From an uncultured Granulosicoccaceae bacterium (lineage in GTDB: Bacteria > Pseudomonadota > Gammaproteobacteria > Granulosicoccales > Granulosicoccaceae): 64,000 nucleotides of DNA. The stretch covers positions 62,001 through 126,000 of the forward strand of contig CALISD010000007.1 of NCBI GenBank assembly GCA_938041955.1. The letters run 5' to 3'. Both the position numbers and the translations under genes were made by a program. Below, piece after piece: positions 1 to 64,000 of this stretch (its first letter is position 1; each line of letters starts with the position of its first letter). The notes below the pieces were generated by a model. It made no database searches. It saw nothing but the letters and a program-made list of their open reading frames with translations, and was not told the DNA's origin.

Positions 1-2
1 GA

Positions 3-1853
3 ATGCTTCGCAAACTCATGCGGTGGAATCCTTCAAAGCATGAAGACACTGTGGCCGGCACGAAGCAGATGCTAATGCAGCAGGCTGAAAAATCCGGTCA
101 AAGCTACCAGGTGGTTCTGGAGTGCCATTACTCTGCGCTGTTTTCGGCTCCGCAAAGAAGTCATAATTACAACACCTGGATTGAAAAAATTGAATCGCGA
201 ATCCTGCCTTCAAAAGAGGAAGTGACGGCGATTGGTAAGGACAGTAACAAGCCACTGATTTCAGTGATTATGCCGACCTACAACACCGATGCCGGGTTGT
301 TAAATGAGGCTGTTCAGTCCGTGGTCGATCAAAGTTACACGAATTGGCAGTTGTGTATATCTGATGATGGTTCGAGTTCGTCTGACACTGTCGATGCGAT
401 AAAAAACTGGGCAAAGGCTGAAAAAAGAATAAACGCTGTTTTCGGAGACGGTGATGCAGGTATTGCTATCAATACCAATTCGGCGCTTGCACGTGCGACT
501 GGTGATTACTGTGTGTTCTTTGATCACGATGATCTGCTGGCTGACAACGCACTATTTGAGATTGCGACCAGCGTGGTGCAGCACCCGAAGCTTAAGCTGA
601 TTTACTCCGATGAAGATAAGGTTGACAGTACCGGTGTTCGGATCGATCCTCATTTTAAGCCTGATTGGAACCCGGATCTATTATTGTCGCAGAACTACAT
701 TTGCCATCTAGTGGCGTTGAAAAGAACTTTGATTCAGCAGCTTGGTGGTCTTCGAGCTGGCTTTGAAGGCGCACAAGATCATGATCTATTGTTGCGTGTA
801 ATGGAAGTGGTCAGTGCAGATGAAGTAAAACATATCCCTAAAGTCCTTTATCATTGGCGAATGACTCCTGAATCGACCGCTGCCAGCGCACAGGCAAAAA
901 ATTATTCCACTGATAGTGGTGTGGCGGCTGTTGCGGATTATCTGTCGAAGGTGAGTGCTTCGGCCACAGTCGAGCAGGGGAAGTATCCGAACACCTACCA
1001 CGTGAGTTGGGGGTTGCCTGAAGATATACCCAAAGTCAGTATTATTATTCCTACTCGTGATCGCCTGGATATATTATCCCAATGCATTGGCAGTGTTCTC
1101 CAGCGCACGGACTACCCTGACTATGAAATCATAGTGGTGGATAACGAATCAGTGGAGCCGGCGACTCATGAATATTTTGAGCAGTTGAAGGCGCAAGACA
1201 ACATTAATATACTTAAATACGACGGTGTCTTTAATTACTCAGCTATTAATAACTTCGCTGTCGGGCATGCCCGTGGCGACGTTATCACCATGATGAATAA
1301 TGATATCGAAGTTATCAATGAAGGTTGGTTGCGGGAAATGGTCAGTCATGCTATCCGACCAGACGTCGGTTGTGTTGGTGCAAAATTATTATATAAAAAT
1401 AATATGGTCCAGCATGCTGGTGTGATATTGGGTATAGGTGGGGTGGCCGGGCACGCACACAAATACTTTGATGCCGAATCTGCAGGATATTTCTCGCGTT
1501 TGCATCTTACTCAGAATCTTTCTGCAGTCACAGCTGCATGTCTGACGGTGGAGAAAAAAATCTACCAGCAGGCTGGCGGTTTTAACGAAAGTCATTTAAA
1601 GGTTGCTTTTAACGACGTGGATTTCTGCCTGCGAGTTGGGTCGCTGCAGTTGCGTAATGTATGGTCTCCGTATGCCTTGTTGTATCATCACGAGTCTGTG
1701 AGCCGCGGGCATGAGAATACGCAGGAGAAGAAAACTCGTTTCAATAGCGAGGCGAATTATATGCAAGAGCAATGGGGTGAGCTATTAAGCTCTGACCCGG
1801 CTTATAATCGTAACCTAACTCTCGTGCGAGAAGATTTCTCGCTCGCTGCGTAG
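3..1853 (+). CDS. Two-domain GT2 family glycosyltransferase (5' end uncertain)
   Basis: Cytoplasmic sugar transferase, probably building the repeat unit of a capsular polysaccharide. Two GT-A folds are visible. The first starts near residue 85 (LISVIMPTYNT) and carries a DHDD metal-binding motif near residue 175. The second starts near residue 345 (VSIIIPTRDR), with NNDIE as its DxD-like site and a late FNDVDFCLR motif typical of GT2 rhamnosyl/galactosyl transferases. The ATG at base 3 is the first possible start, but the gene may begin before the window, so the N-terminus is unsure. It is first in a run of plus-strand polysaccharide genes ending at kpsS. Sugar donor and acceptor cannot be read from the sequence. 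Confidence 0.85.
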   Translation: MLRKLMRWNPSKHEDTVAGTKQMLMQQAEKSGQSYQVVLECHYSALFSAPQRSHNYNTWIEKIESRILPSKEEVTAIGKDSNKPLISVIMPTYNTDAGLLNEAVQSVVDQSYTNWQLCISDDGSSSSDTVDAIKNWAKAEKRINAVFGDGDAGIAINTNSALARATGDYCVFFDHDDLLADNALFEIATSVVQHPKLKLIYSDEDKVDSTGVRIDPHFKPDWNPDLLLSQNYICHLVALKRTLIQQLGGLRAGFEGAQDHDLLLRVMEVVSADEVKHIPKVLYHWRMTPESTAASAQAKNYSTDSGVAAVADYLSKVSASATVEQGKYPNTYHVSWGLPEDIPKVSIIIPTRDRLDILSQCIGSVLQRTDYPDYEIIVVDNESVEPATHEYFEQLKAQDNINILKYDGVFNYSAINNFAVGHARGDVITMMNNDIEVINEGWLREMVSHAIRPDVGCVGAKLLYKNNMVQHAGVILGIGGVAGHAHKYFDAESAGYFSRLHLTQNLSAVTAACLTVEKKIYQQAGGFNESHLKVAFNDVDFCLRVGSLQLRNVWSPYALLYHHESVSRGHENTQEKKTRFNSEANYMQEQWGELLSSDPAYNRNLTLVREDFSLAA

Positions 1854-1866
1854 AGGCCGTAAATCT

Positions 1867-2835
1867 ATGCAATTTCCGATTATCTATCTGCATATACCTA
1901 AGACCGCCGGTACAAGTTTTAGAATGAGTGCTGAGCAGTACTTTGGTCCTGACCAGGTATTGAATGATTACGGTAAAGAGTCTCCAAGCACATCGGAGGA
2001 TATTCGATCTGCTGTGTATGATACCAATGATGTTGCAGTGTTGCGTAAAACCGGTCTCAAGCATAAATTCCTGACAGGGCACTTCTGTATGGTTAAGTAC
2101 AAGGAGATATTTCCTGATTCACCTGTGGTATCTTTTTTTCGAGAGCCGGTCGATCGTGTGATCTCTGAGTTCGTACATTTTTCCTCACACTACAATTTTG
2201 AAGGTTCCTTGCGAGACTTCTACACAAAACAGCAATTTCAGAACAGGCAGTCTCATTCAATGTCAGGGGCTTTGCCGACGGATTTGGATTTCTATGGCAT
2301 TACAGAAGACTATAAACAGAGTCTTGATCTCTTTAACAAAAAGTATAGTACCAACTTCCCTATGGCAAAACTCAACACTGGTAAATACAAAGGGGCGGCC
2401 CAGAGTATTGCTAATGAGGAAGAGTTAGCCGAGATCCGGGAGTTGAATTATAAGGATATAGAGCTGTATCACTATGCCATTGATAATTTTAGTAAACAGA
2501 GTTTAATTGAGTGTCGTTCATTAAAAACGCTCAAGCGGTTTAGTGGCAGTGTTGGCAATATCAATGATGGGAAAATGATCGGTTGGACTGTAGACCGTGA
2601 ATCTGACGCACCTGCGAGCTTGTCGATTTCGGTCAATGGCGAAGTGCGTTGCCATGTAGTAGCTGACCTGTACAGAGAGGATGTGCAGCGTAAAGGTATA
2701 CATTTGAATGGTAACTGTGGCTTTGCGCTATCATTAGATAAACTTGGCAGAGTCGCCCCCGGAGATAGAGTTTCTATCTTTACAAAGGATGGCAGTTACG
2801 AGTTGACGAATAGCCCTCTTATTATTCCCAGCTGA
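1867..2835 (+). CDS. Sulfotransferase family protein with C-terminal beta-type domain
   Basis: Likely transfers sulfate from PAPS to a sugar hydroxyl. The N-terminus holds the 5'-phosphosulfate loop (YLHIPKTAGTSF) and residues near 85-95 hold the 3'-phosphate motif (FFREPVDRVISEF), both hallmarks of the Sulfotransfer_2 group. After about residue 225 comes a separate domain of about 90 residues with GWTVD and GFALSL motifs. Similar modules are appended to many proteobacterial glycosyltransferases and probably form a beta sandwich. The gene begins 13 bases after the upstream glycosyltransferase. Its presence in a capsule locus suggests a sulfated polysaccharide; the substrate is inference. Confidence 0.75.
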   Translation: MQFPIIYLHIPKTAGTSFRMSAEQYFGPDQVLNDYGKESPSTSEDIRSAVYDTNDVAVLRKTGLKHKFLTGHFCMVKYKEIFPDSPVVSFFREPVDRVISEFVHFSSHYNFEGSLRDFYTKQQFQNRQSHSMSGALPTDLDFYGITEDYKQSLDLFNKKYSTNFPMAKLNTGKYKGAAQSIANEEELAEIRELNYKDIELYHYAIDNFSKQSLIECRSLKTLKRFSGSVGNINDGKMIGWTVDRESDAPASLSISVNGEVRCHVVADLYREDVQRKGIHLNGNCGFALSLDKLGRVAPGDRVSIFTKDGSYELTNSPLIIPS

Positions 2836-2851
2836 TTAGGAGTTGGATCAA

Positions 2852-3889
2852 GTGGCCTCAGTGATCTACTTGACAGATACTCGTTTTGGTCAACGTGACT
2901 GGGAACACCCTTCTGCCAGGCACCGATGTTATCACTATGCAGATGCTTTGTTGGCGGGTGGTGATCATTCGGTGGTAATGCCAATGGATCGTGTCAATGT
3001 ACAAAAGCTTAAAAACTTTGACCATGTGATCTTTCATAGACCGACCTACAACAAGCGGTTTATCCATGCCTTGAATTGTTGCAAGCGTGCGTCAGTGCGT
3101 ATGCATGCTGACTATGATGATCTGGTCTTTCGTTCGCAGTATGCGAAATACAGTCCGTTGTATATTAATGGCAATAGAACGCTTGAGAGGGTAGAGGCTC
3201 ACTTTGATGAAAATCTCCGTGCTGCAGGGTGCTTCAATAGTTTTATTACTTCTACGACGTTTCTTAAAAAGCAGTTAAGGGAAGTCGTTCCAGTCAGTCA
3301 AATAACTGTGTTACCCAATTCTTTGCCAAGAGTCTTTCCTCCCGCGGTTTCTGATTGCCGGCAATCAATACCTACAATTGGCTACTTTCCGGGAAGCAGC
3401 GGTCATGGTGAGGATTTTAAATCGATTTATTCAACCTTGTCTCAAGTTCTGCTTGGTAATGTTAGATTGCTCATTGTTGGCAGGATGAACTCTAGAGACT
3501 ATGCCGGTCTGCCTAATGTGTTTCATGTTCCCTTCACAGGTTACAACAACTATCTTAAATTATTATCGCGAGTAGATGTTTCTGTAGCGCCATTGATTGA
3601 CACTGTGTTTAATCAAGCGAAATCGGCTGTGAAATTGATCGAATCAGTATCCGTGGGCACCCCCATTGTAGCCACCAAAAATCAAGATATGGAAGACCAC
3701 CTCAATCCAATGACAACATTGATTGGAGCAGGCGAGGATTGGAGTCATCCGTTGTTGCGGTGGATATCATTGGCGCAACAGGAAAGTGAGGTTTGTAGTT
3801 CAACGGCATCCATTGCCTCTCTTGCTGAGCGTTATGGTGTTGACAGCCGGGTGCCGTTACTTAAGGCCCATTTGAGCTGTGTGGTTTGA
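2852..3889 (+). CDS. GT4-like glycosyltransferase
   Basis: Probable GT-B fold glycosyltransferase. An N-terminal acceptor half (ARHRCYHYADAL, then HADYDD) is followed by a donor-binding half with PTIGYFPGSSGH, LLIVGRM and a late KLIESVSVGTPIVAT segment, which is where GT4 enzymes place their E-x7-E-like nucleotide-sugar site. I prefer the GTG at 2852 because AGGAG at 2838-2842 lies nine bases before it. A TTG at 2843 abuts that ribosome site and is unlikely. It sits 16 bases after the sulfotransferase and overlaps the next reading frame if that one starts at the TTG at 3886. The donor sugar is unknown. Confidence 0.7.
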   Translation: MASVIYLTDTRFGQRDWEHPSARHRCYHYADALLAGGDHSVVMPMDRVNVQKLKNFDHVIFHRPTYNKRFIHALNCCKRASVRMHADYDDLVFRSQYAKYSPLYINGNRTLERVEAHFDENLRAAGCFNSFITSTTFLKKQLREVVPVSQITVLPNSLPRVFPPAVSDCRQSIPTIGYFPGSSGHGEDFKSIYSTLSQVLLGNVRLLIVGRMNSRDYAGLPNVFHVPFTGYNNYLKLLSRVDVSVAPLIDTVFNQAKSAVKLIESVSVGTPIVATKNQDMEDHLNPMTTLIGAGEDWSHPLLRWISLAQQESEVCSSTASIASLAERYGVDSRVPLLKAHLSCVV

Positions 3890-3894
3890 GCTTG

Positions 3895-4860
3895 ATGCGA
3901 AAGGATATTTATCACAAGCGCAGATGGGAAAAACATCAGCAATCGCAAATCCACAAATTCGTACATACAGAGCTTGAGCTGCAGGCGGTCTTTCCCGGGT
4001 CCATGTTGTTTAATCAGATATTGGTGCCGACTGAGGAAGCCGTGTCGCTTCGCCACTTCCCTGTGTGCACTCCAGAATCTGTCAATGTGGTTTATGAGTA
4101 CTGCAGTAACATTCACTCAGATAGTGAGTTAAATCATTCAATTCTAATTGATACCGGTGAGCTTGATTCAATAGATAGTGTTGATGGCATTGTGAAAGTA
4201 ATTGAAAATTACTCTGCAATATCGCAATTGGTCTTTGTTGGTCAGTCTGCGCGTCACGCGCTTATTGGTTTGCTTGAAAGCCGTTTAACCAGAAAAATGA
4301 AAGTCACTGTAGTTGAGCCCGACTGGGATTCAATTTATTCTCTGTATAAGTTTTACCGTCAGGCGCACCACGTAATATTTGTAGATACTATGCGGGTATT
4401 AGATGCGGCTTATACGCGATGCGATTGTTCTATGGTGGCGACGAATGATTTTCGTTCTGGTCCTACATTTGATGTGTTGCAATACTATTTAGATACGTTG
4501 TCCTGCCCTGTATTTGATCAGCGTGGATCTCCGTTGTGTCAGTCAGGCGTGGGCATTGAGTTGCCATTTATGATTGTGGAGAATAAAAGGTCGAATCTTA
4601 CACGTGTATTGGCAGCTGCGCAGCCTGGTGATGATCACCCGACTGATTGGTTGGATGATATGCTTGATGCTGATAATACACCGGTGATTGATCGCCGCAG
4701 AGATGCCTTGAATCATTCGCTGGGGAGTATGCGCGATCGAAAAACTCGCTATTCTCGCAAGCTTGCCAAGCTGCGCAATGACCCTCTGACCTTCATGGTT
4801 GACTCCAATTTTCGTATTCTGAGGTGGGTGGCGCATGTTGCTTTCAGTCGGAACGGTTAG
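3895..4860 (+). CDS. Capsule-locus protein of unknown function with KLxxLRxDP tail
   Basis: I do not recognise the family. The protein is about 321 residues and soluble, with no signal peptide or membrane segment. Its middle looks like an alpha/beta domain (LVFVGQSARHALIG, then KVTVVEPDWDSIYSLYKF). Near the C-terminus is KLAKLRNDPLTFMVDS, close to the K-L-x-K-L-x-R-D-P-x-x-F-F-x-D-S element that recurs at the ends of many capsule biosynthesis transferases; there it may mark membrane or complex association. The ATG at 3895 follows the previous stop by five bases. A TTG at 3886 would overlap the upstream gene. Context argues for a role in capsule assembly. Confidence 0.55.
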   Translation: MRKDIYHKRRWEKHQQSQIHKFVHTELELQAVFPGSMLFNQILVPTEEAVSLRHFPVCTPESVNVVYEYCSNIHSDSELNHSILIDTGELDSIDSVDGIVKVIENYSAISQLVFVGQSARHALIGLLESRLTRKMKVTVVEPDWDSIYSLYKFYRQAHHVIFVDTMRVLDAAYTRCDCSMVATNDFRSGPTFDVLQYYLDTLSCPVFDQRGSPLCQSGVGIELPFMIVENKRSNLTRVLAAAQPGDDHPTDWLDDMLDADNTPVIDRRRDALNHSLGSMRDRKTRYSRKLAKLRNDPLTFMVDSNFRILRWVAHVAFSRNG

Positions 4861-4866
4861 TCCTTT

Positions 4867-5844
4867 GTGGTGTATAACTTACAAAAGAAACGGTCTGTTC
4901 GATTGAATTTTAATATCAAAAAAATCACTTTGTCTACCGATCTGTATGCGTTGTTTATGCAGCTGGAAAGATTAGCAAAGAGTGGTGACTATGATCTTGC
5001 TACTCTGCGTAGGATTCACATTGCCCCGGGCGTTATTGGCAACAAAACCCTGAGTTATTATCTGGCTTCGCTGTATTTGCATTTGGGTGAAGAGGGGCAA
5101 GCATCCGACCTGTTAGTATCGTGTGGTCGTGCTGGTCGTGAGATGAAACAATACTGCCGTGTGCTGATGTTTTGCCAGCGCAATCAGTTGCCAACGCCGA
5201 GCTTAACCGTCGCTGAGCAGGGCTGTTTGGAATATCTTAATCGTGTGTTGAATCCGGCTTTGCTTACTATTGATCACTTGATCGGGCAGCATGGGGGTTT
5301 TTCAATTGTAGGGAACGCACCCGGCGCGCAGACAGTGCGAGGTAATCCGGCAAGTTGTAAGCTCTATTTTAACAATTATCTGAAAAATCCAAGAATACCT
5401 GATATCGCGACTGTGCATGTAGTTACTCCTTCTTGGCAGATTGATGCTTCCATCCCGTCTGAGTGTCTGTGTATTACAGGCAATGATATATTTTATCGTC
5501 GTAGTCGCGTATGGCGTAAGTTCATTAAATACCAGCAGTTTAAGGCCGTGTATACCTTGCCGCAAGTATTGTGGTCCGACCTGGTTGTACAGCTGGGAGG
5601 TTTTAGTCCATCTGCCGGTTTGTTGTTGTTAAGTTACTTGTCACAGCAAATATCGCTTAACCAGAGTATGTCTAAGGTTAATGGTTATGTGGCTGGATTC
5701 TCGTCTGGACAGACGAAAATAAATCACAGCTATGATTCTGAACCAGCCTCTGATAGTCACAACTGGGCTGTGGAGTCAGATTTGTTTCAAAGGGTGGTTG
5801 ACTCGCTGAACGCGCAATGCATTCACTTTGTTAACGAGCCATAG
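4867..5844 (+). CDS. Sialyltransferase-like (GT29-type) protein, putative
   Basis: About 325 residues, soluble. Residues near 145-190 read GGFSIVGNAPG followed by LYFNNYL, resembling sialyl motif L (VGNS...RFN) of GT29 enzymes. SPSAGLLLLSYL resembles motif S. A late HSYDSEP...SHNWAVESDLF segment resembles the motif III/VS region, where a His and a Glu are conserved. The first 110 residues are helical and may be a TPR-like N-terminal region. The start is GTG at 4867 (GTG at 4870 is equally possible), six bases after the upstream stop. No CMP-sialic acid synthesis genes are visible here, so the donor may be another CMP-sugar. The assignment is tentative. Confidence 0.5.
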   Translation: MVYNLQKKRSVRLNFNIKKITLSTDLYALFMQLERLAKSGDYDLATLRRIHIAPGVIGNKTLSYYLASLYLHLGEEGQASDLLVSCGRAGREMKQYCRVLMFCQRNQLPTPSLTVAEQGCLEYLNRVLNPALLTIDHLIGQHGGFSIVGNAPGAQTVRGNPASCKLYFNNYLKNPRIPDIATVHVVTPSWQIDASIPSECLCITGNDIFYRRSRVWRKFIKYQQFKAVYTLPQVLWSDLVVQLGGFSPSAGLLLLSYLSQQISLNQSMSKVNGYVAGFSSGQTKINHSYDSEPASDSHNWAVESDLFQRVVDSLNAQCIHFVNEP

Positions 5845-5882
5845 TGAAAGCATACTCAGTTTAATAGTGATAGTGTTGCACC

Positions 5883-7127
5883 ATGTTACCTGACTCGTAC
5901 AGCGGTCGTTATAACAGTCAAAATTATGCGCTGGCGATGCTTGCCGCAGGTGAGACGATTGTCTGGGCCTGCTTGTTCTATGTGTTTCCAGCGTTATTGT
6001 TGCGTTGGGAGTCGGCTTTTTCCTGGTCTAAAATACAACTTACGGGTGCTATAACACTTGCTCTGTTTATATCGGCGATTTGCTCTCCGTTATTCGGCAG
6101 ACTGATTGATCGTGGTGTAGGTCCGGTAATGATGACGCTTGGCGCGTTGACAGGCGGTGTCTGTGTTTTTTTGATGTCCTATACATCTGCGTTATGGCAC
6201 TTGTACGTACTGTGGGCAATAATCGGTGCCTGTTTAGCTGCCTGTTTATATGAGCCTTGCTTCGCGTTGCTGACTCGAGCGTTCGGAAAGGAGGCCAAGC
6301 GCAGAATTATTATTGTGACTCTTGTGGCGGGTTTTGCCAGTACGATTAGTTTTCCGGCGGCGCACCATTTGGCAAATCATTGGGGCTGGCCTGTGGTAAC
6401 CCAGGTGTTTGGCCTTACGGTGATATTCATTGGGGCGCCGTTGTTGTATTTCGGTGCTACTGCGGTTGAGCAGTACGGTGTATTGTTTGGCCAGCAAACG
6501 CATGTCTCAGCGCCCAATAGAGGTGTGGCAAAAAACCATACAAAAGCCTATTTGGGCCAGCCCGTATTTCGCTATTTAGCGATTGCTTTTGCAATGTTGG
6601 CCCTGGTGCACGGTGCGACTCTGCATCATCTTTTACATATTCTTGGTGATCGTGGTTTGCCACTCGGCTCGTCGGTACTGGTTGCGAGTTTAATTGGTCC
6701 GATGCAAGTATTTGGCAGGTTGGTTATCACGGCGTTGCAAAACAAATTAGGGCACATGAAGATCGCCTGTGGTTGCTTTATGTTTATCGGTTCAGCAATG
6801 GTGTTCTTGTACCTTGCGCGCTTTGGTCTATCGTTTGCAATTCTCTTTGCCGTGGTGTTTGGTGGCGGCTACGGCGTTGTCAGTATTATCCGGCCGGTAA
6901 TTGCCAGAGATCTTCTGGGGGATGAAGATTTTGGTGCGAAGTCCGGATTACTTGCTTTTTTCTATCTGATCGGATCAGCGTCATCCCCCTATATCGGTTC
7001 TCTTGTCTGGGCCGCAGGTGGCTACAATTTACTGATGATCCTGCTTTTTTGTTCGGCTGTTACAGGGCTCGCTCTCATGTATTTGGCTATGCGAGGAAGC
7101 CGAGAGTTGGAACGCAGATCTACCTGA
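5883..7127 (+). CDS. MFS transporter
   Basis: A 414-residue integral membrane protein with about 12 hydrophobic helices and a cytoplasmic loop near residues 195-220 (HVSAPNRGVAKNHTKAYLG) joining two six-helix halves. The motif FGRLIDRGVG between helices 2 and 3 is the usual MFS loop 2-3 signature. The overall shape recalls the OxlT/YbfB-like monocarboxylate group. The substrate is unknown. It lies 38 bases after the sialyltransferase-like gene and reads with the capsule cluster. Given that setting it might move a sugar-related metabolite, but MFS carriers are often unrelated passengers. Confidence 0.8.
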   Translation: MLPDSYSGRYNSQNYALAMLAAGETIVWACLFYVFPALLLRWESAFSWSKIQLTGAITLALFISAICSPLFGRLIDRGVGPVMMTLGALTGGVCVFLMSYTSALWHLYVLWAIIGACLAACLYEPCFALLTRAFGKEAKRRIIIVTLVAGFASTISFPAAHHLANHWGWPVVTQVFGLTVIFIGAPLLYFGATAVEQYGVLFGQQTHVSAPNRGVAKNHTKAYLGQPVFRYLAIAFAMLALVHGATLHHLLHILGDRGLPLGSSVLVASLIGPMQVFGRLVITALQNKLGHMKIACGCFMFIGSAMVFLYLARFGLSFAILFAVVFGGGYGVVSIIRPVIARDLLGDEDFGAKSGLLAFFYLIGSASSPYIGSLVWAAGGYNLLMILLFCSAVTGLALMYLAMRGSRELERRST

Positions 7128-7240
7128 CAAATTACCGGCAAGGTCGGATCAGATGGTTATGTAAAGAGTCATTATCCGGGCGATCCTTGGCTTGTTTTCT
7201 GCAATATTGAGCTATCAACCTGCCAATTGGATGCGCGAAT

Positions 7241-7918
7241 ATGGCGTCGCCTCAAAGCTCATCTCTGATTCAAGATTACAGTCAAGCATTCATCACTTTG
7301 CAAGCCGGGAAGAGGGAGATGATTCAATGGGGCGCAGAGCCTGTCATTTTGAATCGATATGTCGTCGATGCGGCCGGTTCCACCAGCGAATGCGACCCGC
7401 AATCAGTGCTCCAGGGGATCGACCCCAGTAAAGTTCCTCAGGGGGAAAGTGAGCGAGAATGTCTTGATCACTGCAAGCAGGCCTTGAAGAGGCTGGTTTC
7501 CTTGCAGGAAGAAGTGGTGGTTTTACAGAAGACGGCACGCGAAAGTGGCATAAGTGCCGGGTTGTTGACGATCATCGGTCAGGCAGCGACTCAAAGCCCC
7601 GGGGATAACGGCGCATCTGTTTTGAAGCAATTGAGTGAATTGGTGACAGACGACGACCCGGAAACGAATCTACCATCAAATTCCACGGCTGAAACAGTCG
7701 TCAGCGATCGGGTTGCCGATAGGCCCTTAATTGATGGCGAAGCATCTGACATTGTGCTTGAAGAAGTGGCAGCCAATGATATTGATCGGCTGGATTTCCA
7801 GCGCCTTACCGGCTTGCAAAAAATAACCAGTGTCATGCGTGAACAGTGGCAGTCCATACTTGTCGATGCAAGCGCCTGTATGGTGGCAGCATGCATTGCA
7901 ATTAGTCTGATCAACTGA
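7241..7918 (+). CDS. Unknown protein with C-terminal hydrophobic tail
   Basis: I do not recognise this 225-residue protein. Residues near 75-105 are helical and may form a short coiled coil (ALKRLVSLQEEVVVLQK). A low-complexity acidic stretch follows (about 130-185). The last 20 residues (from SILVDASACMV) are hydrophobic and end in ISLIN, as in a tail-anchored membrane protein. The start at ATG 7241 leaves 113 bases after the MFS gene, and the stop is only 14 bases before kpsC, so it is probably cotranscribed with the Kdo-transferase genes. A role as a membrane-associated capsule accessory protein is inference from position only. Confidence 0.5.
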   Translation: MASPQSSSLIQDYSQAFITLQAGKREMIQWGAEPVILNRYVVDAAGSTSECDPQSVLQGIDPSKVPQGESERECLDHCKQALKRLVSLQEEVVVLQKTARESGISAGLLTIIGQAATQSPGDNGASVLKQLSELVTDDDPETNLPSNSTAETVVSDRVADRPLIDGEASDIVLEEVAANDIDRLDFQRLTGLQKITSVMREQWQSILVDASACMVAACIAISLIN

Positions 7919-7932
7919 TCGATGACAGATCA

Positions 7933-9996
7933 TTGAAAGGATTCACACTATCATCTGGCATCGGGAAAATACCCTATATCGAACGTTTTATCGGTGTTGA
8001 TACACTGAGCCGAAACCCTTTAGTGATGGGGCGTCAGAGCTGCAAAGCAGTATATTCGTGGGGTCATAAGCCCTACAGTAAGCTCGCAGGTTTAGTGGCT
8101 AATGTATTTGGTCGGCAGCACATTCGACTTGAAGATGGGTTTGTATGTTCCTACGGTCGCAGTGCTCGTCGAACAAAATATTCAATCGTCAGCGACCCCG
8201 TGGGTATCTACTACGATGCTACGACACCGTCGCGATTAGAGAATATCTTAAACGGTCTTGATACTGATTCATGGCAACTGTCGGATCTCGATGTTATGCG
8301 TGAAGCAGAATATCTAATGCGCCGCACAGTTGATGAGAATATTAGTAAATATAATATCGCCACCGACACAGCGTTTGCCGCCAATGACGGGGCTTCTTTT
8401 GTATTGGTGATTGACCAGACAGTGGGTGATCAATCAGTACACTACGGTGGTATGCAGCAGGCTGATTTTGATGTGATGCTGGAGCGGGCGTTGTCTGAGC
8501 ATGCTGCGGATGAAGTGCTTGTGAAAGTACATCCAGATGTACTGGCGGGTAAGAAAGAGGGGTATTTGTCAAAACAGGCCAAAGACCGTGGTGTGAAGTT
8601 GATCACGGGGGATATTAGTCTGCATCATCTCTCTCAGTGCAAAAAGGCTTATGTTGGTACCTCGTTGTACGGTTTTGAACTGTTAATGAGAGATGTTCCG
8701 GTGGTGTGTTTTGGTCAACCATTTTATTCAGGGTGGGGTGTAACTGAAGACAATAAGCCGGTGTCAAGACGTAAACACAAGCGCACGTTACTTGAACTTT
8801 TTATTGCCGCCTATGTGTTGTACCCCAGGTACATTGATCCTGTTACCGGCGCTGATTGTGAACTGTCTGATATTATTGATCATGTTTCGGAGCAGAGGCG
8901 ACAACTCGATCGTGTGGGAACGAACTATCACTTAGTAGGCTTTACACCCTGGAAACGAAAATACGTTAACCGCTACGTGATGGCGGGTGAATATAATCAT
9001 CAGCATATCGCTATTAACGATTTGGAGGGAATGCCGGCAACCTCTGCGAATGATGCGGCCTCGGTATTGGTGTGGGGGCGGGCGGCACCTGAGAGTGAGG
9101 CGGAACAGATTCTGGGGCGTCATCGTGTGGCGCGAATGGAGGATGGCTTTGTACGATCAGTCGGACTCGGTAGTAATTTCACTGCGCCTCGTTCACTGGT
9201 GGTGGATGATATTGGAATCTATTTTGATGCCACCCGGCCGTCGAGAATAGAGCAGTTGCTGCAGCACCGTGACTGTAGTGATGACGAAGTAAAACGCGCC
9301 GAATCCCTCATTGAATTGCTGCTTGAGAACCGGATTAGTAAATACACTCATAGCGATGTCGGTGATGTTGATCAGTCTTTCTATGTCGACAAGCGTGTGT
9401 TGTTGGTGATCGGGCAGGTATATGGTGATGCGTCTTTGCGCTACGGGACAGAAGCGGTCGATAGCAATTTTAAGCTTTTACAAAAAGTCAGAGAAAATAA
9501 CCCGGCGGCTGTGGTGGTTTATAAGCCGCATCCCGATGTAGTGAGTGGTAACCGATCTGATGGAATTGATAATTATGATGACATTATTGATTTGTGCGAT
9601 CACATCGAAACTGAACTTTCGATAGAGGTCACGCTAAATCTGTGTGAACAGGTGCACACATTGACCTCTCTTGCAGGCTTGGAAGCGCTACTTTGCGGCA
9701 AAAAGGTCGTTACATATGGTAAGCCGTTTTATGCTGGCTGGGGGCTAACGGATGACTGGTGCGACTTCGAAAGACGTACCCGTAAGCGAACTCTGGCCGA
9801 ACTGGTGTACCTGTGTTACATCGAATATCCAAGTTACCTTGATATTGAATCTGGTGAGATGACCAGTGTTGAGAAAACTATTTATGCGTTGGTCAAAGAG
9901 CGCGAAATGAATAGTGGTTCCATCACTGCGAAAGGACTAAAAAAATACGTGAACATTGTTCGCAATATAAGAAAAGGTCTTACTTATGCCGCGTAA
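7933..9996 (+). CDS. kpsC: Capsular polysaccharide beta-Kdo transferase KpsC
   Basis: Adds Kdo residues to the lysophosphatidylglycerol anchor on which group 2-type capsules are built. The 687-residue protein is an internal duplication, as in KpsC: YSWGHKPYSKLA plus RLEDGFVCSYGR near residues 40-75 is echoed by RMEDGFVRSVGLG near residue 400. Each half ends with a Q-P-F-Y-S-G-W-G or K-P-F-Y-A-G-W-G motif and an R-x-x-x-R-T-L-x-E-L motif. The start is probably TTG at 7933, because the residues from there match the usual KpsC opening and no ATG lies in frame until residue 32. kpsS overlaps its end by 11 bases. Confidence 0.92.
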   Translation: MKGFTLSSGIGKIPYIERFIGVDTLSRNPLVMGRQSCKAVYSWGHKPYSKLAGLVANVFGRQHIRLEDGFVCSYGRSARRTKYSIVSDPVGIYYDATTPSRLENILNGLDTDSWQLSDLDVMREAEYLMRRTVDENISKYNIATDTAFAANDGASFVLVIDQTVGDQSVHYGGMQQADFDVMLERALSEHAADEVLVKVHPDVLAGKKEGYLSKQAKDRGVKLITGDISLHHLSQCKKAYVGTSLYGFELLMRDVPVVCFGQPFYSGWGVTEDNKPVSRRKHKRTLLELFIAAYVLYPRYIDPVTGADCELSDIIDHVSEQRRQLDRVGTNYHLVGFTPWKRKYVNRYVMAGEYNHQHIAINDLEGMPATSANDAASVLVWGRAAPESEAEQILGRHRVARMEDGFVRSVGLGSNFTAPRSLVVDDIGIYFDATRPSRIEQLLQHRDCSDDEVKRAESLIELLLENRISKYTHSDVGDVDQSFYVDKRVLLVIGQVYGDASLRYGTEAVDSNFKLLQKVRENNPAAVVVYKPHPDVVSGNRSDGIDNYDDIIDLCDHIETELSIEVTLNLCEQVHTLTSLAGLEALLCGKKVVTYGKPFYAGWGLTDDWCDFERRTRKRTLAELVYLCYIEYPSYLDIESGEMTSVEKTIYALVKEREMNSGSITAKGLKKYVNIVRNIRKGLTYAA

Positions 9997-11332
9997 TATT
10001 CTTATGCTCCAAGGGCCAGTGGGACCTTTTTTTAAGAAATTCTCACGCCAACTTGAAAGCCGCGGACATAACGTTCTCAAAATAAATCTCAATGGTGGTG
10101 ACTTCTACTACTTTCATAGTGGTAAATTCCTAAATTTCAATTCAAACACAAGTGTATGGCCTGCCTGGATTGAAAGCGTGATGGTGGGTCGGAAAATTGA
10201 TCGAATGTACTTGTTTGGCGATTGTCGTCGATACCATCGCCAGGCGATCGAGATAGCGCGTAGATTAGGCGTTGAAGTTTATGTTTTTGAAGAGGGCTAC
10301 GTGCGTCCTAACTACGTTACCTTGGAAAAAGACGGTGTAAACGGTTTTACCAGTGCCTGTGAAAAAGAGGGTTTTCACCAGCGTTTAGAGAGCACCACGC
10401 TCGAAAGCAACGATGTTCCCTCTGAGCCTGTAGCAAATGTGTTCAGACGTGCAGCGCGGCATTGTGTGCAATATTATCTTGCTGCCTCTGTATTGAGTGG
10501 AATGTTCAAACACTATGAGCACCACCGCAGTTTGAATATTTTCACCGAAGGCCTGTATTGGGCAAGATCCGGGTTAAGGAAGCTTACTTACCGGTTTACC
10601 GAGCGTAAACTTGGAAAATACCTGTTATCTGGCAAGGAAAAGTATTTCCTTTTGCCATTGCAAGTTCATAACGACATGCAAGTGAAGCAGCATTCCGAGT
10701 TTTCCAGTATTGAGAAGTATCTGGAACATGTAATCAGTTCTTTCTCAGCTGCTGGCAAAGATGGCTACTCTTTAGTCGTTAAGCACCATCCTTATGATCG
10801 AGGGTATAAAAACTATGCAGCGATCATAAAGAAGATGGCGCTTGTGTATGGTTTGGAGAATCGATTGCACTACGTGCACGATACCGATTTGCCCGGGTTG
10901 CTGCAAAATGCTGAGGGCTCTGTGCTAATAAACAGTACTGTTGGGATTTCATCGCTTTATCATGATACCCCTGTGAAGTCACTTGGTGATGCGATTTATG
11001 ATATTGAAGGGCTAACTTATCAAGGTGAACTTGAGTCATTCTGGGATAACCCTGGAGAGATTGATCGAGACCTTTTTAAGAAGTTCCGGCGTTATTTAAT
11101 AGACAAGACACAGGTCAATGGTAGTTTGTACACCAACGTTCATCACTGTGATGAATCAGGGTTGAACTGGCCTTCTGAATTGGCTGAAGAGCATTACGGG
11201 GAAAGTACTAAAAGTGTCACTAGCGGTACAGCGGGCAGTATTATTGATCTTGAAGAGCATAAGAAAAGCCTGGAAGAGAATCTGGAGCAGCCTGACTACG
11301 TCACGGTGCCTGCTGAAAAAGTAGCTGTTTAG
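9986..11332 (+). CDS. kpsS: Capsular polysaccharide beta-Kdo transferase KpsS
   Basis: Adds the first Kdo to the phosphatidylglycerol-type anchor; KpsC then extends the linker. The opening ILMLQGPVGPFF, the VYVFEEGYVRPNYVT segment near residue 100 and VKHHPYDRGY near residue 265 are typical of KpsS/Capsule_synth proteins. LINSTVGISSLYH near residue 310 is the late donor-site motif. The 448-residue length is at the long end for the family because of an acidic tail after about residue 395. It overlaps kpsC by 11 bases, so translation is probably coupled. It is the last plus-strand gene of the capsule locus and converges on the proton-channel operon. Confidence 0.9.
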   Translation: MPRNILMLQGPVGPFFKKFSRQLESRGHNVLKINLNGGDFYYFHSGKFLNFNSNTSVWPAWIESVMVGRKIDRMYLFGDCRRYHRQAIEIARRLGVEVYVFEEGYVRPNYVTLEKDGVNGFTSACEKEGFHQRLESTTLESNDVPSEPVANVFRRAARHCVQYYLAASVLSGMFKHYEHHRSLNIFTEGLYWARSGLRKLTYRFTERKLGKYLLSGKEKYFLLPLQVHNDMQVKQHSEFSSIEKYLEHVISSFSAAGKDGYSLVVKHHPYDRGYKNYAAIIKKMALVYGLENRLHYVHDTDLPGLLQNAEGSVLINSTVGISSLYHDTPVKSLGDAIYDIEGLTYQGELESFWDNPGEIDRDLFKKFRRYLIDKTQVNGSLYTNVHHCDESGLNWPSELAEEHYGESTKSVTSGTAGSIIDLEEHKKSLEENLEQPDYVTVPAEKVAV

Positions 11333-11359
11333 CTAGCGTATAGCCCAAGAGCACCACTA

Positions 11360-12574
11360 TTAGCTTCTTAGATAGTCCTCAAAACGAATATTGCCTCCTC
11401 TTGCAAGCACTTCGAGTTGGTGGTGAATTGAACGTTCCCCGGAAATCGACTGGATGGCATCGTAGACCTTACTTAGTGGCTTTTCACTAATTGTATTGAT
11501 GAGTTCTTCGTCAATTTTGCAACAAGACAGTAAAGTAATGCTCTTATTGCAGCCGGTATAGTGACAACGCTCACACCCGTTGGCTGTATTAAAAGATTGT
11601 TCCGGATATTCGCCATCGATCTGTGTGTTTTCCAATAGCCATTGTGTCTCTCTGGTTGACAATGTATGAAAGTCTGCGCAATGAGGGCATATCAGTGGCG
11701 CAGGCCGTAATTCCACTACGGCTTGAAAATAAGAGAGTAGGCGGCTATTAAAGAGTTTTTTGTTCGTGAGGTGATGAAGCGCATGTGCGGCGGTGTCTGA
11801 CGTTATGAAAATATTCGCGCTCCTTTTTTCATCGAGTAGAGCGAAAATTATCTGATCTTCTAAAGTCGGGTCGTCTTCTATATTTACGAAGACTCTATCG
11901 GCAAATTTGGTGCAATGCACCACACGCGAAGGTGAGTCTATATTTCCCGCCATTTCAAACTGGCTGATGCGAGGTATGTTGGATATCGCGCTTGACTCTA
12001 TCGACACGATCTTGTGTTCAACATGACTGGATTCACCAAGCATCGCGTAGTAGATCTGATTTAGCGTGAATCGATCGTTGCAGGTATACAGTGTGAGACC
12101 GCGAGGCCCTGAGTGCAAAAGTGTTCTGAGTGTGTCAACGTCGTATGGCAGCATATTCGTTTGGTCGAGTGTGCCTGGAACGCGAATTTCACACGGTACG
12201 AGGGATAGGCTTTGACCATATGCTGTTTCACAGAATCGTAATTCCAGTGTGTGGATTTCCGCCGCAACACGGATGCGAACTTTGCGGCGGGAAAATGGCT
12301 TGTCAAACTCTATCTGCAACTCTGAAAGAATTTCTACGAGCAGCGAGCCCGATGGGTATTTTGATTCTGTTAGTGTCCCGTTTATTCGGCAGCGAATTCT
12401 ACAGAGAGTTTGTTCCTGTTCAAGGTGAAGTTCTTGTGAAGTGCCGGAAACCAGGGTCAGAAGCTCTTTTGTGAGGACAGCAAGCCCGTTGCCATCATTT
12501 GATGCAGGCAACAGTGGATCGATCTGCGCTGCAGAATGATTGCCGATGCCGGGTTGTTGTGCTCTGTTGCGCAA
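11360..12574 (-). CDS. Degenerate GspE/PilB-like secretion ATPase lacking a P-loop
   Basis: The 404-residue protein can be aligned by eye with type II secretion/type IV pilus ATPases. CRIRCRINGTL (58-68) matches the R-x-R-x-D-G-x-L strand. GPRGLTLYT (156-164) matches the strand before the P-loop. NIEDDPTLEDQIIFALL (231-247) and IFITSDTAAHALHHL (255-269) match the R-D-x-E-T and T-L-H-T-N regions. CPHC (296-299) and CERC (334-337) match the zinc tetracysteine, followed by the usual GC...TGC stretch. The Walker A site itself is replaced by CNDRFTLNQ, with no glycines or lysine, so ATP hydrolysis is not expected. It starts at TTG 12574 and is last in a four-gene operon. A structural or regulatory role is inferred. 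Confidence 0.6.
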   Translation of the reverse strand: MRNRAQQPGIGNHSAAQIDPLLPASNDGNGLAVLTKELLTLVSGTSQELHLEQEQTLCRIRCRINGTLTESKYPSGSLLVEILSELQIEFDKPFSRRKVRIRVAAEIHTLELRFCETAYGQSLSLVPCEIRVPGTLDQTNMLPYDVDTLRTLLHSGPRGLTLYTCNDRFTLNQIYYAMLGESSHVEHKIVSIESSAISNIPRISQFEMAGNIDSPSRVVHCTKFADRVFVNIEDDPTLEDQIIFALLDEKRSANIFITSDTAAHALHHLTNKKLFNSRLLSYFQAVVELRPAPLICPHCADFHTLSTRETQWLLENTQIDGEYPEQSFNTANGCERCHYTGCNKSITLLSCCKIDEELINTISEKPLSKVYDAIQSISGERSIHHQLEVLARGGNIRFEDYLRS

Positions 12575-12637
12575 AGTGCGTTACTGCCGTTTGGTTTGAC
12601 TGTTGTCTACACCCGTTATCGGCAGTCTGGTATTTTC

Positions 12638-13555
12638 CTACGGCAGGGAGGTACACTCATTGTTTTGTGGATTTGAAAGGTGTTCGACGCTTTTAATTAC
12701 CGCGCTCAACTCCACAACATCTGCGCGACGTTGCATGCGAATGTGTCCCTCGCGCTGTGAATGACACAGCGAGCAGAGACTTTCGATAAAGTGAAAGTGC
12801 CGTTGGCTCTGATCTCGTGATGTGTAGTGTGTCTCCAGACAGCGGGGCAGTTCGGATGGTGCAGTTCGTGTGACTGCGCAGGATTTTCCCTGACACACCG
12901 ACCCGGTCAGTTTGCGATAGTGATTGCTAATGACAGACCAGTCGGTCCACAGGTTTTTTGGAATTGCAGTACAGTCCGGAGGAGTGGCGCTGCGTTGTCG
13001 GGTGTAGAACGAATCATCAGATAAGGGTGGCAGGAGTGCACCTGACTGAGCGTTCTTTATTACACCTAGCTCTGCCATCTCTGACACACAGTATTCGCAA
13101 GGCAATAATCTCTGTGTGTTCATATCACACAGAATGCCGGTACGCGTCACATAGCGAAAGGAGAAGCGTGCTGACGGGCTTTGCGAGATTTGCCAGGCGG
13201 TATCGTCCTGCCAGCGTTGTTGGCTATGCGACTGTACCGTCTGACAATTCAGAAAATGGTATCGCGGTAGTTTTTCAATTAGCTTGTCGCTGTCAAAGCC
13301 ACCGCTGAGTGCGTCCTGTCTTAGCAGCGGATCCATGTCTTCGGTGTCAATTGATTGTTCGGCGTCGTACAGCATTACCTTGCACACTGCACCATCCGTT
13401 GTGATCAGATATATTCCTGCTCTTCCGAATACCAGTTCTGCGGGATCGATTCGAAATGGTTCTTGCTTTAGTCTAAAGGCGAGCCCGTCAATGCCCTCGT
13501 TGGCGTCGAGCTGCCGGATAGTCTCTTTGAGTTGAAAAAATCGTGTCAGCTTCAC
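12638..13555 (-). CDS. Cys-rich protein with degenerate HNH-like C-terminus (ZorE-like, tentative)
   Basis: A 305-residue soluble protein. A middle segment has H100/C104 (YHFLNC), then RYV near 134, then C153/C156 (CEYC), looking like a zinc ribbon. The C-terminus from W203 reads W-x-x-I-S-x-x-Y-R, then C221 and C226, H243, then LCSLCH (260-265) and GH near 271. This spacing resembles HNH nuclease domains with C-x2-C, HH and C-x2-CH zinc-finger motifs. The second His of HH and the Asn of HNH appear lost, so activity is doubtful. It overlaps the OmpA-domain gene by four bases, fixing the operon. Zorya type II carries an HNH protein (ZorE) in this position; that comparison is inference. Confidence 0.5.
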   Translation of the reverse strand: MKLTRFFQLKETIRQLDANEGIDGLAFRLKQEPFRIDPAELVFGRAGIYLITTDGAVCKVMLYDAEQSIDTEDMDPLLRQDALSGGFDSDKLIEKLPRYHFLNCQTVQSHSQQRWQDDTAWQISQSPSARFSFRYVTRTGILCDMNTQRLLPCEYCVSEMAELGVIKNAQSGALLPPLSDDSFYTRQRSATPPDCTAIPKNLWTDWSVISNHYRKLTGSVCQGKSCAVTRTAPSELPRCLETHYTSRDQSQRHFHFIESLCSLCHSQREGHIRMQRRADVVELSAVIKSVEHLSNPQNNECTSLP

Positions 13556-14250
13556 GATAGATTTTCTGCCTCTTTGATAATGCGATAGATACGCTCTTCG
13601 GTTTTAGTAACCACTTTAAATTCAACTCGACGACTGCGGTCGATATCTTCGGTGCCAAGCTCGGTCATAATGGGTTTGGCAGAGGATAATCCATTTGCTC
13701 GTAATACAGTTTGCAGCCAGGCTCTGTACTGCTCGCTCTCTTGCATATCGTAAATATAATTAAGGACTGAAAAGGATCTATTCTGCGATAGTCTGGCGTT
13801 TTTTATGTAGGCTGCGCGTGGGGTGGTAGCGCCGCGCCAATCGGAAGAGGTATGCCCTTCAACGCGAACTTCGTCGATTTCTCCAATGAAGTCTGTGTGA
13901 TTCAGGATGGTGAGGTAACGTGGAAAGAAATCGTTGAGTATTGTTTTAAATTTATTGTTCATCGCAGCACTGTTGAGCGAGAAGAGAACCTCAGGTTCAT
14001 TAAACCGGAACGTGTTGTCAGACAGGATCTCAGCGCCCCATGTTGGTAGGTCGTTTTTGAACTCTTCGCGTAAAGCGCGGTTTAGCTCATTGCGGGATTT
14101 TTCAAACTCAACCGCAATGTTGGCGATGGCCAATTTTTCCTGATCAGTCTGATACATAAAAGCGACTGCGATCAAAAGGAATATCATCATTAACCCGGAC
14201 ATCATGTCAGAGATAGATATCCATTCGCTTTGTTCGTTGCGTACTTTCAT
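13552..14250 (-). CDS. OmpA-domain stator protein, ZorB-like
   Basis: Single-pass inner-membrane protein that would anchor a proton channel to peptidoglycan. A short cytoplasmic start is followed by a transmembrane helix at about residues 13-33 that contains an Asp (D15 in ISDMMSGL), the expected proton-carrying residue of MotB/TolR/ZorB proteins. The periplasmic part ends in an OmpA/MotB-type domain (about 90-222) with VEGHTSSDW, RLSQNRS and DRSRRVEFKV, which together form the peptidoglycan-binding signature. The 232-residue length fits ZorB. Its ATG overlaps the stop of the channel gene by four bases (ATGA), so the two are translationally coupled. Confidence 0.8.
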   Translation of the reverse strand: MKVRNEQSEWISISDMMSGLMMIFLLIAVAFMYQTDQEKLAIANIAVEFEKSRNELNRALREEFKNDLPTWGAEILSDNTFRFNEPEVLFSLNSAAMNNKFKTILNDFFPRYLTILNHTDFIGEIDEVRVEGHTSSDWRGATTPRAAYIKNARLSQNRSFSVLNYIYDMQESEQYRAWLQTVLRANGLSSAKPIMTELGTEDIDRSRRVEFKVVTKTEERIYRIIKEAENLS

Positions 14251-15302
14251 TCTTCATCAACCATTAACAGGCGATAGCGTTCAAGGAATGCTTGATAGTC
14301 GCGGGCGAACTTGTTGGTCAGTCCGGATAATGTGTTTTCTAGCTCGCGCATAGATTCCGGCAGTTGTCGTCCGATATCCTGGGTAAGCTTAGCCATTGCC
14401 TCTGATTGAACCTGCATACCGTTCTGCACGCCAATGAATCCGGTTTGCATGGTGGAAAATGCCTTGGATGCCTGAGTACTTAAGTTTGAAAACTCCTGCA
14501 TCTGGTTCTTCAGCGTTTCTGATTGCGTCTGTTGAAGACTGATCATATGGCCGAGGTTTTCATACACTGCAACAGTTTCGCTGTTGCGTGATGCTATAGA
14601 TTCAATTGTTTCTTTTGATTGCAAGAGACTCTGCGAGATGTTTTCAAGTAACTGGGTGTTGTCAGTTACTGAATCTCGATAGCTGTTTTGCCATTCCAGT
14701 AGGCTGGATACGCCGCTGTTAAGTTGTTTGAAGTTGTCGCCAAATTGTTCGGTTAAGTTGCTGTTGAATTCGGTGATCACTTTTTCCAGTGACTTTACAA
14801 TTTCTTCGCTTGCACTTTTTGAAAGCGAATCAAGTGCCGTTGTTATTGTTTGATTGGTGGTTTCGAAGTGTTTGTCGAGTTGGCGCTGGGACTGAAAAAG
14901 ATCATTTCTGATCTCGCTGAGTGTTTGCAGTTTTTCAAGTGATTCCAGTTGATCAAGCTTTTCACTAATCAGGTTAAGTGCATCCACTTCATCTTCGGAT
15001 GTGTTATTGCGCAAGCGATAAAAAATAGCCAGCGCAACAGAAAGACCCATTCCAACCACTGAAGTTAAAAACGCGATCTTCATTCCGTCTAGTAGTCGCG
15101 GGACGCTGCCACGTATGTCTGCGGCATCGAAACCCAGTAAGCCTATAAAAACACCAACAAAGGTTCCCAGTACGCCAACGCTAACGATAATTGACCGAAA
15201 GTCGCGATGGTTTTTAGAAAAGGAAGTGACAAGATCAACAAGGAATAGAAGAGCCATCAATGCGACAAAGCACATTGTTATAGCTGATGGAGCATTCAGC
15301 AT
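14247..15302 (-). CDS. MotA/TolQ/ExbB proton-channel protein with long coiled-coil tail, ZorA-like
   Basis: Inner-membrane channel subunit. Three hydrophobic helices are seen (about residues 5-27, 38-60 and 75-97). The last two carry the family motifs LGTFVGVFIGLLGF and LLDGMKIAFLTSVVGMG. About 255 residues then form a heptad-rich cytoplasmic coiled coil (for example EKLDQLESLEKLQTL and NQMQEFSNLSTQASKAF). This compact three-helix channel with a long tail is the layout of ZorA, not of flagellar MotA or ExbB. It is first in the operon: an OmpA-domain partner, a Cys-rich protein and a GspE-like protein follow on the minus strand. A defence role is inference; other uses of a proton-driven motor are possible. 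Confidence 0.78.
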   Translation of the reverse strand: MLNAPSAITMCFVALMALLFLVDLVTSFSKNHRDFRSIIVSVGVLGTFVGVFIGLLGFDAADIRGSVPRLLDGMKIAFLTSVVGMGLSVALAIFYRLRNNTSEDEVDALNLISEKLDQLESLEKLQTLSEIRNDLFQSQRQLDKHFETTNQTITTALDSLSKSASEEIVKSLEKVITEFNSNLTEQFGDNFKQLNSGVSSLLEWQNSYRDSVTDNTQLLENISQSLLQSKETIESIASRNSETVAVYENLGHMISLQQTQSETLKNQMQEFSNLSTQASKAFSTMQTGFIGVQNGMQVQSEAMAKLTQDIGRQLPESMRELENTLSGLTNKFARDYQAFLERYRLLMVDEE

Positions 15303-15505
15303 CGTGTCTCACTTACATGTGTTGTGTTTTAGTTAGCCAGTACCGATAGCTACTAAAAAATCTTAACATGTCGGCACAGCAACACTATTACCAATGCCCG
15401 TGGTGCACCCGGCGATGACGCAGGCGGAGCGCGGGTTGCGCTGAGCAGGATGGGAGCGAGGCCGATCCTGTCAGCATTGTTTACACTTGTAAGTGTATTG
15501 ATTAA

Positions 15506-17035
15506 CTACTTGAAGTAGATGGGCTGTACTTCGCCGGATTCAATCTTCTTGCGCCATAATGCCGGCCCGGTGGTGTGTACGGCTTCGCCGCTACTATCAA
15601 CTGCAACGGTGACAGGCATATCTTTAACGACGAACTCATGGATCGCTTCCATACCGAGTTCTTCAAACGCAATGATACGTGCAGAAGTGATCGCCCGTGA
15701 TACAAGGTAGGCGGCACCACCGACAGCCATTAAATACACTGATTGGTGTTTCTTGATTGCATCGATGCCGGTCGGACCGCGCTCGGCTTTACCCACCATG
15801 CCTAGAATTCCAGTTTTTTCAAGCATCATGTCGGTGAATTTATCCATCCGTGTAGAGGTTGTTGGGCCAGCGGGTCCAACGGCTTCGTCGCGTACTGCAT
15901 CGACGGGCCCGACGTAGTAAATCAGTTTTCCGGTTAGATCTACCGGTAGTGGCTCACCTCGATCCAGTATCTCTTTGATTCTCTTGTGTGCCGCATCGCG
16001 ACCTGTAAGTAACGTGCCGCTAAGTAGTAGAGTATCTCCGGGTTTGAAAGTTTTGGTTTCTTCTGCGGTGAGCGTATCGAGATTAATTGATCGAGCGTTA
16101 GGTCCGACGTCCCAGGTGATTTTTGGCCAGTCGTCAAGCGAAGGTGGTGTTTGAAGATCAGCGCCCGAGCCGTCAAGTACAAAGTGCGCATGCCGGGTGG
16201 CTGCGCAGTTGGGGATCATCGTGACCGGTAGTGATGCAGCATGGGTGGGATAGTCTGCAATTTTTACGTCCAGCACGGTTGTTAATCCGCCAAGACCTTG
16301 TGCGCCAATTCCTAGTGCGTTTACTTTTTCGAATATCTCGAGTCGCAGTTCTTCTGTTCTGGTCGAGGCGCCACGGGCTTTAAGCTCATGGATATCTACT
16401 GCATCCATCAATACTTGTTTGGCCAATACGGCGGACTTTTCTGCGGTTCCGCCAATGCCGATGCCGAGCATCCCCGGTGGACACCATCCGGCGCCCATGG
16501 TCGGTACAGTTTTAACCACCCAATCGACAATGCTGTCACTCGGGTTGAGCATTACCATTTTGGATTTGTTTTCTGAACCACCGCCTTTAGCCGCGACGTC
16601 GACTTCGATCTTGTCGCCTTCGACGACTTCCATATGGATAACTGCCGGGGTGTTGTCACCGGTGTTGCGCCGTGCGCCGGCCGGGTCCATTAATATTGAC
16701 GCTCGTAGTTTGTTGTCCGGATTAAGGTAGGCACGCCGTACACCCTCATTGATCATGTCGATCGGACTCATCGTGGCGCCGTCCCACTGGACATCCATGC
16801 CGATCTTTATAAAGACGGTGACGATGCCGGTGTCCTGGCAGATGGGTCGATGCCCTTCGGCACACAGCCGTGAATTGATAAGAATTTGCGCCATTGCATC
16901 TTTGGCGGGTTTGGACTCTTCTCTCTCATAGGCTGCGTGCACCGCGTCGACGAAGTCTTTAGGGTGGTAGTAGGAGATAAACTGCAGTGCATCGGCGACG
17001 CTATCTATCAGATGATCTTGATGAATTCGGGACAT
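15506..17035 (-). CDS. Class I fumarate hydratase
   Basis: Iron-sulfur enzyme of the TCA cycle that interconverts fumarate and malate. The 509-residue protein shows the three cysteines expected to bind the [4Fe-4S] cluster, in CQDTGIV, in PNCAATRH and in GWCPPGM. It also has the GPTTSTRMD and GPTGIDAIK motifs of the beta part. The start is ATG at 17035 (MSRIHQDHL); the open frame runs on upstream for 76 codons with no homology-like content. It is divergent from trpE and probably monocistronic. Length and motifs fit the single-chain FumA/FumB type rather than split alpha/beta enzymes. Confidence 0.92.
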   Translation of the reverse strand: MSRIHQDHLIDSVADALQFISYYHPKDFVDAVHAAYEREESKPAKDAMAQILINSRLCAEGHRPICQDTGIVTVFIKIGMDVQWDGATMSPIDMINEGVRRAYLNPDNKLRASILMDPAGARRNTGDNTPAVIHMEVVEGDKIEVDVAAKGGGSENKSKMVMLNPSDSIVDWVVKTVPTMGAGWCPPGMLGIGIGGTAEKSAVLAKQVLMDAVDIHELKARGASTRTEELRLEIFEKVNALGIGAQGLGGLTTVLDVKIADYPTHAASLPVTMIPNCAATRHAHFVLDGSGADLQTPPSLDDWPKITWDVGPNARSINLDTLTAEETKTFKPGDTLLLSGTLLTGRDAAHKRIKEILDRGEPLPVDLTGKLIYYVGPVDAVRDEAVGPAGPTTSTRMDKFTDMMLEKTGILGMVGKAERGPTGIDAIKKHQSVYLMAVGGAAYLVSRAITSARIIAFEELGMEAIHEFVVKDMPVTVAVDSSGEAVHTTGPALWRKKIESGEVQPIYFK

Positions 17036-17342
17036 GGTGTTTTGGATTCGTGTCAGAGAATAAAGGTAATATAGCCTGTGTCGGCAATCTTCGCATCTGG
17101 CAGCGTCTGTTGGGTGAAAACCACAGTGGATTCCTTCACGAAAAGCGAGCGTCCGCTTGACTCGCTTTGGTGCTTGTGGGTAAATGCTCGGAACTGTTTG
17201 GGTGCCGTGCCAGTGACAAGGGCTGAGATGATTTTTCCATATTTGACAATGGCTGCATGGCAAGCGGCGTTTGGTTGGCGAAGCGAAAGATGCCTGTTCG
17301 CTACCCTGACTATTGTCTCCATCTCATCGCACCCAGAAGCCA
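17036..17342. other. Divergent intergenic region, fum / trpE
   Basis: This 307-base stretch must hold the promoters of the fumarase gene and of trpE. A perfect TTGACA at 17243-17248 on the plus strand has no reasonable -10 at 16-18 bases. I see no convincing tandem-Trp leader peptide or terminator/antiterminator pair. Open frames crossing it on both strands look like chance. Confidence 0.5.
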
Positions 17343-18845
17343 ATGAACGACTACACCAATACCTTCCCCAAACGTAAAATTCTTGTCCGCGAGATCATCG
17401 CTGATCTGGAAACCCCGCTTTCCACCTATCTGAAAGTTGCCAATCAAGCGAACACCTACCTGTTTGAGTCTGTCACCGGTGGAGACAAGTGGGGGCGATA
17501 CTCGATTATCGGCTTGCCCTGTAGTGAGGTGGTCAAATTCCACGGGTCGCGACTGACAATAGAGCGTGCGGGTTCTGTGGTCCATCAGGAAACCATCACT
17601 AATCCTCTCGACTGGGTGGAAAGCTATCACACGTCGTTTGCAAACGATGAATTGGCGGATTTACCGTCAAAGCCAAGATTCACCGGCGGGTTAGTGGGCT
17701 ACTTTGGCTATGAGACGATCAACTACATCGAGCCCGCACTTTTTGAAGATTCGCTGCCTGATCCGCTGGGCACACCAGATATCCTTCTGATGGTGTCGGA
17801 GGAAGTGGTTGTATTTGACAACCTCAATGGCAGTGCGATGATTCTTGTTCATGTAAATCCCGATGATACGAGTTCGTGTGCCAGGGGGTGGCAGCGGATT
17901 GATGAAATAGAATCACTGCTGCGTGCGCCGAAACAGCCACATTCAATTTGCTCGCAGCAAAAAATCGACGATAAGAGTTTTATATCGGGCTTTGGCCAAA
18001 ACAGTTTTATGGAAGGTGTAGAGCGCGTTCGTGACTACATCAAGGCCGGTGACTGTATGCAGGTGGTGTTGTCGCAGCGCATGACCACCCCGTTTGATGC
18101 CCACCCGCTGGACTTGTATCGGGCGCTTCGAATGTTGAACCCGTCGCCATATATGTATTACCTCGATTTAGGCGATCATCAGGTGGTTGGGTCTTCGCCA
18201 GAAATTCTGGTTCGTCTCGAAGACGATGAGGTGACCGTGAGACCGATTGCAGGCACAAGACCTCGTGGGGCCACAGAGGCTGAAGATGTCGCACATGAAG
18301 AAAGCCTGTTAGCAGATCCGAAGGAGTTGGCAGAGCACATCATGCTGATCGATCTTGGACGCAACGATGCCGGTCGGGTATCTGAAACCGGGTCGGTAAA
18401 GCTCACTGAAAAAATGATGATAGAGCGCTATTCACATGTAATGCATATTGTCTCTAACGTCACCGGCAAGTTGAAAGCCGGTCTGGGTGCCATGGACGTG
18501 CTGCGGGCTACCTTTCCTGCAGGCACGGTAAGTGGTGCGCCGAAAATTCGGGCCATGGAAATTATCAATGAACTCGAGCCGATTAAACGCGGCGTTTATT
18601 CGGGGGCGGTTGGATATCTTTCTTTTAATGGAAATATGGATACCGCTATTGCGATACGCACGGCAGTTATTAAAGACGGTGAACTATCCATACAGGCGGG
18701 TGCGGGTGTGGTGTACGACTCGCAAGCACAGAGTGAATGGGAAGAGACGCTAAATAAAGCCAGGGTGGTATTTCGTGCTGCGGCGTTAGCCTGCGCCGGA
18801 CTTGACAGCTTGCCGCAACGTGGTCAGTCCGGGAGTGAATCCTGA
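17343..18845 (+). CDS. trpE: Anthranilate synthase component I
   Basis: First enzyme of tryptophan synthesis; converts chorismate to anthranilate using ammonia supplied by TrpG. The N-terminus holds the feedback-binding region ([10 protein letters not shown], then YLFESV and KWGRYSIIG). The C-terminal chorismate-binding domain shows [20 protein letters not shown], and [18 protein letters not shown], which are diagnostic. I chose ATG 17343, which gives the usual TrpE opening; a TTG 30 bases upstream is less likely. It overlaps trpG by one base (TGATG), so the two are coupled. Confidence 0.96.
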
Positions 18846-19426
18846 TGTTGCTGATGCTCGACAACTACGATTCGTTTACGTTTAACTTAGTGCAGTACTT
18901 TGAGGAGTTGGGAGCAGAAGTTGATGTGCTGCGTAATGACCAGCAATCGGTCCAGCACATCATTGATCTTGATCCTGCACAGCTGGTGATTTCCCCCGGG
19001 CCTTGCACGCCTGATGAGGCAGGCATTTCTGTTGAACTGATTAAGCTGTGCGCAGGTAGGATACCTCTGTTTGGGGTTTGCCTCGGGCACCAGTGTATTG
19101 CAGCGGCATTCGGTGGAAAAATAATTCGCGCTGGTAGCATCATGCACGGAAAAACCTCTTTGGTTTATCACAACAGCGTCGGCGTATTCACTGATTTGCC
19201 CAATCCGATCACGGCAACACGTTATCATTCGTTGGTAATTGAAAAAGAAAGTTTACCAGACTGTTTTGAAATCACAGCGTGGACACAAACAGCGACAGGT
19301 GAGGTTGAAGAAATTATGGGTATAAAGCACCGCACCCTGGCTGTGGAGGGTGTGCAGTTTCACCCTGAATCAATATTGACCGACCACGGCCACGATATGC
19401 TGCAGAGTTTCCTTAAAGGCAAGTAG
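18845..19426 (+). CDS. trpG: Anthranilate synthase component II (glutamine amidotransferase)
   Basis: Class I glutamine amidotransferase that releases ammonia for TrpE. The oxyanion and nucleophile motif FGVCLGHQ holds the catalytic Cys near residue 79. VQFHPES near residue 175 supplies the catalytic His and Glu. [15 protein letters not shown] at the start is the typical TrpG/PabA opening. The 193-residue length fits a stand-alone component. The gene overlaps trpE by one base and is followed after 36 bases by trpD. It could also serve as PabA in folate synthesis, as in several bacteria with one such gene. Confidence 0.95.
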
Positions 19427-19462
19427 TGCCAAAAGGTAATCACCTTGAAGGTAGAAAGAACA

Positions 19463-20494
19463 ATGACTGACACACTCAATATTCAACAAGCCATTGCCAA
19501 AGTGGTAGATGGCAATGCATTGACCAGTGATGAAATGGTGCAGACCATGCGCAAGATCATGTCGGGTGAGTGCACTGATGCCCAAATCGGTGGTTTACTT
19601 GTGGCGTTGCGTATTAAGGGGGAGACGGTTGAGGAAGTGGCGGCTGCTGCCAAAGTAATGCGTGAGCTTGCCAGTGGAGTAACCTGCCAGTCTGATAATC
19701 TCATGGACATAGTCGGTACCGGTGGAGACGGCATTAGTACATTTAATGTCTCTACCTGTAGTGCATTGGTTGCTGCCGCTGCCGGAATTAAAATCGCCAA
19801 GCACGGTAACCGTGCTGTATCCAGTAGTTCAGGTGCTGCAGATGTACTCGAGGCCGCTGGTGTCAATATTGATCTAAACGCCGAGCAGGTGGCAAAGTGT
19901 GTTGATACTGTAGGTCTTGGTTTTATGTTTGCACCGAAACATCATGGTGCGATGCGCCATGCTATTGGCCCGCGGAAAGATCTTGGTATGCGTACCATTT
20001 TTAATGTACTCGGTCCGTTGACCAATCCTGCTTCTGCACCACGCCAATTAATGGGTGTATACAGTGATCACCTGGTGGTTCCAATGGCGGAAGTGCTGGC
20101 CAGGCTAGGCAGTGAAAGAGCCATGGTGGTGCATGCTGAAGACGGTATGGATGAAATAAGCATCGGGTCGGCTACCCATGTGGCGGAGCTGCGAGACGGG
20201 AAAGTGACAAGCAGCAAGATTGACCCTTCTATGTTTTCAATGACAATTTCTGATCTTAGTGAAATAAAAGTAAGCGGCGCTGTTGAAAGTCTTGAGATGA
20301 TGAAGCAAGTGCTAAGCAACCAGGCAGGACCTGCGCGAGATATCGTTGCATTAAATTCCGGCGCTGCAATTTATATTGCGGGCCTTGCACCAAATCATAA
20401 TGCGGGTGTTGAAAGAGCGCTTGAAATTATTGCAGGCGGAAGTGCTGCAGAGAAACTGGATGCTCTGGTTGCTTGTAGCAATAGTGATCTGTAG
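19463..20494 (+). CDS. trpD: Anthranilate phosphoribosyltransferase
   Basis: Joins anthranilate to PRPP in the second step of tryptophan synthesis. Motifs seen are DIVGTGGDG with STFNVST (PRPP and Mg binding), KHGNRAVSSSSGAADVLEA (anthranilate and PRPP loop), and GPRKDLGMRTIFNVLGPLTNPA. I chose ATG 19463, preceded by a purine-rich stretch (GAAGGTAGAAAG), giving 343 residues, a usual length. The gene lies 36 bases after trpG and 51 before trpC, consistent with a trpGDC operon led by trpE. Confidence 0.95.
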   Translation: MTDTLNIQQAIAKVVDGNALTSDEMVQTMRKIMSGECTDAQIGGLLVALRIKGETVEEVAAAAKVMRELASGVTCQSDNLMDIVGTGGDGISTFNVSTCSALVAAAAGIKIAKHGNRAVSSSSGAADVLEAAGVNIDLNAEQVAKCVDTVGLGFMFAPKHHGAMRHAIGPRKDLGMRTIFNVLGPLTNPASAPRQLMGVYSDHLVVPMAEVLARLGSERAMVVHAEDGMDEISIGSATHVAELRDGKVTSSKIDPSMFSMTISDLSEIKVSGAVESLEMMKQVLSNQAGPARDIVALNSGAAIYIAGLAPNHNAGVERALEIIAGGSAAEKLDALVACSNSDL

Positions 20495-20545
20495 CAGCAG
20501 TTGTTAATGGCTTTGCTAGCCACCTTTTAAAACCACGGTTGAACC

Positions 20546-21346
20546 ATGTCTCAAGACACACCAGATATTCTGAAAAAAATACTAGCGCGCAAAGTCGAAG
20601 AGATTACGGAGGCCTGTGAGAAAACCAGTTTGAGGGAGCTCTCGGCAATGGCGGCGGCAGCGTCAGAGCCACGCGGGTTTATCGATAGCTTATACAAACA
20701 TATTGAACGCGGTGACCCAGCAATTATTGCTGAAATAAAAAAGGCATCACCCAGCAAGGGGGTTATCAGGGAAGACTTTAATCCAGCTGAAATCGCAAAG
20801 AGCTACAGTGCGAGTGGGGCGGCGTGTCTGTCGGTATTGACTGACCGTGATTTTTTTCAGGGATCGGCAGAATACCTGAAAGACGCACGAGAGGCGTGTG
20901 ATCTGCCGGTTATTCGAAAGGATTTCATTGTTGATGAATATCAGGTGTATGAAGCACGCGCTATGGGCGCTGATTGCATTCTGCTTATTGTTGCAGCACT
21001 TGGTGATGCGCAAATGGCTGAGCTGATGGGTCTTGCCACACATCTCAACATGGATGTGTTGATAGAGGCTCATGATGCACAGGAGCTATCCAGAGCGTTG
21101 CAACTGTCCCCCTCTCTGGTCGGTATCAATAACCGTGACTTACGCACGTTTGATGTGTCATTAAATACGACGCTGGACCTACTCACTGCAATTCCGGACG
21201 AGTGTCTGGTGGTAACAGAGAGCGGAATTTTATCCGGCGATGATGTTGCGCTGATGCGTCAGAATAATGTTAACGCTTTCCTGGTAGGGGAGGCGTTCAT
21301 GCGTGCTGAAGATCCCGGTAAAAAAATGCGAGAACTGTTCTTTTAA
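20546..21346 (+). CDS. trpC: Indole-3-glycerol-phosphate synthase
   Basis: TIM-barrel enzyme that closes the indole ring in tryptophan synthesis. Visible motifs are [13 protein letters not shown] (catalytic Lys and phosphate loop), [36 protein letters not shown] and VTESGI, in the order expected for the barrel strands. The 266-residue length is typical of a stand-alone TrpC not fused to TrpF. It is the last gene of the trp block here; trpB, trpA and trpF are not in this window. A short tandem repeat and a hairpin follow the stop. Confidence 0.96.
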
Positions 21347-21376
21347 AGGGGCAAAACCAGTAAAGGGCAAAACCAG
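21345..21376 (+). repeat. Tandem 16-base repeat at the trpC stop
   Basis: Two adjacent copies of a 16-base unit ending in GGGCAAAACCAG occur at 21345-21360 and 21361-21376. They differ by one or two bases and begin inside the trpC stop codon. This looks like a recent slip duplication; no function is evident. Confidence 0.7.
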
Positions 21377-21406
21377 GTTCGCCTGCGGACGCCAAAAATC
21401 AGCTTT

Positions 21407-21432
21407 AAAAAATCACCCGCCGAGTGGCGGGT
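21407..21432 (-). terminator. Rho-independent terminator of the Vfr-like gene
   Basis: A 7-bp perfect stem (ACCCGCC/GGCGGGT) with a GAGT loop spans 21415-21432. On the minus strand it is followed directly by GATTTTTT, so it should end the crp/vfr transcript. On the plus strand the tail is only AATTTA, so it may weakly terminate trpC as well. Confidence 0.75.
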
Positions 21433-21463
21433 AATTTACATGCTGTTTTTTGTGCTTCCAGGC

Positions 21464-22102
21464 TTAGCGAGTGCCGTAGATAACCATCGTCTTGCCACGA
21501 GCGTGAATCAAACCGCGGTCCTCAAGATCTTTCAGTACACGACCCACCATCTCACGAGAGCAGCCGACGATGCGGGCAATCTCTTGTCGAGTGATGCGAA
21601 TCTGCATGCCGTCGGGGTGTGTAATTGAATCAGGCTGTTTAGCCAGATCAAGGAGTGTTGAGGCCACTCGTCCAGTTACATCAAGGAAGGCCAAGTCACG
21701 TACTTTAGTGCTGGTCTTGCGCAGACGTGCTGCAAGTTGTGTGGACAGTGCGAACAGAATTTCAGGAGTCTGCTCTGCAAGACGACGGAACTGCTCGTAG
21801 TTAATTTCAGCTACTTCGCACTTGTTACGTGCCACTACCCAGGCACTGCGTTCAGCTTCGTCTTCGAATAATCCCATCTCGCCGAAGAAGTCACCGTTGT
21901 TCAGATAGGCGAGCACGATTTCTCGTCCCTCGTCATCTTCAATTACAACGCTGACTGACCCGTCTACCATGTAGTACAAGGTATCTGGTTTATCACCGTG
22001 ATGGATGATGGTGGTTTTCGCTGGATACTGTCTGCGATGGCTATGGCGCAGTAGTGTTTCCAGCCACTCCGCTTTAGGAGGGGTGTTACGTGGTGGCAGC
22101 AT
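21464..22102 (-). CDS. vfr: CRP/Vfr-family cAMP-responsive transcription regulator
   Basis: Global DNA-binding regulator. Residues about 20-130 form the cyclic-nucleotide-binding barrel, with [10 protein letters not shown] and [10 protein letters not shown] as the cAMP phosphate-binding cassette. The C-terminal helix-turn-helix contains [27 protein letters not shown], quoted here only as landmarks, and the protein ends in YGTR like E. coli CRP. Length (212) and the position between trpC and an OsmC-like gene match vfr of pseudomonads. A candidate CRP half-palindrome lies in the divergent promoter region at 22229-22244. Confidence 0.92.
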
Positions 22103-22228
22103 GTTCCGTTCTCCGGGGTATTCAAGCGACGCTTTGGTTAGCGCTTTTCGCAGTTACAATTGCTACGGAGCAAAAACTGTTCACAGAGTGGGATTTAGAT
22201 CGACAAAAGCGTGTTTTAATTGGCTTAA

Positions 22229-22244
22229 GTTGATACAACTCACA
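22229..22244. promoter_or_regulatory. Candidate CRP/Vfr binding site
   Basis: GTTGATACAACTCACA matches the TGTGA-N6-TCACA consensus at 8 of 10 positions, with the right half perfect. It lies between the divergent vfr-like gene and the OsmC-like gene, so autoregulation is possible. A single weak site like this can arise by chance. Confidence 0.35.
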
Positions 22245-22283
22245 TAATCCGTTCGTATACTTGTCCATTTACCGAGAAAACTA

Positions 22284-22712
22284 ATGCAAGCGAGAGTTAA
22301 GTGGCTCGATCACATGAGCTTTGTGGCTGAATCAGGAAGTGGTCACAGCATCGTGTTAGATGGTTCACCCGAACACGGAGGTCGTAACCTTGGGATTCGT
22401 CCTATGGAGTCTGTATTGATTGGTCTCGGTGCTTGTTCCGCATTTGATGTAGTGTTGATGTTGAAAAAAGCGCGCCAGAATATCCGTGACTGCGAAGTTT
22501 TAATTGAAGCTGAGAGGGCTGACGCGGTTCCCGCGGTTTTCACTAAGGTAGAAATGGTCTATCAGGTAGATGGAACGGACTTGTCAGAGAAGCAGGTCAA
22601 GCGGGCGGTAGCCTTGTCGGTTGAAAAATATTGTTCTGTCTCCAAAATGCTTGAAGGGTCGGTTGAGATAACTCATCGGGTAGAGATGGCGCCCGGATCG
22701 CTTGCTGATTGA
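22284..22712 (+). CDS. OsmC/Ohr-family protein
   Basis: Small soluble protein of the OsmC fold, in which two reactive cysteines reduce organic peroxides in many members. PMESVLIGLGACSAFDVV near residues 45-65 holds the first Cys of the usual motif, and KYCSVSKML near residue 118 holds the second. The 142-residue length and opening (VKWLDHMSFVAESGSGH) match the YhfA-like subgroup, whose activity is less clear than that of true Ohr. It is divergent from the Vfr-like gene, a neighbourhood conserved in pseudomonads. Confidence 0.88.
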   Translation: MQARVKWLDHMSFVAESGSGHSIVLDGSPEHGGRNLGIRPMESVLIGLGACSAFDVVLMLKKARQNIRDCEVLIEAERADAVPAVFTKVEMVYQVDGTDLSEKQVKRAVALSVEKYCSVSKMLEGSVEITHRVEMAPGSLAD

Positions 22713-22856
22713 CGCTACACCTGAAGTTGTAGATAGGGCCGATTTGGCCGTATCTTTTTGCTGCACCGCAACATGTTTTTATTGTTACACACTGAAAAAA
22801 CCTCTAATTAACGGATTTAATTAAAGATTTCGCAATGTGAAATAATAGCTATCGAG

Positions 22857-22884
22857 TTGCATTGCAGCAATTTAGTGATATACT
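22857..22884 (+). promoter_or_regulatory. Sigma-70-type promoter for the sRNA candidate
   Basis: TTGCAT at 22857-22862 and TATACT at 22879-22884 are separated by 16 bases, a good match to the housekeeping consensus. Transcription would begin near 22891, just ahead of the C/U-rich segment. Confidence 0.6.
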
Positions 22885-22890
22885 AACGGC

Positions 22891-22957
22891 TGTACAATTT
22901 TCCTCCTCCATCCTCCTACGGTGGTTAGACGCGGCCTGTTTCAGGCCGCGTCGTTTT
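22891..22957 (+). ncRNA. Candidate small RNA with anti-Shine-Dalgarno-like repeats
   Basis: A transcript of about 67 bases is predicted from a promoter at 22857-22884 to a strong terminator at 22928-22957. Its 5' single-stranded part holds TCCTCCTCCATCCTCC (22901-22916), three CCUCC-type segments that could pair with ribosome-binding sites of target mRNAs. A short ORF is not apparent. Instead it could be an attenuated leader of rplM, but a separate promoter for rplM lies downstream at 23062-23090, which favours an independent RNA. Confidence 0.5.
22928..22957 (+). terminator. Strong rho-independent terminator
   Basis: An 11-bp perfect GC-rich stem (22928-22938 with 22942-22952), a TTT loop, then GTTTT. 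It follows the OsmC gene by more than 200 bases, so its natural user is the short transcript starting near 22891. Confidence 0.85.
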
Positions 22958-23061
22958 AAATTCTCAAGCTTCAGCCGATCCAAATCGCTCTGAAACTACA
23001 TATATCTTCTAAATCGGCAGAAAAATATCTGCAGTAGCGGCATATCAGCTGCACTTTGGGG

Positions 23062-23090
23062 TTGTGTAATGCGCGGGAGTCTTCTAAAAT
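23062..23090 (+). promoter_or_regulatory. Likely rplM-rpsI promoter
   Basis: TTGTGT at 23062-23067 and TAAAAT at 23085-23090 with a 17-base spacer. The predicted start near 23097 gives a leader of about 42 bases before the rplM ATG. Confidence 0.55.
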
Positions 23091-23102
23091 GGAGGGCTTT
23101 TC

Positions 23103-23117
23103 CGAACATAATGTTCG
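23103..23117 (+). promoter_or_regulatory. Palindrome in the rplM leader (possible L13 autoregulatory element)
   Basis: CGAACAT-A-ATGTTCG is a perfect 7-bp inverted repeat within the predicted 5' leader of rplM, 21 bases before the start codon. L13 is known to repress its own operon in E. coli through the leader. That this hairpin is the binding site is inference. Confidence 0.35.
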
Positions 23118-23138
23118 TATTCTGGTTATGGAGTTGCG

Positions 23139-23585
23139 ATGAAGACCTTTAGTGCCAAGCCGGCCGAGGTAAAACGTCAGTGGTTTATTATTGACGCCGA
23201 GGGCAAGACCCTGGGTCGTCTGGCGACCGAGTGCGCCAGAATACTTCGTGGCAAACATAAGCCGGAATACACGCCTCACGTGGACACTGGTGACTATATT
23301 GTTGTCATCAATGCCAGCAAGGTCGCTGTCACTGGCAAAAAAGCCACTGACAAGATTTACCATCACCACACAGGCTACATCGGAAATCTGAAATCAGTGA
23401 GCTTCGAGAAAATGCAGGAGCGCTCGCCTGGTCGTCCAATTCAGCTAGCGGTTAAGGGTATGTTGCCCAAAAATGCGCTTGGCCGAGCGATGATCAAGAA
23501 ATTGAAGATTTTTCCCGGTGCAGAGCACAACCATTCAGCTCAAACACCAGAGCCAATGGAAATCAAACAACGTCCGGCTAGATAA
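23139..23585 (+). CDS. rplM: Ribosomal protein L13 (uL13)
   Basis: Large-subunit ribosomal protein that binds 23S rRNA early in assembly. Diagnostic stretches are [41 protein letters not shown] and [16 protein letters not shown]. The 148 residues are a few longer than the 142 of E. coli because of a C-terminal extension rich in Pro and Gln. GGAG lies before the ATG. It forms the usual pair with rpsI, 109 bases downstream. Confidence 0.97.
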
Positions 23586-23694
23586 TCAGAAGTTTTGGTT
23601 AGTTTAGAAGGCAGATTAATAAACTAGACTTAAGTATCTAGGCGAGATCAAACCACCCGGCTATACTAAGCTGGAAAATCAGGTAAGAGTTTTT

Positions 23695-24087
23695 ATGGCC
23701 CAACAGCACTACTACGGAACAGGTCGCCGCAAATCTTCAAGCGCGCGTGTGTTTATGCAAGCCGGGAAAGGCGATATTGTCGTCAACAAGCGTCCGCTCG
23801 ATGAGTACTTTGGTCGTGAAACTGCTCGCATGATTGTTCGTCAGCCACTTGATACGTTAGAAGTATCAGACAAGTTTGACTTCAACATTACTGTTGCTGG
23901 TGGTGGTAATAGCGGGCAAGCTGGTGCGATTCGCCACGGGATTGCCAGAGCGCTTCTGAAGTATGATGAAGAGAATCGTTCTGAGCTGCGTAAGGCTGGG
24001 TTCCTGACTCGTGATGCTCGCCAGGTTGAGCGTAAAAAGGTTGGTCTTCGCAAAGCGCGACGTGCAACTCAGTACTCGAAGCGATAG
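23695..24087 (+). CDS. rpsI: Ribosomal protein S9 (uS9)
   Basis: Small-subunit ribosomal protein whose C-terminal tail reaches the P-site t[18 protein letters not shown] at the start, [19 protein letters not shown] in the middle and a basic tail ending in QYSKR are diagnostic; the terminal SKR is the part that contacts tRNA. Length 130 matches E. coli. It is second in the rplM-rpsI operon and is followed by a strong terminator. Confidence 0.98.
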
Positions 24088-24110
24088 TCGAGACAGCAAA
24101 AATTACTGGA

Positions 24111-24136
24111 AAGCCCGCATCAGCGGGCTTTTTTTT
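24111..24136 (+). terminator. Rho-independent terminator after rpsI
   Basis: An 8-bp stem AAGCCCGC/GCGGGCTT with an ATCA loop (24111-24130) runs straight into a run of eight T residues. It ends the rplM-rpsI transcript. Confidence 0.93.
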
Positions 24137-24222
24137 GCCCGCAGTTAATGTGGTTGCTAGTAGCGCTAGCGGTCATCCATGCTACTTGAGCCTCGATGCG
24201 CTTGTTTATGTGTAGACGCGAA

Positions 24223-25404
24223 TTATCTCAATTTAAATGCGCTTTCAAGGTTTCTTAGCGTTACCAGGTTGTGGGCGCTTGTGTACAGGTCAAGGTGTGG
24301 GATGGCGGCAATTAATGACTTCTCTATCGGCAGTGGCTTTTCACCGGGCACGCTTCGACCGAGTAGCGGGTTAACCCACACGAGTCGGCGGCATTGTGCT
24401 TTTAGCTCTTGTACTTCGTTGACCAATTGGTCCGGATCACCGCTGTCGTAGCCATCGCTAAAAATAATGACTATCGTATTTTTATGAACTTTTTGGTTTG
24501 CATGGTCCCGATTAAAGCTATGCAACGATTCGGCAATTCGGGTTCCTCCTAACCAACCGCTGGAAAGGTCGTTCAGTTTGCTTTCCAGTCTTTTAGTGCT
24601 CTTATCTTTTAATTCATTGCCAATTGGGATCAGTTCGGTGTGGAAGGCATAGGCATCGGTGTCTTTGAATGCCTGTAATATGCCACGTGCGAACCTCAAA
24701 AAGAGATAGCTATAGATCTCCATGGATTGGCTAACGTCGAGCAGGAGGAGAAAACGTGCGTGTGTTTTTTGCTTGCGACGGTATCTGAGTTCAAATGGCC
24801 AGCCGTTTGTTCGCAAGCTTTTTCGGGCAGTGCTCCGCATATCCAGTCGCCCGCGTGTGCGATGCTGCCTCGCTCTGCGTCTCATGCGTTTTTGCATGCG
24901 ACGCGATATATCGTCAACAATAAGCTCTATACGTCGCATGTCCCTGGGGTTAAATACGAATCGGAAGTCGCGCTGTGAGAGGGTTTGGGCATCACTCGCT
25001 CCACCGGAGTGAATGTCTAGTGTGTCAGTGTGGTTGGTACGAGTTTGTTCTTCGGCTATCGATTCAGAGAAATAAGAAAGGCCCGAGGATTGGGCGCCTC
25101 TCGTGCTGCCTGAGTTTATGTCGTTGCCCGGTTCACCCGGTGCCTGGGATTTCGGTTGCCAGTATTCCTTAAACAGTATTGAAAACTCCAGCCATTGTGC
25201 TTTGGACTGGCAAAGCGCGCTGCGTAAAGCATGGTGTAAAAGTGTTTCCGATTCAATGAAAGCGTGGCTGGCAATCAGATGAGTTGCATTTATTTCGCTC
25301 GCGCTTATGTGAAAGCTGTGATTGCGTAGCAGCTGCATAAATCCGAACAAGCGGTTTGAAACGACGGCGTCTGTACGAGTTGCCACTGGTGCTTTGCTTG
25401 TCAT
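24223..25404 (-). CDS. VWA-domain protein, CoxE-like
   Basis: The C-terminal half is a von Willebrand factor A domain with an intact metal site: DVSQS (D-x-S-x-S) near residue 220, a Thr in GGTRIAESL, and FSDGYDSGDP late. The N-terminal half is helical and carries many Arg residues before the domain (RRMQKRMRRRARQHR). This layout matches CoxE-type partners of MoxR ATPases, which insert cofactors into or remodel enzymes such as molybdenum hydroxylases. Its ATG overlaps the stop of the ATPase gene by four bases, so the two are coupled. The client enzyme is not in the window. Confidence 0.82.
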   Translation of the reverse strand: MTSKAPVATRTDAVVSNRLFGFMQLLRNHSFHISASEINATHLIASHAFIESETLLHHALRSALCQSKAQWLEFSILFKEYWQPKSQAPGEPGNDINSGSTRGAQSSGLSYFSESIAEEQTRTNHTDTLDIHSGGASDAQTLSQRDFRFVFNPRDMRRIELIVDDISRRMQKRMRRRARQHRTRGRLDMRSTARKSLRTNGWPFELRYRRKQKTHARFLLLLDVSQSMEIYSYLFLRFARGILQAFKDTDAYAFHTELIPIGNELKDKSTKRLESKLNDLSSGWLGGTRIAESLHSFNRDHANQKVHKNTIVIIFSDGYDSGDPDQLVNEVQELKAQCRRLVWVNPLLGRSVPGEKPLPIEKSLIAAIPHLDLYTSAHNLVTLRNLESAFKLR

Positions 25405-26321
25405 GGCGGAGTGTTTTGTTCGGTGATCCGGGTGTTCTTGATCTGACTGGCTTCACTAAGCACATTTATAATCCAGTCTCTATCAGCCAGTTCGTTGTCC
25501 GCTCTGGTTTTGAGCAGACAGCCCAGGGTGGTTTCAATTTCAGGTAGTGCTGAAGCCAGGTGGGCCGTCTTTATATGCAGCAGTGCGCTGGCCCAATCGA
25601 GTGTTTCAGCAATACCCGGTGTTTTTTTCAAATTTTGCTGCCGTAGGTTTTGAACAAAAGAAATGATCGACTTTGCCAGATCGTGTTGAAGTCCGGGTAA
25701 ATGGGTGGTCAGTATTTGCAGCTCTTTCTCAAACGTTGGGTAATCGACAAAGTGATAGAGGCATCGTCTTCTGAGCGCGTCACATAAGTCCCGCGTGGCG
25801 TTTGATGTGAGAATTACTATCGGTTTGTGAGTGGCTTTGATGGTGCCAATTTCAGGGATGGTGATTTGAAACTCTGCAAGTACTTCGAGCAGAAAGGCTT
25901 CAAACTCATCGTCAGCTCGATCAATTTCGTCGATCAGCAATACCGATTGCTGTTCTGAAGAAATAGCCTGCAAAAGCGGGCGTTGCAGTAGATACTCGCG
26001 GCTGAATATTTCTGCCTCGATGGAATCGCTTCCTGTGTTGTCTTGCTCGCGCAACCGAACTGTCATCAACTGCCGTTGGTAGTTCCACTCATAAAGCGCG
26101 GTATTGCTGTCCAGACCCTCGTAGCATTGGAGGCGTATCAGTTCACATTGACGCTGTTTTGCCAGTGCTATGGCCACCGCCGTTTTGCCTACACCGGCAT
26201 CGCCTTCCAATAATATGGGTCTTTCAAGAACTTCGGCGAGATGTAGAGTAGTGGCCAGTTCAGTTCCGGCGATATACCCGCAGCGTGCGAGGTCCGACGC
26301 CAGATTATCTATTTCATTCAT
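25401..26321 (-). CDS. MoxR-family AAA+ ATPase, CoxD-like
   Basis: ATP-driven chaperone. Walker A is GDAGVGKT near residue 40, Walker B is LLIDEIDRADDE near residue 128, sensor 1 is ILTSNATRDL, and the arginine-finger region follows (DALRRRCLYHFVDYP). The LIRLQCYEGLDSNTALYEWNYQRQL segment, seen in part here, is characteristic of the CoxD branch. In CO dehydrogenase systems CoxD and CoxE mature the active site. An XdhC-like gene lies 4.5 kb away, which fits a molybdoenzyme link, but no such enzyme is seen here. Confidence 0.85.
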   Translation of the reverse strand: MNEIDNLASDLARCGYIAGTELATTLHLAEVLERPILLEGDAGVGKTAVAIALAKQRQCELIRLQCYEGLDSNTALYEWNYQRQLMTVRLREQDNTGSDSIEAEIFSREYLLQRPLLQAISSEQQSVLLIDEIDRADDEFEAFLLEVLAEFQITIPEIGTIKATHKPIVILTSNATRDLCDALRRRCLYHFVDYPTFEKELQILTTHLPGLQHDLAKSIISFVQNLRQQNLKKTPGIAETLDWASALLHIKTAHLASALPEIETTLGCLLKTRADNELADRDWIINVLSEASQIKNTRITEQNTPP

Positions 26322-26633
26322 TGATGCGTTTGCTTGGCAGTATTTAAATGAATATTACCTTGGATTTGTGTCTTTATGAGCCACTTCCTGCAATCAGCGA
26401 ATATCCGCAATGCTCAATGAGCGTCCTTTGATGGGAGGTTCAGAATAATAGTTGGGCATATAAATGTGTCATTAGGCAAGGTTTGGTTATATTCGTTGTA
26501 GAAATCGGCGGACAGGACGCAAAATTCCTTAGGTTGTGGCTAGGACTGGCCAAAATTGTTGCGTTACAACGGTGAGAATATTGATGAGCAGCGTCCGTTT
26601 TTCGCCATGTGAGATGTAAACCTGAGCGGCGGC
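26322..26633. other. Divergent intergenic region, MoxR gene / GGDEF-EAL gene
   Basis: This 312-base AT-leaning stretch must hold divergent promoters. I find no clear paired -35/-10, hairpin or repeat that I would defend, and no small ORF with a good ribosome site. Confidence 0.45.
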
Positions 26634-29348
26634 ATGTTTCTAACTTTCAATTCGATTCAAAAACTCGTCATAGCGTTTGTCTCTTTATGCCTGTTCTCTT
26701 TGGTGCTCGCATTTGGGTCCTGGGCAGACTTGCAGATATCCAAGCGCCAGTTTCAGGCAGAGGCACAAAATATTGTTGCTGTCCTGCGCAGTGGCATGAG
26801 TGTGGTGGACGGTCTGGCAACTTCTCTGGACGCGTCGAATTATTCAGCCACAGACAGGGGGCAGGAGCACCTCAATGTTCACTTAACGAAAATCCTGGGT
26901 AATTACGATTACGTTGTGAGCCTGGGGCGGTTTGAAAATGTCCAGGGAAGTGAGTTGGAGGCGTTCGAAAGCTTACTGGCCGCTTCAGAGACAGAGGCCA
27001 GTTCGATGTGGCGCTACAACGATACCGTCGTGACGCCGATAAAGAATAGTTCCAGGCTCAGAAAACACTATCCACTGTCGGTGGTGAAAACACGTTTTGA
27101 TTCCGATAGCCCGGACTTTACCGGTTTCGATTTGGCATCTTATGCACGTGCCCGCGCAATTATCCAAAACCCCGGTACGGCCGGGCGATCTGTGGTCGCA
27201 CCAATACCTGCAAACTGGGCACGCCCTGAGCACCTCATGATGCTTCGAACAAGCGTTCGTAATGAAGCGCTCAGTGGCGGTTACTTGTTAGAGGTAAACG
27301 TTGAGGAAATGGCCTCGTCTGGCGGTGTCCCTCTTAGTGACTTTGGATTGTCTCTTAGTATGTTTAGCGAGCAGGGGGAGTTTGAATCCAGTGCGCAGAC
27401 TGACGTTCTTTATAATAGAGAAGGTCAAGTGCAAAGCAGTGCCTTGCTTTCGAAGCAATTTGAAAAAAATCGCTGGTTAAGTAGCTTTGACGTCGGTGAC
27501 AAAACACTGATTCTTGAGATCAGTCGTACCACAGGTTTATCGTTGAAGTTTGCCGTTGCTACGCTATTTATGGCTACGTTGCTGCCACTGATGTTTCTAT
27601 TGATAGTTCATCTAAACGGCAAGAGGCGTCAGGCGCAGAAGCTACAACGAATTGAAAGTGAAAAGCTCTACCATGCCCGCCACCGTGCGTCGGTTACTCT
27701 GGCATCTATCGGCGACGGTGTGATCACCACCGATAAAGAATATAATATTCTCTACGCAAACGGCGCAGCTGAACAATTGCTTGGGTATTCCTCTGAGCAG
27801 TTGCAGGGTAAGACCATAGATGAGGTGGTGGTGCTTCGCAGTGGTCGCTCGACGGATAAGCTGGAAGAGGATGAGGGCTTGACGTTACTGTCTGCAGACG
27901 GCTCTACGATTCACGTTAATATAAAAGAATCGGCCCTTGAAGATAGTGATGGCCAGCATTCAGGAAAAGTGGTTGTGCTTCGGGATGTTAGTACCGAGCG
28001 ATCTCTGACACTTGCGTTGCAGCATCGAGTGAATCACGACTCTTTAACTGGTTTATCAAACCGATTTAATTTTGAGCAAAAGATCGATGAGCTTTTCGTT
28101 GAGCCAAGTGCAGAATCTGTCGGCTATGGCGTGTGTTTCATAGACCTTGATCGCTTTAAAGAAGTAAATGACACCTGTGGACATGGCGCCGGTGATGAGT
28201 TACTTATTCGCATAGCGACTGCGTTTAAACAGAACGTTCGTGAAGAGGATTTGGTTGCGAGGCTGGGCGGGGACGAGTTTGGCATTGTTCTACATCGATG
28301 CTCACGAGCTGATGCAATGATTGTTGCTGAACGGATTAGAGAGTATTTTCAGTCATTTTACTTTGAGTACGGGGAGCATACGTTTCCCGTGCGATGCAGT
28401 ATCGGGCTTGTTCATTTCGATCCGGCGGAAAGTAGCCGTGATGAAGTGATGAAATCCGCAGATGCAGCTTGCTACGATGCGAAGAACAAGGGCAGAAATA
28501 GTATTTGTGAGCGTGTGGTGGGTGAAGAGTTGTTGAAGAGTTCTGCTGACACCGTGACTTGGTTGCCGCGCATAAAAGATGCGCTCGCAAACGATAAATT
28601 TACACTGCATGTACAGTCTATTGCCGCACTGAGTGATGGGGCAATTTCATCACACGAATTTCTTTTGCGAATGATTGCTGATGATGGATCCCTCATCAGT
28701 CCGATTGCATTCATGAAGACGGCTGTGAGATATGAGCTTGCATTGGATATAGATCGATGGGTGGTTACTCGTGCGTTAGATAATATTTCTCGCTTGCCGG
28801 CAGAAAATTTGAGCGATAGGTTTTCTATAAATTTATCAACCCAGGCTATCGGGTCATCAGGGTTTCTAGAGTTTTTAAGCGGGCAAATTGTTTTGTCGGG
28901 TGTTGAGGTGTCGCGATTGAGCTTTGACATAAAAGAAAACGATGTGTTGCAGAACCCTGCGGCCGCAGCTGAGTTTTGTCAGTCTTTGCATGCCATGGGT
29001 TGTACGGTGGCGCTTGATGACTTTGGTGCATCAATGACATCCTTCAATGCGCTGAAAACCCTGCCGGTTAGCGTGCTTAAGATAGATGGTAGTTTAATAG
29101 CGAATCTAAATGGTGCGTCTTCCACCGATAGTGTCCCCAATGCCGATTATGCATTGGTGAAATCCATACATAGTTTTGCTTCCAGTATGGGGCTTACTAC
29201 TATCGCAGAGCAAGTTGAAGATCGTGCCTGCCTTGATGTTCTCAAGGCAATGAAGGTTGACTACGCTCAAGGGGTCGCTATTGCGAGACCGGTCTCCTTC
29301 GAAGAGTGTTTTGCCGGTCAGGTTGGAAATATGCAGCGTGCAGCGTGA
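26634..29348 (+). CDS. Membrane GGDEF-EAL protein with PAS domain (c-di-GMP turnover)
   Basis: A 904-residue inner-membrane protein. A first helix (about 8-30) and a second (about 304-326) enclose a periplasmic sensor region. A PAS domain follows (about 350-450, ASIGDGVITTD, then GYSSEQLQGKT), then a GGDEF domain with an intact GGDEF site near residue 545 and DLDRFKEVND. The last third is an EAL domain: EFL replaces EAL near residue 672. N in SINLS, DDFG, LKID and the AEQVE motif remain, but the ITE segment reads DIKEN. Diguanylate cyclase activity is likely; phosphodiesterase activity is uncertain. Confidence 0.9.
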   Translation: MFLTFNSIQKLVIAFVSLCLFSLVLAFGSWADLQISKRQFQAEAQNIVAVLRSGMSVVDGLATSLDASNYSATDRGQEHLNVHLTKILGNYDYVVSLGRFENVQGSELEAFESLLAASETEASSMWRYNDTVVTPIKNSSRLRKHYPLSVVKTRFDSDSPDFTGFDLASYARARAIIQNPGTAGRSVVAPIPANWARPEHLMMLRTSVRNEALSGGYLLEVNVEEMASSGGVPLSDFGLSLSMFSEQGEFESSAQTDVLYNREGQVQSSALLSKQFEKNRWLSSFDVGDKTLILEISRTTGLSLKFAVATLFMATLLPLMFLLIVHLNGKRRQAQKLQRIESEKLYHARHRASVTLASIGDGVITTDKEYNILYANGAAEQLLGYSSEQLQGKTIDEVVVLRSGRSTDKLEEDEGLTLLSADGSTIHVNIKESALEDSDGQHSGKVVVLRDVSTERSLTLALQHRVNHDSLTGLSNRFNFEQKIDELFVEPSAESVGYGVCFIDLDRFKEVNDTCGHGAGDELLIRIATAFKQNVREEDLVARLGGDEFGIVLHRCSRADAMIVAERIREYFQSFYFEYGEHTFPVRCSIGLVHFDPAESSRDEVMKSADAACYDAKNKGRNSICERVVGEELLKSSADTVTWLPRIKDALANDKFTLHVQSIAALSDGAISSHEFLLRMIADDGSLISPIAFMKTAVRYELALDIDRWVVTRALDNISRLPAENLSDRFSINLSTQAIGSSGFLEFLSGQIVLSGVEVSRLSFDIKENDVLQNPAAAAEFCQSLHAMGCTVALDDFGASMTSFNALKTLPVSVLKIDGSLIANLNGASSTDSVPNADYALVKSIHSFASSMGLTTIAEQVEDRACLDVLKAMKVDYAQGVAIARPVSFEECFAGQVGNMQRAA

Positions 29349-29370
29349 TTTCAGAGTGCCCGGTTAAGGC

Positions 29371-30528
29371 TTAATTATCAGTTAAGCGCTTAGCAACCCA
29401 TTGGTGAAAGTGCAGTGTGTGCTGATCCATTACTGGTGAGAACACACCGCCCTGGTAGGCTGGAGATTGTCTTCCTGATTGCATTCCCTCAACTGCGAAT
29501 ATGTCTTCACTAAATACTTCCCGCCATGAATCAACCATGGATTGTCTGTGGTCTGCGTATTTTTCATGCGTTGCTACATCCCCCAGAAACATTAACTGAA
29601 CACGTTCAAGCGATGTTGTTTCATTTATCGGTAGGATTGTCATTGTAAAGAAATGATCTGACTGTAAACCGAGTAAGGTATTTGGGTATAGTACGGGGTA
29701 CTCGGCGAAGTTCATTTCATCGTTTGGCCAGCTACTAATGGTTCCGGTGACTCCAGCAGGAGCGGTGTAGCTACTCGAGCCCTGGCCGGCATAGTTTTCT
29801 CCACGATCAATATCGTAGTGTTTTTCAAGTGGTGAATAAGAGTTGAGTCCCGGATGTACCCAGGGCAAATGGTAGGCTTCCAGAAAGTTCTCAACTGCCA
29901 GCTTCCAATTGCTTTTTACGACTAACTCCATTTTTGTGTCAATACCAGGTGCTAGCTCCATAAGTGTTTCCGAGCTTACCCATTTGCTCCAGCGCTGGAT
30001 TAACGGTGCGATAAATTCCTCAAAAGGTTCTGCGTCATTTGAGATATTAATAAAGATGTTGTCCATCCAGACTGTGGTGTTGATCGGCTTTAATCCGTTA
30101 ACAGTTGGATCGAAATCTTTGTGCTCGTTGTTGCTGGTGCCACCGATCATTGGTGTGCCTTTCAGATTGCCCTCAAAGTCGTAAGTCCAGCTGTGGTATT
30201 TGCAGCGGATAAGGCCGGTACCTAATTTTCCGGCTTCTAAAACCAGTTGCATGCCACGATGGCTGCAGACGTTATGAAATACTCTAAGAACCCCGTCTGA
30301 GCTACGAGTGAGCAGTATCGGGTAGCCCATGAAGCTAATTGGAACGGCCCAGTTTTCAGGTACATCAGTACCAAAGCCAACGCAGGCCCAGCTTTTTGCC
30401 ATTACACAATCACGATCAAGCGTGAACGCAGAGGAGTCGGTATAGCACTCGTTAGGCAATCCATTCGCCGATTCGATTGGTCGCATAACACGGTCTAGGT
30501 GCAGGTTGATTCTAGATTCTTTGTTCAT
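29371..30528 (-). CDS. Rieske-type aromatic ring-hydroxylating oxygenase, alpha subunit
   Basis: Oxygenase subunit that binds a Rieske [2Fe-2S] cluster and a mononuclear iron. CSHRG and CKYHSW (about residues 84-107) give the C-x-H...C-x2-H cluster ligands. EAYHLPWVH near residue 200 supplies the two His ligands of the catalytic iron. I chose ATG 30528 (MNKESRINL); an ATG at 30600 adds 24 residues that do not look like the family, and neither has a good ribosome site. No ferredoxin reductase partner is adjacent, so electron delivery and substrate are unknown. Many marine bacteria use such enzymes on betaines or aromatic acids. Confidence 0.85.
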   Translation of the reverse strand: MNKESRINLHLDRVMRPIESANGLPNECYTDSSAFTLDRDCVMAKSWACVGFGTDVPENWAVPISFMGYPILLTRSSDGVLRVFHNVCSHRGMQLVLEAGKLGTGLIRCKYHSWTYDFEGNLKGTPMIGGTSNNEHKDFDPTVNGLKPINTTVWMDNIFINISNDAEPFEEFIAPLIQRWSKWVSSETLMELAPGIDTKMELVVKSNWKLAVENFLEAYHLPWVHPGLNSYSPLEKHYDIDRGENYAGQGSSSYTAPAGVTGTISSWPNDEMNFAEYPVLYPNTLLGLQSDHFFTMTILPINETTSLERVQLMFLGDVATHEKYADHRQSMVDSWREVFSEDIFAVEGMQSGRQSPAYQGGVFSPVMDQHTLHFHQWVAKRLTDN

Positions 30529-30652
30529 AGAGGTAATGGCCAGTTTTGTACCTGATACAAGGGCCGAGTATGTTAGATGGCTGTGGCTGATGCAATCCAA
30601 AAAAGCGACACTGTTGGTATGTTGTGGATCGCCGCAAAAACAGTGCCTCAGA

Positions 30653-30822
30653 CCTAGAAGCTTGTCCGAGAACTAGGGTCGTAGCGAGGTTGTGAGATTT
30701 TAGGTCAGATATTTAGATCGTTAGAGGCGAATAGTCATTCTTCTTTAACGAAAAGGATCGAAATAGCTGGCCAAAATATCGCGACCGCAGTAGATCCCCT
30801 AGTTTTCGGGCAAGCTCCTAGG
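30653..30822. mobile_element. 170-bp foldback element (MITE-like)
   Basis: The two ends form an inverted repeat of about 26 bases with three mismatches, sharing AGCTTG, CCGA and AACTAGGG blocks (30653-30678 and 30797-30822). The similarity continues inward along both arms (TATTT and GATC blocks near 30711 and 30763), so nearly the whole element can fold on itself. It codes for nothing. It sits between the Rieske gene and the XdhC-like stop, two bases from that stop. CTAG occurs at both outer edges and could be part of the repeat or a target duplication. No transposase is in the window. Confidence 0.6.
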
Positions 30823-30823
30823 G

Positions 30824-31795
30824 TTACCCGCTTCGGTTGGCGCTGTCAGGTGCATTTCTCAATTGAATCAGCTCGGCCATAATGGAGGTTGCGATTTCAG
30901 CTGCACTGCGGCTGCCGATTGACAGTCCGACCGGGCCATGTAGCCGGTCGACATTTTCGACCCCAATGCCACTTAGGCGCTTGCTGCGACGTTCGTTGTT
31001 GGCCCGTGAGCCGAGCGCGCCGACGTAGTAGGCGTTTGAAGGCAATGCTTCGATTAAAGCTGAATCGTCCAGGTTGGCGTCATGAGTCAATGCCAACACC
31101 ACGCTATGATGATCGGTGGCGAATTCCAGTACCGCTTCATCGGGAAGTTTAGTGGTCAACGTGCAGCCCGGAACATTAAAGCTACTGGCGTACTCAGCCC
31201 TTGGTTCGCAAACAATGACCTCATAATCGAGTGCAGTGGCGAATTGCGCCACGTAGCGGGATAGTTGCCCACCGCCGATTAGCAACATGCGCCAACCGGG
31301 GCCAAACACTTTGCGTATCTGCTGGTCGTTGTAGAGGAAATCTACTGATCGATCTACTTCTTCATAATGAACCTGATTGGCGGTGGTTTGAGGGTCGTTC
31401 GACAAGGTTACTGTTCTTGCCATTCGCTTGCGATCTTGCATTGCCTGCAGCAGATTTTTTAGTTCCTGCGAGTCCTGCATTTTTTCAAAAACCAATTCAA
31501 GATGACCACCGCAGGGTAGGCCGAAACGCCGGGCTTCGTCATCGCTGATTTCATGCGCAAAGGCTCTGGCTCTGCTGGAGTCATCGATCCGAATGGCAAG
31601 TTGTTTTTCAATGCAGCCGCCTGATACGGAGCCCACAATATGACCATCTTCTCTCACCGCAGCAATTGACCCGGGAGGTCGGGGTGATGAGCCCCAGGTG
31701 CGCGCGACAGTCACAAGCTCTATCGAATATCCGCTATCGAGCCACTCTATGGCTTGAGTGAGCACTTCGTTGTCGCTGTTTTGAATGCTTGTCAT
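30824..31795 (-). CDS. XdhC-family molybdoenzyme maturation factor
   Basis: XdhC proteins bind molybdenum cofactor, promote its sulfuration and load it into xanthine dehydrogenase-like enzymes. The N-terminal part carries GSVSGGCIEKQL near residue 52 with the conserved Cys and GLPCGGHLELVFE further on. The C-terminal Rossmann domain has LIGGGQLSRYVA, CEPRAEY and YVGALGSRANNERR, all typical. The 323-residue length is normal. The gene is on the same strand as the CoxD/CoxE-like pair but separated from it by the Rieske and GGDEF-EAL genes. No molybdenum hydroxylase subunits are in view. Confidence 0.88.
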   Translation of the reverse strand: MTSIQNSDNEVLTQAIEWLDSGYSIELVTVARTWGSSPRPPGSIAAVREDGHIVGSVSGGCIEKQLAIRIDDSSRARAFAHEISDDEARRFGLPCGGHLELVFEKMQDSQELKNLLQAMQDRKRMARTVTLSNDPQTTANQVHYEEVDRSVDFLYNDQQIRKVFGPGWRMLLIGGGQLSRYVAQFATALDYEVIVCEPRAEYASSFNVPGCTLTTKLPDEAVLEFATDHHSVVLALTHDANLDDSALIEALPSNAYYVGALGSRANNERRSKRLSGIGVENVDRLHGPVGLSIGSRSAAEIATSIMAELIQLRNAPDSANRSG

Positions 31796-31921
31796 TTAAG
31801 CGGTGCCAAACTGATTACAACCTCATGGTAACAGACAATGTTGCTGCTGCTATGCGCACAAGACTGCCCATTCAAAGCCGGACTGACAGAGGCACAGGTA
31901 TGGAGGTGGTTTTTACATCGT

Positions 31922-34900
31922 CTAATTCAACAGCTTGCTTAGAAAGGGCGCCGTGTGTGATTTTTTGGATTTTGCTACTTTGTCCGGTGTGCCCTGCGCG
32001 ACAATTCTGCCTCCGCCGTCACCGCCCTCAGGACCAAGATCAATCACCCAGTCTGAGTTTGCCGTCAGCTCCAGATTGTGTTCAATCACAATAACGCTAT
32101 TACCCGACTCTACCAGCTTGTGCAGCACGCCAATGAGTTTGTCGACATCAGCCATGTGCAAGCCGACCGTTGGCTCGTCCAATACATACAGTGTGTGGTT
32201 GAGCTTTCTGCCGCGCCGCTCTTCTTTGCCAGTGCCTGCTTTGGCCAGTTCTGACACCAGTTTAATACGCTGCGCCTCACCACCCGAAAGGGTGGGGCTT
32301 TGCTGGCCGAGGGTGAGGTATCCCAGGCCGACGTCTTGCAATAGTTGCAACGGGTGTGCGATGTTTTTATGCGCTGAGAAAAACTCCACCGCCTCGTTTA
32401 TGCTCATGCCCAATACATCGCCAATAGATTTGTCCTTGTACAGCACACTTTGCGTTTCCGAGTTAAAGCGCGCACCTCTGCAGACATCGCAGGGCACTTT
32501 GACATCAGGAAGAAAACTCATTTCCACTTTTGTCATGCCCTGGCCTTCACAGCTATCGCATCGCCCTGCTGCAACGTTGAAGGAAAAGCGGCTGGCGGTA
32601 TAACCGCGCACTCGAGCCTCTGTGGCATCAGCAAATATCCGTCGTATGTTGTCCCAGAATCCAATGTAGGTGGCAGGGCAGGAACGTGGTGTTTTGCCGA
32701 TGGGTGTTTGATCGACTTCAAGCACGCGTGAAATTGACTGCCAGCTATTGAGTGCTTTTACACCTACCAGTTTGACTTTTGTCTTTTTGGCTTCTTTGCT
32801 TAGTAGTGCTTTGAGGTTGTCGCCAAGTACTGAGCGTATCAGTGTGCTCTTGCCACTGCCGGAGACGCCGGTAACAGAGACGAGCTTGCCCAGGGGTATT
32901 TTGGCGTCAACGTTTTTCAGGTTGTGAAGGCTCGCGCCTTTAATTTGTATGGCATTTTTATCTTGTTTTCGGGTCGGGAAGAGCGGGTACGATTTTGCTT
33001 TGGCGAGCGCCTGGCCGGTGACCGAGTTATTGTTTTTAATCAGCTGCTTTAATGTGCCTTTGGCGACAATCTCACCACCTTCAATACCAGCACCGGGGCC
33101 CAGATCTATAATATGCTCCGCACGGCGAATGGTATCTTCATCATGTTCAACCACGATTATCGTATTGCCTTTGGCGCCCAGGTCTTGCAAGGTATCCAGC
33201 AGCATATGATTGTCTCGTGAATGCAAGCCAATAGTCGGTTCATCAAGGATATAACACACCCCCTGCAGGTTTGAACCGAGCTGCGAGGCGAGGCGAATGC
33301 GCTGCGCTTCACCGCCGCTTAGTGTCGGTGCCGCCCGGTCCAGCGTGAGATACGATAAACCGACTTTATTCAGGAATTTTAATCGCGATTTTATCTCAAC
33401 TAATATGTCACGCGAGATATCTGCTTCCCGCCCGTTGACCTTTAGTTTTCCAAACCAATTGTCCGATTCTTCTATAGACATTTCATTGAGTGCGGCGATA
33501 TTGCGTTTCTGGTATTTAACCGACAGTGCAACGGGATTAAGCCTGTGACCTTCGCAGGCATCACATACGGTATCGTCATCATCATTCTGCAGCCAGGCCT
33601 TTTCTTCGCCTGTTTGTTCTTCATCAAATTCCGGGCTGTAAATGCCGGTGCCGAAACAGTTCTCACACCAGCCGTGTTTTGAATTGTATGAGAATAGTCG
33701 TGGGTCCAGTTCGGGGAAGCTGGTGCCGCAGGAAGTGCAGGCGCGCTTAATTGAAAATAGCGTGTCTTTGCCCGGCTTTGCTGCAGTGCTTGCCACTTTG
33801 AGAACACCTTTGCCGTAATCGAGTGCGCGTTGTAATACCTCTGCGGTTTTGGATTCATTGCGTGCATTGATGACAATTTCGCCTATAGGCAAGTCGATAT
33901 CGTGTTCTTTAAATCGGTCAAGCCGTGGCCACGGATCAACAGGAATCAGCTCACCATCAACTCGAAGCGTATCAAAGCCACGATTCCCGGCCCACTTGGC
34001 CAAATCGGTGTAGTAGCCTTTGCGCGATACAATTAAAGGTGCGAACACAGCAATGGTTTTGCCTTTGTGCTTTTTACTGATTTGATCTTGAATACCTTCG
34101 AGCGTTTGGGCATCGATTGGCTTGTCACAATCAGGGCAGTGCTGAGTGCCCAGTTTTACAAACAACAAACGCATAAAATGATAGAGCTCGGTCATCGTTG
34201 CAACGGTACTCTTGCGACCACCGCGACTGGTGCGTTGTTCAATGGCCACCGTCGGCGGAATTCCCAGAATAGCGTCTACATCGGGGCGCGATGCCGGCTG
34301 TACAAACTGTCTTGCATAGGCGTTTAGTGATTCAAGATATCTGCGTTGACCTTCGTTGAAAATAATGTCAAACGCCAACGTACTTTTACCACTGCCACTA
34401 AGGCCGGTGATAACCGTGTATTTATCGCGTGGAATCTGAATATCAATATTTTTAAGGTTGTTTTCGCGAGCGTTAATCACACTAATGTTGTTGTCTGTAT
34501 AGATCGCGGCAGATTCAGCAACTTTAGCAACGCTGTGCTTGGCGCGGCTGAACTCGTCAATTGAGTTTTCGTATTCGATTAAGGCTCGGCCTGTGTGACT
34601 TTTCTTCAAAGCCTTAATTTTTTTTGTATTGCCGACACCAATAACCGAACCGCCGGCATCACCCCCCTCGGGTCCGAGATCTATTATCCAGTCTGCGTTG
34701 CTGATGACATCGAGGTTATGCTCAACGACAATCAGTGAATGGCCTTCGTCGAGCAATTGCTCAAAAGCAAACAGTAGTTTTTTAATGTCGTCGAAGTGCA
34801 ATCCCGTCGTGGGTTCGTCAAAGAGAAAAAGCTTTTTTTCCTCACTGGAGCGGGCGGATTTTTTAGCTTTAGCTAGATGCGCTGCCAGTTTCAGTCGTTG

Positions 34901-37441
34901 TGCCTCCCCGCCACTGAGGGTCGGTACGGGTTGCCCTAGAGTGAGATAGCCGAGGCCGACATCAATCAGCGGGCTCAGTGCTTTTCGAACTTCTTTGTAG
35001 GCGGCGAAAAATTCGACTGCATCATCGACAGTCATCTCAAGCGTTTGTGAAATATTGATGGCCTGACCGGTCTCCGGGTGTACCAGCTTGATATCCAGCA
35101 CTTCGTCTCGATAGCGGCTGCCGTTGCAGGCGTGGCATCGCAGGTAGACATCACTTAAGAACTGCATCTCTACATGTTCGAACCCATTGCCGGAACAACT
35201 CGGGCAACGCATACCTGAGTTAAAACTGAAGCTGCTCGCGGTATAGCCACGACGTTTCGCCTCCGGATCGACAGCAAACAGCTTGCGTATACCGTCAAAC
35301 GCCCCGGTGTAGCTCACCGGATTAGAACGTGCCGATTTACCAATAGGTGATTGGTCGACCATCACTACTTCATCAATATGTTGGTGGCCGGTAAGCGATT
35401 TGTGCTCACCTGCAAGTTCAGTGGGTTTGCCCTTAACGCGGCATAGGGCGCGATATAAAGTGTCTTGTATTAAGGTGGATTTTCCCGAGCCGCTGACGCC
35501 GGTCACGCATACGAGCCGGTTGAGTGGAAACTCAACATCTATTGCTTTCAGGTTGTGTTCGCAAGCACCTTTGATGGTGATGCTTTGTGTCGATGGTTTT
35601 CCCTCAACATTAATGCGGCGATCGAGTGTTTTTTCGCGGCTGAGATAAGCGGATGTTAAAGAATTTTTTGCTTTAGCCAGTTTATCGGTGTTGCCAAAAA
35701 AAGAAATCTCCCCGCCATGGCTCCCCGGGCCCGGGCCCATATCAATGACCTTGTCTGCAGCGAGAATGATTTGCGGATCATGTTCTACCACCAACAGGGA
35801 GTTGCCGGAATCGCGCAATCTCTTTAAGACGCCAATGACCCGATCGATATCTCTCGGGTGTAGTCCGATGCTTGGCTCATCTAAAACGAACAGCGTATTT
35901 ACCAGTGAGGTGCCGAGCGCTGTGGTTAAGTTGATACGCTGTACTTCACCTCCGCTCAGAGTTCGTGATTGTCTATCGAGCGTCAGATAGCCCAGCCCGA
36001 CGTCATTTAAGTAGCGTAGCCTTGAGTTGATTTCACCCATCAACATATCCGTCGCTTCGTCGAGTGGCGCGGGAAGTTCAAGGGTTTTGAAAAACTGTAT
36101 GCAGTCACTTAACGGCAGTTGCATTACGTCGTATAGCAATAAGCCCGGGAGTTTCTTAAGTTTCGCATCGCTGAGTTTGTTGCCCTTCGGGACAAAACGT
36201 TTGTCAACGGGGAGTACCTTTGCAGCCCCCGATGATGTACCGATTCTCCACCACAGGGCTTCCGGCTTCAGCCGTGCGCCATCACAGGTTTCACAGGGTG
36301 TGTAAGAGCGATACTTGGACAGTAAAACACGCACGTGCATTTTGTAGCTTCGCGTTTCAAGCCAGTTGAAAAAGCGCGCCACGCCGTACCAGTGAGTGCC
36401 ATCCCACTCGCCTTCTCCTTCGAGTACCCATTTCTTTTGTTTGGCAGTGAGTTTTTTCCATGGAACTTTGGTGGGTATGTCATGTTTCTTGGCAAATTTC
36501 ATCAAGTCTTTTTGACAGATCTCATTGGTTTTGGTTTGCCAGGGTTTAATGGCACCTCCGGCGAGCGTTAACGCTTCGTTGGGTACAACCAGGTTGTATT
36601 CAATGCCCATGGTGCGCCCAAAGCCCCGGCAGTCTTCACATGCGCCCAATGGTGAGTTGAACGAGAAAAGGCTGGGTGTGGGTTCTCTGAAATGCTTATC
36701 GCAACTTGCACAGATAAAGTCCGCTGAAAAATGTTGAGCTTTGCCTGCTTTGCGATTTTCATCCAGCGGATACCAGGTGGCCTTGCCACGTCCATGTTTA
36801 AAAGCGGCTTCAAGTGCTTCGGTGATTCGACTTTTATTGTCCTTAGTGAGCCGGAAGCGATCTTGTATGACTTCGATCGAATTTTTTTGTTGCCTGTGAA
36901 TTCTCGTGTAGCCCTGCCTTTGCAGCCAGGTTTCCACCTCTTCAGCGGTAAAGCTTTTTGGTACCGATACCGTGAAGGTCACCATGCCGCGCTCGGTTTT
37001 GCTTTTTACGCTGGCGAGTTGTGCGATTGCAATTTGATCTGGTGTTTCTCGTACCACGTGCCTGCCACAGTCGGGACAGTGCAGGTGGGCGGCTCTGGCG
37101 AACAGCAGTTTCAGATGATCGTTCAGCTCGGTCATTGTGCCGACGGTTGATCTTGATGTTCTTACCGGGTTGGTTTGATCGATCGCAATTGCTGGCGGAA
37201 TGCCATCAATGCGATCCACCTTGGGTTTGTCCATCCGGTCGAGGAATTGTCGAGCGTAAGGTGAGAATGTTTCAACGTATCGGCGCTGGCCTTCGGCGTA
37301 GATCGTATCAAACGCCAGAGATGACTTACCTGAGCCGCTGACGCCGGTGATAACCACCAGTTCGCCGTGCGGAATATTGATATTCAGGTTTTTGAGGTTG
37401 TTCTGTGTCGCGTTTTCAACAACGATATTTTTCAATGGCAT
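31922..37441 (-). CDS. Double-length UvrA-like protein with four ABC cassettes
   Basis: UvrA scans DNA for bulky lesions in nucleotide excision repair. Ordinary UvrA has about 940 residues and two ATPase cassettes; this protein has 1,839 and four. Walker A motifs (GxSGSGKS) occur near residues 33, 650, 1015 and 1529, each paired with an LSGGE-x-Q-R signature, so two UvrA-like units are fused head to tail. Zinc-type CxxC pairs recur (CPDCG, CASC...CEDC, CPSC, CDSC). It is monocistronic and convergent with nothing close. Tandem UvrA paralogs are known in Proteobacteria; their role beside standard UvrA is not settled. Confidence 0.88.
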   Translation of the reverse strand: MPLKNIVVENATQNNLKNLNINIPHGELVVITGVSGSGKSSLAFDTIYAEGQRRYVETFSPYARQFLDRMDKPKVDRIDGIPPAIAIDQTNPVRTSRSTVGTMTELNDHLKLLFARAAHLHCPDCGRHVVRETPDQIAIAQLASVKSKTERGMVTFTVSVPKSFTAEEVETWLQRQGYTRIHRQQKNSIEVIQDRFRLTKDNKSRITEALEAAFKHGRGKATWYPLDENRKAGKAQHFSADFICASCDKHFREPTPSLFSFNSPLGACEDCRGFGRTMGIEYNLVVPNEALTLAGGAIKPWQTKTNEICQKDLMKFAKKHDIPTKVPWKKLTAKQKKWVLEGEGEWDGTHWYGVARFFNWLETRSYKMHVRVLLSKYRSYTPCETCDGARLKPEALWWRIGTSSGAAKVLPVDKRFVPKGNKLSDAKLKKLPGLLLYDVMQLPLSDCIQFFKTLELPAPLDEATDMLMGEINSRLRYLNDVGLGYLTLDRQSRTLSGGEVQRINLTTALGTSLVNTLFVLDEPSIGLHPRDIDRVIGVLKRLRDSGNSLLVVEHDPQIILAADKVIDMGPGPGSHGGEISFFGNTDKLAKAKNSLTSAYLSREKTLDRRINVEGKPSTQSITIKGACEHNLKAIDVEFPLNRLVCVTGVSGSGKSTLIQDTLYRALCRVKGKPTELAGEHKSLTGHQHIDEVVMVDQSPIGKSARSNPVSYTGAFDGIRKLFAVDPEAKRRGYTASSFSFNSGMRCPSCSGNGFEHVEMQFLSDVYLRCHACNGSRYRDEVLDIKLVHPETGQAINISQTLEMTVDDAVEFFAAYKEVRKALSPLIDVGLGYLTLGQPVPTLSGGEAQRLKLAAHLAKAKKSARSSEEKKLFLFDEPTTGLHFDDIKKLLFAFEQLLDEGHSLIVVEHNLDVISNADWIIDLGPEGGDAGGSVIGVGNTKKIKALKKSHTGRALIEYENSIDEFSRAKHSVAKVAESAAIYTDNNISVINARENNLKNIDIQIPRDKYTVITGLSGSGKSTLAFDIIFNEGQRRYLESLNAYARQFVQPASRPDVDAILGIPPTVAIEQRTSRGGRKSTVATMTELYHFMRLLFVKLGTQHCPDCDKPIDAQTLEGIQDQISKKHKGKTIAVFAPLIVSRKGYYTDLAKWAGNRGFDTLRVDGELIPVDPWPRLDRFKEHDIDLPIGEIVINARNESKTAEVLQRALDYGKGVLKVASTAAKPGKDTLFSIKRACTSCGTSFPELDPRLFSYNSKHGWCENCFGTGIYSPEFDEEQTGEEKAWLQNDDDDTVCDACEGHRLNPVALSVKYQKRNIAALNEMSIEESDNWFGKLKVNGREADISRDILVEIKSRLKFLNKVGLSYLTLDRAAPTLSGGEAQRIRLASQLGSNLQGVCYILDEPTIGLHSRDNHMLLDTLQDLGAKGNTIIVVEHDEDTIRRAEHIIDLGPGAGIEGGEIVAKGTLKQLIKNNNSVTGQALAKAKSYPLFPTRKQDKNAIQIKGASLHNLKNVDAKIPLGKLVSVTGVSGSGKSTLIRSVLGDNLKALLSKEAKKTKVKLVGVKALNSWQSISRVLEVDQTPIGKTPRSCPATYIGFWDNIRRIFADATEARVRGYTASRFSFNVAAGRCDSCEGQGMTKVEMSFLPDVKVPCDVCRGARFNSETQSVLYKDKSIGDVLGMSINEAVEFFSAHKNIAHPLQLLQDVGLGYLTLGQQSPTLSGGEAQRIKLVSELAKAGTGKEERRGRKLNHTLYVLDEPTVGLHMADVDKLIGVLHKLVESGNSVIVIEHNLELTANSDWVIDLGPEGGDGGGRIVAQGTPDKVAKSKKSHTAPFLSKLLN

Positions 37442-37626
37442 ATCTGGTGTTAAATACTTTACTGGCAGCGGCCGGTCAGTATATTGGCTTGGCGGATCTA
37501 TGTCGCGTTTTGTCGCAGGTTTTCCGTCGGCCCGGAACCTTGTTAAAAAGAGGGTGTCTGATCGGGGAATGGTCTATCCCGGTAGTTCACCAATTACCCC
37601 GTTTGCAGAGGCGCGATGTCATACCA

Positions 37627-38331
37627 ATGAGGAAAATTCTGTTAGTTGAAGACGATCCCGACCTCGCACAACTTGTGTCACTGCAGTTGCAGGATATTGA
37701 CGTCGAGTGTCGGTGGATCTCAAATGGACGTGAGGCATTAGAGTCGGCGACCACTGAGCACTATGACATGTTGATGCTTGACGTGATGTTGCCAGAGGTT
37801 GACGGGCTTGAAATTTGTCGAACTGTCAGGTCAGTAAACCGCCATATTCCTATTATGATGGTGACGGCAAAAGTCTCTGAAATAGATCGCGTGCTCGGAT
37901 TGGAATTGGGTGCAGATGACTATATCACCAAGCCTTTCAGTACCATGGAATTACTGGCGAGAGTCAAAGCACTACTTCGTCGGGCCAGTGTGGCTGACTC
38001 TGTAGCGTCAGACGACGATAAGCCTGCTCAACCGCTTGCGTTCAAGGAGCTGAAAATTCTTGAAGAAAGCCGGCGTGTCTATATTAGCGAGAAAGAGATT
38101 GATCTAACACCAAAGGAATACGATCTGCTGCATCACTTTATTACCAATCCGGGGCGTGTTTTTTCGCGTATGGATCTATTGGATAAGGTGTGGGGCTATC
38201 AATACGAAGGCTACCACCACACAGTTAATTCGCATATAAATCGCTTGCGAACCAAGGTGGAGAAGAATCCGGCGGAGCCAGAATATATTCTTACCCGTTG
38301 GGGTGTCGGTTATGAATTCGCGACCGAGTAG
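37627..38331 (+). CDS. OmpR/PhoB-family response regulator
   Basis: Two-component DNA-binding regulator of 234 residues. The receiver domain has the acidic pocket in LVEDDPDL, phospho-acceptor D52 in MLDVMLPEVDG, the Thr of VTAKV and Lys of ITKPFS. The C-terminal winged helix has DLTPKEYDLL and a VWGYQYEGYHHTVNSHI recognition segment. I chose ATG 37627, which yields the normal opening MRKILLVEDD; the open frame upstream overlaps the UvrA gene on the other strand. The histidine kinase starts 18 bases later. Confidence 0.93.
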   Translation: MRKILLVEDDPDLAQLVSLQLQDIDVECRWISNGREALESATTEHYDMLMLDVMLPEVDGLEICRTVRSVNRHIPIMMVTAKVSEIDRVLGLELGADDYITKPFSTMELLARVKALLRRASVADSVASDDDKPAQPLAFKELKILEESRRVYISEKEIDLTPKEYDLLHHFITNPGRVFSRMDLLDKVWGYQYEGYHHTVNSHINRLRTKVEKNPAEPEYILTRWGVGYEFATE

Positions 38332-38349
38332 TGACAACAATATCAATGA

Positions 38350-39837
38350 GTGCATGAATTGATTAAATCTTTATACGCCAAGCTTGCGCTCACACTGATT
38401 GTTTTACTGTTTGTCACGGCGGTTGTCTATTCAGCTATTTCGTATTATCTGACGCGATCCAACATTATTGCTGAGGTACAAAGGGAAAATGCTGATATAG
38501 CGGTCAATCTGTCGAATGAAATCACTCAGACAGTAAGTGGTGAAATTGACGGTCATTTTACTGAACGGCTGTTTCGCACCATGGCGATCGTCAATCCGGA
38601 TGTGCAACTTTACCTGCTTGCACCTGATGGTGAAATTCAAGCCTACTCGGTCGAGAACAGACCGATAGTGCGTAACGCGGTTGAACTTGAACCACTGCAG
38701 CAGTTCCTGTCTGCGGATAGACAATTTCCGTTGTTTGGGCAAGATCCGTTAGCGGAAGATTCAATGGTGACGTTCTCGGTGGCTGAGTTAATAGTCAGAG
38801 AGACCTTGGTGGGGTATCTCTACATCACTCTGCACGCGCAAGGAGAAGATGCTTATGATGCAGGTGGGCCCCGTAAGCTGATCTCAACGATAGGTATCTC
38901 TGCACTGCTGGGTAGTTTGTTGGTGTCCTTGCTGGCAGGGCTGTATATATTCAAGCGTATAACCTCGCGCTTGCAATTGTTGAGTTATGAGATTCAACAA
39001 TTCAGAGAATCCGGTTTTAAAAAGACCGCGAGCTATAAAGATCTGTCGCACGATACATCGGATGATGAAATATCCAGGCTGGGCGCGAGCTATGACGAAA
39101 TGGCGAATCGCATCGTTGATCAGATTCAGTTGCTTGAGGCGCAGGATCAAAACAGACGTTCCTTCATTGCCAATATTTCGCATGATCTTCGCACTCCGCT
39201 CACTGCGACACAAGGTTACCTGGAGATGGTTCTGCATAAGAACGATCAGCTCGATGAAAAACAGAGGGAGCAATACTTAAGCATTGCCTTGAAGCATAGC
39301 AACAGGCTTAAAGCGTTGATTAGTGACTTGTTCGAACTAGCCAAACTTGAAGATCGAACTGAAGAGATAGGGCATGAAAAAGTATGCTTGTCCGAAGTCA
39401 TCGGGGATGTGCATCAAGGGTGTTTACCACAGGCCAGGGACAAGCAGATAAGTCTAAGTTGTCACGGCGCAGACAAACCAATGAACGTGACGGGTGATTT
39501 GGCTTTGATTGATCGGGCGGTGAGTAACTTGTTGGTCAATGCGATTCAATACACACCGGCAGGTGGTGAGGTAGATGTCACCTTAGAATCAGATACAGAG
39601 ACCAGCCGGGTTAGACTATGTGTAGAAGACAATGGTCCCGGGATCGCACCGGAAGAGTTAAAGAAAATATTCAAACGCTTTCACCGGGCAGACAACGAAC
39701 ACAGTGAGAGTGGCAATGCGGGGCTTGGGCTGGCAATCACTCAGCGCATTGTGGAGTTGCACGGCGATACATTATTGGTAGAGAATACAGGCAATGGAAC
39801 ACGTTTTTCGTTTTGCCTTCCGGCGGCGTCGGGTTAA
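38350..39837 (+). CDS. Sensor histidine kinase
   Basis: Inner-membrane kinase of 495 residues and partner of the regulator just upstream. Helices at about 10-32 and 178-200 flank a periplasmic sensor of about 140 residues. A HAMP linker follows, then the dimerisation domain with phospho-acceptor His in ISHDLRTPLTA near residue 277. The ATP-binding domain shows NLLVNAIQYTP (N box), DNGPGI (G1) and GLGLAI (G2). It begins with GTG at 38350, as both nearby ATGs run into stops. The signal sensed cannot be inferred. Confidence 0.92.
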   Translation: MHELIKSLYAKLALTLIVLLFVTAVVYSAISYYLTRSNIIAEVQRENADIAVNLSNEITQTVSGEIDGHFTERLFRTMAIVNPDVQLYLLAPDGEIQAYSVENRPIVRNAVELEPLQQFLSADRQFPLFGQDPLAEDSMVTFSVAELIVRETLVGYLYITLHAQGEDAYDAGGPRKLISTIGISALLGSLLVSLLAGLYIFKRITSRLQLLSYEIQQFRESGFKKTASYKDLSHDTSDDEISRLGASYDEMANRIVDQIQLLEAQDQNRRSFIANISHDLRTPLTATQGYLEMVLHKNDQLDEKQREQYLSIALKHSNRLKALISDLFELAKLEDRTEEIGHEKVCLSEVIGDVHQGCLPQARDKQISLSCHGADKPMNVTGDLALIDRAVSNLLVNAIQYTPAGGEVDVTLESDTETSRVRLCVEDNGPGIAPEELKKIFKRFHRADNEHSESGNAGLGLAITQRIVELHGDTLLVENTGNGTRFSFCLPAASG

Positions 39838-40163
39838 TTTATATTCCGTGCGGCTGTAGTCTGTTGATTAGGTTGCTGTCGAGGTGCTTGAGTGATGCAT
39901 CATCGTCGATAGTGAATTGATAGCAGTTTCTGAAGCCAGTGGGTGAGTCAAACAGTGACTTGTGCCTGCGTGTTCTTCCGTGCACGCCGCAACGTGATTG
40001 CACGGAATTAGAAATGTGAGAGCGGATTAATCACTTTTCTCTGAAATCGATAACTCCGTCTGTGAACTGATTCACTGCTACCCGCTCTGCTCAAGACAAG
40101 GCAAAACCTCAATGAGGTATTTAAGGTAAGGTATCGACCAAATCAACCGGTAGGTATAAGATT
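39838..40163. other. Intergenic stretch after the histidine kinase gene
   Basis: About 325 bases with no convincing gene. Short imperfect inverted repeats such as TCCGTGCA...TGCACGGA (near 39976-40005) are present, but none has a T-run. It leads into two small ORFs at 40164-40348. Confidence 0.4.
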
Positions 40164-40223
40164 ATGGTTCATATTGGCTCGATCCCAATCGAAGCAATCG
40201 CGAAAATAGAGCAAGCACTATGA
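40164..40223 (+). CDS. Possible 19-residue upstream ORF
   Basis: Starts at ATG 40164 about a dozen bases after GGTAGG and encodes MVHIGSIPIEAIAKIEQAL. Its stop overlaps the next ATG (ATGA), suggesting translational coupling. It could be chance, and no homology is claimed. Confidence 0.25.
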   Translation: MVHIGSIPIEAIAKIEQAL

Positions 40224-40348
40224 CACGCACTATGAGAAGGCGAAGAAGATACAAGGACCCTCGTAGCCTTTCAAAGAATATTTTAGCCGGTTTTGTCCTT
40301 GCGACATGCGTTGGGATTTTTATATGGGTGCTGGTTTTCCTGGCTTAG
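40220..40348 (+). CDS. Small basic single-pass membrane protein (42 residues)
   Basis: An ORF too short for routine gene calling. The first 20 residues are strongly basic (MTRTMRRRRRYKDPRS), then one hydrophobic helix of about 20 residues (LAGFVLATCVGIFIWVLVFL) ends the protein. The positive-inside rule would put the N-terminus in the cytoplasm. It starts inside an ATGA overlap with a possible 19-residue ORF and ends 34 bases before a hairpin at 40382-40401. The coherent charge and hydrophobicity pattern argues for a real small protein, but without comparison it remains a candidate. Confidence 0.45.
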   Translation: MTRTMRRRRRYKDPRSLSKNILAGFVLATCVGIFIWVLVFLA

Positions 40349-40381
40349 CTCTCTGCAGATGACTCTGTGCGGCTGATTCGA

Positions 40382-40401
40382 GCCACCACCCCGGTGGTGG
40401 C
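40382..40401. terminator. GC-rich hairpin between convergent genes
   Basis: GCCACCACC/GGTGGTGGC forms a perfect 9-bp stem with a two-base centre. Neither strand has a clear T-run after it, so if it acts as a terminator it does so weakly for both the small ORF and the DMT transporter gene. Confidence 0.4.
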
Positions 40402-40421
40402 GTTGATAAACCGTGCTGTTA

Positions 40422-41393
40422 TTAACCTTGTATTTGCTTACGTGTGACCAGCCAGACGCCTGCGGCCGCCACGGCCATTCCGCACCACGCCATGATTGTC
40501 ATTTGCTCGTCTAATACCAGCCACGCGATCAATGCTGAAACAGGGGGTACCAAGAAGAACAGTGCAGAGACTCGTGTGGCTTCGCCGTTGCGTATCATCA
40601 TTAATAACAAACTGATGGCGAGAATTGAGTTGCAGACCACCAGATAAGCCAGTGCGAACAAGAACGGTACGGTGATGTTGATGTGCATGGCTTCGAATGT
40701 CCATGCGAGTGGTAATGTGCATAAAAATCCAACGGTGTATTGCACCGTGTTACTCGTTAATGGATGCTGGTTTGTGCCGTATCGTTTTTCCCAAATGGTG
40801 GCGATGGTGATTGCGAGCAATGCGGCGATCGAAAATAATATGACTTGTATGCTCATCGCTTGTACCCCGCTGTTACCAAAGATAACCAGTGCAGTGCCAA
40901 GCAGGCCGAGGAGTAATCCGAGCCATCTCTTTCTGGAAACCGTTTCCTTTGACAAGCGGGGCATTATCAATGCGACCAGTATCGGTTGCAGTGAGGTGAT
41001 GAGAGCGACTGAGCCGGCTGATCCGCCCAGGGAAAATGCTACCCACGCGGTGCCGAAGTACACGACTTGCATTAAAAACCCGACGACTATTAAGTGACCC
41101 CATTGATTGCGTGTGGAGGGTAGGGGAGGCTTTATCCAGATGATGAACGGCAGCAACAGGATCACGACACAGAAGTATCGCAGTGAAAGTAACGTAATCG
41201 GGTCAGCGTCATGAATGCCGATTTTAGCTACAGTAAAACCACCTGACCAAAGCAACAGAAAAATGGCAGGTGCGGTGCGTACCAACAATGCTTTGCTCAA
41301 GACGGTTCCGTGGATTTGCAAGGTTGCGGTGCGACAATACCGATCATTGCTGCAAGTTGCCAGAACTACTGTATCCAGGCATTGATCTTGCAT
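40422..41393 (-). CDS. EamA/DMT-family transporter
   Basis: An integral membrane protein with about ten helices made of two EamA repeats (first repeat from FLLLWSGGFTVAKIG, second from VQVILFSIAALLAITIA). Members export amino acids, metabolites or drugs; the substrate is not predictable. The start is unclear. ATG 41393 is given; a TTG at 41300 would begin just before the first helix and give about 292 residues, nearer the family norm. A TTG at 41426 would overlap the divergent cyclophilin start and is unlikely. The family assignment is secure even though the N-terminus is not. Confidence 0.8.
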   Translation of the reverse strand: MQDQCLDTVVLATCSNDRYCRTATLQIHGTVLSKALLVRTAPAIFLLLWSGGFTVAKIGIHDADPITLLSLRYFCVVILLLPFIIWIKPPLPSTRNQWGHLIVVGFLMQVVYFGTAWVAFSLGGSAGSVALITSLQPILVALIMPRLSKETVSRKRWLGLLLGLLGTALVIFGNSGVQAMSIQVILFSIAALLAITIATIWEKRYGTNQHPLTSNTVQYTVGFLCTLPLAWTFEAMHINITVPFLFALAYLVVCNSILAISLLLMMIRNGEATRVSALFFLVPPVSALIAWLVLDEQMTIMAWCGMAVAAAGVWLVTRKQIQG

Positions 41394-41425
41394 TTGCCGC
41401 AGACTTTTTAATTGGATCTTGAGCA

Positions 41426-42052
41426 ATGCAAATAGCTAGAAAACTGAGTCTTGGTTTTGGTTTAGCCACACTGTTGGCTCTTTTGGCAGCCTGTGGTGGA
41501 GAGACTCCAGATCGTAAACCGCAAGCGGTGCAGGAAGTGGCTCAAGACGATTCGTCAATGACCCATGTGGTGCTGGCCACTAATAAGGGTGAAATCGAAT
41601 TTGCGCTTGATCCAGAGAAAGCCCCGATTTCTGTCGCTAATTTTCTTGCTTACGTGGATAGCGGTCACTTTGAAGGTACGATCTTCCATCGCGTGATACC
41701 GGGCTTCATGGTGCAGGGTGGTGGGTTTGATACTGCGTATCAGCAAAAACCGACGCTTGATCCGATTGTAAACGAAGCGACTAATGGGTTGAAGAATGTG
41801 AAGTACAGTGTTGCGATGGCACGTACCTCGGTGGTCGATTCGGCGTCGTCGCAGTTTTTTATTAATGTGGCGGATAATGCGTTTCTCGATCACAATCCGT
41901 CAGGAAATTTTGGTTACGCAGTGTTTGGTAGAGTGGTTGCAGGAACTGATCTGGTTGATCAGATCGCAGCTGTTCAGACCGGCGCAGCTGGCCGGTTTGC
42001 CAAGGATGTTCCGGTTGAGGCTATTGTTATCGAAGGGGCTCGTCGAAAGTAG
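41426..42052 (+). CDS. Lipoprotein cyclophilin-type peptidyl-prolyl isomerase
   Basis: Catalyses cis-trans isomerisation of prolyl bonds, probably in the periplasm. A signal peptide with lipobox LLAACG places the acylated Cys near residue 23, followed by GGETPD. The cyclophilin domain starts near residue 48 with [13 protein letters not shown] and later [18 protein letters not shown] and [10 protein letters not shown], which carry active-site residues. The 208-residue length is a single domain plus anchor. Residues after the lipid Cys do not show the classic Asp +2 inner-membrane signal, so outer-membrane sorting is likely. It is monocistronic, ending in a strong palindrome. Confidence 0.93.
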
Positions 42053-42060
42053 GTCTAAGT

Positions 42061-42090
42061 AGCCGCTCAATGCAATTGCATTGAGCGGCT
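42061..42090. terminator. 30-base perfect palindrome, probable terminator
   Basis: AGCCGCTCAATGCAA is followed at once by its exact complement, giving a 15-bp stem (practical loop four bases). The tail TTATTGCTT is only moderately T-rich. It lies nine bases after the cyclophilin stop and likely ends that transcript. Confidence 0.7.
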
Positions 42091-42266
42091 TATTGCTTCA
42101 GGTTTTTGAGCTTCTTCGGAGAAATCGTTTAGCTATTACATACACAGTGCCTAACGTAAGCGGCTTGCCATTCGTGCTGCTTTGATCCGCTGTTGATATA
42201 TCGAAGTGAGTTTGATCGCGCGTACGCGGCATGCCACTCGTCGTGCATCGGGTTTCCTCTGGAGGC

Positions 42267-43325
42267 TTATGCACTGCTGCCAAGCGCGGCAGCCAGATCG
42301 TCTTTTCGTTTGTTAAACACTTCAGATTGCACTACGTTTTGATTGATAATGGAGTGTGGAATCTCGCCGCGCATAATTGCCAGGCACGCATCTACGTCAG
42401 CGGCACCGATACCATGCATACATTGATCGGTAAAGCACAGTGCATGGGGTGAAAGAATGACGTTGTCCATGGTCGTTAGCGGGTTGTCTTTACTGATGGG
42501 TTCTTGTTCGAAAACGTCGAGTCCGGCACCCGCCAGCTTGCCTTGTTGCAGTGCGGCTATAAGGGCCGCTTCATCTACTACCGGGCCACGAGCGGTGTTA
42601 ATAACATAGGCCCCGGGTTTCATCATCGCTAACCTTTCACGATTGACAATGTGGTGGGTCTCATCGTTCAGCAGGCAATTGACGGTAAGGAAATCTGCCT
42701 GCTTAAACACTTCTTCAAGTGCCACCAATTCAACGTTTAATGCAGTTGCCAGTGCTGGATCTATGTATGGATCGTGAGCAATCATTCGCATATCAAAGGG
42801 CTGAGCCAGTCGAAATACCTCGGCGCCTATATTGCCAAGGCCTATGGCGGCCAGTGTACGACCGACAAGGCCGATGCCGTTGTGCTGTGTTTTAATCGCC
42901 CAGCCCGGGTCTGATTGTCTGGTCAGTTTGTCCTTTAACGGTATGCGTAATGATAGCGCTAGCATAAAGCCCATCACTGTGGTGGCGACCGGGCGTCTGA
43001 CGCCGTTTGGCGCAAGTGCTACTGCCACGCCATGTCTGGTGCAGGCCTCGAGATCTACGGTATCAAAACCGACGCCGAAACGAGCAGCGAGCAGCAGGTT
43101 CTGATCCTTGGAAAACGTATGTTCTCCTACTTTCTCCAGCATCAAAATGATCGCGTCAAAGCCTGCGGTATGTTCAGCCATGAGTTCACCGCCACCGACG
43201 TCAGCTAAGCTGCTAACTTCGATTCGCTGATCATTGAGTAGCGGATCGAGATCGACTTCTGGAATGGCGAGTGATCCGTCTGCTCTGCGAATGCTGGCGC
43301 TAATGCCTACTTTATATTTCCTCAT
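42267..43325 (-). CDS. D-isomer-specific 2-hydroxyacid dehydrogenase
   Basis: NAD(P)-dependent dehydrogenase of 352 residues. The Rossmann motif is GLGNIGAE near residue 165. The catalytic Arg lies in NTARGPVVDE, the Glu in FEQEP and the His in SPHAL, so the triad is intact. GFDTVD and VRRPVATTVMG belong to the substrate domain. Members reduce 2-ketoacids or oxidise phosphoglycerate and similar acids; the lack of an ACT domain argues against regulated SerA. It is monocistronic. Confidence 0.88.
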   Translation of the reverse strand: MRKYKVGISASIRRADGSLAIPEVDLDPLLNDQRIEVSSLADVGGGELMAEHTAGFDAIILMLEKVGEHTFSKDQNLLLAARFGVGFDTVDLEACTRHGVAVALAPNGVRRPVATTVMGFMLALSLRIPLKDKLTRQSDPGWAIKTQHNGIGLVGRTLAAIGLGNIGAEVFRLAQPFDMRMIAHDPYIDPALATALNVELVALEEVFKQADFLTVNCLLNDETHHIVNRERLAMMKPGAYVINTARGPVVDEAALIAALQQGKLAGAGLDVFEQEPISKDNPLTTMDNVILSPHALCFTDQCMHGIGAADVDACLAIMRGEIPHSIINQNVVQSEVFNKRKDDLAAALGSSA

Positions 43326-43688
43326 CTAATAATTATACGTGAGATGAGCTGTGATCTTAAATGCCGTTGATAGTCTATTTCTATCTGCTGTTGTGGAGCC
43401 TGCCATGAGCGGCAGGGCGCGGTGCGCCTTCTATTGGCTGGAGTTCAGGGAAATCTGTGCTCAGATCTCTCATTGACATCATCACCCGTACATCACTTAG
43501 TGAGCTCGGCATTTGGCCCGCAACTGCGGTTGTAGCTCTTTCGAAAAAAGGATGGCATTGCCTGTAAGCTCCGTCTCGCCGCCAGCCAAATGACAAGATC
43601 TCATTCGCAGGCTTTGGCAGCCAAAGTGCACTGGATTATAAATCCCCCTATCGGGCAGGCTGACATATAAAGGCCTTGAGGCGGGAGG
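43326..43688. other. Intergenic stretch, dehydrogenase / amtB
   Basis: About 360 bases. A TTGACA at 43473-43478 lacks a good -10, and a short CCTGCC/GGCAGG hairpin sits at 43399-43416. Minus-strand open frames here look like chance. I see no gene I can support. Confidence 0.45.
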
Positions 43689-43726
43689 AAAAATTTGAGA
43701 GGTCAGGTAAACCAACCCCTCAAATT
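43689..43726 (-). terminator. Rho-independent terminator of amtB
   Basis: On the minus strand a stem AATTTGAG(G/A)GG pairs with its complement across a loop of about 12 bases and runs into TTTTTCC. It lies 25 bases past the amtB stop, so it should end the glnK-amtB transcript. Confidence 0.75.
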
Positions 43727-43750
43727 AGTGCTACTGATCCGGAGCGCTCA

Positions 43751-45034
43751 CTACTTTGTGAATTCCGGATAGGCTTCCATGCCGCATTCACTGACGTCCG
43801 CACCCTCGTACTCTTCTTCCGCGGAGATCCTGATGCCCATGGTGAATTTTAGGATTAACCAAACCACCAGTGACGCGGCAAATACCCAGGCAAAGATGAC
43901 GGCTGCGCCCAATGCCTGAGCAGCGAAAGAGGCGCCCGGGTTGGTGATGGGTACAATCATTAAGCCAAAGAGACCGATTGTGCCGTGCACTGAGATAGCA
44001 CCGACAGGATCATCAATTCGCAGTTTTTCGAGGCCGACGATTGAGTACACCACCAATATGCCTGCGATTGCTCCGAACAGCGTAGCCATTGCCGGTGACG
44101 GGGTTGATGGTTCTGCAGTAATGGCGACAAGTCCTGCAAGTGCACCGTTTAGCGTCACGGTTAAATCCGCTTTACCAAACATCCAGCGTGCGAATAACAG
44201 TGCTGAAATCGCGCCACCTGCGGCTGCGGCGTTGGTGTTTAAAAATACTGCAGCGACTGCATTGGCGCTGCCAATATCACCGAGTTTTAAAACAGAACCG
44301 CCGTTAAAGCCAAACCACCCCATCCACAGAATGAACGTACCGAGTGTTGCCAGTGGCAGGTTGGCACCAGGGATTGCATAGATTTGCCCGTTCTCGCCGA
44401 ATTTTCCTTTACGTGCGCCTAGTAGAATTACGCCGGCAAGCGCTGCTGCCGCACCTGCCATGTGCACGATTCCGGATCCTGCAAAATCAGAGAAACCGGT
44501 ATCGCCTACTTTTAATTCAAATAAACCAAAAACTGACTGTCCGCCCCATGTCCAGCTGCCTTCCATGGGATAGATAAAGCCTGTCATCACTACGGTGAAC
44601 AGCAGGAAAGCCCACAACTTCATGCGCTCAGCTACCGCACCCGAGACTATGGACATAGCAGTGGCTACGAATACCACCTGAAAGAAGAAGTCTGACGCCT
44701 TGGAGTAGACCGCGTCTCCGTCGAACCCTGAAGATGCAGAATCTGCCAGTGCACTTGCGACGAAATCGGCTGAATCCATGGCGGTGTCCGCTGCGATGGA
44801 TTCAAGCAGATAGCCACCACCGTACATCAGTTCATAGCCTATTAACATGTACATCACGCTGGCGATTGCGTAAAGCGCTACGTTCTTAGTCAGTATTTCT
44901 GTTGTGCTTTTAGTACGCACCAGACCTGCTTCAAGCATCGCGAATCCGGCTGCCATCCACATCACCAGTGCTCCACACACTAAGAAGTAGAAGGTGTCCA
45001 TGGCGTACTGCAGGTGGAATATTTGTTCTTCCAA
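43751..45034 (-). CDS. amtB: Ammonium transporter AmtB
   Basis: An integral membrane channel of about 11 helices that conducts ammonium. Diagnostic stretches are FMLEAGLVR-like MLEAGLVRTKST near residue 33, GSGIVHMAGAAAALAG near 185 (with the pore His), and SVHGTIGLFGLM near 345 (second pore His). The start is TTG at 45034: GGAG lies eight bases before it, and the encoded MEEQIFHLQYAMDTFYF matches the usual opening. No cleaved signal peptide is apparent. It is 25 bases after glnK; the P-II product blocks AmtB when nitrogen is plentiful. Confidence 0.95.
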   Translation of the reverse strand: MEEQIFHLQYAMDTFYFLVCGALVMWMAAGFAMLEAGLVRTKSTTEILTKNVALYAIASVMYMLIGYELMYGGGYLLESIAADTAMDSADFVASALADSASSGFDGDAVYSKASDFFFQVVFVATAMSIVSGAVAERMKLWAFLLFTVVMTGFIYPMEGSWTWGGQSVFGLFELKVGDTGFSDFAGSGIVHMAGAAAALAGVILLGARKGKFGENGQIYAIPGANLPLATLGTFILWMGWFGFNGGSVLKLGDIGSANAVAAVFLNTNAAAAGGAISALLFARWMFGKADLTVTLNGALAGLVAITAEPSTPSPAMATLFGAIAGILVVYSIVGLEKLRIDDPVGAISVHGTIGLFGLMIVPITNPGASFAAQALGAAVIFAWVFAASLVVWLILKFTMGIRISAEEEYEGADVSECGMEAYPEFTK

Positions 45035-45059
45035 TGTCTTGCTCCGCTTAAGTTTTTAG

Positions 45060-45422
<363 letters not shown>

Positions 45423-45508
45423 TCAAATGTCATGTCAGCGGACTAATAAGCCGACTAAACGAGGTGAGAAGAATAAACACTGCCCTCGGCTGTGTATTCT
45501 GCTAATTT

Positions 45509-45525
45509 TGCACTGCAGCGATGCA
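45509..45525. promoter_or_regulatory. Candidate NtrC binding site upstream of glnK-amtB
   Basis: TGCACT-N5-GATGCA resembles the NtrC consensus TGCACC-N5-GGTGCA at 10 of 12 positions, about 110 bases upstream of the glnK start, a usual enhancer distance. I could not find a convincing sigma-54 promoter (GG-N10-GC) below it, so this stays tentative. Confidence 0.35.
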
Positions 45526-45602
45526 CGCAGCGCATCATCTGAATTTGTGAGTCAGTTGATTAGTTGTCTATCTATTTCCGGCTCTCTACAAGGTTTAAGT
45601 TC

Positions 45603-46589
45603 ATGAAGCATCTCCTACCGCTTCATTACATTGATACGGTAGCTCGCAGTGGTTCCATACGGCGTGCTGCAGATACACTTGCGATAACCTCCACGGCGCT
45701 GAATCGGCGCATCCTTGCCATGGAGGAAGAGCTTGGCGTGCCGATCTTTGAGCGATTGCCACGTGGTGTTCGGCTCAGCACGGCGGGTGAGCTGATGATT
45801 CAGCATATCCGTACTCAGATTGCAGATATGGAGCGCGTTAAATCGCAGATTGCAGACTTGAGTGGTGCGCGCCGAGGGCATGTGTCTGTGGTGTGCGGTC
45901 AGGCACTGTTGCCGCACTTTATCGCAGAGCAGATTGCCGACTATCGAAAGCTCCATCCAGCAGTCACCTTTACTGTGAAGGTGTGTGATCGAACTGCTGC
46001 TATAGAGCAACTTACTTCGTTTGAGGCCGATCTTGCGGTGGTATTTGAGCCGCTTAGAACAGCAGATTTTCAACCCATGGGAAGAGTTGAGCAATCGCTT
46101 AAGGCTATTATGTCTGCATCACATCCGTTGGCTGAAAAACAGCAACTCGGTTGGAGTGATTTGCTGTCAACACCGGTGGTGTTGCCAACGCCTTGTAACG
46201 GTATGCGCTATCTGCTTGATGAAGCGATGCTTCGCAAAGGAAATGAACTTGAAAAGGTGATTGAATCAGATAACTTCGATTTTATTCGAAACTATCTCAA
46301 GCATGAGCACTGTGTTTCATTCCAGTTGCCAATTGGATTGCCGGCGGAATCTGAAGCTTCCGAATTTATCTTTAGAGATATTGATGAAAAGGCCGTTCCG
46401 ACAGGTAACCTGTATGTTGGCCAATTAAAGGGTAGGGTGTTGCCGGTAGCCGCGGCTCTATTTGCCAATGCTATTGTTAAAGCGCTGGAGTTCCAGTATG
46501 CGACCACTGGTGAGAAAATAACGTCTTCTGAGCCAGCCGATGTTAAGACGGCAAAGAAAAATACGACAGCCGTTAGAAACGGTGATTGA
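45603..46589 (+). CDS. LysR-family transcriptional regulator
   Basis: The 328-residue protein has an N-terminal winged helix-turn-helix (HYIDTVARSGSIRRAADTL, then STALNRRILAMEEELGVPIFER) and a C-terminal substrate-binding domain starting near residue 92 (GHVSVVCGQALLPHFI). I chose ATG 45603, which puts the helix-turn-helix at the normal distance from the start. A TTG 39 bases upstream is less likely. The gene ends 85 bases before the PhyH-like gene on the same strand; a regulatory link with that gene is possible but not shown. Confidence 0.88.
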   Translation: MKHLLPLHYIDTVARSGSIRRAADTLAITSTALNRRILAMEEELGVPIFERLPRGVRLSTAGELMIQHIRTQIADMERVKSQIADLSGARRGHVSVVCGQALLPHFIAEQIADYRKLHPAVTFTVKVCDRTAAIEQLTSFEADLAVVFEPLRTADFQPMGRVEQSLKAIMSASHPLAEKQQLGWSDLLSTPVVLPTPCNGMRYLLDEAMLRKGNELEKVIESDNFDFIRNYLKHEHCVSFQLPIGLPAESEASEFIFRDIDEKAVPTGNLYVGQLKGRVLPVAAALFANAIVKALEFQYATTGEKITSSEPADVKTAKKNTTAVRNGD

Positions 46590-46674
46590 AGCATGTTTAA
46601 GTCAGATGTACTGATCAAATATGCTGGTTGCCACAGAATACTTTCTCCTAACGATTTAAGAGGGACTAGCGCCG

Positions 46675-47457
46675 ATGTCAAATCCTATGAGTGCGCAACA
46701 ACTACAACAGTTTAATGACGATGGTTACTTCATCGCCCGACAACTGGCCAGTGACAGTGTCATCGCTCACATGAACCAAGTGACAGATGATTCGGTTAGC
46801 CCGGCACTGGCACCGGTCGAGTATGAGGCAGATGTGCATTACCCCGGCGCCCCTGAAAGCAAAACCGCACCTGGTGGTCAGACTCCTCGACGCTTGTTGA
46901 ATGCCTACACCCGTGCAACGGTATACAGGGAGTGGGCTAACAGTGATGAAGTGGTCTCGCACCTGCGGCAGATGCTCGGTTGCGAGAGCGTGATGGTATC
47001 GCAGAATCACCATAATTGTGTGATGACCAAGCACCCGGGCTTTAGCAGTGTGACCTCATGGCATCAGGATATTCGCTATTGGTCGTTTGATCATCCTGAA
47101 CTGATCAGTGTGTGGTTGGCACTTGGGCCGGAGCGGCCGGACAATGGAGGATTAATGTTGATACCCGGCTCTCACAAGCTTGACCTTGGTCGCGGGCGAC
47201 TTGATGCGGCTCTTTTTCTTCGCACCGATATAGCTGAAAATGAAGAGCTGATTAAAGCGGCAATTCCAGCTGAACTCGAAGCTGGTGATACCCTGTTTTT
47301 TCACTGCAGAACATTACATGCTGCGGGGCAGAATCAGGCGGGTAACGTTAAGAAATCACTCGTTTATACATATCACTGTGAAAGCAATCGCTCTATACCG
47401 GAAACGCGTTCTGCGGTTCACACTGATATTATTGTTGGAACGCGGGCGTTAACATGA
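46675..47457 (+). CDS. Phytanoyl-CoA dioxygenase (PhyH) family protein
   Basis: Fe(II)/2-oxoglutarate oxygenase of 260 residues. The facial triad is seen as WHQDIRYW (His and Asp) near residue 125 and HCRTLHAAGQN (His) near residue 210; Arg or Lys for 2-oxoglutarate follows. Bacterial members hydroxylate small molecules such as ectoine, amino acids or natural products. This one lacks obvious ectoine-hydroxylase features and its substrate is unknown. It overlaps a pentapeptide-repeat gene by four bases (ATGA), so the two are cotranslated. Confidence 0.85.
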   Translation: MSNPMSAQQLQQFNDDGYFIARQLASDSVIAHMNQVTDDSVSPALAPVEYEADVHYPGAPESKTAPGGQTPRRLLNAYTRATVYREWANSDEVVSHLRQMLGCESVMVSQNHHNCVMTKHPGFSSVTSWHQDIRYWSFDHPELISVWLALGPERPDNGGLMLIPGSHKLDLGRGRLDAALFLRTDIAENEELIKAAIPAELEAGDTLFFHCRTLHAAGQNQAGNVKKSLVYTYHCESNRSIPETRSAVHTDIIVGTRALT

Positions 47458-47729
47458 TCGAACTTAATAACGCAAACATCAAAGGTTCTCGGTTTATCGA
47501 TGTGAATTTGTCGGATACGAAGTTTGAAGACGTTAATTTAAAGCGCGTAAGCTTTAGCGACACCACATTGAAGGATAGTGTTTTTGATGATGTCGATCTT
47601 TCAAATGCTGCTATATCAAACGCAAAGCTTGATGGGATGACGATAGAAGGTGTGGCGGTACACGCTTTATTTGCTGCATACCATGCGCAAAACTCGAGTC
47701 GTGATGCGAGCGAAGACAAGCCCGCTTGA
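47454..47729 (+). CDS. Pentapeptide-repeat protein
   Basis: A 91-residue protein. Residues about 5-65 repeat A/L-x-x-x-x in five-residue steps (NANIK, GSRFI, DVNLS, DTKFE, DVNLK and so on), forming a short right-handed quadrilateral beta-helix of about three coils. The tail is disordered and charged. It overlaps the PhyH gene by four bases and converges on rpiA. Small repeat proteins of this kind often act as binding adaptors; a role with the oxygenase is inference from coupling. Confidence 0.8.
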   Translation: MIELNNANIKGSRFIDVNLSDTKFEDVNLKRVSFSDTTLKDSVFDDVDLSNAAISNAKLDGMTIEGVAVHALFAAYHAQNSSRDASEDKPA

Positions 47730-47766
47730 CGAGTTTTTTTACGGCCAGAGAAGGTCAGTGGATTGA

Positions 47767-48429
47767 TCAGATTGTGATTTGCTCTACGCTGCCATCTGAA
47801 TTGCCCAGCAGTAAGACATCGGCAGGCCGACGCGAAAACAAACCGCACGTAACCACACCGGCGAGTTGATTGATTTGTTGCTCAAGTTGCAACGGATCGG
47901 TAATTTTCATGTTGTGGATATCGAGTATGACATTGCCGTTGTCAGTTCTGAATTGATCTCTAAGTTCCGGATCGCCGCCAAGCTTCACAATTTCGCGTGC
48001 CACATAGCTGCGGGCCATTGGTATCACTTCAACCGGCAACGGGAAGCCGCCAAGTACATCTACCTTCTTGGAGGCGTCGGCAATACAGACAAATTTGATG
48101 CTCGCCGCTGCGACGATTTTCTCACGCGTGAGTGCACCGCCACCGCCCTTGATCAGTTGTAAGTCAGCATTGGCCTCATCAGCCCCATCGACATACAGCG
48201 ACAATGTACCGCTTGAATTCAGATCGTATATTTCAATGCCCACGGCACGTAAGCGCGCTTCTGTGGCTTCGGAGCTTGGGACTGCGCCGCGAGGCATGGT
48301 GTGCCAGTTGGCCAGTGCGTCGATGAAGTGATTGGCCGTGCTACCGGTACCGATACCGATGATGCTGTCATCCTGTACCCATTCGAGGGCAGCGACTGCA
48401 GCTGCCTGTTTCATTTTATCAGCGGTCAT
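47767..48429 (-). CDS. rpiA: Ribose-5-phosphate isomerase A
   Basis: Interconverts ribose 5-phosphate and ribulose 5-phosphate in the pentose phosphate pathway. Motifs are [12 protein letters not shown] near residue 26 (phosphate loop), YVDGADEA with the catalytic Asp pair, [12 protein letters not shown] with the catalytic Lys/Glu region, and EVIPMA. Length 220 matches E. coli RpiA (219). It is divergent from ilvA with about 105 bases between them, an arrangement also seen in many gammaproteobacteria. Confidence 0.96.
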
Positions 48430-48534
48430 CTTTGGTGGTTGTCCTGCGAGCGTTCGGTGTGAATGTTGGGTCTAAGCATATTCTGCTGCGGTACTTCCAC
48501 CACAGGCAGGCATTCGTTAGAGTGAGGCCATATT

Positions 48535-50061
48535 ATGCGAGGTTCCATGGATCACTACATAAAAAAGATACTCACCGCCAGAGTCTACGATGTTTCAAAG
48601 GAAACACCGCTTGAAATTGCCCCCGGCTTGAGCATAAAAACCGGTAACCATGTGTATTTGAAGCGTGAAGACCTGCAACCGGTTTTCTCGTTCAAATGCC
48701 GTGGTGCGTACAATCGCATCTTTAAACTGCAGCAACAACATCCGGATACGGTCGGTGTCGTTTGCGCATCTGCCGGTAACCACGCGCAGGGTGTGGCGCT
48801 GTCGGCCAGTCGGCTCGGAATCAAATCAGTCATTGTGATGCCTAAGACTACTCCGGCAATTAAGGTTAATGCGGTGCGACGATTGGGGGGCGAGGCAGTG
48901 CTGCATGGTGACAACTACGACGAAGCCTTTACCCACGCCTGCGAGCTGGAAAAGAGCACAGGCTATACTTTTATTCATCCATTTAATGACACTGACACGA
49001 TAGCCGGTCAGGGCACCGTCGGAGTGGAGTTATGCCGCCAGCACTCAGGTCAGCTAGATGCGGTGTTTGTGCCGATCGGAGGGGGTGGCCTGGCGTCCGG
49101 TGTGTCCTTGCTGATGAAGTATTTAAGGCCGGAGGTGAAGATCATCGGTGTGGAGCCGGTCGATGCTGCCAGTATGAAGGCCTCGATTGCGGCGGGTCAC
49201 CCGGTAGTGCTTGATCAAGTCGGGATCTTTGCCGATGGTGTGGCAGTGAAAAGCCCCGGAGATGAAACGTATAAAATTTGTAGTGAACTGCTTGACGACA
49301 TCATCACTATCAGTGTGGATGAAATGTGTGCTGCCATTCGGGATGTTTTTGATGACACGCGCACCATCATGGAGCCCGCAGGTGCATTGAGTGTGGCGGG
49401 CTTAAAAAAATATGTCGCGGTAAACGATGCGACTGATCAACACCTTATTGCTGTGACGACCGGTGCGAATGTTAACTTCGACCGACTCAGGCATATAGCT
49501 GAACGTGCTGAAATAGGGGAGCAAAGAGAGGCTTTACTAGCTGTCAATATTCCCGAGCAGCCGGGTAGCTTCCGTCATTTTTGCGAGATGCTGGGTAAGC
49601 GGGCGGTCACTGAATTCAACTACCGGTACTCCGATAGCAGAAGTGCAAATGTGTTTGTTGGTGTGCAGTTGGCTGACGGTCAGGTTGAGCGGCAGCAAAT
49701 CATCTCGGACCTTGAGAATTCCGAATTTACCGTTGAGGATCTGACGGATAATGAAATGGCTAAACTTCATGTCAGGCATATGGTCGGCGGGAGTTCGCAG
49801 TCAATTGAAAATGAGATGCTCTACCGTTTTGAATTTCCGGAGCGTCCGGGCGCATTGGCAACGTTTTTAAATAACATGGGCGAGGGGTGGAACATCACAC
49901 TGTTCCACTATCGCAATCATGGTGCTGCGTATGCGCGTGTATTGGTGGGGATTCAACTGCCGGCAGATAGTGGTGATAAGTTTCAACACTTTCTGGACGA
50001 GCTTGGCTATCGTTACTGGTGTGAGGATGGCAACGTCGCCTATAAGATGTTTCTGGGGTAG
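48535..50061 (+). CDS. ilvA: Biosynthetic threonine ammonia-lyase
   Basis: PLP enzyme that deaminates threonine to 2-oxobutanoate, the first step to isoleucine. The PLP Lys is in FSFKCRGAYN near residue 62; ASAGNHAQGVALSA and PIGGGGLASGVS bind substrate and cofactor phosphate. Two ACT-like regulatory domains follow (from about residue 330, ALLAVNIPEQPGSFRHF, and from about 425, RFEFPERPGALATFL), so isoleucine inhibition is expected. ATG 48535 has AGTGAGG about seven bases before it; a second ATG at 48547 is possible and matches the common opening (DHYIKKILTARVYDV). Confidence 0.96.
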   Translation: MRGSMDHYIKKILTARVYDVSKETPLEIAPGLSIKTGNHVYLKREDLQPVFSFKCRGAYNRIFKLQQQHPDTVGVVCASAGNHAQGVALSASRLGIKSVIVMPKTTPAIKVNAVRRLGGEAVLHGDNYDEAFTHACELEKSTGYTFIHPFNDTDTIAGQGTVGVELCRQHSGQLDAVFVPIGGGGLASGVSLLMKYLRPEVKIIGVEPVDAASMKASIAAGHPVVLDQVGIFADGVAVKSPGDETYKICSELLDDIITISVDEMCAAIRDVFDDTRTIMEPAGALSVAGLKKYVAVNDATDQHLIAVTTGANVNFDRLRHIAERAEIGEQREALLAVNIPEQPGSFRHFCEMLGKRAVTEFNYRYSDSRSANVFVGVQLADGQVERQQIISDLENSEFTVEDLTDNEMAKLHVRHMVGGSSQSIENEMLYRFEFPERPGALATFLNNMGEGWNITLFHYRNHGAAYARVLVGIQLPADSGDKFQHFLDELGYRYWCEDGNVAYKMFLG

Positions 50062-50172
50062 TGGTGGGTGTATTCATTTATTGAATACGAGCCTGTACGT
50101 AGGTACTGGTTTACAAACGAACCGACTTCATCTTGCGATGGATGTCGGTAGAAGGCAGTGTGTGGTTACCGA

Positions 50173-50772
50173 CTAGTGAAACGATGGCATTAGCGCATCA
50201 ATCATTTCAGCGGCCTTTTCTATTTTTTGTTCCCGAGACGTGTCATTGCCTACCGGCCCATCGACGAACAGATTGGCAAGTCCGTGCACCGCGGACCAGG
50301 CAAGTAGTTCCTGAGGGCTGAAACTTTCAGGATCTTTGTCGTCAATGGTGTCTGCAAATCCGCCGGTCAGTTGTTTACTGAGATTATTCGCAGCTTGTTT
50401 GTAGTGATCATCGTTTGCGTAAATGGCCTCTTCCCGCCACATGGCTCGGAAGAAGGCCGGCTTGTCGATGGCAAATGCAATATAGGCGATGCCAACCGTT
50501 TTAAAAGCGTTCTTGTCATCTCTTTTGGCTATCACTTTTGCCGTGGACATAGCATCTGTCAGCTGTATTAACGCTCTTGTTGCAAACGCTGTAAACAGGG
50601 CACGCTTATCAACATAGTGCCTGAAGGCAGAGGAGGGAGACACGCCCACGAGTTTGGCGCAGGCTCTGAGCGTCACCGCTTCAAGGCCGAATTGGGTGGC
50701 TATCTCATCTACCGCGTCAAGCAGCGATTCAGCCAGATTTCCATGGTGATAATGATTCTTTTTCTTTTTCAT
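50173..50772 (-). CDS. TetR-family transcriptional regulator
   Basis: Dimeric repressor of 199 residues. The N-terminal helix-turn-helix reads VTLRACAKLVGVSPSSAFRHYVDKRALFTAF, of which LRACAKLVGVSPSSAFRHY is the core. The C-terminal ligand-binding domain resembles the WHG group (KPAFFRAMWREEA, then WSAVHGLANL). ATG 50772 is chosen; a GTG three bases earlier is equally possible. No effector gene is adjacent on the same strand, so the target is unknown. The DUF2852-like gene diverges from it. Confidence 0.88.
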   Translation of the reverse strand: MKKKKNHYHHGNLAESLLDAVDEIATQFGLEAVTLRACAKLVGVSPSSAFRHYVDKRALFTAFATRALIQLTDAMSTAKVIAKRDDKNAFKTVGIAYIAFAIDKPAFFRAMWREEAIYANDDHYKQAANNLSKQLTGGFADTIDDKDPESFSPQELLAWSAVHGLANLFVDGPVGNDTSREQKIEKAAEMIDALMPSFH

Positions 50773-50936
50773 CACCTGGAATTATGACTGCAAACGCTTC
50801 GCATGTGTACATTGTTCACTTTTTTTCTCAAAGCCCCTTGTAAATGGGAGCAGCGATATGTATATTAAATGTTAACAGCGTTCACATAGTGAATAAGTAG
50901 TTGTTGATGCAGTACTTTCATTCATATTAAGGAGGC

Positions 50937-51371
50937 ATGATGTCATTTTCAGACAACTCAACAATGGGACAGAGAGCAGGCCAGTGGGACTTCTCCGGTA
51001 AGTACACCACTGAAAAGCGAGGGCGATGGACCGGACTCAATATTGCCGCCATGGTGGTGGGATTCGTATTTTTCTGGCCGTTTGGTCTCGTTATTCTGTA
51101 CTGGATCCTGAAAGGTCGTGACGTGCGTGATTTGCCCGCAGCAATGCGTGAGAAATGGACTCAGGTACGAGGCGACGGCTTCAGCCGCTCGGACAATGTG
51201 GTGTTCAACAAGTATCAGCAAACGCAGTACGACCGCATACAGGAGATAAAAGACGAGATGGCTTCCAGGGCCAAGCGTTTTTCCGACTTTCGAGCCGACG
51301 CGAAACGCCGGGCAGACGAGGAAGAGTTCAACCTGTTTATGGCTAACTCACCCGGACGAGCGAGCGAGTAA
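50937..51371 (+). CDS. DUF2852-like small membrane protein
   Basis: A 144-residue protein. One or two hydrophobic helices lie at about residues 33-60 (NIAAMVVGFVFFWPFGLVILYWI), and the C-terminus is charged and helical, ending with RADEEEFNLFMANSPGR. The WPFGL turn and the E-F-x-x-F-M ending match DUF2852, common in Alphaproteobacteria and found in some Gammaproteobacteria; function unknown. GGAGG is very close to the ATG at 50937, so the next ATG at 50940 may be the true start. It is divergent from the TetR gene, which could control it. Confidence 0.7.
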   Translation: MMSFSDNSTMGQRAGQWDFSGKYTTEKRGRWTGLNIAAMVVGFVFFWPFGLVILYWILKGRDVRDLPAAMREKWTQVRGDGFSRSDNVVFNKYQQTQYDRIQEIKDEMASRAKRFSDFRADAKRRADEEEFNLFMANSPGRASE

Positions 51372-51663
51372 TCAGATTAGCTGAGCGATAGCAGGCTGTG
51401 CACACCCTATGGCGCACAGCGAATCCCTAATGTTTTATTTTTCGCCAGATCAAGGCGTCAGCAAGCAACGTGACCGGTGGGCACAAGGATGTGCCCCGTG
51501 GCGCAGCCCCTCGGTGGATGCTTTCAGAGAGTACGCGGGCAAGCATCCGCCTATGAGGCTGTACTTATATTTTATCTTTTGAAAACGGCATCGTGTGCCG
51601 GGACTGGCATCGACCCCTCCGTGGATGGAAGGCGAGCTCTGGGAGCGAAAAAAGAAATTAGGT
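51372..51663. other. Structured non-coding stretch downstream of 6S RNA
   Basis: Three clear inverted repeats follow one another: GCTGTGC/GCACAGC (near 51395-51420), GGGCACA-AGGA-TGTGCCC (51479-51496), and an 11-bp stem GGTGGATGCTT/AAGCATCCGCC (51511-51549) with one G-T pair. No ORF or ribosome site fits. They could be terminators, a second structured RNA or a processed 3' extension of 6S RNA. Function unknown. Confidence 0.45.
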
Positions 51664-51851
51664 GGATGACCTCCACATGTGCCGTCGTAGACCGTGGACC
51701 TTGAGCCATCGGCTCAGGTGGGAACAGTTAGGGCTGTATCAGGCTTCCCGCCGTGGCGGACATGCACAACAACAGCAATAACAAACTCCCGGGTATCGAA
51801 TTAGGCTCAAGGGAATAACGGGCCTGCAAACGAACACCGCAGAGGACATCC
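51664..51851 (-). ncRNA. ssrS: 6S RNA
   Basis: RNA of about 188 bases that mimics an open promoter and sequesters sigma-70 RNA polymerase. Read on the minus strand it shows the conserved order GTGTTCG, GCAGGCCCGT, CCTTGAGCC, GCATGTCCGCC, GGGAAGCCTG, CCACCTGAGCC, GGCTCAAGG, CTACGACGGCAC. The ends form a long closing stem (GGATGTCCTC with GAGGTCATCC-type pairing) and a large central bulge separates two arms. A T-rich run follows the 3' stem. Its place just downstream of zapA is the standard gammaproteobacterial position. Exact 5' and 3' ends are estimates. Confidence 0.9.
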
Positions 51852-51881
51852 AAACTTTACTCTGTAAACCCTAGTGCAATC

Positions 51882-51941
51882 AAACATATATTGCACTACT
51901 ACTATAGGTGCACTCAGGTGCACTTCGAACCAAGGGTGCAT
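51882..51941. repeat. GTGCA/TGCAC repeat cluster upstream of 6S RNA
   Basis: Five GTGCA or TGCAC units occur within about 60 bases, including two GGTGCACT copies ten bases apart, just upstream of the 6S promoter on the minus strand. Regular short repeats at this site could bind a regulator; none is known to me for this sequence. Confidence 0.45.
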
Positions 51942-52044
51942 CTTGACACTCAAAGCTGCATTACTGCAAGACCAGTAAAATACGTAAGCACCGGTTCGAC
52001 AATTAACTAAATCTAGTGACTAAATCACGACTAACAATAGCGAC

Positions 52045-52398
52045 TCACGATTGTATATTTGCAATCGCTTCCTGCGCTGGCTTGACATGCTTGTTGTCCA
52101 GTGCTTTATCAATTCTTGCTGACATATCTATAACGCTATTTGAAACAGCCGTAAGCATGTCAGTGTTATCGGCAGCGCCCTGTAGTTCATTGGCAAGATT
52201 GAGTGCCGTCAGTACTGCTGCTTTCTCTGAGGAGATATTAGCGCCGATATTTTTTGCTGCACGCATGCGGGTTTCAACATCTACGGCTGCTTGAATGAGG
52301 TGTTGCTTTTCGTTTGGCCCACACTGGATCTCGTATTTTTTCTCCATGATGTAAACATTCACAGATACTTTGCTGGGTGCAACTTTACTGGTAGTCAT
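52045..52398 (-). CDS. zapA: Cell division protein ZapA
   Basis: Cytoplasmic protein that cross-links FtsZ filaments at the division site. The 117-residue length, an N-terminal beta domain (VSVNVYIMEKKYEIQC, then QHLIQAAVDVETRM) and a long C-terminal coiled coil (AVLTALNLANEL onward) match ZapA. Its ATG shares one base with the upstream stop (TAATG), so it is translated with the small coiled-coil gene before it. 6S RNA lies downstream on the same strand, as in E. coli and Pseudomonas. Confidence 0.93.
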   Translation of the reverse strand: MTTSKVAPSKVSVNVYIMEKKYEIQCGPNEKQHLIQAAVDVETRMRAAKNIGANISSEKAAVLTALNLANELQGAADNTDMLTAVSNSVIDMSARIDKALDNKHVKPAQEAIANIQS

Positions 52399-52622
52399 TA
52401 TGCGGATTCCAACGATTTCAAGCGGGTTATGATAGCCTCTACCTTGGTCCGGGCTAAGTCGTTTTTCTCGACAAGCCGCGACTTTTCCGCGACCAGATTG
52501 CTTTGCTGAGCTCTTAAAGATGCGTTCTCAACTTTGAGCTGATCTGCCATATCAATCAGCTCTGAAAGCTTGTTTTCAAGCTCGGCTATCTGATCCTTGG
52601 TTATTTTGTTGTTGTTATCCAT
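52398..52622 (-). CDS. Small coiled-coil protein, TIGR02449/ZapB-like
   Basis: A 74-residue, almost entirely helical protein with heptad repeats (ELENKLSELIDMADQLKVENASL). It matches the small family that precedes zapA in many gammaproteobacteria and resembles ZapB in size and shape; a division role is likely but unproved here. I chose ATG 52622; the TTG at 52628 adds two residues. The stop overlaps the zapA start by one base. Confidence 0.82.
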   Translation of the reverse strand: MDNNNKITKDQIAELENKLSELIDMADQLKVENASLRAQQSNLVAEKSRLVEKNDLARTKVEAIITRLKSLESA

Positions 52623-52762
52623 GGGCAAAATAGTATTTTGAGTGAGGGCGGTGAGTCAGCGCTTGGTAGTGCGAGATCCTTCATGGTAAATCAGCGTCGA
52701 CTCAATAACATGAACAAAAGTTAATCTATCCATTTTACTGTATCGGTAAGTCCGCATTTTAT

Positions 52763-52882
52763 ATGAGAAAAAATCCCCGATTAGCCGTGGCTCTCCACGT
52801 TATTATGACGGCTATTACCAAAGCGACTCGCAAGCTGGTCATTTCTTCCAACCGTATATCTACCCTGAGGGTTATAACATGA
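52763..52882 (+). CDS. Possible 39-residue ORF upstream of ygfB
   Basis: An ATG at 52763 opens a short basic frame (MRKNPRLAVALHVIMTAITK...) whose stop overlaps the ygfB ATG by four bases (ATGA). The overlap suggests coupling, but the ribosome site is poor and the frame may be chance. Confidence 0.2.
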   Translation: MRKNPRLAVALHVIMTAITKATRKLVISSNRISTLRVIT

Positions 52883-53439
52883 CGGAAATGCCCGTTTACT
52901 CGCAGGTAGATGACGCCCTGTTCTCCGGCGGTTCTGCGGTTTGCGCTGCTGAATGTCATGGAGTGTTGTGTGGAATCCTCTGTGCCTCCGGTTCATCTGA
53001 TATGCAGAAATGGGTTCGCCACCTCTTTGAAGCGCGCACAACAGATCGAGAAATTTCGTCAGAGTCTTTAAGACTGTTACACGATGTTCACCAGTGCACC
53101 GTCTCTGAAATTAACCATGAAACACTTGAATTCACCATGCTGCTGCCGGGTCAGAGCGAATCGCTCGATGTCAGAATCAGTGGTTTGGCAGATTGGTGTA
53201 GCGGCTTCAGCCTGGGGCTGATCATGGGCGGGCTGAATGATCAAATGCTGGTCAGTGATGACGTGCGGGAATTTGTTGAAGATGTCCAATACATTTCTGA
53301 TGCAAGCTTCAGTGAGGAGGAAAGCGATCTGGATCAGGCAGAAAAATCTTTTACCGAGATTGAGGAGTATGTCCGCATGGGTGTGCTTTTAGTCAATGAA
53401 GAGTTGCAGCCGATTAAGCAAAAGCCAACAATTCACTAG
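52879..53439 (+). CDS. UPF0149 family protein (YgfB-like)
   Basis: A 186-residue soluble helical protein. AAECHGVLCGILCASG near residue 25 and LADWCSGFSLGLIMGG near residue 90 are the two family landmarks, and an acidic EEESDLDQAEKSFTEIEEYVRMGVLL segment lies near the end. YgfB of Pseudomonas has been linked to regulation of the AmpDh3 amidase and beta-lactam tolerance; whether that holds here is not known. The gene heads the ygfB-pepP-ubiH string, 255 bases before pepP. Confidence 0.9.
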   Translation: MTEMPVYSQVDDALFSGGSAVCAAECHGVLCGILCASGSSDMQKWVRHLFEARTTDREISSESLRLLHDVHQCTVSEINHETLEFTMLLPGQSESLDVRISGLADWCSGFSLGLIMGGLNDQMLVSDDVREFVEDVQYISDASFSEEESDLDQAEKSFTEIEEYVRMGVLLVNEELQPIKQKPTIH

Positions 53440-53694
53440 CGATCCCGATTGGCTCGATTTGATTTGACTTGTTGCGGTCGTTACTGCGGGTCGCGTCGAT
53501 TGCGGCGGGACATTGATTGGTGCAGTGAGTTGCCAGAGCTTTATCTGTCTATACTTTCTCTGCTGTTTGAATAGTAAGAATCATTGCTGTTGGGTTATTA
53601 TCAATTGTGGTGTCCAGTGATTGGATTCCACAGTAGCGCTGGTATTTATCGATGCCAGACCGCCAATAAAGCAAACTGACGGCAGAGCCAATCA

Positions 53695-55014
53695 ATGCAG
53701 GACACAATCACACTACGCCGCGAGCGAGCCCGTCGGCGAAAAAACCTGATGAACGCAATCGGTAAAGATTCGATTGCCATTATCCCTTCTGCGCCAATCA
53801 AGATGCGCAGCAAAGACACGGACTATAAGTACCGACAAGACAGTGACTTTTACTACCTGACAGGGTTTGATGAGCCAGAGTCTGTTGCGGTACTGATCTC
53901 AGGCCGTCGTGCAGCTGAGTATATTATTTTTTGTCGCGAGAGTGACAAACTGATGGAAACCTGGAACGGTCGTCGGCTCGGAGTAGATCAGGCACCCGAG
54001 GCGCTGGATGCCGATGATGCATTTCCAATTGACGATATCGACGAAATCCTACCCGGTTTGCTTGAAGGTCGTGAGCGGGTGTATTACTCCATGGGGCGTG
54101 AGACGCTTTTTGATAATCGCATCATTGGTTGGATCAACCAGTTAAAAGCCAAATCAGGTTCCGGTGCCAGTGTACCGAGTGAGTTTATCTCGCTTGATTT
54201 CAATCTTCACGATATGCGGTTGATCAAAAGCCGCTCGGAACTCGCGTTACTTCGCAAGGCAGCAAAGATTAGCGCCGCAGGTCATGTGGCGGCGATGAAG
54301 GTTTGTGAGCCCGGTAAAATGGAATACGAACTTGAAGCAGAGCTTATATCTGAATATAGACGTAATGGTGCTGATCATTCTTTTTTACCGATTGTCGGTG
54401 GCGGTGCCAATGGATGCATTCTGCACTACACCGAAAACTCTGATGAGCTGCAAGACGGGCAAATGGTATTGGTTGATTCAGGTGCTGAGTGGCAATGTTA
54501 TGCGGGTGACATTACCCGGACATACCCGGTAAACGGTGTGTTTACCGGAGCTCAGCGGGAAATTTATGAAATTGTGTTGGAGGCAAATATTGCAGCTATT
54601 GCCAAAGTTGTCACGGGCAATCATTGGAATGACCCGCATGATGCTGCAGTAAAAGTGATTACTCGCGGGCTGCTGAAACTTGGCATCCTGAAGGGGGATT
54701 TAAAAAAGCTGATAAAAGAGGAGGCCTATCGAACTTACTATATGCACCGTACTGGTCACTGGCTGGGAATAGATGTGCACGATGTAGGAGAGTATAAAAT
54801 TGATGATAAATGGCGTTTGCTGGAGCCGGGTATGGTGTTAACTATTGAGCCGGGTATTTATCTGCCTGCCAGCAGTGCAGTGCCTAAGCGCTACAGGAAC
54901 ATTGGTATTCGGGTAGAAGACGATGTAGTCGTCACCAACGATGCTCCTGACGTGCTGACTGACTCTGTACCTAAAACTGTTAACGAAATAGAGGCGTTAA
55001 TGCAACGCAGCTAA
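53695..55014 (+). CDS. pepP: Xaa-Pro aminopeptidase (PepP)
   Basis: Cleaves N-terminal residues that precede proline. The C-terminal pita-bread domain shows all five metal ligands in order: Asp in LVDSGAEW, Asp in GDITRTYP, His in HRTGHWLGIDVHD, Glu in TIEPGIYLP and Glu in RVEDDV. The N-terminal domain opens RRERARRRKNLM and contains DFYYLTGFDEPE, as usual for PepP. Length 439 matches E. coli PepP (441). ubiH starts four bases after the stop, so the two are cotranscribed. Confidence 0.95.
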   Translation: MQDTITLRRERARRRKNLMNAIGKDSIAIIPSAPIKMRSKDTDYKYRQDSDFYYLTGFDEPESVAVLISGRRAAEYIIFCRESDKLMETWNGRRLGVDQAPEALDADDAFPIDDIDEILPGLLEGRERVYYSMGRETLFDNRIIGWINQLKAKSGSGASVPSEFISLDFNLHDMRLIKSRSELALLRKAAKISAAGHVAAMKVCEPGKMEYELEAELISEYRRNGADHSFLPIVGGGANGCILHYTENSDELQDGQMVLVDSGAEWQCYAGDITRTYPVNGVFTGAQREIYEIVLEANIAAIAKVVTGNHWNDPHDAAVKVITRGLLKLGILKGDLKKLIKEEAYRTYYMHRTGHWLGIDVHDVGEYKIDDKWRLLEPGMVLTIEPGIYLPASSAVPKRYRNIGIRVEDDVVVTNDAPDVLTDSVPKTVNEIEALMQRS

Positions 55015-55018
55015 GACG

Positions 55019-56227
55019 ATGACCGATACCAGAGATATTATTGTTGTAGGTGCTGGACTGATTGGCGCTATACAAGCGTTGTTGTTAGCGCGCGCGGGTA
55101 ATAGAGTAACTGTTGTAGAGCGACGATCTCTTTTTTCCAATGCAAGTGCACCGGATTATCTTAGCGGTCGAACTGTTGCTTTATCGCACCGCACGTGGCA
55201 ATTGCTGTGCGGCGGAAATCTTTGGCCATCAATCGACCATTGTGCCATTGAGACCATCCATGTTACCGAGCAGGGTAAGTTTGGGTCGGTAACGATGAAT
55301 GCTCGTGATGTCAGTGTTGATGCGTTGGGGTTTGTACTATCGAACGTCGACTTTGAAAGGTACTTGCATAGTCTATTCAAAGCTGAGCCTGGTATTGAGT
55401 TACTTGAAGAGTCCAGGATTCAATCAATCAATCAGTCTGCTGACAAAGTGAGCCTGGGTGTCGTGCACAAAAAGAGGGAGCAAGAGGTTGTTGCAGACCT
55501 TCTAATTGCCGCAGATGGTACGGGGTCTGCGGTTCGGGGCATGTTGGATATACAAGTGGACGAACGTGACTACCGGCAGTGTGCAGTGATTGCTAATGTT
55601 GCTACTACCAAGCCTCATCGGAACAAAGCGTATGAGCGATTTACGAGCTCGGGGCCGCTGGCATTATTGCCATTGGCGACAAGTCAGAATAATGGTCATG
55701 TCTTTTCCATGATCTTTACTGCTGCCGGTGAAGATATTGAGAAGCTGCAAGGCATGACAGATCTGGAATTTTTAGCAGCTTTGCAGAGCAAATTTGGCGG
55801 CAAATTAGGCCGATTTGAAAAAATAGGTAAAAAGATCATTGCACCTTTAAAATTGACAGTCAGCGCCAGGCAAGTTGAATCGCGATGTGTACTGATTGGC
55901 AATGCTTCGAGAACGCTCCATCCAGTGGCCGGTCAGGGCTTGAATCTGGCGGTACGTGATGTGTTTGAATTAGCGGCCCGCCTTGAACGCAATAGTGATG
56001 TTGACCTTGCTCTTAAGGATTTCTGTGAGAATCGCCGCCGTGATCAGGCATTGGTCACCAGGCAAACTGATTTGCTGGCCCGTGCCTTTACCCGGAAGCC
56101 GTGGCTGCTTCGCATGCCGCTGTCAGTTGCGAGTAGCTCATCGTTTCTACTGCTTGAATTTTTGAACCCTTTGAAGCGGAAATTCGCCCAGGTAAGCATG
56201 GGTCATCACCAGCCATTGCCGCGTTAA
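55019..56227 (+). CDS. ubiH: UbiH-type FAD monooxygenase of ubiquinone synthesis
   Basis: Flavoprotein that hydroxylates the ubiquinone ring. The N-terminal dinucleotide fold is IIVVGAGLIGAIQALLLARAG, the second FAD motif is LLIAADGTGSAVR near residue 165, and the third is LIGNASRTLHPVAGQGLNLAVRD near residue 300, quoted in part as landmarks. The 402 residues match the UbiH/UbiI/UbiF family. Position after pepP makes UbiH the simplest name. The usual neighbour ubiI (visC) is absent here. A short inverted repeat (TTGCCGCG/CGCGGCAA) spans the stop. Confidence 0.88.
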   Translation: MTDTRDIIVVGAGLIGAIQALLLARAGNRVTVVERRSLFSNASAPDYLSGRTVALSHRTWQLLCGGNLWPSIDHCAIETIHVTEQGKFGSVTMNARDVSVDALGFVLSNVDFERYLHSLFKAEPGIELLEESRIQSINQSADKVSLGVVHKKREQEVVADLLIAADGTGSAVRGMLDIQVDERDYRQCAVIANVATTKPHRNKAYERFTSSGPLALLPLATSQNNGHVFSMIFTAAGEDIEKLQGMTDLEFLAALQSKFGGKLGRFEKIGKKIIAPLKLTVSARQVESRCVLIGNASRTLHPVAGQGLNLAVRDVFELAARLERNSDVDLALKDFCENRRRDQALVTRQTDLLARAFTRKPWLLRMPLSVASSSSFLLLEFLNPLKRKFAQVSMGHHQPLPR

Positions 56228-56565
56228 GCTAAATTCGCTCGCGGCAAATGGCCACTGTATGCCGGTTTTTGAGGCATGTCGCCTGCAGTTCTCTGCGGCT
56301 GTTTATCCGATTAGGGTGGTACTACTTCAAGGTTTTTCTATAACTGTTTGAAAGTGTGACTTGGTCGGCAGTGAGGGTAGTGTTTGCGGACGAATAGATT
56401 ACGGTTTTACACATCGCTTCCGAAAAAAAACGGGCCGTTTGTAGTAACATCGGCGAGCTAAGGTAGAAGGTTCTTTTGAAATCCTGAAAGACACCAGCCA
56501 ATCTGTTGTAGCCGTTCGTTCAGGCCGACCAATTTCCCAGAGCCACACTAGATTCATCATTATCT
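56228..56565 (+). other. Intergenic region before the second polysaccharide locus
   Basis: This 338-base stretch should hold the promoter of the downstream operon. A GGGTAGTGT segment at 56375-56383 loosely resembles the ops element (GGCGGTAGNNT, 7 of 9 fixed bases) that recruits RfaH to surface-polysaccharide operons. I do not see the rest of a JUMPstart sequence. No gene is supported. Confidence 0.35.
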
Positions 56566-57630
56566 ATGACTGTTAATTCATTGCCATTGGTTTCTGTTGT
56601 GTTGCCCGTTTACAACGAGGCAGCACTGCTGCGTAAGCACATTGTTGAAATTTGCACGCACCTGCAGGCCATGGAAGATCGTTATCGTTGGGAAGTGATC
56701 ATTGTTAACGACGGTAGTGCCGATGACTCTGCACTTATCGCTGATGAGCTTGCCGGGGAATATACCAATCTGTTTGCGCTCCACCATCCGACGAATTTTG
56801 GGGTAGGCCAGGCACTTAAGTTCGGCTTTGCAAACACCAGGGGTGATTATGTGGTTACTCTGGATGTGGATCTAAGTTATGACGTGCATCATATTGAAGA
56901 GCTTGTTGAGAAGTTGCGCGAGCGTAGTGCGAAAGTGGTATTAGCCTCGCCTTATATGAAAGGTGGGTCGATTGCGAACGTACCTTTTAAACGTAAGATA
57001 CTCAGCATACTAGGCAACAAGTTCCTCACATTTTTTAGCCAGGCCGGTTGCTCGACTGTGACCTGCATGGTGCGCGGTTATGATGGGCCGTTTGTTCGGT
57101 CCCTTGATCTGCGGTCGATGGGTTTGGATTTGATGCCAGAGACGCTATACAAGGCAATGATCCTTAGAGCCGGCATTAATGAAATACCGGGTCGACTGGA
57201 TTGGGGACCGCAGCTTGAATACGCTCAGAACAGAACTTCAAGTATGCGGATTTTCCGTCATATCAATTCCACTTTGATGTCGGGCTTTGTTTTTCGTCCG
57301 ATGCATTTCTTTATTCTTCCGGGAATAATTCTTGGTTTGTTCGCTACATACGTTACTTTCTGGATGTTTGCTCATTACTTTGACGCGTTACTCGCGGCTC
57401 GTGTAATTGATGTGAACGCAAGCAAGGAAGCAGCTTTGGCGACTGCGTATAACGACAATCCGCACACCTATGTAGTGGGTCTGACTTCAATTATTTTGTC
57501 AGTGCAGCTTATGAGTCTTGGTGTTTTGTCTTTGCAGAGTAAAAGAAACTACGAAGATCTTTATCATTTGAATTCAGCCAATTTTCATGCGCTGAAGAAA
57601 ACTATGGAAAAAAATTCCAGTGAGTCGTAA
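56566..57630 (+). CDS. GT2 glycosyltransferase with C-terminal membrane helices (DPM/ArnC-like)
   Basis: Transfers a sugar, probably to a polyprenyl phosphate carrier. The GT-A domain opens VSVVLPVYNEAALLRKH and shows VNDGSADDSA and the metal site DVDLSYD near residue 103. Two hydrophobic helices (about 243-268 and 300-325) anchor the C-terminus in the inner membrane. This layout fits dolichyl-phosphate mannose synthase-like enzymes. It is the first gene of a tightly packed plus-strand operon; the next gene starts at a GTG 11 bases inside it. Confidence 0.85.
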   Translation: MTVNSLPLVSVVLPVYNEAALLRKHIVEICTHLQAMEDRYRWEVIIVNDGSADDSALIADELAGEYTNLFALHHPTNFGVGQALKFGFANTRGDYVVTLDVDLSYDVHHIEELVEKLRERSAKVVLASPYMKGGSIANVPFKRKILSILGNKFLTFFSQAGCSTVTCMVRGYDGPFVRSLDLRSMGLDLMPETLYKAMILRAGINEIPGRLDWGPQLEYAQNRTSSMRIFRHINSTLMSGFVFRPMHFFILPGIILGLFATYVTFWMFAHYFDALLAARVIDVNASKEAALATAYNDNPHTYVVGLTSIILSVQLMSLGVLSLQSKRNYEDLYHLNSANFHALKKTMEKNSSES

Positions 57631-58618
57631 AACTATATTAATAACAGGTGTCGCCGGTTTTCTTGGTTCGAATCTGGCGTTACGTCTTTTATCAGAAGGC
57701 CATAAGGTTGTAGGTGTAGATAACCTCTCGATGGGTCACTTGTCTAATCTCAAAGAAGCGATGTTAGACCCGGGCTTTGAATTTGTAGAGGGTGATGTCA
57801 CTGACGAGAACATGTTCCGCACTTTGTCGGATGACATTGAAGTGCTTGTACATCTCGCCGCTTTTAAGATTCCGCGCTATGGAAAAGCCATTGATACGCT
57901 GAAAATCAATCTTCACGGCACAGAAAATACGCTGGATTTCGGTAAAGACAGAAATATTAAATGCGTACTGGCATCAACTTCAGATGTGTACGGTAAAAAT
58001 CCGGCTGTACCATTTTCAGAAGAGCACACAGACAGTGTGATTGGCGGTTCAAAGGTGACTCGCTGGAGTTATGCGGTATCTAAGCTGTTTGACGAGCACT
58101 TGGCTCTTGCCTATCAGGATTCGTATGGGTTTCCAGTCACGCTACTGCGATTCTTCGGATCGTATGGTCCTCATCAGGCGCTGTCCTGGTGGGGTGGACC
58201 ACCACCAGTATTTATTGAGGCGGTGCTGAACGACAAAGTCATTCCGATTCATGGTGATGGCATGCAAACACGAAGCTTCACTTATGTTTCGGATACGGTC
58301 GACGGTATTTACCAGGCAATTTTTCGCGATGAGGCGAACGGTGAGATTTTGAATATAGGTTCGAAAGAAGAGGTCACCATTCTCGAGCTTGCGAAGCGCA
58401 TTAAAGCTGCCAGTGGTACTCCTGGAGAGCTCAAGTATGAACTAGTGCCTTATGCATCGTTTAGTAAGAACAAGTATGAAGATGTTATGCGTCGGGTGCC
58501 AGATACTACGTTGTGTGAAAAGATACTTGGTGTCTCGGCAAAGGTCTCTCTAGACGAGGGTATTCGTCGAACCATTGAATGGCAGAAGCTGGCAGTTCGA
58601 GAGCGCGGCTTCGGTTAG
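57620..58618 (+). CDS. NAD-dependent nucleotide-sugar epimerase/dehydratase
   Basis: Extended short-chain dehydrogenase of 332 residues. The NAD motif is TGVAGFLGSNLALRL near residue 10. The catalytic Thr/Ser lies in ASTSDVYG and the Y-x3-K pair in YAVSKLFDEH near residue 152. A substrate loop RFFGSYGPHQ and late TRSFTYVSDTVDG motif are typical of UDP-sugar 4-epimerases and dehydratases. It starts with GTG at 57620, overlapping the glycosyltransferase by 11 bases. The precise sugar is not predictable. Confidence 0.85.
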   Translation: MSRKTILITGVAGFLGSNLALRLLSEGHKVVGVDNLSMGHLSNLKEAMLDPGFEFVEGDVTDENMFRTLSDDIEVLVHLAAFKIPRYGKAIDTLKINLHGTENTLDFGKDRNIKCVLASTSDVYGKNPAVPFSEEHTDSVIGGSKVTRWSYAVSKLFDEHLALAYQDSYGFPVTLLRFFGSYGPHQALSWWGGPPPVFIEAVLNDKVIPIHGDGMQTRSFTYVSDTVDGIYQAIFRDEANGEILNIGSKEEVTILELAKRIKAASGTPGELKYELVPYASFSKNKYEDVMRRVPDTTLCEKILGVSAKVSLDEGIRRTIEWQKLAVRERGFG

Positions 58619-58663
58619 ATCCGCAAGTTATGTAGTTCCAATTTGCCAGGCAGAGACAGTCAG

Positions 58664-59965
58664 ATGCGTGTAGGAATAATCGGTGGTGGTTTAATGGGCA
58701 TGGCGTTAGCACGACGTTATGCATCGGACGGGCATGAGGTCACAGTGGTGGAGTATGCCAATCAACCGGGTGGTTTGGCAACATGGTCTGACTTTGGGGG
58801 CTTTACCTGGGATCGCTTCTATCACGTAATTTTACCTTCTGATCAACAGCTGATCGGCTTTCTTAACGATGTGGGAATCGCCGATGAGCTTGAATGGAAC
58901 AGAACTTACACCGGTTTCTATGTCGACGAAAAATTGCATTCTATTAGTAGCAATGTTGAGTTTTTAAAGTTTCCACTGTTGTCGTTTTTCTCCAAAATAC
59001 GGCTTGGGTTCACCATGCTGTATGCGTCGCGCATCAATAGCTGGAAGCCGCTCGAAAAAATCACTTGTGAGGAGTGGCTTAGAAAAGTTTCCGGCAATGA
59101 AAACGTCGAAAAGCTTTGGAAGCCCTTGTTGCTTGCGAAGCTTGGGCCGAGTTATTCCAGGGTGTCAGCCGTGTTTATTTGGTCCTATATCAAGCGTATG
59201 TTTTCAGCGCGTGATAAATCAGCCAGTGCTGAGCACCTGGGACATGTGCGTGGCGGTTACAAAAGTATCTTTAAAGAGATTGAGCAACAGATAAAGCAAT
59301 CTGGTGGTGATGTATTGCTCAACGAAACCGTAATGCGTGTTTCAGCCAATGATGATGGTGTGTCTGTTCACACTCCACAGAAGTCGTATTTGTTTGATCA
59401 GGTGGTGTGTACAAGCCCCACCAACGTGCTTGAAAATATCGTTGATAAAAACCTGCTGTCAGTTGGGCACAGCACCGGTAGTGTGGAATACCTTGGAGTG
59501 GTGTGTGTGGTATTAGTGACGAAAAGGCCGATTACCCGGTTTTACGTTGTTAATATTGCGGATGAGACAATTCCGTTTACTGGAGTAATCGGGATGAGCA
59601 ACGTCATAAATACAAAAAATACCGCGGGTAATCACCTCACCTATCTCCCTCGGTATTTGTTGTCCACCGACCCTGAAATCGAAAAGCCTGATAGTCATTT
59701 TCGAGAGACCTTTCTAGAGGGAGTTAAAAGAATGTTCCCCGACTTTAACGATTCCGATATTCTCAGCGTGCACGTACATCGCGCTGTCAAGGTGCAACCT
59801 CTGCAGGTACTGGATTATTCATCTATGGTGCCGTCGGTTGAGACCAATGACCCGCGCCTACACGTGCTTAACACCAGCCAATTTGTGAATGCCACGTTGA
59901 ACAATAATGAAGTGATTGGTGCGGTGAACAGATTTTATAACGATGTGGCATCGGCAAATGCATAG
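58664..59965 (+). CDS. FAD-dependent amine-oxidase-like protein in polysaccharide locus
   Basis: A 433-residue flavoprotein. The FAD motif is VGIIGGGLMGMALARRYASDG at the start, with GGLATW and FTWDRFYHVI soon after. The late LHVLNTSQFVNATLNNNEV segment completes the cofactor site. The fold matches the protoporphyrinogen oxidase/UDP-galactopyranose mutase group; similar proteins recur in glycan clusters next to DPM-like transferases and epimerases. ATG 58664 gives the normal opening, and a TTG upstream is unlikely. Its reaction is unknown; a sugar-modifying redox step is inferred from context. Confidence 0.8.
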   Translation: MRVGIIGGGLMGMALARRYASDGHEVTVVEYANQPGGLATWSDFGGFTWDRFYHVILPSDQQLIGFLNDVGIADELEWNRTYTGFYVDEKLHSISSNVEFLKFPLLSFFSKIRLGFTMLYASRINSWKPLEKITCEEWLRKVSGNENVEKLWKPLLLAKLGPSYSRVSAVFIWSYIKRMFSARDKSASAEHLGHVRGGYKSIFKEIEQQIKQSGGDVLLNETVMRVSANDDGVSVHTPQKSYLFDQVVCTSPTNVLENIVDKNLLSVGHSTGSVEYLGVVCVVLVTKRPITRFYVVNIADETIPFTGVIGMSNVINTKNTAGNHLTYLPRYLLSTDPEIEKPDSHFRETFLEGVKRMFPDFNDSDILSVHVHRAVKVQPLQVLDYSSMVPSVETNDPRLHVLNTSQFVNATLNNNEVIGAVNRFYNDVASANA

Positions 59966-59969
59966 CGCC

Positions 59970-61076
59970 ATGCATATAGTGTCTGTGGTTGGGGCGCGGC
60001 CGCAGTTCGTTAAGTTGGCACCAATCTCACGCGCATTTAAAAAACATAATTTTGTTCGCCACACCATTGTTCATACAGGCCAACACTACGATGACAATAT
60101 GTCTTCGGTGTTTTTTGAAGAGCTTGAGATTCCTCGACCAGATGTTAATCTTGAGATTGGTTCAACCAGTCATGCGGTGCAAACGGGAAGAATGCTGGAG
60201 CAGCTTGAAAGCTGGTTTCTTTTGAATACACCGGATGCGGTGGTGGTATATGGCGATACTAATTCAACATTGGCGGCCTGCCTTGCTGCAGCCAAAATAC
60301 ATATACCTGTGGTGCATATTGAAGCCGGTTTGCGTAGCTTCAACCGAAGCATGCCAGAGGAAGTTAATCGGGTCGCGACCGATCACTGCAGTGATCGCTT
60401 GTATGTTCCGACGCCTGCAGGAATAGTTAACTTGAAAGCGGAAAATCTTGCCTCTCGCGCCGTATTTTGTGGTGATGTTATGCGTGATGCGGTTGAGCAC
60501 AGCATCCGCTTAGCGGAATCAAGTTTGCCTTTTTTGTCGAAGTCTGAAGATGAGTATGGTTTGCTAACACTCCATCGGCCTTCGAATACTGAGGTTGACG
60601 TATTGTTGCCATTGTTAAAAAACCTGGATGAACTTGCACAGAACAGCATGCCGTTAATTTTCCCGGTGCATCCCAGAACCCGTAAAATTTTAAACGCAGA
60701 AAAATCATATCTGTCAGAAGCTATTAAGTTGGTAGAGCCGCTAGCATATCTTGAAATGTTGATGACGGTTAAAAACGCGAAAGTAGTGTTGACCGATTCA
60801 GGTGGCTTGCAAAAAGAGGCGGCCTTTCTTGGTACGCAATGTATTACTTTGCGAGAAGAGACCGAGTGGACTGAGACCATTGATCTGGGCATAAATCGAT
60901 TGGTGGGTACTGAGCGAGAAAAAATTGGTGAAGCTATGGTCGAATTGGCTTGCATGGAATTTTCTGTTCAGTCCGGGACCATGGCAGAAATAGACAAGAT
61001 ATTCGGCCCGGGTGATGCAGCAGTAAAAATCACTGATGATCTCATCGCGTTTGTAGCGCAACGGCAGGACAATTAA
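59970..61076 (+). CDS. wecB: UDP-N-acetylglucosamine 2-epimerase (non-hydrolysing)
   Basis: Converts UDP-GlcNAc to UDP-ManNAc. The N-terminus HIVSVVGARPQFVKLAP, the HTGQHYDDNMS segment near residue 38, VYGDTNSTLA, HIEAGLRSFNRSMPEEVNR and the late LTDSGGLQKEA motif are diagnostic, and all catalytic acidic and His residues appear intact. I chose ATG 59970 because it gives the standard opening; an in-frame ATG at 59943 overlaps the previous gene. It lies three bases before the deacetylase gene. The product suggests ManNAc or a derivative in this surface polysaccharide. Confidence 0.92.
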   Translation: MHIVSVVGARPQFVKLAPISRAFKKHNFVRHTIVHTGQHYDDNMSSVFFEELEIPRPDVNLEIGSTSHAVQTGRMLEQLESWFLLNTPDAVVVYGDTNSTLAACLAAAKIHIPVVHIEAGLRSFNRSMPEEVNRVATDHCSDRLYVPTPAGIVNLKAENLASRAVFCGDVMRDAVEHSIRLAESSLPFLSKSEDEYGLLTLHRPSNTEVDVLLPLLKNLDELAQNSMPLIFPVHPRTRKILNAEKSYLSEAIKLVEPLAYLEMLMTVKNAKVVLTDSGGLQKEAAFLGTQCITLREETEWTETIDLGINRLVGTEREKIGEAMVELACMEFSVQSGTMAEIDKIFGPGDAAVKITDDLIAFVAQRQDN

Positions 61077-61078
61077 AG

Positions 61079-62068
61079 ATGAACAACAAACCTGTTATGA
61101 GTCTCTCGCTGGATCTGGACAATCAGTGGACTTACATGAAAACTCACGGAGATCCGAACTGGGAGTCATTGCCCAGTTACCTTGACGTGGCAGTGCCCAG
61201 AATTCTTAAGTTTCTGGAAGAGCGGAATATAAAAATCACTTTTTTTGTTGTTGGTCAGGATGCTGTGCTTGAAAAGAATCGCGATGCGCTGGGGCAATTG
61301 CATGCTGCCGGTCATGAGATAGCGAATCACAGTTTTCATCATGAGCCGTGGTTGCATCTGTATTCACGTGAAAAGTTGGAAGACGAGCTTGCACGTGCTG
61401 AAGAGGCTATCGAAGCTGCTACCGGTGTGAGAGTGAAAGGGTTTCGTGGACCGGGGTTTAGCCTTTCTACTTCAACATTGAATGTGCTGCAGCAGCGTGG
61501 TTATGAATATGATGCGACGTCGTTCCCGAATCTCTTGAATCCACTGGCAAGGGCCTATTTTTTCCATAAAAGCCAACTCAGTGATGAGGAGAAACAACAG
61601 CGTAAGGCATTGTTTGGTACTTTTTCGGATGCCAAACGTCCAGTCAAACCGTATCGCTGGTCGCTTGAACGGGGCGAATTGCTGGAGCTGCCAGTGACCA
61701 CAATGCCATTGTTCAAGGTGCCGGTGCATTTTAGTTATCTGGTTTATCTTGCCAGCTACAGTGAGATCGCTGCCAATCTGTACACAAATATGACTGCATC
61801 AATGTGCAAGCTCACAGGAACTGAACCTTCGCTACTGCTGCATCCACTTGACTTTCTGGGTATGGAAGATAAAACCGGTTTGGAGTTTTTTCCTGCTATG
61901 AGTATGCCGGTGGAAAAAAAGCTTGAGCTGATGGACGGGTTCTTTATACGTCTTGGAAAAACATTTCAGCCAGTGCCAATGGGTGAACATATATCCTTGA
62001 TTAAAGATCGTCAGAATTTAAAGCTATATCCTGCGAAGTTTGCACATGATAAAGCGGCTACCGCATAG
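61079..62068 (+). CDS. Polysaccharide deacetylase (NodB fold)
   Basis: Removes acetyl groups from N- or O-acetylated sugars. Motif 1 is SLSLDLDNQW with the metal and base Asp pair near residues 12-14, motif 2 is HEIANHSFHHEPW with the His ligands near residue 84, and motif 3 is GFRGPGFS with the Arg. The 329-residue length is typical of cytoplasmic or membrane-associated members in sugar clusters. No signal peptide is seen, so it probably acts on a cytoplasmic intermediate. The start ATG lies three bases after the wecB stop. The final codons overlap the open frame of the next gene. Confidence 0.88.
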   Translation: MNNKPVMSLSLDLDNQWTYMKTHGDPNWESLPSYLDVAVPRILKFLEERNIKITFFVVGQDAVLEKNRDALGQLHAAGHEIANHSFHHEPWLHLYSREKLEDELARAEEAIEAATGVRVKGFRGPGFSLSTSTLNVLQQRGYEYDATSFPNLLNPLARAYFFHKSQLSDEEKQQRKALFGTFSDAKRPVKPYRWSLERGELLELPVTTMPLFKVPVHFSYLVYLASYSEIAANLYTNMTASMCKLTGTEPSLLLHPLDFLGMEDKTGLEFFPAMSMPVEKKLELMDGFFIRLGKTFQPVPMGEHISLIKDRQNLKLYPAKFAHDKAATA

Positions 62069-62081
62069 GGGCACATCACTT

Positions 62082-63107
62082 GTGAATTACAGTTGGAGAT
62101 CAACAGTGTTGGTAGTGCTTGGTATGGCACTGGCGTTAGTATGTGCAGATCTTACTTTGGGTGCTTTTTACAACGTACCTGCCAAGCGACAGGTACGTGA
62201 CGGTCTACAGGATCTACAACGTATTCCAAATGTACTTGTGGTGAGTTCAAGTCACGGTCGATCGTTCCATGTACTTGGCGACACGCTAAGAAAGCGGACT
62301 GATGATCAGGCGGACCTCATTGCTGTGGCACTGGAGGCGGGAAAAATCGATGCGATGGAGTGGGTGTTACATAACCGGTTAAAGCCGATGATACTCGACG
62401 AAAATGGATACGTCCGCGAGCCATTGACGCATATGATATTTGGCATCACTTGGTGGGATACGTGCCGGGAAGAACAACCAACCCAAACTGCGCACAATGT
62501 AGTGACACACGGTTGGACTGCATCCGACTACATGGAGAATTTTTCTATCGAAGGAGCGAATGAGCTGAATCGCAATTATGTGCGAAATTTGTGGCGACAT
62601 ACTTTTTCTGCCTCAGCTTTGGTAAGAACACGATTTGCTATCAGTGAGAATTTCAGTCGCTTTACCAATTTCTTAAGAGTGATGCTGTTGGGTGGACTGC
62701 CAGATGACGAGTATCAACAGACGCTTGATCGCTGGCACGATGACATTGATAGTGGTCATGAGTGTTATTTGTCTGATATAGACATGGCAGCTTTGGACCG
62801 TTTTACCGAGTTTACCAGGCAGCACAAGTTGGATTTCACTGTTGTGCTGTTTCCGCTCAAACCGGATACCATTACTGAGGTGGGTTTAAGAGACACGATT
62901 ACGCCTTTCGCTAAGGCTTTGAAAGCGTATGGTGAATCAAATTCTGTTCGCGTAGTCGATATGACACTGGGCATTCTTGACGATAGTGAGTTCATGCTTG
63001 ATCTTGATCACGTTACCCCGTCGGGTAATATCAAGTGGTCTGAGTACGCTTTAGACAATGAACTACAGTTTCTACTCGGGGTTAACTCGACGGAGGCTGC
63101 TCAGTGA
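62082..63107 (+). CDS. SGNH-hydrolase-like membrane-anchored protein (AlgJ/AlgX-type, tentative)
   Basis: A 341-residue protein with one N-terminal membrane helix (VLVVLGMALALVCADLTLGAF) and the rest probably periplasmic. VVSSSHGRSF near residue 53 could be the nucleophile block and DLDHVTPSGN near residue 302 the Asp-x2-His block of an SGNH-type esterase or acetyltransferase. I prefer GTG 62082, ten bases after AGGGG; earlier starts overlap the deacetylase. It is followed with a four-base overlap by an MBOAT gene, and such pairs usually add acyl groups to exported polysaccharide. The family is inferred from motifs and neighbour. Confidence 0.6.
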   Translation: MNYSWRSTVLVVLGMALALVCADLTLGAFYNVPAKRQVRDGLQDLQRIPNVLVVSSSHGRSFHVLGDTLRKRTDDQADLIAVALEAGKIDAMEWVLHNRLKPMILDENGYVREPLTHMIFGITWWDTCREEQPTQTAHNVVTHGWTASDYMENFSIEGANELNRNYVRNLWRHTFSASALVRTRFAISENFSRFTNFLRVMLLGGLPDDEYQQTLDRWHDDIDSGHECYLSDIDMAALDRFTEFTRQHKLDFTVVLFPLKPDTITEVGLRDTITPFAKALKAYGESNSVRVVDMTLGILDDSEFMLDLDHVTPSGNIKWSEYALDNELQFLLGVNSTEAAQ

Positions 63108-64000
63108 GTTTTACTAATGTAGAGTTTCTGTTTTTTCTTCCCGTGGTGTTTCTTCTTTATTGGGGTGGTCCACGCCATAGGATCTATCAAAATTCAATTT
63201 TGCTCGTGGCGAGCTACCTGTTCTTTGGCTCGTGGCATTGGCAACTGCTACTGCTAATTATTGCCGGTACCTGGATGGACTATTACATCAGTCGCCAGTT
63301 CGGCAAGCCGGGTGGCGATGAGAATCACCGAAAACGTCTGCTGATTGTCAGTTTACTGTTTAGTCTGGGTAGTCTCTGTTTTTTTAAATACGCCGGCTTT
63401 TTTGCTACGGCCGCGAATGATGCGCTTCAGTTGATTGGCATTGAGAATGGTCTGCCGGTTCTGAAGTTGATTCTGCCGCTTGGTATTTCATATTGGACGT
63501 TGCAGCGGGTGGGCTACATGCTTGACACCTATTGGCGTCGCATCGAGCCTGCAAATTCACTATTGGATTTTTCACTATTTGTTTGTTTTTTCGGCCAGGT
63601 GGCCGCTGGTCCTATTTCCCGTGCGTCAGAGTTACTTCCGCAGTTGCAGAAGGCCAGGCGCATAGAGCCACACTGGATAGCGACCGGGGCTTTCGCGTTT
63701 CTGTTGGGCTATGTACTCAAGGCGTTTGTCGGAGAAATGCTTGGTGAGAGTCTGGTATCACGGGCCTTTTCATCGCCTGAGATCTACACGTCATTGTCGT
63801 TATGGCTCGGCGTCATTGGATTTGCCGGTCAGGTCTTTGCGGACTTTGCAGGCTATAGTTTGATGGCGATAGGCACCGCCCGTCTGTTTGCGATTGAGCT
63901 GCCGATGAACTTTAACGTGCCTTTCCTTAGTCGCAGTTTGCCGGAGCTGTGGCGTCGCTGGCACATCACATTAAATCGCTGGTTGTTTGAATATATTTTT
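63104..64000 (+). CDS. MBOAT-family O-acyltransferase (AlgI-like), cut by the window end
   Basis: Inner-membrane protein that moves acyl groups across the membrane to a polysaccharide-modifying partner. The first 299 residues are visible, with about eight hydrophobic helices. SFTNVEFLFFLPVVFLLYW is the usual opening; LPLGISYWTLQRVGYMLD and AAGPISRASELLPQL are family landmarks; ELWRRWHITLNRWL near residue 287 carries the catalytic His. It starts with GTG at 63104, seven bases after GGAGG, overlapping the SGNH-like gene by four bases. The 3' end lies beyond base 64,000. Confidence 0.9.
   Translation, partial: MSFTNVEFLFFLPVVFLLYWGGPRHRIYQNSILLVASYLFFGSWHWQLLLLIIAGTWMDYYISRQFGKPGGDENHRKRLLIVSLLFSLGSLCFFKYAGFFATAANDALQLIGIENGLPVLKLILPLGISYWTLQRVGYMLDTYWRRIEPANSLLDFSLFVCFFGQVAAGPISRASELLPQLQKARRIEPHWIATGAFAFLLGYVLKAFVGEMLGESLVSRAFSSPEIYTSLSLWLGVIGFAGQVFADFAGYSLMAIGTARLFAIELPMNFNVPFLSRSLPELWRRWHITLNRWLFEYIF

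What the first reader, a model, noticed from the sequence alone, without database searches (positions are those of the whole stretch)
11360..15302. Zorya-like proton-motor operon with non-canonical partners
Four minus-strand genes in tight order encode a ZorA-like channel with a long coiled-coil tail, a ZorB-like OmpA-domain stator, a Cys-rich protein with a degenerate HNH-like end, and a GspE/PilB-like protein without a P-loop. The first three overlap by four bases at each junction; the last follows after 63 bases. Established knowledge: Zorya type I pairs ZorAB with ZorC and ZorD, type II with an HNH protein ZorE, type III with ZorF and ZorG. A secretion-ATPase relative is not a component I know from any of them. 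Inference: this may be an undescribed Zorya-type defence variant, or a motor system used for something else.
Basis: partly seen in the sequence, partly recalled or inferred. Interest (0 to 1): 0.88.

Follow-up and report, generated by a model that had tools for sequence, protein, structure and literature searches.

The report
Zorya motor with nuclease-dead ZorE
The operon is a relative of the Zorya type II anti-phage motor whose DNA-cutting subunit appears to have lost its active site while the motor stays intact; the fourth gene, a secretion-ATPase relative, is an unrelated resident neighbour.

Summary
The first three genes are ZorA2, ZorB2 and a divergent ZorE (PADLOC hits for all three; hhalign of the third gene's family to canonical ZorE, E=2e-55), so this is a type II Zorya operon. 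The P-loop-less GspE-like gene stands at the same site, next to fumarase, in six congeners without Zorya. In about 100 ZorB-bearing stretches it adjoins ZorAB only here and in one congener, at the same site.

What is unusual is ZorE. The motor keeps its ion and peptidoglycan residues, and both ZorE zinc sites survive. But the HNH general base His226 (E. coli numbering) is Tyr/Leu/Ile and Asn238 is lost in all 8 members of one ZorB clade, while 39 of 39 other ZorE keep both. Mutating these residues abolishes standalone Zorya defence in E. coli (PMC13192584). The clade is under purifying selection. In two genera its zorA overlaps minE.

My reading: a Zorya II offshoot with a non-cutting ZorE adaptor. 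Whether it still defends against phage or was domesticated for envelope or division work is open.

The parts
14247..15302 (-). zorA2-like: MotA-type channel subunit with a cytoplasmic coiled-coil tail (351 aa). Thr47 and Thr80/Ser81 are candidates for the conserved Ser/Thr ring (my placement).
   Evidence: PADLOC ZorA2 E=1e-54; PDB 8vvi ZorA E=3e-24 over residues 13-345; T47, T80, S81 invariant in the clade alignment
13552..14250 (-). zorB2-like: one TM helix with the ion-binding Asp15, then an OmpA-like peptidoglycan-binding domain (His133, Ser135, Arg207; the last placed by offset)
   Evidence: PADLOC ZorB2 E=1e-88; PDB 8vvi ZorB E=2e-47; Asp aligned with D21 of solved ZorB II; residues invariant in the clade; functional residues from PMC11890865
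12638..13555 (-). zorE-like: N-terminal zinc domain kept, HNH domain with lost catalytic residues (305 aa)
   Evidence: PADLOC ZorE2 E=5.5e-13; hhalign to canonical ZorE E=2e-55; residue table; AlphaFold pLDDT 83
13088..13555 (-). ZorE N-terminal (DUF8245-type) zinc domain, residues 1-156: His100, Cys104, Cys153, Cys156 kept
   Evidence: nearly invariant in 38 ZorE; H90 of E. coli ZorE essential (PMC13192584)
12743..12952 (-). HNH remnant, residues 202-271: Tyr189->Leu202, His226->Tyr244, Asn238->Phe256; Cys221, Cys226, Cys261, Cys264, His265 and His271 kept
   Evidence: a canonical ZorE model finds HNH folds in the PDB weakly, this model finds none
11360..12574 (-). Resident P-loop-less GspE/PilB-like gene; judged NOT part of the system
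   Evidence: at the same site without Zorya in six congeners; no P-loop in any of 9 homologues aligned
15506..17038 (-). Upstream flank: class I fumarase, marks one side of the locus
   Evidence: Pfam Fumerase; conserved in congeners
9986..11332 (+). Downstream flank: kpsS-like capsule synthesis gene, marks the other side
   Evidence: Pfam Capsule_synth E=7e-77

Best explanation
A three-gene type II Zorya-derived operon (zorA-zorB-zorE). ZorA5ZorB2 would form a peptidoglycan-anchored, ion-driven inner-membrane motor with a cytoplasmic tail (inferred from homology and kept residues). When the envelope is disturbed the motor would engage and recruit ZorE, as in known Zorya II. Here ZorE has lost the HNH general base and active-site Asn but kept both zinc sites and the N-terminal domain, so it most likely acts as a non-cutting adaptor (DNA or protein binding) and not as a nickase. 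The GspE-like fourth gene is an older resident of the site and not part of the machine. Shown: family assignment, residue losses, clade structure, purifying selection, independence of gene 4. Inferred: loss of nuclease activity, recruitment, adaptor role.
For: Family membership. Motor residues kept: against PMC11890865. Active site: 39 of 39 other ZorE covering the region keep His226 and Asn238, 0 of 8 in this clade do; Tyr189 is Leu/Phe in 7 and unaligned in 1, numbering checked on an E. coli ZorE. Y189F, H226A and N238A/L239A abolish standalone Zorya defence (PMC13192584). The 8 loci are one group on the ZorB tree, SH-aLRT 89. ZorE dN/dS 0.08-0.18. In canonical ZorE the HNH part is better conserved than the N-terminus (43 v 34%), in this clade the reverse (33 v 37%). 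Gene 4 independent. One genome, G095, carries both a canonical Zorya II and a dead-ZorE copy.
Against: No biochemistry: an altered catalytic site could still cut. K231 is also lost in about ten ZorE with intact His/Asn, so that loss means little. dS is near saturation, so dN/dS is rough. Only 8 loci, and those with a public name are all metagenome-assembled Gammaproteobacteria. The tree is the quick one. In the window's own genus the operon is patchy (2 of 14), as expected of an accessory defence system.
Confidence: 0.62

Rival explanations
1. Domesticated motor: the ZorABE of this clade no longer serves phage defence but an envelope or cell-division role, using the peptidoglycan-anchored motor and a non-cutting ZorE.
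For: In two genera zorA overlaps minE (TGATGATG, TAATG) and a fructokinase-type gene follows zorE. In another genus all 4 sampled species carry it, with flanks shared in 4 of 6 pairs. ZorB pairs at 70-90% identity share flanks in 5 of 7 dead-ZorE pairs and 0 of 5 canonical pairs. Nearest relatives with intact HNH lie beside recombinases or an AAA_13 gene. No defence island among the window genes tested.
Against: Patchy in the window's genus, 2 of 14 genomes. Related hosts share flanks anyway, and the canonical sample at that identity is only 5 pairs. Different sites in different genera argue against one conserved pathway.
Confidence: 0.33
2. It is a working anti-phage system in which dead ZorE blocks phage DNA by binding, or retains an atypical nuclease activity.
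For: ZorABE gene order and motor intact; patchy occurrence in the genus; zinc sites and His247/His253 equivalents kept.
Against: Residues whose mutation abolishes standalone defence in E. coli are missing (with 37); no defence genes found nearby; HNH fold no longer recognised.
Confidence: 0.35
3. Decaying Zorya II on its way to loss.
For: ZorE diverges faster than ZorB; repeated absence in congeners; one member (G095) has lost most HNH residues.
Against: All reading frames intact in 8 species; the same catalytic losses shared across a clade; dN/dS well below 1; zinc ligands and a GGF motif kept.
Confidence: 0.12
4. One reading: the GspE-like protein is a true partner of ZorAB.
For: Adjacent in the same order in two species of the genus.
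Against: Present at the site without Zorya in six congeners and near fumarase in two other genera; adjacent to ZorAB nowhere else among the loci examined; much less conserved between the two species (34% v 74.5% for ZorB).
Confidence: 0.04

Closest known systems
Zorya type II (ZorA2-ZorB2-ZorE; E. coli, Sulfuricurvum kujiense 8vvi)
   Same: gene content and order, motor and peptidoglycan-binding residues, ZorE domain layout with both zinc sites
   Different: HNH general base and Asn lost, Tyr189 lost; short ZorA (about 330-390 aa); ordinary chromosomal neighbourhood
Zorya types I and III
   Same: ZorAB motor
   Different: no ZorC/ZorD or ZorF/ZorG here; ZorA and ZorB score far better against type II models
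ZorAB with a short DUF8245-type protein in Oceanospirillales and Cellvibrionaceae (found here)
   Same: ZorAB followed by a ZorE-related protein from which no nuclease activity is expected
   Different: the HNH domain is absent altogether (150-210 aa) and not merely inactivated; different ZorB branch
GspE/PilB secretion ATPases
   Same: fourth gene has the T2SSE fold and CxxC zinc motif
   Different: no P-loop in any homologue at this site; unrelated to the motor operon

Membership tests
Zorya type II | ZorA2-type channel with cytoplasmic tail | tested here: met
   PADLOC E=1e-54; 8vvi ZorA aligned over residues 13-345
Zorya type II | ZorB2 with ion-binding Asp and peptidoglycan-binding domain | tested here: met
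   Asp15, His133, Ser135 and probably Arg207 kept
Zorya type II | ZorE homologue in the operon | tested here: met
   PADLOC E=5.5e-13; hhalign E=2e-55
Zorya type II | HNH active site in ZorE (effector is a nickase) | tested here: not met
   His226->Tyr, Asn238->Phe, Tyr189->Leu; Pfam HNH models silent
Zorya type II | Protects against phage | not testable with these tools
   needs plating assays
Zorya type II | Location in a defence island (common, not strictly defining) | tested here: inconclusive
   window neighbours look like housekeeping genes by inspection; 10 scanned proteins gave only weak PADLOC hits to AAA/kinase-type proteins; not every gene was scanned
Zorya type I / III | ZorC+ZorD or ZorF+ZorG | tested here: not met
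   no such hits in the operon
GspE/PilB-like protein as a Zorya component | co-occurs with ZorAB at independent loci | tested here: not met
   only the same site in two congeners
TolQR/ExbBD/MotAB housekeeping motors | closest relatives are TolQ/ExbB or flagellar MotA | tested here: not met
   Pfam MotA_ExbB only 18 bits, below cut-off; ZorA2 184 bits

The most novel reading that the evidence does not exclude
The Zorya II motor has been domesticated at least once by inactivating ZorE: in this clade, including copies coupled to the minCDE genes, a peptidoglycan-anchored ion motor with a non-cutting ZorE adaptor does an envelope or division job in place of damaging DNA during phage infection.
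Probability: 0.3. Interest if true: 0.82.

Novelty: new variant of a known kind. Interest (0 to 1): 0.6.

Why it matters
Published work makes the ZorE nickase the effector of Zorya II (PMC11890865), and the one large ZorE phylogeny I found kept only variants with a recognisable endonuclease domain (PMC13192584), so a lineage that keeps the motor and drops the cutting has been outside view. It is a natural separation-of-function experiment: if it still defends, cutting is not essential to Zorya; if it does not, these motors can be redeployed, and the overlap with minE says where to look. It also warns that automatic annotation will label such loci as ordinary defence systems.

Tried and rejected
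GspE-like gene as a partner: rejected by synteny and by a profile search of the ZorB loci. Degeneration of ZorE in one genome only: rejected, eight species share the losses. Viral contigs as a source of the clade: scan found none. PDB search with ZorE by sequence: nothing. By fold: the window model gives nothing significant; the canonical model gives weak HNH matches, none below E=0.001, so a lead only. K231 loss as evidence of inactivation: dropped, since ZorE with intact His/Asn lose it too. The careful ML tree of ZorB did not finish; the quick tree was used. A first flank-tree run failed on a thread setting and was repeated. A literature search for Zorya with MinCDE found one methods paper, which I did not read; a search for DotN as a precedent for an inactive HNH adaptor found nothing.

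Full report
Check of the observation. The four minus-strand ORFs, the two four-base overlaps (ATGA, GTGA) and the 63-base gap are as described. PADLOC assigns the first three to ZorA2 (E=1e-54), ZorB2 (E=1e-88) and ZorE2 (E=5.5e-13); Pfam assigns the fourth to T2SSE (E=4e-9). NCBIfam agrees for ZorA and ZorB, below its curated cut-offs. The closest solved structures are the Zorya II ZorA and ZorB of 8vvi.

The fourth gene is a bystander. In the same genus a P-loop-less GspE-like gene stands, in the same orientation, between fumarase and kpsS in G012, G002, G013, G011 and G009, and after fumarase at a contig end in G004, in all six without Zorya; relatives lie near fumarase in two other genera. 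G007, G003, G006 and G005 have neither it nor Zorya at the site. Only the window and G010 have fumarase-zorABE-GspE-like-kpsS. A profile of this gene family finds no other copy in about 100 ZorB-bearing stretches, a few of them duplicates. None of the nine aligned homologues has a Walker A motif. So a ZorABE cassette sits upstream of an older resident gene.

Age of the insertion. A tree of flanking genes puts the window's genome and G010 in opposite halves of the genus. Their ZorA (69%) and ZorB (74.5%) are as diverged as the trp genes (70-75%). That fits one old acquisition at this site followed by at least five losses; old exchange between species by flanking recombination is not excluded. 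In the order only these two genomes carry the clade, of 48 searched (the third hit there, G029, has a canonical ZorE).

The third gene is ZorE without its active site. Its family aligns with canonical ZorE over the full length (hhalign E=2e-55). I mapped residues on an annotated E. coli ZorE, whose numbering agrees with the preprint PMC13192584. Of ZorE proteins covering the region, 39 of 39 outside this clade keep His226 and Asn238. In the window and seven relatives His226 is Tyr (6), Leu or Ile, Asn238 is never Asn, and Tyr189 is Leu or Phe where it aligns. In that preprint H226A, Y189F and N238A/L239A abolished standalone Zorya defence. The N-terminal zinc site (His90 equivalent and three Cys) and the second zinc site with His247/His253 equivalents are kept in the window. 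Pfam HNH models see some canonical ZorE but not this clade. AlphaFold models of both are confident (pLDDT 83 and 87); Foldseek gives weak HNH-nuclease matches for the canonical one (best E=0.02) and none for the window's.

The clade and its history. On the ZorB tree the eight dead-ZorE loci form one group (SH-aLRT 89, quick tree), nested near loci with intact HNH. The nearest intact relatives share the CxxxxC spacing seen in this clade, so the catalytic loss looks derived. Selection is purifying: ZorE dN/dS 0.08-0.18 where measurable, with near-saturated dS. The HNH part, the better conserved half in canonical ZorE, is the less conserved half here.

Context. All four species of one genus carry the clade, with flanks shared in 4 of 6 pairs. 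In two further genera zorA overlaps minE and a pfkB-type kinase follows zorE. Nearest relatives with intact HNH lie beside serine recombinases or an AAA_13 gene. Window neighbours look like housekeeping genes, and the ten scanned gave only weak PADLOC hits. One genome carries a canonical Zorya II and a dead-ZorE copy on different contigs, which suggests different jobs.

Mechanism. Known Zorya II, by its authors' model: ZorB binds peptidoglycan on envelope disturbance, ion flow drives ZorA, and ZorE is recruited to the membrane and nicks DNA (PMC11890865). The motor residues needed for this are present here. I infer the same sensing and recruitment, with ZorE as a non-cutting adaptor. Whether the output is phage defence or a domesticated envelope or division role cannot be decided from sequence; I give them about equal weight.

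Verdict. A new variant of Zorya type II with a predicted nuclease-dead ZorE; the secretion-ATPase partner is an artefact of adjacency.

Noticed in passing
L126:6685-9229; also L134, L133, L131, L135, L123, L160: Oceanospirillales and Cellvibrionaceae carry zorA-zorB followed by a 150-210 aa protein homologous only to the N-terminal domain of ZorE (hhalign E=6e-20), often at shared chromosomal positions: a second nuclease-less Zorya-like set.
   Followed up: partly
L107:1328-3989 and L076:2935-5689: zorABE directly follows and overlaps minE in two genera, with a fructokinase-type gene next.
   Followed up: partly
L117, L118, L121, L129, L137, L138, L146: Thiotrichaceae (Parabeggiatoa, Marithrix, Thiomargarita) have zorB before zorA and no ZorE detected nearby.
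   Followed up: no
L151, L159, L171: Helicobacteraceae carry ZorAB with an about 800-aa ZorA and no ZorE detected.
   Followed up: no
L078:5026-6668 and L080:3266-4818: The genus with four dead-ZorE species also has a second ZorAB pair beside an EF-G-like gene (fusA by inspection), without ZorE.
   Followed up: no
window 11360-12574; L026, L027, L028, L031, L030: A P-loop-less GspE-like paralogue conserved next to fumarase, fast evolving (34-43% between congeners); its own function is unknown.
   Followed up: partly
L081:5812-9834: A ZorA-like ORF of 1340 aa, implying a very long tail.
   Followed up: no
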